A DNA stretch of 15,540 nucleotides from Nitrospinota bacterium (GTDB taxonomy: Bacteria; Nitrospinota; Nitrospinia; JACRGO01). Made by a program: the position numbers and the translations under genes. Under the pieces are notes generated by a model, which ran no database searches, was not told where the DNA came from, and saw only the letters and a list, made by a program, of their open reading frames with translations. This document shows positions 1-15,540 of this stretch, in pieces (within the stretch, counting starts at the first letter, position 1; each line of letters starts with the position of its first letter). Location: contig JACRGO010000205.1 of assembly GCA_016212295.1 (NCBI GenBank), forward strand, positions 1-15,540, read 5' to 3'.

Positions 1-199
1 TCAGAAATAATCCTGCGGGGGAGAATAAAGGGATATATTTTAAAATTCAAGTCGGTAACACCCATAAAACGACTATTTTGTTTTAAAAAACAGTATGTTA
101 GAGCATGCTATGACAATTTTAACCGGACAGCAGTGATTTTTTCAAGGATTTTTCGAGACCCATTGATTTTTACACCCGGATTTTTTGGAGATAGGATGC

Positions 200-547
200 A
201 TGGTTGAGGAAGTTCAAGGGGAAGGATTCGTATTCAGGGATTTGCGGGGCCAGGAAAAGGAGGAAAAAACCGGCGCTGGAAAAGAGAAGGCCCTGGCCCT
301 TGAAATTAATTTTTCCACTTTTATGCTTTCCCTGGGCAGTTCCGTAATGCTGAATTTCGGGGAAGTCCCTGATCCTATTACCGGGAAAAAGGAAAAAAAT
401 CTTTCAATGGCGAAACAGACCATCGATATTTTGTCCTTGCTGAAGGAAAAAACAAAGGGGAATCTGACGGAGGATGAAGAAAACCTTCTGGAAAATCTTT
501 TGGCGGACCTGAAGATGCAATATGTGGGTCTTTCGCGGAAGCAATGA
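200..547 (+). CDS. DUF1844 family protein
   Basis: Small soluble protein of 115 residues. The conserved block runs from about residue 35 to the end: a hydrophobic helix (FSTFMLSLGSSVMLNFGEVPD), then KNLSMAKQTIDIL, then KTKGNLTEDEENLLENLL. This is the pattern I know for DUF1844, a family common in Desulfobacterota, Nitrospirota and Acidobacteriota with no established biochemical role. I chose the ATG at 200 because GGAG at 187-190 lies nine bases upstream. A TTG at 185 in the same frame would overlap that site. The gene lies 19 bases before the cytidylyltransferase gene and probably shares its transcript. The first 30 residues are charged and low in complexity and look like a variable tail. 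The family call is firm; the function is unknown. Confidence 0.85.
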   Translation: MVEEVQGEGFVFRDLRGQEKEEKTGAGKEKALALEINFSTFMLSLGSSVMLNFGEVPDPITGKKEKNLSMAKQTIDILSLLKEKTKGNLTEDEENLLENLLADLKMQYVGLSRKQ

Positions 548-566
548 AGTGCCTTAGCGGAACGAC

Positions 567-1319
567 ATGAAAACACAAAAAAATAAACTTGCGATTACGG
601 ATATCCCGGTTGTCATTCTGGCGGCTGGAGAAGGGAGCCGGTTAAGCAATGGGAACGGCAATTTGCCCAAGCCCATGGCCTTGCTTAAAGGTCTAAGTTT
701 ACTGGAGCATTTATTAATCACTTGTAAAAAGGCCGGGATCTCCCGGTTTTTCGTGGTGATAGGCTTTATGCGGGATGAAATGGATGCTTACACCCAAACC
801 CTGGCGGAAAAATACAATCTGAGGATAAAAGCCGTTCAGAATAATGATTGGAAAGAAGGAAACGGGACCTCGGTGGCCGCCTGCGCCCCTTATTTGAAAG
901 GGGCCTTTTTTATCGCCATGTGCGACCATATCCTGGAGCCTATGATGTTTGAAAAACTTGTGGCGTCCGATTCCGGCGACGGATTTTGCCATCTTGCCGT
1001 TGACAGGAGGATAGACCAGGTTTTTGATCCTGAAGACGCCACCAGGGTGAACCTCAAAGGTGATTTGATCACGGAGATTGGAAAGGACATTAAAACTTAT
1101 AATGGGATTGATACCGGACTTTTTCTATGCCGGCCTTTTCTTTTTGATGCATTAAGTAATTCACGTGAGGAAGGAGACGCCTCCCTGAGCGGCGGCGTTC
1201 GTAAGTTGACACAAGCGGGAAAAATCAAAGGCGTGGACATTGGGAATTGCTTCTGGCTGGACGTGGATACCCCGGAAAGCTTGAGACACGGGGAGAGTGT
1301 CTTATCCAATTTAAACTGA
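567..1319 (+). CDS. Inositol-1-phosphate cytidylyltransferase-like nucleotidyltransferase
   Basis: Single-domain nucleotidyltransferase of 250 residues. It shows the NTP-binding loop LAAGEGSRL (18-26), LPKPM (33-37), GNGTSV (98-103), the metal-site motif MCDHI (118-122) and a late FWLDVDTPE (229-237). The 'DHI' after the metal-binding Asp, the segment FDPEDATRVNLKGD followed by IGKDI, and IDTGLF resemble the N-terminal half of archaeal and Thermotoga IPCT/DIPPS enzymes, which make CDP-inositol for di-myo-inositol phosphate. Here the C-terminal CDP-alcohol phosphotransferase domain is missing, so the product would be handed to a separate enzyme not in this window. It could instead activate another phospho-alcohol, such as phosphocholine. 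The gene sits 29 bases before mreB, suggesting an envelope role, but that is inference. No strong Shine-Dalgarno precedes the ATG. Confidence 0.75.
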   Translation: MKTQKNKLAITDIPVVILAAGEGSRLSNGNGNLPKPMALLKGLSLLEHLLITCKKAGISRFFVVIGFMRDEMDAYTQTLAEKYNLRIKAVQNNDWKEGNGTSVAACAPYLKGAFFIAMCDHILEPMMFEKLVASDSGDGFCHLAVDRRIDQVFDPEDATRVNLKGDLITEIGKDIKTYNGIDTGLFLCRPFLFDALSNSREEGDASLSGGVRKLTQAGKIKGVDIGNCFWLDVDTPESLRHGESVLSNLN

Positions 1320-1336
1320 AATATTTTCATAACTGA

Positions 1337-2368
<1,032 letters not shown>

Positions 2369-2382
2369 ACTGATCCCCTCAA

Positions 2383-3210
2383 ATGGCTATCAACAAGCCC
2401 CACCGTCCCAGAGTTTTTCTTTACCTTCTTATTCTCATTTTGCTGTCCGTTATCCTGATAACAATAAACGTCAAGGGTAACAGACAGCCTGATTTTGTTG
2501 AAAACCTCGTCAGCGCCCTTGTGTCTCCCCTCCAAAAAATAATTTCCAACTCACAAAACGCGATTAATTCCTTTTACAACAAATATTTCTATCTTGTTGG
2601 CGTAAAGGAGGAAAATCTGCGTTTGAAGGCCGAAATGGCCACGATAAAAAGCTTGCAAAACGAATTGGCCGAAATGAAGTTGGAGAGAAAAAGGCTGCTG
2701 TCTCTTCTTGATGTAAAAGAGCAATCATCCCCCAAAACAATGTTCGCCAAAATAATCGGGTACGACTCCACCAACTGGAACCGGATGGTAACCATTGACA
2801 AGGGGACGATACATGGCATTGAAAGAAAAATGCCGATAGTCTCCAACGGCGGCCTTATAGGAAAAATTGAGTCCGCTTCCCGCTCAAGTTCCAAGGTGTT
2901 GTTGATTACGGATATACGAAACGCGGTGGACGCCGTCATCCAGGAAAGCAGGGCCCAAGGGGTGGTGGTGGGAACAAACAGGGAGCTTTGCGAGATGAAA
3001 TATGTTTCACTGGAGGAAAAAGTGAAAAACGGCGGACGTATCGTTTCTTCCGGCTTCGGCGGCGTCTATCCAAAGGGTTTGTTGATAGGAGAGGTAGCGA
3101 AGGTGGAAAGGAAGGAATTCGGCCTGTTTCAGGAGGTTTTCATAAAACCTTCCTCTGACCTGGAGCATCTTGAGGAGGTAATGGTAATCATGGGGCAACA
3201 AAATGAGTAA
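2383..3210 (+). CDS. mreC: Rod shape-determining protein MreC
   Basis: Inner-membrane protein of 275 residues that links MreB to periplasmic elongation enzymes. Residues 11-30 form a single membrane helix (VFLYLLILILLSVILITINV). A heptad-rich coiled coil follows at about 72-110. The rest is the MreC beta-barrel domain, with VTIDKGTIHGIERKMPIVSN (136-155) and GGLIGKI (156-162). The length is typical. The gene has little Shine-Dalgarno signal and may rely on coupling to mreB, 14 bases upstream. The usual partners mreD, pbp2 and rodA do not follow; the next gene is an unrelated redox protein. Confidence 0.96.
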   Translation: MAINKPHRPRVFLYLLILILLSVILITINVKGNRQPDFVENLVSALVSPLQKIISNSQNAINSFYNKYFYLVGVKEENLRLKAEMATIKSLQNELAEMKLERKRLLSLLDVKEQSSPKTMFAKIIGYDSTNWNRMVTIDKGTIHGIERKMPIVSNGGLIGKIESASRSSSKVLLITDIRNAVDAVIQESRAQGVVVGTNRELCEMKYVSLEEKVKNGGRIVSSGFGGVYPKGLLIGEVAKVERKEFGLFQEVFIKPSSDLEHLEEVMVIMGQQNE

Positions 3211-3213
3211 CCG

Positions 3214-3242
3214 TTGACCACATATTGATTTGTCCCTAAATA
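3214..3242 (+). promoter_or_regulatory. Possible sigma70-type promoter for the cytochrome b chimera
   Basis: TTGACC at 3214-3219 is separated by 17 bases from TAAATA at 3237-3242, just after the mreC stop and upstream of the next gene. The -35 is good and the -10 is weak. The surrounding AT-rich stretch makes chance matches likely, so this is only a candidate. Confidence 0.3.
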
Positions 3243-3275
3243 ATATTATATTATTCTAATATAAATGCCGGAATT

Positions 3276-3282
3276 AAGGAGG
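3276..3282 (+). promoter_or_regulatory. Ribosome binding site that fixes a TTG start
   Basis: AAGGAGG lies seven bases before the TTG at 3290. It is the strongest Shine-Dalgarno on the plus strand of this window and supports a TTG start at 3290. Confidence 0.85.
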
Positions 3283-3289
3283 ATTTACT

Positions 3290-5380
3290 TTGAAAATCGT
3301 GTCTGACTTTGGAAAGTTCTTTTGGATCAAACTGGAAAACATAGGAAATAAAATATTTACCCCCGCCTATAATCCCTTCTATTTCCTTGGGGGCATTGCC
3401 TTCCACCTGCTGTATGTCCTTTTTATTACAGGGGCCTACCTCCTGTTGTTCTACGACATCTCCCCCACCGGCTCTTATAAGTCAATGGAATCCCTGATGA
3501 AGGAGCAGCCATATATCGGCGGGATCATGAGAAGCATCCATCGCTACGCCACGGACGGCTTGATGGTGACGCTCGGACTCCACCTCCTCCGGGAATTCTT
3601 CAAGTACAGGTATCGCTTTTATCGCTGGGTGGCCTGGGTTTCCGGAGTGGGGCTGTTATTCAGCATCTGGATCACCGGGTTGATCGGGTATTGGATGCTC
3701 TGGGACTCAAAGGCCCAGGTGATAGCCCTCTTCATATCGGAAATGCTGGATTACCTCATCTTCCTGAGCGAGCCCATGTCCATGAGCTTTCTGGCTCCCT
3801 CGTCCATGACCAATCTTTTCTTTTTCGTCATCCTTTTCTTCCATGTGTCAGTTCCTTCTTTTCTCCTTTTCGTGGCCTGGCTGCACTATTCAAGGACTTC
3901 CAAGCCGAGGGTCAATCCACCAGCGCTCCTTTCCATCGGCATATTGGCCCTCCTGGCCGGATTGGCGTATTTAAATCCAGCAACCATTGATGAACCGGCG
4001 AACCTTGCTAAAATCTCTGAAAAAATCAACGTTGATTGGTTTCTCATGGTCTTTTTCCCGGTGATGGCGAAAAGCGGCCCCCAAGCTGTTTGGGCTGTCA
4101 TCGGAGGCATTTTCCTTTTCCTCTTCATTCTGCCCTGGATACCTGGGCGCAAGAGGCCTCCCACTGCCGAGATCATTTTGGAAAAATGCACCGGCTGCCG
4201 CGCCTGCCGCGATGATTGCCCATACGAAGCCATAATAATTAGGAAAAGAACGGATGGAAAGCCTTATGAATTCGAGGCGAAAATTTCAGCCAACCGTTGC
4301 TCTGGATGCGGCATCTGCCTTGGGGCCTGCGATTACAACGCGGTCCGCCTGGCTTCCGTGACAAATGAGGGACTGGCGGAAGTGGTGGGCGGCATGCTTT
4401 CCTCCGTCAAAAAAACCGAGGGCAATCCCACCGTCATGGCCTTTGTTTGCGAAAAGGGGCCAAGAATAGAAGGCGTTTTGGATTCATCCGGAAGGACGGT
4501 GAAGGACCTTCCCGGCGTGAAGACGCTGAGCCTGCCTTGCTTGGGGATGATCAATCCTTCCCTGATCGAACGGGCGCTGGACGAGGAAGCCGACGGGGTT
4601 TTTATTTGCGGTTGCGGGAAAAACGATTGCTATTACCGGCTGGGCAATTTGTGGCTGGCTGACCGGTTGAGCGGCACAAGGCCGCCTTCCCTGAAGAAAC
4701 AAGTCGACCAGGCGAGGATAAGGACCTTTTTTGAACCAGCCATTCAGGGTGAGGATTTCCTGCGGGAGGCCGGAAAATTCCAGGAAGACCTGAAAACAAG
4801 GAAAATTGAGAAAAAACCGTCCTACGCTTACAGGATAGCCATGATCATTCCAGCCGTCTTGTCCCTATCCATTCCAGTGCTGCTGATCTGGGCCTTGTCC
4901 TCTGTCCCGACGTCCTTGTTTGAGCCGGGAAAAGCCATGCTGAAGGTCGGTTTCAAGCACAAAACTCCCAGAACGCATCAATGCACGGATGAAGAGGTCC
5001 GCGCCTTTCATGGCAGCATAGTCACCGAACTTCCAGGGTCAAAGAAAATAAGCAGACACATGGAATTCACTCCGAGGGGAGAGTCGCCCTACTGTGGAAA
5101 GCGCGAAAGAAACTCCGCCTACGTGGAAATTTCGCTTGATGGCAAGCCGCTATACGGCGACAACCTAAGGCCTACTGGATGGCACCGGGACGGCGCCATA
5201 TTCCTGTATCAAAGGTTCCTGGTAGAGCCTGGAGAACACAAGGTAGTGGTCAAGCTGAGAGACACGAACAGGAAAGAAGGATTTGATTATGAGTTCGAGG
5301 ACTTGATAGGCTTCGAGAAAAGCGGCGTGCGGGCCTTGACCTTCGAGAAGAGCATTAATGGCTTTAAGTGGAAGCCTTAG
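3290..5380 (+). CDS. Cytochrome b / ferredoxin / MvhD-like fusion redox protein
   Basis: A 696-residue membrane protein. Residues 30-200 match the four-helix N-terminal domain of cytochrome b/b6. Two heme-binding histidine pairs are visible, H84/H98 and H185/H199, each spaced H-x13-H. Two more helices follow at about 212-229 and 264-283. Two ferredoxin motifs come next: C300, C303, C306, C310 and C337, C340, C343, C347. Residues 380-485 resemble the MvhD/FlpD hydrogenase iron-sulfur domain, with C387, C417, C440, C442, C447 and the typical DCYYRLGN ending. A seventh helix (about 515-537) precedes a beta-rich C-terminal domain (545-696) that I do not recognise. Starting from a cytoplasmic N-terminus, the helix count puts the iron-sulfur part inside and the C-terminal domain outside. 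The likely role is electron transfer between a cytoplasmic donor, such as an Hdr-like partner, and membrane quinone. No partner gene is adjacent. The 3' end overlaps the convergent glycosylase gene. Confidence 0.85.
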   Translation: MKIVSDFGKFFWIKLENIGNKIFTPAYNPFYFLGGIAFHLLYVLFITGAYLLLFYDISPTGSYKSMESLMKEQPYIGGIMRSIHRYATDGLMVTLGLHLLREFFKYRYRFYRWVAWVSGVGLLFSIWITGLIGYWMLWDSKAQVIALFISEMLDYLIFLSEPMSMSFLAPSSMTNLFFFVILFFHVSVPSFLLFVAWLHYSRTSKPRVNPPALLSIGILALLAGLAYLNPATIDEPANLAKISEKINVDWFLMVFFPVMAKSGPQAVWAVIGGIFLFLFILPWIPGRKRPPTAEIILEKCTGCRACRDDCPYEAIIIRKRTDGKPYEFEAKISANRCSGCGICLGACDYNAVRLASVTNEGLAEVVGGMLSSVKKTEGNPTVMAFVCEKGPRIEGVLDSSGRTVKDLPGVKTLSLPCLGMINPSLIERALDEEADGVFICGCGKNDCYYRLGNLWLADRLSGTRPPSLKKQVDQARIRTFFEPAIQGEDFLREAGKFQEDLKTRKIEKKPSYAYRIAMIIPAVLSLSIPVLLIWALSSVPTSLFEPGKAMLKVGFKHKTPRTHQCTDEEVRAFHGSIVTELPGSKKISRHMEFTPRGESPYCGKRERNSAYVEISLDGKPLYGDNLRPTGWHRDGAIFLYQRFLVEPGEHKVVVKLRDTNRKEGFDYEFEDLIGFEKSGVRALTFEKSINGFKWKP

Positions 5381-6002
5381 CGCACATCTTATTCAGCGGA
5401 CACGCCCCGCAGAGCGGCTTGGGCTTGCAGAAGTGTTTTCCCAGCATCACCAGGAGGGCGTGGTACTCGTTGTAGAGGGCAGCGTCTGAAGGGACATTTT
5501 TCATGAAAAGACCCTGAATATCGTGGTAGGAGACGTCCTTGGCGCAAAATCCCAGGCGCGAAAAGATCCGCTTCGTATAAGCGTCTATGACGAATATCGG
5601 CATTCCGGCCGCGTAGAGTATCATGGAATCAGCCGTCTCCGGGCCGATCCCCTTGACCGCAAGGAGCCTCTCCCTTACGTCCTCAAGCTTCCCGGCAAAG
5701 ACCCGCTTTATGGACCCGCCGTTTTCCGCGACAAGGAATGATAGAAAATGGCGGAGCCTCGCGGCCTTGATGTTGAAGTAGCCGGAAGGCTTGATGAGGA
5801 CGGCCAGCTCACCGTGCGGCAGCTCGTATAGGGCCTTTGGAGAAAGAACCTTCCTGGCCTTCAGGTTGTTGATGGCCTTTTCAACGTTCCCCCAGTTGGT
5901 GTTCTGGGTCAGGATCGCGCCCACGCAGACCTCGAAGGGCGTGTCTCCAGGCCACCAGTTCTGGGGACCGAAATGCTCCAGCAGCCGGTCATGGATTTTC
6001 AT
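5364..6002 (-). CDS. HhH-GPD DNA glycosylase, MagIII / endonuclease III-related
   Basis: Base-excision DNA glycosylase of the endonuclease III superfamily, 212 residues from the ATG chosen here. The helix-hairpin-helix VKGIGPETAD and the catalytic-Asp segment FVIDAYTKR are clear. At the place of the endonuclease III Schiff-base lysine it has glutamate (GIGPETAD, versus GVGRKTAN in E. coli Nth). The same residue occurs in Helicobacter MagIII, a monofunctional 3-methyladenine glycosylase. Unlike MagIII it keeps a C-terminal cysteine cluster, spaced C-x5-C-x2-C-x5-C rather than the usual x6 first gap. A TTG at 6023 would add seven residues; neither start has a good Shine-Dalgarno, and the ATG fits the usual family start. 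The stop overlaps the 3' end of the convergent plus-strand gene by 17 bases. Substrate is inferred from the family only. Confidence 0.85.
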   Translation of the reverse strand: MKIHDRLLEHFGPQNWWPGDTPFEVCVGAILTQNTNWGNVEKAINNLKARKVLSPKALYELPHGELAVLIKPSGYFNIKAARLRHFLSFLVAENGGSIKRVFAGKLEDVRERLLAVKGIGPETADSMILYAAGMPIFVIDAYTKRIFSRLGFCAKDVSYHDIQGLFMKNVPSDAALYNEYHALLVMLGKHFCKPKPLCGACPLNKMCAKAST

Positions 6003-6038
6003 AAGCCGCTTGTCGGTTCTCAACAGATTAAATCCGGT

Positions 6039-6221
6039 CTAATGAAAAGAGATCAAGCTTCCGTTTCTCAAATGGACTTCATTCAGGAAAAAACCGCTCC
6101 CCTTGCAGGAAAAATTCAGCTTCTTCACGTTCCTGTCCTTGTACAGCTTCTGGATCTCACCGTATGAAAGCAACTTATTGGTCTCAAATTTTTTCAGGAC
6201 TTCCCTGGCCAGTTTATGCAT
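6039..6221 (-). CDS. Small protein of unknown function
   Basis: A 60-residue basic protein that I do not recognise. The first half looks helical and charged (KLAREVLKKFETNKLLSYGEIQKLYKDR); the second half looks like short strands (KKLNFSCKGSGFFLNEVHL). It has a single cysteine, no signal peptide and no membrane segment. The main support is translational: AAGGAGG at 6237-6231 on the minus strand lies nine bases before the ATG. The gene ends 16 to 36 bases before the glycosylase gene on the same strand, depending on that gene's start, so the two probably form an operon. A DNA-related role is possible from context only. Confidence 0.6.
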   Translation of the reverse strand: MHKLAREVLKKFETNKLLSYGEIQKLYKDRNVKKLNFSCKGSGFFLNEVHLRNGSLISFH

Positions 6222-6230
6222 GGCAACTCT

Positions 6231-6237
6231 CCTCCTT
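6231..6237 (-). promoter_or_regulatory. Strong ribosome binding site of the 60-residue gene
   Basis: AAGGAGG on the minus strand, nine bases before the ATG at 6221. It is the main reason to treat the short reading frame as real. Confidence 0.7.
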
Positions 6238-6386
6238 GTTTTAGGTTGGCGATTTTTTGGCGCACTTTGGTAAATAGCAAATTCCGCGCCAGAGGAGAGT
6301 TTCGCCGGAACAAGAGCGGTGGGAGGAGAATGTTTTCAAAAACCCTATCCCGGACAAGCAGGAACCAAAAAGATTTCAGGAACGAA

Positions 6387-6427
6387 ATTCCAAATGACAA
6401 ATTTCAAATCACAAATAAATTTCAATA
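6387..6427. repeat. Degenerate heptamer tract (CAAATTT type)
   Basis: Five to six units of roughly seven bases follow the pattern NNNCAAA (TTCCAAA, TGACAAA, TTTCAAA, TCACAAA). The tract directly abuts the left end of the inverted-repeat element. Related tracts occur at four other gaps in this window. Confidence 0.65.
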
Positions 6428-6530
6428 TTAACCGTCTCAAAATAGAACACACATAAAAATTCCCCTCCTTGGAGGGGTGGCGCAAAGCGCCGGGGTGGGT
6501 TATATCAATACTATTTTGAGACGGTTAATA
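6426..6530. mobile_element. 105-bp inverted-repeat (MITE-like) element
   Basis: Perfect 20-bp terminal inverted repeats lie at 6426-6445 and 6511-6530 and include the core CCGTCTCAAAATAG. TTAA occurs at both ends and could be a target duplication or simply part of the repeat. The centre (about 6459-6502) is a module with two hairpins: CCCCTCCTTGGAGGGG (6462-6477) and GGCGCAAAGCGCC (6479-6491). The same module, with different bases but conserved pairing, occurs twice in the larger element at 8477-8736. It has no coding capacity. It could also act as an RNA hairpin downstream of the permease gene. Confidence 0.7.
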
Positions 6531-6579
6531 ACTAAAATTATAAAAAATAAGCTCGAATTGTTTTGGGCATTAGGTAGTT

Positions 6580-6620
6580 GCAATTTGGAATTAATTCGTA
6601 ATTTGTAATTCGTAATTTCG
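6580..6620. repeat. Degenerate heptamer tract (TTCGTAA type)
   Basis: Heptamers TTCGTAA, TTTGTAA and TTCGTAA follow one another and end in TTTCG, just downstream of the permease gene's stop. Confidence 0.6.
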
Positions 6621-6635
6621 TTTTACCCTTGGTTC

Positions 6636-7469
6636 TCAAATCCTCCTTACCCCTGATCTGGGGTCAAGACGGTCCCTCAGGCCGTCGCTCAAAAAATTAA
6701 GCCCAAGGATCGTCAGCATGATGGCCAAGCCTGGAAAGGTTGTTAGATGGGGGGCGGTGAGCATATAAAGCCTTCCCTCGTTCAACATGCCTCCCCAGCT
6801 TGGGGTGGGAGGCTGCGCCCCGAGTCCAAGAAAGGAAAGTCCGGCCTCGGACGTAATGGCGCCGGCCATTCCAAAGGCCATTTCAACAAGGACCGGACCC
6901 GAAATATTGGGAAGAATGTGCAGGAACATGGTGCGGCAATTCCCAAGCCCCAGCGCCTTGGCCGCAACAACGAACTCCCGCTCCTTGAGGGAGAGGACTT
7001 GTCCCCTCACCAAACGGGCATAGCCCACCCATCCCATAACCGAGAGGGCCAGGACCACGTTTTGCAATCCCGGACCCAGAATCGCCATGAGCGCAATGGC
7101 GAGGAGCAGGCCGGGGAAGGCCAGAAAGACGTCGCATATCCTCATAATTAGATTGTCCCACCTCCCGCCGAAGTATCCGGCGACAAGTCCAATGCTTATG
7201 CCGGCGGCCGAGGAAATTCCCACCACAATGACGCCTATCATCAATGATATTCTGGCGCCGTGGATGATGCGGCTTAAAATGTCCCGGCCCAGCCTGTCCA
7301 GTCCCATGATGTGGCCCGCTCCCGGCTCCGCCAGCCTGGAATACAGGTCCTGCCGGAAGGGGTCGTGGGGGGCTATCCACGGGGCGAAGGCGGCGGTGAA
7401 CACAAGGACCAGGAATATGAAGAGGCCGATAGCGGGGAGGATGTTCTTCCTTTTCAATTTGAATGGCAT
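6636..7469 (-). CDS. ABC transporter permease, dipeptide/oligopeptide type (DppC/OppC family)
   Basis: Inner-membrane permease subunit of 277 residues, normal for DppC, OppC, NikC or GsiD. The N-terminus has a membrane helix (about 11-30) followed by APHDPFRQDLYSRLAEPG and MGLDRLGRDILSRIIHGAR, the family's N-terminal signature. The EAA loop that contacts the ATPase is at 165-190 (EFVVAAKALGLG, then HILPNI). SFLGLGAQPPTPSWGGML near the C-terminus is also typical. The substrate cannot be told from this subunit. The second permease, the ATPases and the binding protein are absent, and repeats flank the gene on both sides, so it may be the remnant of a broken operon. The Shine-Dalgarno is weak. 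Confidence 0.92.
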   Translation of the reverse strand: MPFKLKRKNILPAIGLFIFLVLVFTAAFAPWIAPHDPFRQDLYSRLAEPGAGHIMGLDRLGRDILSRIIHGARISLMIGVIVVGISSAAGISIGLVAGYFGGRWDNLIMRICDVFLAFPGLLLAIALMAILGPGLQNVVLALSVMGWVGYARLVRGQVLSLKEREFVVAAKALGLGNCRTMFLHILPNISGPVLVEMAFGMAGAITSEAGLSFLGLGAQPPTPSWGGMLNEGRLYMLTAPHLTTFPGLAIMLTILGLNFLSDGLRDRLDPRSGVRRI

Positions 7470-7536
7470 GGGGATTTCCGCTTTTTTTCATTCATAAATC
7501 AACATGGCGCTAAATAGTCGCGTCGAAGAGGAAAAA

Positions 7537-7577
7537 CTTGAACATCGAACATTGAACGTCCAACCTCGAACGTTGAA
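7537..7577. repeat. Degenerate decamer tract (TTGAACATCGAAC type)
   Basis: Units built on GAACATTGAAC/GAACGTTGAA repeat about four times with a period of roughly ten. No coding or pairing function is visible. Confidence 0.6.
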
Positions 7578-7641
7578 GTGGGTTAGATTCTTTAAAGCCC
7601 GCCAGAAGGGCAAACCGGCAGACTTCTGTCCTTTAAAAATA

Positions 7642-7673
7642 ATTCGTGTTCATTGGTGTCCATTAGTGGTTCC
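7642..7673. repeat. Degenerate tract (GTGTCCATTAGTGG type)
   Basis: Repeated units of ten to eleven bases: ATTCGTGTTC, ATTGGTGTCC, ATTAGTGGTTCC. From memory, similar tracts are scattered in gaps of many environmental bacterial genomes; I cannot verify copy number here. Confidence 0.55.
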
Positions 7674-7736
7674 TTCCTTTTTAAAATAAAATTCAAGCAT
7701 AATTATAATGCCATTGCCAGGGAATGGCAAAAGAGC

Positions 7737-7760
7737 ATCAGCCCATTCACATGGGCTGAT
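7737..7760. repeat. Short perfect hairpin
   Basis: ATCAGCCCAT and ATGGGCTGAT form a perfect 10-bp stem around the loop TCAC. No T-run follows on either strand, so it is not a classical terminator. Confidence 0.5.
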
Positions 7761-7854
7761 ACGAACGCGATAAGGCGCTTTTACCTCAATCTTTCGAGAA
7801 GTTATCTCTCCAAGCTGCCACATCCGCATAATGCCATCAAATTCACAAAATTTG

Positions 7855-8419
7855 ATGACCGGCATACGCCGCATTGGAAAAAGCAGCGTGATGAAAGGGG
7901 TGTGTGATCAAGCGCCCAAGGAATGGGTAAAAGCGTACCGCGATTTACAAGACATGAAAAACCCATCGGACCTCTTTTCCGTGCTTTTAAAAAGCCTCCA
8001 TAAAGATAATTTGCCCCAGGTCTATGCCTTTTGGTCCCAGGCGAAATCCATTCCGCCGAAGATCGTCGAGAAGAAACCCTGGACGTCCTGGATGAATACT
8101 ATCCCTGCCATGGAACTTCTCCACGGGAGCTTTTGTCCTGGGAAAACTTTCACAATCCAGGGAAATGTTCGACCCTTCCAGAAGCCTTCAGGACTTTTTC
8201 ATTGGCTTACTTTCCGAAAAGGCCAATTTTCCCCTCATAGAAGACCTTTTGGCGGCGGCTGTGGCGGAGTTCGGCCAATCCTTTGCCGTTGACCTGGCGG
8301 GGGTGAGCGGCGTGGTGGAGTTCGTGAAATCCGGCAAGGACAAAAACCTGCTCCTCAAAATGGACCCGGACAAAAAACTGGTGGTTGAGGCGCTGATCAG
8401 GGAGATGAAGATTGATTGA
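7855..8419 (+). pseudogene. Frameshifted remnant of a P-loop ATPase-like gene
   Basis: The frame at 7855 encodes MTGIRRIGKSSVMKGV, a Walker A motif of the kind found in 'GxRRxGKTS' ATPases, then WVKAYRDLQDMKNPSDLF, which fits the strand and DLQ turn that follow in such proteins. Protein-like sequence stops near 8075. A second frame continues with EETLDVLDEYYPCHGTSPREL (about 8070-8140). A third runs from about 8140 to the stop at 8419 (SLQDFFIGLLSEKANFPLIEDLL, then KSGKDKNLLLKMDPDKKLVVEAL). Read across the two frame changes it gives one plausible protein-like sequence. The 5' end, before the Walker A motif, is also missing. The exact ATPase family is not identifiable, and I am unsure whether the last third belongs to the same gene. 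Confidence 0.5.
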
Positions 8420-8437
8420 ATAGAGAATAGAGATAAC

Positions 8438-8464
8438 CTCACACAAAGACACAAAGACCACGAA
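8438..8464. repeat. Degenerate tract (CACAAAGA type)
   Basis: CACACAAAGACACAAAGACCACGAAG repeats an ACAAAGAC unit about every nine bases, between the ATPase remnant and the inverted-repeat element. Confidence 0.55.
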
Positions 8465-8476
8465 GAAAAAATCTTA

Positions 8477-8736
8477 GAAGCTGTTTTGAAAAAATGTTTA
8501 TACTGAATCACGAATATGAAGAAGCTCGTTAACACACCCCGGCCTTCGGCCACCCCTCTCAAGAGGGGAATTTTTCAAAGGAACAAATTTTCAGCCACCG
8601 CCGGCTTGATTTCCAGCGGTTTCCTCGATACCTTTTAATAATTCCCCTCTTGAGAGGGGTGGCCGAAGGCCGGGGTGTGTTAAGAATCTTTCCTGCTATG
8701 GCAAGCCAAACCTTAATGTTTTTTCGAGACAGCTTC
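8477..8736. mobile_element. 260-bp nested inverted-repeat element with probable target duplication
   Basis: Imperfect terminal inverted repeats lie at 8477-8498 and 8715-8736 (18 of 22 positions match by my alignment; outer ends GAAGCTGT and ACAGCTTC). Directly outside both ends is TCTTA (8472-8476 and 8737-8741), as expected for a 5-bp target duplication. Inside is a perfect 44-bp inverted repeat, 8529-8572 and 8640-8683, around a 67-base core. Each arm is a copy of the hairpin module found in the 6426-6530 element, and the right terminal repeat shares the core CYGTCTCRAAAA with it. No transposase is encoded, so it would be non-autonomous. The right duplication contains the sdhE stop codon, so the element abuts the 3' end of the sdh operon and its arms may serve as a terminator. 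Confidence 0.65.
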
Positions 8737-8738
8737 TC

Positions 8739-9611
8739 TTAGCGGCTTTGCGTGAGACTTTCCTTGAAGCGAATGATGTGCTTGGAGAGTTGAAGTTCCT
8801 TGGGGGATATGCCGAGGGCCAGTCCAACCATCTGCGGGAGGTGGAAGATGGGGACGTTCAGTTCCTTGCCCACGATCTTGGCGGATTCTGGCTGATAGGG
8901 ATCGAGATTGAGGTGGCACAGGGGGCAGGGAGTGACCATGCAGTTGGCCCCGTTTTCCTTTGCCGCGCTGATGTGATTTCCGGCCATTGTGAGGGCGTTC
9001 CGCTTGCTCATCATGACGTATGGGAAGCCGCAGCATCTAAGCCTCCCTGGATAATCCACAGGCTCTCCACCCAGGGCCCTCACAAGGTTCTCTATTTCAT
9101 CGGGATTATCAGGGTCCTTCAAGCCGGAGAGTTCGCCGGGCCGCAGCGCATAGCACCCGTAAAAGGCCCCAATGCGAAGGTCCTTAAGCGGCCTCCTGAC
9201 CATTGACTTCAGCTTGTCCGCGCCTATGTCCTCGATCAACACGTTAAGCAGGTGCCGGACCTTTACCTTCCCCCTGTATTCCAGTCCGCTCCCGGCCATG
9301 GACTTGTTGGCCTCTTCCAGTTTCTTCGGGCTTTCCTTAAGTTCCTTTTGCGCCTTTTTCATGACGCCCTGGCAGGTGCCGCAGATGTTGAGTATGTCAA
9401 GCCCCATCTTCTCCGCTATCGCGAAGGTGCGGGCGTTGAGAGTGTTGGAAAGGACGGGGTTCTGTTCGGTTATAACGCCCGCGCCGCAGCAGGTGGCGTT
9501 CGGCATGGGGACCAGTTCAATGCCGAGCTTTTTCGCGAGGGCCTCGGTCGAGGCCTTCAACTCCCTAGCCGCCCCTTGCGCCACGCATCCAGGATAAAAA
9601 GCGAATTTCAT
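8739..9611 (-). CDS. sdhE: Succinate dehydrogenase/fumarate reductase subunit E, HdrB-like CCG-domain protein
   Basis: A 290-residue protein with two cysteine-rich CCG domains, as in HdrB and in SdhE of archaeal-type (class E) succinate:quinone reductases. The first domain shows C9, C41-C42 (TCCGAG), C77 and C80; the second shows C153, C193-C194 (RCCGFP), C229 and C232. In HdrB such motifs hold a non-cubane iron-sulfur cluster at the disulfide site; in SdhE they probably help pass electrons to the membrane quinone. No membrane helix is seen, so binding would be peripheral. The ATG directly follows the sdhB stop (TAAATG). This SdhE is distinct from the E. coli SdhE flavinylation factor. No SdhF-like gene follows: the repeat element begins at the stop codon. 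Confidence 0.9.
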   Translation of the reverse strand: MKFAFYPGCVAQGAARELKASTEALAKKLGIELVPMPNATCCGAGVITEQNPVLSNTLNARTFAIAEKMGLDILNICGTCQGVMKKAQKELKESPKKLEEANKSMAGSGLEYRGKVKVRHLLNVLIEDIGADKLKSMVRRPLKDLRIGAFYGCYALRPGELSGLKDPDNPDEIENLVRALGGEPVDYPGRLRCCGFPYVMMSKRNALTMAGNHISAAKENGANCMVTPCPLCHLNLDPYQPESAKIVGKELNVPIFHLPQMVGLALGISPKELQLSKHIIRFKESLTQSR

Positions 9612-10562
9612 TTATTTAGGCTCCCCGAATTCCCTGAATATTTTTTTCACCTGGTCCATGTCCTCTATTGAATGATGGATCAGAGGGGGATTTTTTCCCC
9701 TGATGAGCATCCTGATCCCAACAGGCAGGATCTCCAGGAGTCCCTTGATGTTGAAAAAACCCATTGACTTCACCGGCAGCTCGTTTTCGTTGAGCCGTCC
9801 GCTCTTGGCGATGGAGTCAACGAACGCCTTGGCGTGGCGCGCCCCGTTGTTGTTCAACACGCCGCTGTTCAGCGCAACGTTGCGAAGCTCCACGATCCTC
9901 TCCAGCGGTTTCGCGTCGGTCGGGCACCTCTGGCTGCATTCCCCGCAGTGGGTGCAGTCCCAAATCCCCTTCTCCTTGCTCAGCTTGGAGATACGCTCGA
10001 ATTGTTTTTTGTCCCGGCTGTCGCACACGAAGCGTTGGGCCTTTGCCAGGGCGGTTGGGCCGAGGTATTCCTTGTCGACTTCCTCAGAACAGCAATCCGA
10101 GAAACATGAGGCGCACATGATGCAGGTGGAGGCGGCGTCGATCTTATGAAAGTCCTCCGGGCTTTGCAGGCGTTCCACGCCGGGCGAGACCTCTTCATCG
10201 TTCACCAGCCAGGGCATGACCTTTTCCACCTTCTCCCAAAACGGCTCAAGGTCAACCGCCAGGTCCTTTATGACCGTCATGTTGCCCAGGGGTTCCAGGA
10301 CCACAAGGTTGTTTTTTATTACGTCCTTTGCCTGGGTCTTGCACGCGAGCCTTGCGTGACCGTTCACCTTCATGGCGCAGGAGCCGCAAATGGCGCTCCG
10401 GCATGACATGCGGTAAGAGAGGGTCCCGTCCTGGGTCCACTTGATGAGGTTCACGCAGTCGAGGAGGGTCGCCCCTTGCGGTACCTCCAACTCGTATTCC
10501 TGGAAGCGCGGAGCTTGGTCCTTTTGCGGGTCAAAGCGTCTTATTTTGAATTTTGTTTTCAT
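9612..10562 (-). CDS. sdhB: Succinate dehydrogenase/fumarate reductase iron-sulfur subunit
   Basis: Electron-transfer subunit of 316 residues from the chosen ATG. The [2Fe-2S] ligands are C54, C59, C62 and C74 (CRSAICGSC and later LAC). The C-terminal half has C147, C150, C153, C157 and C203, C206, C209, C213. Aligned to E. coli SdhB, C206 replaces the isoleucine that leaves the third cluster as [3Fe-4S], so a second [4Fe-4S] cluster is expected, as reported for archaeal class E enzymes. The sequence continues about 75 residues past that motif, longer than classical SdhB. An open frame reaches back to 10634, but those 24 extra residues come from a hairpin repeat. The chosen ATG gives MKTKFKIRRFDP, a normal SdhB start, preceded by an A-rich leader rather than a Shine-Dalgarno. 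Confidence 0.93.
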   Translation of the reverse strand: MKTKFKIRRFDPQKDQAPRFQEYELEVPQGATLLDCVNLIKWTQDGTLSYRMSCRSAICGSCAMKVNGHARLACKTQAKDVIKNNLVVLEPLGNMTVIKDLAVDLEPFWEKVEKVMPWLVNDEEVSPGVERLQSPEDFHKIDAASTCIMCASCFSDCCSEEVDKEYLGPTALAKAQRFVCDSRDKKQFERISKLSKEKGIWDCTHCGECSQRCPTDAKPLERIVELRNVALNSGVLNNNGARHAKAFVDSIAKSGRLNENELPVKSMGFFNIKGLLEILPVGIRMLIRGKNPPLIHHSIEDMDQVKKIFREFGEPK

Positions 10563-10574
10563 TTTTTTAATGGA

Positions 10575-10622
10575 ACGAGGCGGAGCCTCGTGGTCCTGCA
10601 TTCCCAGGCAGGAGCCTGGGAA
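10575..10622. repeat. Double-hairpin repeat between sdhA and sdhB
   Basis: Two adjacent perfect hairpins: ACGAGGC/GCCTCGT (10575-10581 and 10585-10591, 3-base loop) and TTCCCAGGC/GCCTGGGAA (10601-10609 and 10614-10622, 4-base loop). This looks like a dispersed intergenic repeat unit. In the sdh mRNA it could shield the sdhBE part from decay or set subunit ratio; that is inference. Confidence 0.65.
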
Positions 10623-10650
10623 CAAGAAAAACATTAAATTTTAATTTGTA

Positions 10651-10676
10651 AATCTCAAATTTCAAATTTCAAATCC
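10651..10676. repeat. Degenerate heptamer tract (TTCAAAT type)
   Basis: CTCAAAT, TTCAAAT, TTCAAAT in direct succession in the sdhA-sdhB gap, immediately after the sdhA stop in transcription order. Confidence 0.6.
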
Positions 10677-10683
10677 AAAATTA

Positions 10684-12402
10684 CTAATACTTTCTTTCCT
10701 CAGGCCGGTGCTTGGTGATGGCCACCGGCTTGTATTTAAGCTCAATGCCTCCGTCAGCGGCCTTGGCTGCCAGGGTGTGCTTCAGCCATTTCACGTCGTC
10801 GCGTTTCGGGAAATCCTTCCTTGCGTGGCCGCCTCGGCTCTCCTCGCGGGCCAGCGCGCCGGTGACGATGATCTCGGAAAAATCCAGCATATTGCGAAGT
10901 TCGATGGCTTCTATTATTTCAGTGTTGAAATTGGTCCCCTTGTCCATGATCTTGCCCTTGGGGAACCTGGCCTGTAGACCCTTCACTGCTTTCAGGCATT
11001 CTTCCAGCCTGGTCTTGTCGCGAAAGACCCCGCAGCGGTCCATCATGTTGTCCTTGAGCGAGTTGCGTATGTCGTTCATGGACTCCGTGCCGGGCGAGTC
11101 CAGGATGTCCGATATTTCCTTCTTCACCTTCCCGATTTCCTCTTCCTCGTTGACTGGCGGGAAGTCCTTGTTTCTGGTCTCTTCAAGGACGGTCTTGCCG
11201 GTCCTCCTGCCGAATACCAGCGCGTCAAGCAGTGAGTTGGTGCCTAGGCGGTTTGCGCCGTGGACCGACACGCAGGCGCACTCGCCCGCTGCGAAGAAGC
11301 CGGTGATCCTGGTCTTCTTGTCGTCTATAATAACGCGGCCGTCGTTGTCCGTTGGAATTCCGCCCATGGAATAATGGGCCGTGGGCTGGATGAGTATGGG
11401 CTCCTCGACCATGTCCATTCCTATGAAATCTATGCCTAGCTGCCTCACCTGCGGCAGGCGCTCCAGTATCTTCTCCCTGCCAAGGTGTCTCATGTCGAGA
11501 TGGATCGCCTTGCCGTTTGGGCCGACGCCCCGGCCTTCGTCGATCTCGGTCTGCTCGGAGCGCGAGACTATGTCCCTTGGGGCCAGCTCCATTCTGGAGG
11601 AGGCATACTTTTCCATGAAGCGCTCCCCCTTGCTGTTCAATAGATAGCCGCCTTCTCCCCTTGCGGCCTCGGAGACGAGTATGCCCTGGCCGAAGAGCCC
11701 GGTCGGGTGGAACTGCACGAACTCCATGTCCTGCAACGGCAACCCGACGCGGTAAGCGGCCATAATGCCGTCGCCGGTGCTGGCGAAGGCGTTGGATGTG
11801 ATGCTGAAGGCCCTGCCGTATCCGCCCGTTGCGAAGATGACAGAGCGGACGCGGATCACCTCTATCTTGCGGGTCTTTATGTCCATCGCCGTTATGCCGC
11901 CGCACACGCCGTCCTTGATAATCAAAGAGAGGAGATAGAATTCGGAGTAGATCGTGAGGTCCTTTTTCCGCCTCATCACCTGCTCGTGAAGGGTGTGGAG
12001 CAGGGCGTGACCCGTGCGGTCAGCCGCGTAGCATGACCGCGGCCTGGAATGTCCGCCGAAGTCCCTTTGCGCTATCTTGCCTTCCGGGGTGCGGCTGAAG
12101 GGGCATCCGAAGTGCTCCATTTCCCGGATGGTCGTGGGGGCGTCCTTGGCCATGATCTCAATCGCGTCCTGGTCCCCCAGGTAATCGCTGCCCTTGACGG
12201 TGTCGAACATGTGAAGTTCCCAGTTATCGTCCTTGGCTTCATTCGCCAGGGACGCGGCGACCCCGCCCTGGGCCGCGCCGGAATGGGAGCGGGAGGGATA
12301 CACCTTGGTGACTATGGCGGTGTTGAGTTCGCCGCAAACCTCAAGGGCGGCGCGCATTCCCGCCAGGCCTGATCCTACTATGACAACGTCGTGTTGAAGC
12401 AT
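10684..12402 (-). CDS. sdhA: Succinate dehydrogenase/fumarate reductase flavoprotein subunit
   Basis: Catalytic subunit of 572 residues, normal length. It oxidises succinate to fumarate, or the reverse, on covalently bound FAD at the cytoplasmic face. Visible features: dinucleotide-binding GSGLAG (10-15), the flavin-linking His40 in [11 protein letters not shown], the substrate loop FHPTG (231-235), the catalytic arginine region RDIVSR (276-281), [13 protein letters not shown] (340-352) with substrate-binding H343, and the FAD-binding [14 protein letters not shown] (381-394). Presence of H40 argues for a true quinone-linked enzyme rather than a soluble fumarate reductase or L-aspartate oxidase. 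The ATG follows an A-rich leader without Shine-Dalgarno. sdhB follows after a repeat-filled gap of about 120 bases. Confidence 0.98.
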
Positions 12403-12438
12403 TTTAATTTTTTCCCAGTATTTTTTTTGCCGCGAAGG

Positions 12439-12729
12439 TCATGCGGGTATGGCTAGTTTTTCTACTTCTTTAAGGTTAAATCTCTTTCTTGCCAGCCACA
12501 AATTGTAATTGTCTTGCATTATCAGCCAGCTTTCCGGCGACCGGCCTAATGTTTTGGAGAGACGCAAGGCCATCTCCGGCGTAATTTTACCTTGACCGTT
12601 GATCAAACGATTAAAGGTTGAAGGCGACACCTTCAACTTCTCGGCCACCATGCGGTAACTGATGCAATAAGGATCAAGAAAAACTTCCTTGATGAATTCT
12701 CCCGGATGGGGTGGATTGAACATACTCAT
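12439..12729 (-). CDS. higA: HigA-type antitoxin, XRE family
   Basis: DNA-binding antitoxin of 96 residues. The opening FNPPHPGEFIKE is the hallmark of the HigA/VapI branch. The helix-turn-helix spans about residues 24-46 (RMVAEKLKVSPSTFNRLING), followed by a helix with PEMALRLSKTLGRSPESWL. It should bind HigB and repress the operon. The ATG shares one base with the higB stop (TGATG), so translation is coupled. A second ATG two codons on (MSMF) is an alternative start. It ends 36 bases before sdhA. Confidence 0.93.
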   Translation of the reverse strand: MSMFNPPHPGEFIKEVFLDPYCISYRMVAEKLKVSPSTFNRLINGQGKITPEMALRLSKTLGRSPESWLIMQDNYNLWLARKRFNLKEVEKLAIPA

Positions 12730-13007
12730 CAGTGGTAATCCTCATAATCAACTAAATAGGCATTGCCATTTTCAAACATGAAAATCATCCGCCAATTTTT
12801 ATCGACGTCTATTGCCCAAAAATCTTTTTTGTCTCCCTTCAAGGGATGAAGCCGATATCCAGGCAAATCCATGTCCTCAATACAAGTCGCGGTTTCCAGC
12901 GCGGTCAGTTGCATTCGCAATTTTTTGCGATGCTTGCCTTGAATGCCCGCTGTGCTGCCTGTTTCATGGAATTTTCTAAGTCCCTTGTGCTTGAACGACT
13001 TAATCAT
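12729..13007 (-). CDS. higB: HigB-type toxin, RelE superfamily mRNA interferase
   Basis: Toxin of 92 residues, full family length. The family pattern is intact: IKSFKHKGLRKFHETG at the start, LPGYRLHPLKGDKKDFWAIDV in the middle and NWRMIFMFENGNAYLVDYEDYH at the end. Relatives cleave mRNA on the ribosome and are neutralised by HigA. Toxin-before-antitoxin order is normal for higBA. No Shine-Dalgarno precedes the ATG, and a consensus -10 lies only five bases before it, so translation may be leaderless. The pair sits in an accessory patch between the fumarase and sdh genes. Confidence 0.94.
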   Translation of the reverse strand: MIKSFKHKGLRKFHETGSTAGIQGKHRKKLRMQLTALETATCIEDMDLPGYRLHPLKGDKKDFWAIDVDKNWRMIFMFENGNAYLVDYEDYH

Positions 13008-13012
13008 GCCGA

Positions 13013-13041
13013 ATTATAGCGCATGATTCCAAAGGCAACAA
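13013..13041 (-). promoter_or_regulatory. Probable higBA promoter
   Basis: On the minus strand, TTGTTG (13041-13036) and TATAAT (13018-13013) are separated by 17 bases. The -10 is a perfect consensus; the -35 matches three of six. A start about seven bases further would fall at or next to the higB ATG. Confidence 0.5.
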
Positions 13042-13178
13042 GGCTCGTTCAGTTTTCAACCGCTTGTTCTTTCTCCATTTTTTGCACAACGAATTGAATC
13101 AATGGTCATGCCCTATAGCAAAAATATAAAAGCATTGGATAGGACCCAAGACTATTCCATGGAGGCATGCTTGCATGG

Positions 13179-13697
13179 TCAAATGGGCCTACTGTCCATG
13201 CCCTGATTGTTTATGATGCCAATTAATTTTCTGAGAGAGTTATTGCAAAGTTCCCCAAGAAAGAATAATTCCTTAATGCTAATAGCCTTAAATAGTGACG
13301 CACCTATGCTAACTTTAGACAAATCAAAAGAAATGTTGATTTCAAATTTTTTATTTTTATCATTATATAATTCCGGGAAATATTTTGTACCATCGTATTT
13401 AAAAGAAATTGCGCCATCATTATGCCTCGTTTTTAACTCTACGATAGTATCGCCTTGCATATCCCATTTTTTTAGTTCAACCTTTTCAGTATAATTATGA
13501 GACAAAAAATGCCGAACGACGTCAATGCCTCTGCATTCCATATTCAGCAAATTTATTCTATCGTGCCGGATATCGGAAATATAGCTCCTTAGTAAATATA
13601 AAATTCCAGTTTGTGACCAAGTATAGCTATGAGCATCTTTAATAGCTTTGATTTCATCCTTGTTTAGCTTTTCAACTATAGTTTTTATATCTTCCAT
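13179..13697 (-). CDS. AT-rich protein of unknown function
   Basis: A 172-residue protein that I do not recognise. It is predicted soluble, lysine- and asparagine-rich, with helices at the start (MEDIKTIVEKLNKDEIKAI) and near the end (SLFKAISIKELFFLGELCN), and strand-like sequence between them (DTIVELKTRHNDGAISFKYDG). No signal peptide, membrane helix or catalytic motif is evident. Codon use is clearly more AT-rich than in the fumarase gene 18 bases upstream, which points to recent acquisition. There is no convincing Shine-Dalgarno. It lies next to higBA, so a role in a defence or accessory module is conceivable but has no direct support. It may be co-transcribed with the fumarase genes. Confidence 0.65.
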   Translation of the reverse strand: MEDIKTIVEKLNKDEIKAIKDAHSYTWSQTGILYLLRSYISDIRHDRINLLNMECRGIDVVRHFLSHNYTEKVELKKWDMQGDTIVELKTRHNDGAISFKYDGTKYFPELYNDKNKKFEINISFDLSKVSIGASLFKAISIKELFFLGELCNNSLRKLIGIINNQGMDSRPI

Positions 13698-13715
13698 AAC
13701 TTTGCCAAGTTCATT

Positions 13716-14276
13716 TTATTCGTTGACCGCGTACAATTTCTTCCCCATCTGGTAAAGGTCGTTTCCCTCCACGTCGTTGACCACCACCACCTCGAAGTCC
13801 TCCACCTCCATACGCCGCACGGCTTCGGGTCCAAGGTCTTCGTAGGCCACGAGGTCCACCTTTTTAATGCACCTGGCGATGAGCGCCCCGGCCCCGCCTA
13901 TGGCCGCGAAGTATACGCAGCCATGCTTGCAGCCGGCCTCCACGACCTCTTTCGCGCGGTTTCCCTTGCCGATCATTCCTCGCATCCCGACTTCCATGAG
14001 CCTCGGCGCATACTGGTCCATCCTGTAGCTTGTGGTAGGACCGGCCGAGCCCACCACCTGCCCAGGCTTGGCAGGCGCCGGACCAACATAATATATGATT
14101 TGGCCCTTGATATCAAAGGGCAGCGCCTTCCCCTCGTCCAGCAGGGCCACAAGCCGTTTGTGGGCCGCGTCGCGGGCAGTGTATATGGCCCCGTTCAGAA
14201 GAACGCGGTCCCCGGCCCTGAGCCTTTTTACATCTTCTTCCTTAAGTGGAGTTGTGAGCCGGACAGGTTCGGACAT
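13716..14276 (-). CDS. Fumarate hydratase class I, beta subunit
   Basis: Beta subunit, 186 residues, of the two-subunit iron-sulfur fumarase/tartrate dehydratase family, catalysing fumarate to malate. The usual sequence landmarks are present: LRAGDRVLLNGAIYTARDAAHKR (19-41), YYVGPAP (62-68), GSAGPTTSYRMDQYAP (76-91), MIGKG (101-105) and YFAAIGGAGAL (122-132). The length is normal for the separate C-terminal subunit. It follows the alpha gene after a repeat-filled gap of about 150 bases. The ATG follows a run of A without Shine-Dalgarno. Sequence alone does not fully separate fumarase from L(+)-tartrate dehydratase, but the neighbouring sdh genes favour fumarase. Confidence 0.95.
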   Translation of the reverse strand: MSEPVRLTTPLKEEDVKRLRAGDRVLLNGAIYTARDAAHKRLVALLDEGKALPFDIKGQIIYYVGPAPAKPGQVVGSAGPTTSYRMDQYAPRLMEVGMRGMIGKGNRAKEVVEAGCKHGCVYFAAIGGAGALIARCIKKVDLVAYEDLGPEAVRRMEVEDFEVVVVNDVEGNDLYQMGKKLYAVNE

Positions 14277-14288
14277 TTTTTTTATTTT

Positions 14289-14320
14289 AGATTTACGATT
14301 TCAGATTTCAGATTTGAAAT
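14289..14320. repeat. Degenerate heptamer tract (AGATTTC type)
   Basis: AGATTTA, CGATTTC, AGATTTC, AGATTTG in succession, just upstream of the fumarase beta start on the minus strand. Confidence 0.6.
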
Positions 14321-14389
14321 ACAGCCAAAATTATTTTTGTTGTAATATCCATGCAGCCAGTGAAATCCGTTGTTAATTTTTTTTAAAAT

Positions 14390-14431
14390 CTCAAATCTCA
14401 AATTTTAAATCTTAAATCTTAAATCTTAAAT
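14390..14431. repeat. Six tandem heptamers (CTTAAAT type)
   Basis: Six consecutive 7-bp units: CTCAAAT, CTCAAAT, TTTAAAT and three CTTAAAT. It ends at the stop codon of the fumarase alpha gene and is the cleanest heptamer tract in the window. Confidence 0.75.
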
Positions 14432-15268
14432 TGTTATTTCCTTATGCCTGCTTGCGTGGCAGCAGATATTCACCGCCACTGGAAGTTGCGCGATGTGGCA
14501 GGGAAACTTCTCTATATGCACGGCCATTGCGTAACAACGTCCCCCAAGACCTTGCGGTCCCATGCCCAGATTATTGATCCGGCGCAGGACCCTCCTCTCG
14601 CTTGCGTCCAGTTCCGGGTCAGGATTAACGGACCCGATCTTACGAAAGAGGGCGCGCCTGGCTAGTATGGCAACCTTTTCTGACGTGCCGCCTATCCCCA
14701 CACCGACCAAAACCGGGGGACACGGATTCGACCCAGCCTCGTTGGCCCGCTGCACCACGAAATCCTCTATCCCCTTCAACCCTTCCGAGGGCTTCAGCAT
14801 CGTGACCCTGGACATGTTCTCGCTCCCTCCCCCCTTTGGGGCCATGATGATCTTGATCTTGTCCCCAGGGACTATGTCAGTTATCACCACAGCCGGGGTG
14901 TTGTCCGTGGTGTTTTTCCGTGTAAAGGGATCGCAGATGGATTTGCGAAGATAGCCTTCCGTGTATCCCTGCCTGACCCCCTCGTTCACCGCGTCTTCCA
15001 GGAGGGCGCCTTCAATGCGCGCGTCCTGCCCCACCTCCACGTACACCACTGCGAAGCCTGTGTCCTGGCAGATGGGGACCTGTTCATTGGCGGAGATTTC
15101 GGCGTTCTTGAGGAGGGCCTTGAGTATGGATTTCCCGGTCGGGGACTCACCCTCGTCCTCCATGGCCCTGCGGAACGCCTGAAGCACGTCCTCTCCAAGG
15201 TAATAATTGGTGTCCATGGAGAGCCGCTTCACAGCCTCAGTTATTTCTCTGGATTGAATAGTTCGCAA
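14426..15268 (-). CDS. Fumarate hydratase class I, alpha subunit
   Basis: Alpha subunit of 280 residues, normal length, carrying the [4Fe-4S] cluster of class I fumarase. The likely ligands are C67 (CQDTG), C183 (NPCPP) and C270 (NICCHASRH). Other landmarks are APKGGGSENMS (143-153), VGVGIGGTSEK (188-198) and GPQGLGG (237-243). The start is a TTG: it gives MRTIQSREITEAVKRL, which fits the usual family N-terminus, whereas the next ATG (MDTNYYL) would remove a conserved helix. It is the first gene of the minus-strand TCA block. No clear Shine-Dalgarno is seen. The last two codons overlap the start of the heptamer tract. Confidence 0.95.
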   Translation of the reverse strand: MRTIQSREITEAVKRLSMDTNYYLGEDVLQAFRRAMEDEGESPTGKSILKALLKNAEISANEQVPICQDTGFAVVYVEVGQDARIEGALLEDAVNEGVRQGYTEGYLRKSICDPFTRKNTTDNTPAVVITDIVPGDKIKIIMAPKGGGSENMSRVTMLKPSEGLKGIEDFVVQRANEAGSNPCPPVLVGVGIGGTSEKVAILARRALFRKIGSVNPDPELDASERRVLRRINNLGMGPQGLGGRCYAMAVHIEKFPCHIAQLPVAVNICCHASRHKEITI

Positions 15269-15540
15269 GATTCAATAAAATGATATTTTTTCGGGGAAGA
15301 AATAAATTACCATTTACTGGAGGATTTTACAAGGACTTAGTTCCAAAAATTGAGGGTAAGATGGATAACCGTTTATGTGCCATGAAATCACAAAAAATAT
15401 CTATAGAGCCTACGCATAAATAAGAAAAAGTCTTTTAAATCAACAAGGTATTCTTTTTTATTGGATAAAAAAATTGTAAAAATTTCACCTTCCATGCTTA
15501 TGCTCATTTACAGGCATGGCTATTTTACAGGCCGTTATGA

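Follow-up and report, generated by a model that had tools for sequence, protein, structure and literature searches.

The closest described analogues of the protein reported here are the anammox Rieske/cytochrome b complexes with an NAD(P) oxidoreductase (Kuste4569-4574 and Kustd1480-1485; PMC12954380), for which electron bifurcation of the kind considered below has been proposed. They combine a b6-like cytochrome b, a subunit IV-like part and an n-side Fe-S chain leading toward the NAD(P) module, with a proposed coupling to nitrogen-oxide reduction; their Rieske and multiheme c subunits are encoded as separate genes. A four-helix core and E and F helices with a Qo loop are also features of bc1 and b6f complexes. 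The C-terminal part of HdrA2 consists of two [4Fe-4S] motifs and, after them, an MvhD domain, and a related b core and E-F helices occur in ExtP and ExtQ of the Geobacter ext cluster (PMC5877670). The enzyme with which the present family is associated is eNOR, a heme-copper enzyme of the ba3-a1 type, described in the literature as a two-subunit enzyme with SCO and marked by a glutamine in place of the oxidase tyrosine (PMC8756737).

The window analysed is a stretch of 15,540 nucleotides from a Nitrospinota bacterium (contig JACRGO010000205.1 of assembly GCA_016212295.1, forward strand). Its gene at 3290..5380 (+), delimited by the ORF list, Pfam and NCBIfam, encodes a cytochrome b/ferredoxin/FlpD protein of 696 aa; read directly, a Shine-Dalgarno-like AAGGAGG (3276..3282, +) lies 7 bases 5' of the TTG start. 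The protein begins with a b6-like core of four helices (residues 29-201; 3374..3892, +) carrying the heme ligands H84/H98 and H185/H199, followed by the subunit IV-like helices E and F (residues 212-283; 3923..4138, +) with D-W-F (residues 249-251; 4034..4042, +) at the position of PEWY in the Qo site. Two [4Fe-4S] ferredoxin motifs (residues 293-356; 4166..4357, +), an FlpD/MvhD domain (residues 380-502; 4427..4795, +), a seventh transmembrane helix (residues 519-538; 4844..4903, +) and a periplasmic beta-sandwich domain (residues 549-696; 4934..5377, +) complete the chain.

Pfam assigns Cytochrome_B to residues 24-200 (E 1e-11), two Fer4 domains within 294-351 and FlpD to 382-502 (E 2e-15; 57 bits against a cut-off of 22), with no match C-terminal of residue 502. 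In NCBIfam the cytochrome b part matches ExtP (E 1e-23) and residues 219-290 match ExtQ (E 1e-5). However, these scores fall far under the curated cut-offs (84/290 and 26/150 bits, respectively), and ExtP and ExtQ are encoded by separate genes with other neighbours. Residues 290-503 match the C-terminal Fd2-MvhD part of HdrA2 (E 2e-29); unlike HdrA2, the 696-aa chain lacks the HdrA flavin domain (Pfam) and has a cytochrome b attached. The parts named in the original prediction, which was made from the sequence alone (a cytochrome b core, two [4Fe-4S] motifs, an MvhD-like domain and a C-terminal domain), are all present, supporting its view of a single chain joining a quinone-type cytochrome b to a ferredoxin/MvhD module.

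An AlphaFold2 model of the whole protein, built from 38 homologues (pLDDT 85.8), places helices at residues 29-53, 74-104, 113-136, 175-201, 212-228, 256-283 and 519-538 and a beta-sandwich at the C-terminus. The positive charges lie on loops 104-113 and 202-211, so the Fe-S part is assigned to the cytoplasmic side of the membrane and the C-terminus to the periplasmic side. Model and loop charges agree with the arrangement first counted by eye (six helices, Fe-S part inside, one helix, C-terminus outside), so that the C-terminal domain is indeed placed where contact with a periplasmic partner is possible. The model superimposes on bc1 cytochrome b over ~260 residues (Z 20-24), and many of the alignments extend to residues 541-545, with helix 7 at the place of helix G. 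In profile comparison, residues 28-291 hit cytochrome b6 (E 4e-30) and, as a distinct hit, b6f subunit IV. A profile restricted to residues 205-291 matches subunit IV (E 2.4e-6) as well as bc1 cytochrome b, PEWY lying opposite xDW(F/Y). Together with the position of helix 7, these matches suggest that the chain corresponds to b6 plus subunit IV with an F-G insertion: the Fe-S/FlpD module reads as an addition to the cytoplasmic loop that joins helix F to helix G, and helix 7 is, in the model, the equivalent of helix G. The cytochrome b had been seen as a replacement membrane anchor; it appears to be more than that, since the E-F region with its Qo-like loop is kept. The cysteine that covalently binds heme cN in b6 (Cys35) is absent, its position being occupied by F32 in the window protein and by H or Y in relatives. 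At L003:1420-2800 (own genome C59), a separate b6-like cytochrome b and a subunit IV-like gene carry PEWF, so the DWF form is peculiar to the cytochrome b-Fd-FlpD family. Modelled alone, the C-terminal domain reaches a pLDDT of 88; the known folds that it resembles are just generic, uninformative Ig-like beta-sandwiches, the best being the HGSNAT luminal domain (Z 8.7, 94 residues).

The protein belongs to a genuine family with members in hundreds of genomes of several phyla, and a profile scan retrieves 558 matching stretches that encode relatives. The best 78 loci of these 558, over which the neighbourhood counts below were taken unless another number is given, come from Nitrospinota, Nitrospirota, deltaproteobacterial MAGs, Gamma-, Alpha- and Zetaproteobacteria, Gallionella and others. 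The nearest named relative is from a Nitrospinia MAG, the same genome encodes a 34% paralogue, and six more genomes of the class contain relatives. Some relatives are full chains; in many others a cytochrome b-Fd-FlpD gene of 500-560 aa is directly followed by a separate gene for the last helix and the periplasmic domain. The single-chain layout is therefore real but one of two. Its one-chain form in many unrelated genomes, together with the paralogue, rules out a fusion of two genes by sequencing error.

Among 89 Fd-FlpD homologues, the four heme histidines, D249 and W250 (89/89), the eight ferredoxin cysteines and four FlpD cysteines are invariant wherever covered. The heme ligands form two H-x13-H pairs, as in the cytochrome b of Rieske/b complexes, and the histidines first picked out from the sequence are kept in every homologue that covers them. 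Among the cysteines assigned to the MvhD-like domain at the same time, C387, C417, C442 and C447 hold, whereas C440 is not conserved. The C-terminal domains usually conserve two cysteines jointly, and both are missing in one Nitrospinota subgroup.

In the window the genes around it are unrelated: mreB and mreC precede the cytochrome b-Fd-FlpD gene, and a convergent HhH-GPD DNA glycosylase gene follows it. Further along, 8739-12402 (-) encodes SdhA, SdhB and a CCG-domain anchor (HdrB-like, SdhE-type) that replaces the heme anchor, 12439-13007 (-) a HigB-like toxin with an HTH antitoxin, and 13716-15268 the alpha and beta subunits of fumarase. In relatives, the typical gene order is CuA subunit II, eNOR subunit I, CtaB, SCO and the cytochrome b-Fd-FlpD gene. 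eNOR subunit I is present in 44/78 loci, CuA-type subunit II in 38/78, CtaB in 29/78 and SCO in 57/78, in 40 of them immediately 5' of the cytochrome b-Fd-FlpD gene; the median gap to eNOR is 1.65 kb, many of the 78 loci being cut by contig ends. The identity of the partner rests on the diagnostic glutamine and the CuA subunit II: all 44 eNOR genes have H-x-x-Q-Q, with Gln for the active-site Tyr, and the CuB His-His wherever covered. Apparent in-frame stops in two eNOR genes are natural gene ends. Further neighbours include hemerythrin (16 loci), rhodanese (13), NuoF (12) and NirS (9), and the denitrification genes near the loci are NirS, NirK, NosR and NapC. The placement among the CtaB and SCO assembly genes might suggest a non-catalytic assembly or redox-sensing factor for eNOR. 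We regard this as very unlikely, since heme and cluster ligands that are all invariant in 89 sequences are unneeded in assembly factors.

The gene families that recur in the loci of relatives do not include Rieske, and the one Rieske of the window genome is found on another contig; cytochrome c is not part of the core operon of relatives. As no Rieske is encoded with it, the protein is classed as a relative, not a member, of the Rieske/b complexes. The original prediction expected an Hdr/Qmo-like module in which the MvhD domain passes electrons to HdrA. Residues 290-503 do resemble the end of HdrA2, and the genome has HdrA and MvhD genes at other places. However, BLAST finds no HdrA-like, HdrB/CCG-like or Qmo neighbour in 80 loci, a search that could miss distant homologues, and the partner that tracks the gene is eNOR, which makes an Hdr-type setting hardly credible.

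Several additional arrangements were observed. A plasmid of the alphaproteobacterial Defluviimonas (L129; NZ_CP156080.1 14059-20598) bears a complete eNOR cassette including the cytochrome b-Fd-FlpD gene, under the RefSeq names 'cbb3-type cytochrome c oxidase subunit I', heme o synthase, SCO family, 'cytochrome b N-terminal domain-containing protein', hypothetical and hemerythrin. At L118:2860-7865 (own genome C98) a second eNOR-like gene (538 aa, HSSQQ) clusters with a further protein of the COX1 family and two genes for CuA-type subunit II. In 35/78 loci the family has beside it a second heme-copper oxidase-like protein of ~450-490 aa, for example at L119:4963-6402 (own genome C185), L037:13150-14625 and L066:8160-9569. 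It keeps the three heme histidines and the helix VI histidine, but the CuB His-His is nearly always missing and most copies have Phe at the Tyr position, so this protein is probably CuB-less. A weakly PHP-like protein with a hydrophobic N-terminus (L025:5067-6047 and L119:6399-7325) has the cytochrome b-Fd-FlpD gene as its neighbour in one genome; in the second genome its neighbour is the CuB-less oxidase.

The association with eNOR extends to whole genomes. Of 831 genomes drawn from three groups, 63 have eNOR, 65 have the cytochrome b-Fd-FlpD gene and 62 have both. In the window's class (Nitrospinota-like; a phylum-level search returns the same 77 genomes) each is found in 7/77, the identical seven genomes. 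In Gammaproteobacteria the counts are 33/369 for eNOR and 34/369 for the cytochrome b-Fd-FlpD gene, 32 genomes having both (p 1e-42, inflated by genome relatedness), and in Alphaproteobacteria 23/385 and 24/385, with 23 in common. The pattern thus recurs in all three groups, to which these figures apply. The window gene, a 60% relative, L027 and L045 are not beside eNOR. Contig 3 of the window genome nevertheless carries genes for subunit II, subunit I, CtaB and SCO in an eNOR operon whose subunit I has the diagnostic glutamine and the intact CuB His-His, and of 12 carriers from mixed groups, several with the gene apart from eNOR, 11 have a full eNOR. It is conceivable that the protein is a cytosolic-reductant:quinone oxidoreductase whose only tie to eNOR is shared regulation and which provides quinol when the cells denitrify, as these four detached genes and the NuoF adjoining some copies might indicate. 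Such a role seems improbable: near one-to-one co-occurrence in three groups exceeds what shared regulation needs, and complex I could serve the same organisms.

Taken from sequence, operon and co-occurrence, the protein is very probably a redox partner of eNOR of one kind or another. The invariance of the Qo-like loop suggests quinol chemistry near the periplasm and that of the Fe-S/FlpD module a cytosolic partner, and bifurcation is proposed because this scheme uses every part. Quinol would be oxidised at the Qo-like site on the periplasmic side; the first electron would pass to the CuA centre of eNOR and on to NO, and the second through heme bL, heme bH and the Fe-S clusters to FlpD. From there it may reach a flavoprotein in the cytosol, which in genomes that encode one would resemble NuoF or a ferredoxin-NAD reductase; the periplasmic domain would be the docking site for eNOR subunit II. 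On this view the system would be related to the electron-bifurcating bc complexes but Rieske-free, and powered by NO reduction. As a whole, including its direction, we hold this reading of a dedicated eNOR partner tentatively, at somewhat short of an even chance. It is possible, if rather doubtful, that NO reduction by such a Rieske-free bifurcating cytochrome b complex drives electrons via Fe-S/FlpD onto a low-potential cytosolic carrier, turning NO respiration into reducing power for chemolithotrophs.

Several points stand against the bifurcating scheme. Since the core operon has no Rieske or cytochrome c, direct docking of CuA at the Qo site is unproven, and in published accounts eNOR accepts electrons from cytochrome c (PMC8879329). 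If the quinone is ubiquinone, an acceptor at the level of CuA alone would leave the second electron too weakly reducing for NAD(P)+, and the substitution of Asp for the Qo Glu may reduce or otherwise change quinol oxidation. The window gene lies apart from eNOR, and proteobacterial operons mostly contain no NAD(P)H module.

Where such modules occur, they also bear on the direction of electron flow. Besides NuoF at 12 loci, Gallionella-type paralogues (L066:5699-7636, L063, L076, L086, L088, L091 and L099) have a Fer2 and FAD/NAD reductase part in place of Fd-FlpD on the same cytochrome b core, with the four histidines and DW kept. Both observations point to NAD(P)H. Modules of the NuoF and ferredoxin-NAD reductase types usually oxidise NAD(P)H, which favours the main rival of the bifurcating scheme, namely flow from NAD(P)H or ferredoxin via a flavoprotein to FlpD, [4Fe-4S], bH, bL and eNOR. 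The protein would then form part of an NADH:NO oxidoreductase, and complexes I and III would be bypassed. Such flow is energetically workable with both ubiquinone and menaquinone and suits ubiquinone users better than bifurcation, and the nearby hemerythrin genes could fit detoxification. However, it leaves the invariance of the Qo-like loop unexplained, outward electron flow would dissipate membrane potential, and the same lack of an NAD(P)H module in most proteobacterial operons counts against it; we consider it possible but unlikely.

Set against the described systems, the family to which the window protein belongs differs from the anammox complexes in having no Rieske in the operon, Fe-S/FlpD within the b chain and eNOR as the linked enzyme. 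It departs from bc1/b6f in having xDW(F/Y) for PEWY, Fe-S/FlpD before helix G and a beta-sandwich after it, no adjacent Rieske or c1/f gene and no cysteine at the heme-cN position. In the literature on eNOR, its CuA subunit and SCO, leaving aside the figures of eNOR gene clusters in Murali et al. (PNAS 2024), no mention of a cytochrome b-Fd-FlpD protein was found. The module thus apparently is undescribed, as originally supposed, and the novelty of its association with eNOR is provisional.

eNOR is an alternative NO reductase that is often misnamed cytochrome oxidase in annotation, and the cytochrome b-Fd-FlpD gene provides a second marker gene for it. The existence of bc-type cores bearing Fd-FlpD or a ferredoxin-NAD reductase indicates that such a core can carry exchangeable cytoplasmic modules. 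With a near-obligate partner whose cofactor ligands are invariant and which combines a quinone-type core with a cytosolic Fe-S exit, the electron supply of eNOR becomes directly testable. eNOR converts nitric oxide to nitrous oxide, a greenhouse gas, and such a partner would link NO reduction, and hence N2O formation, to cytosolic redox balance in denitrifying and in iron- or sulfur-oxidising bacteria.
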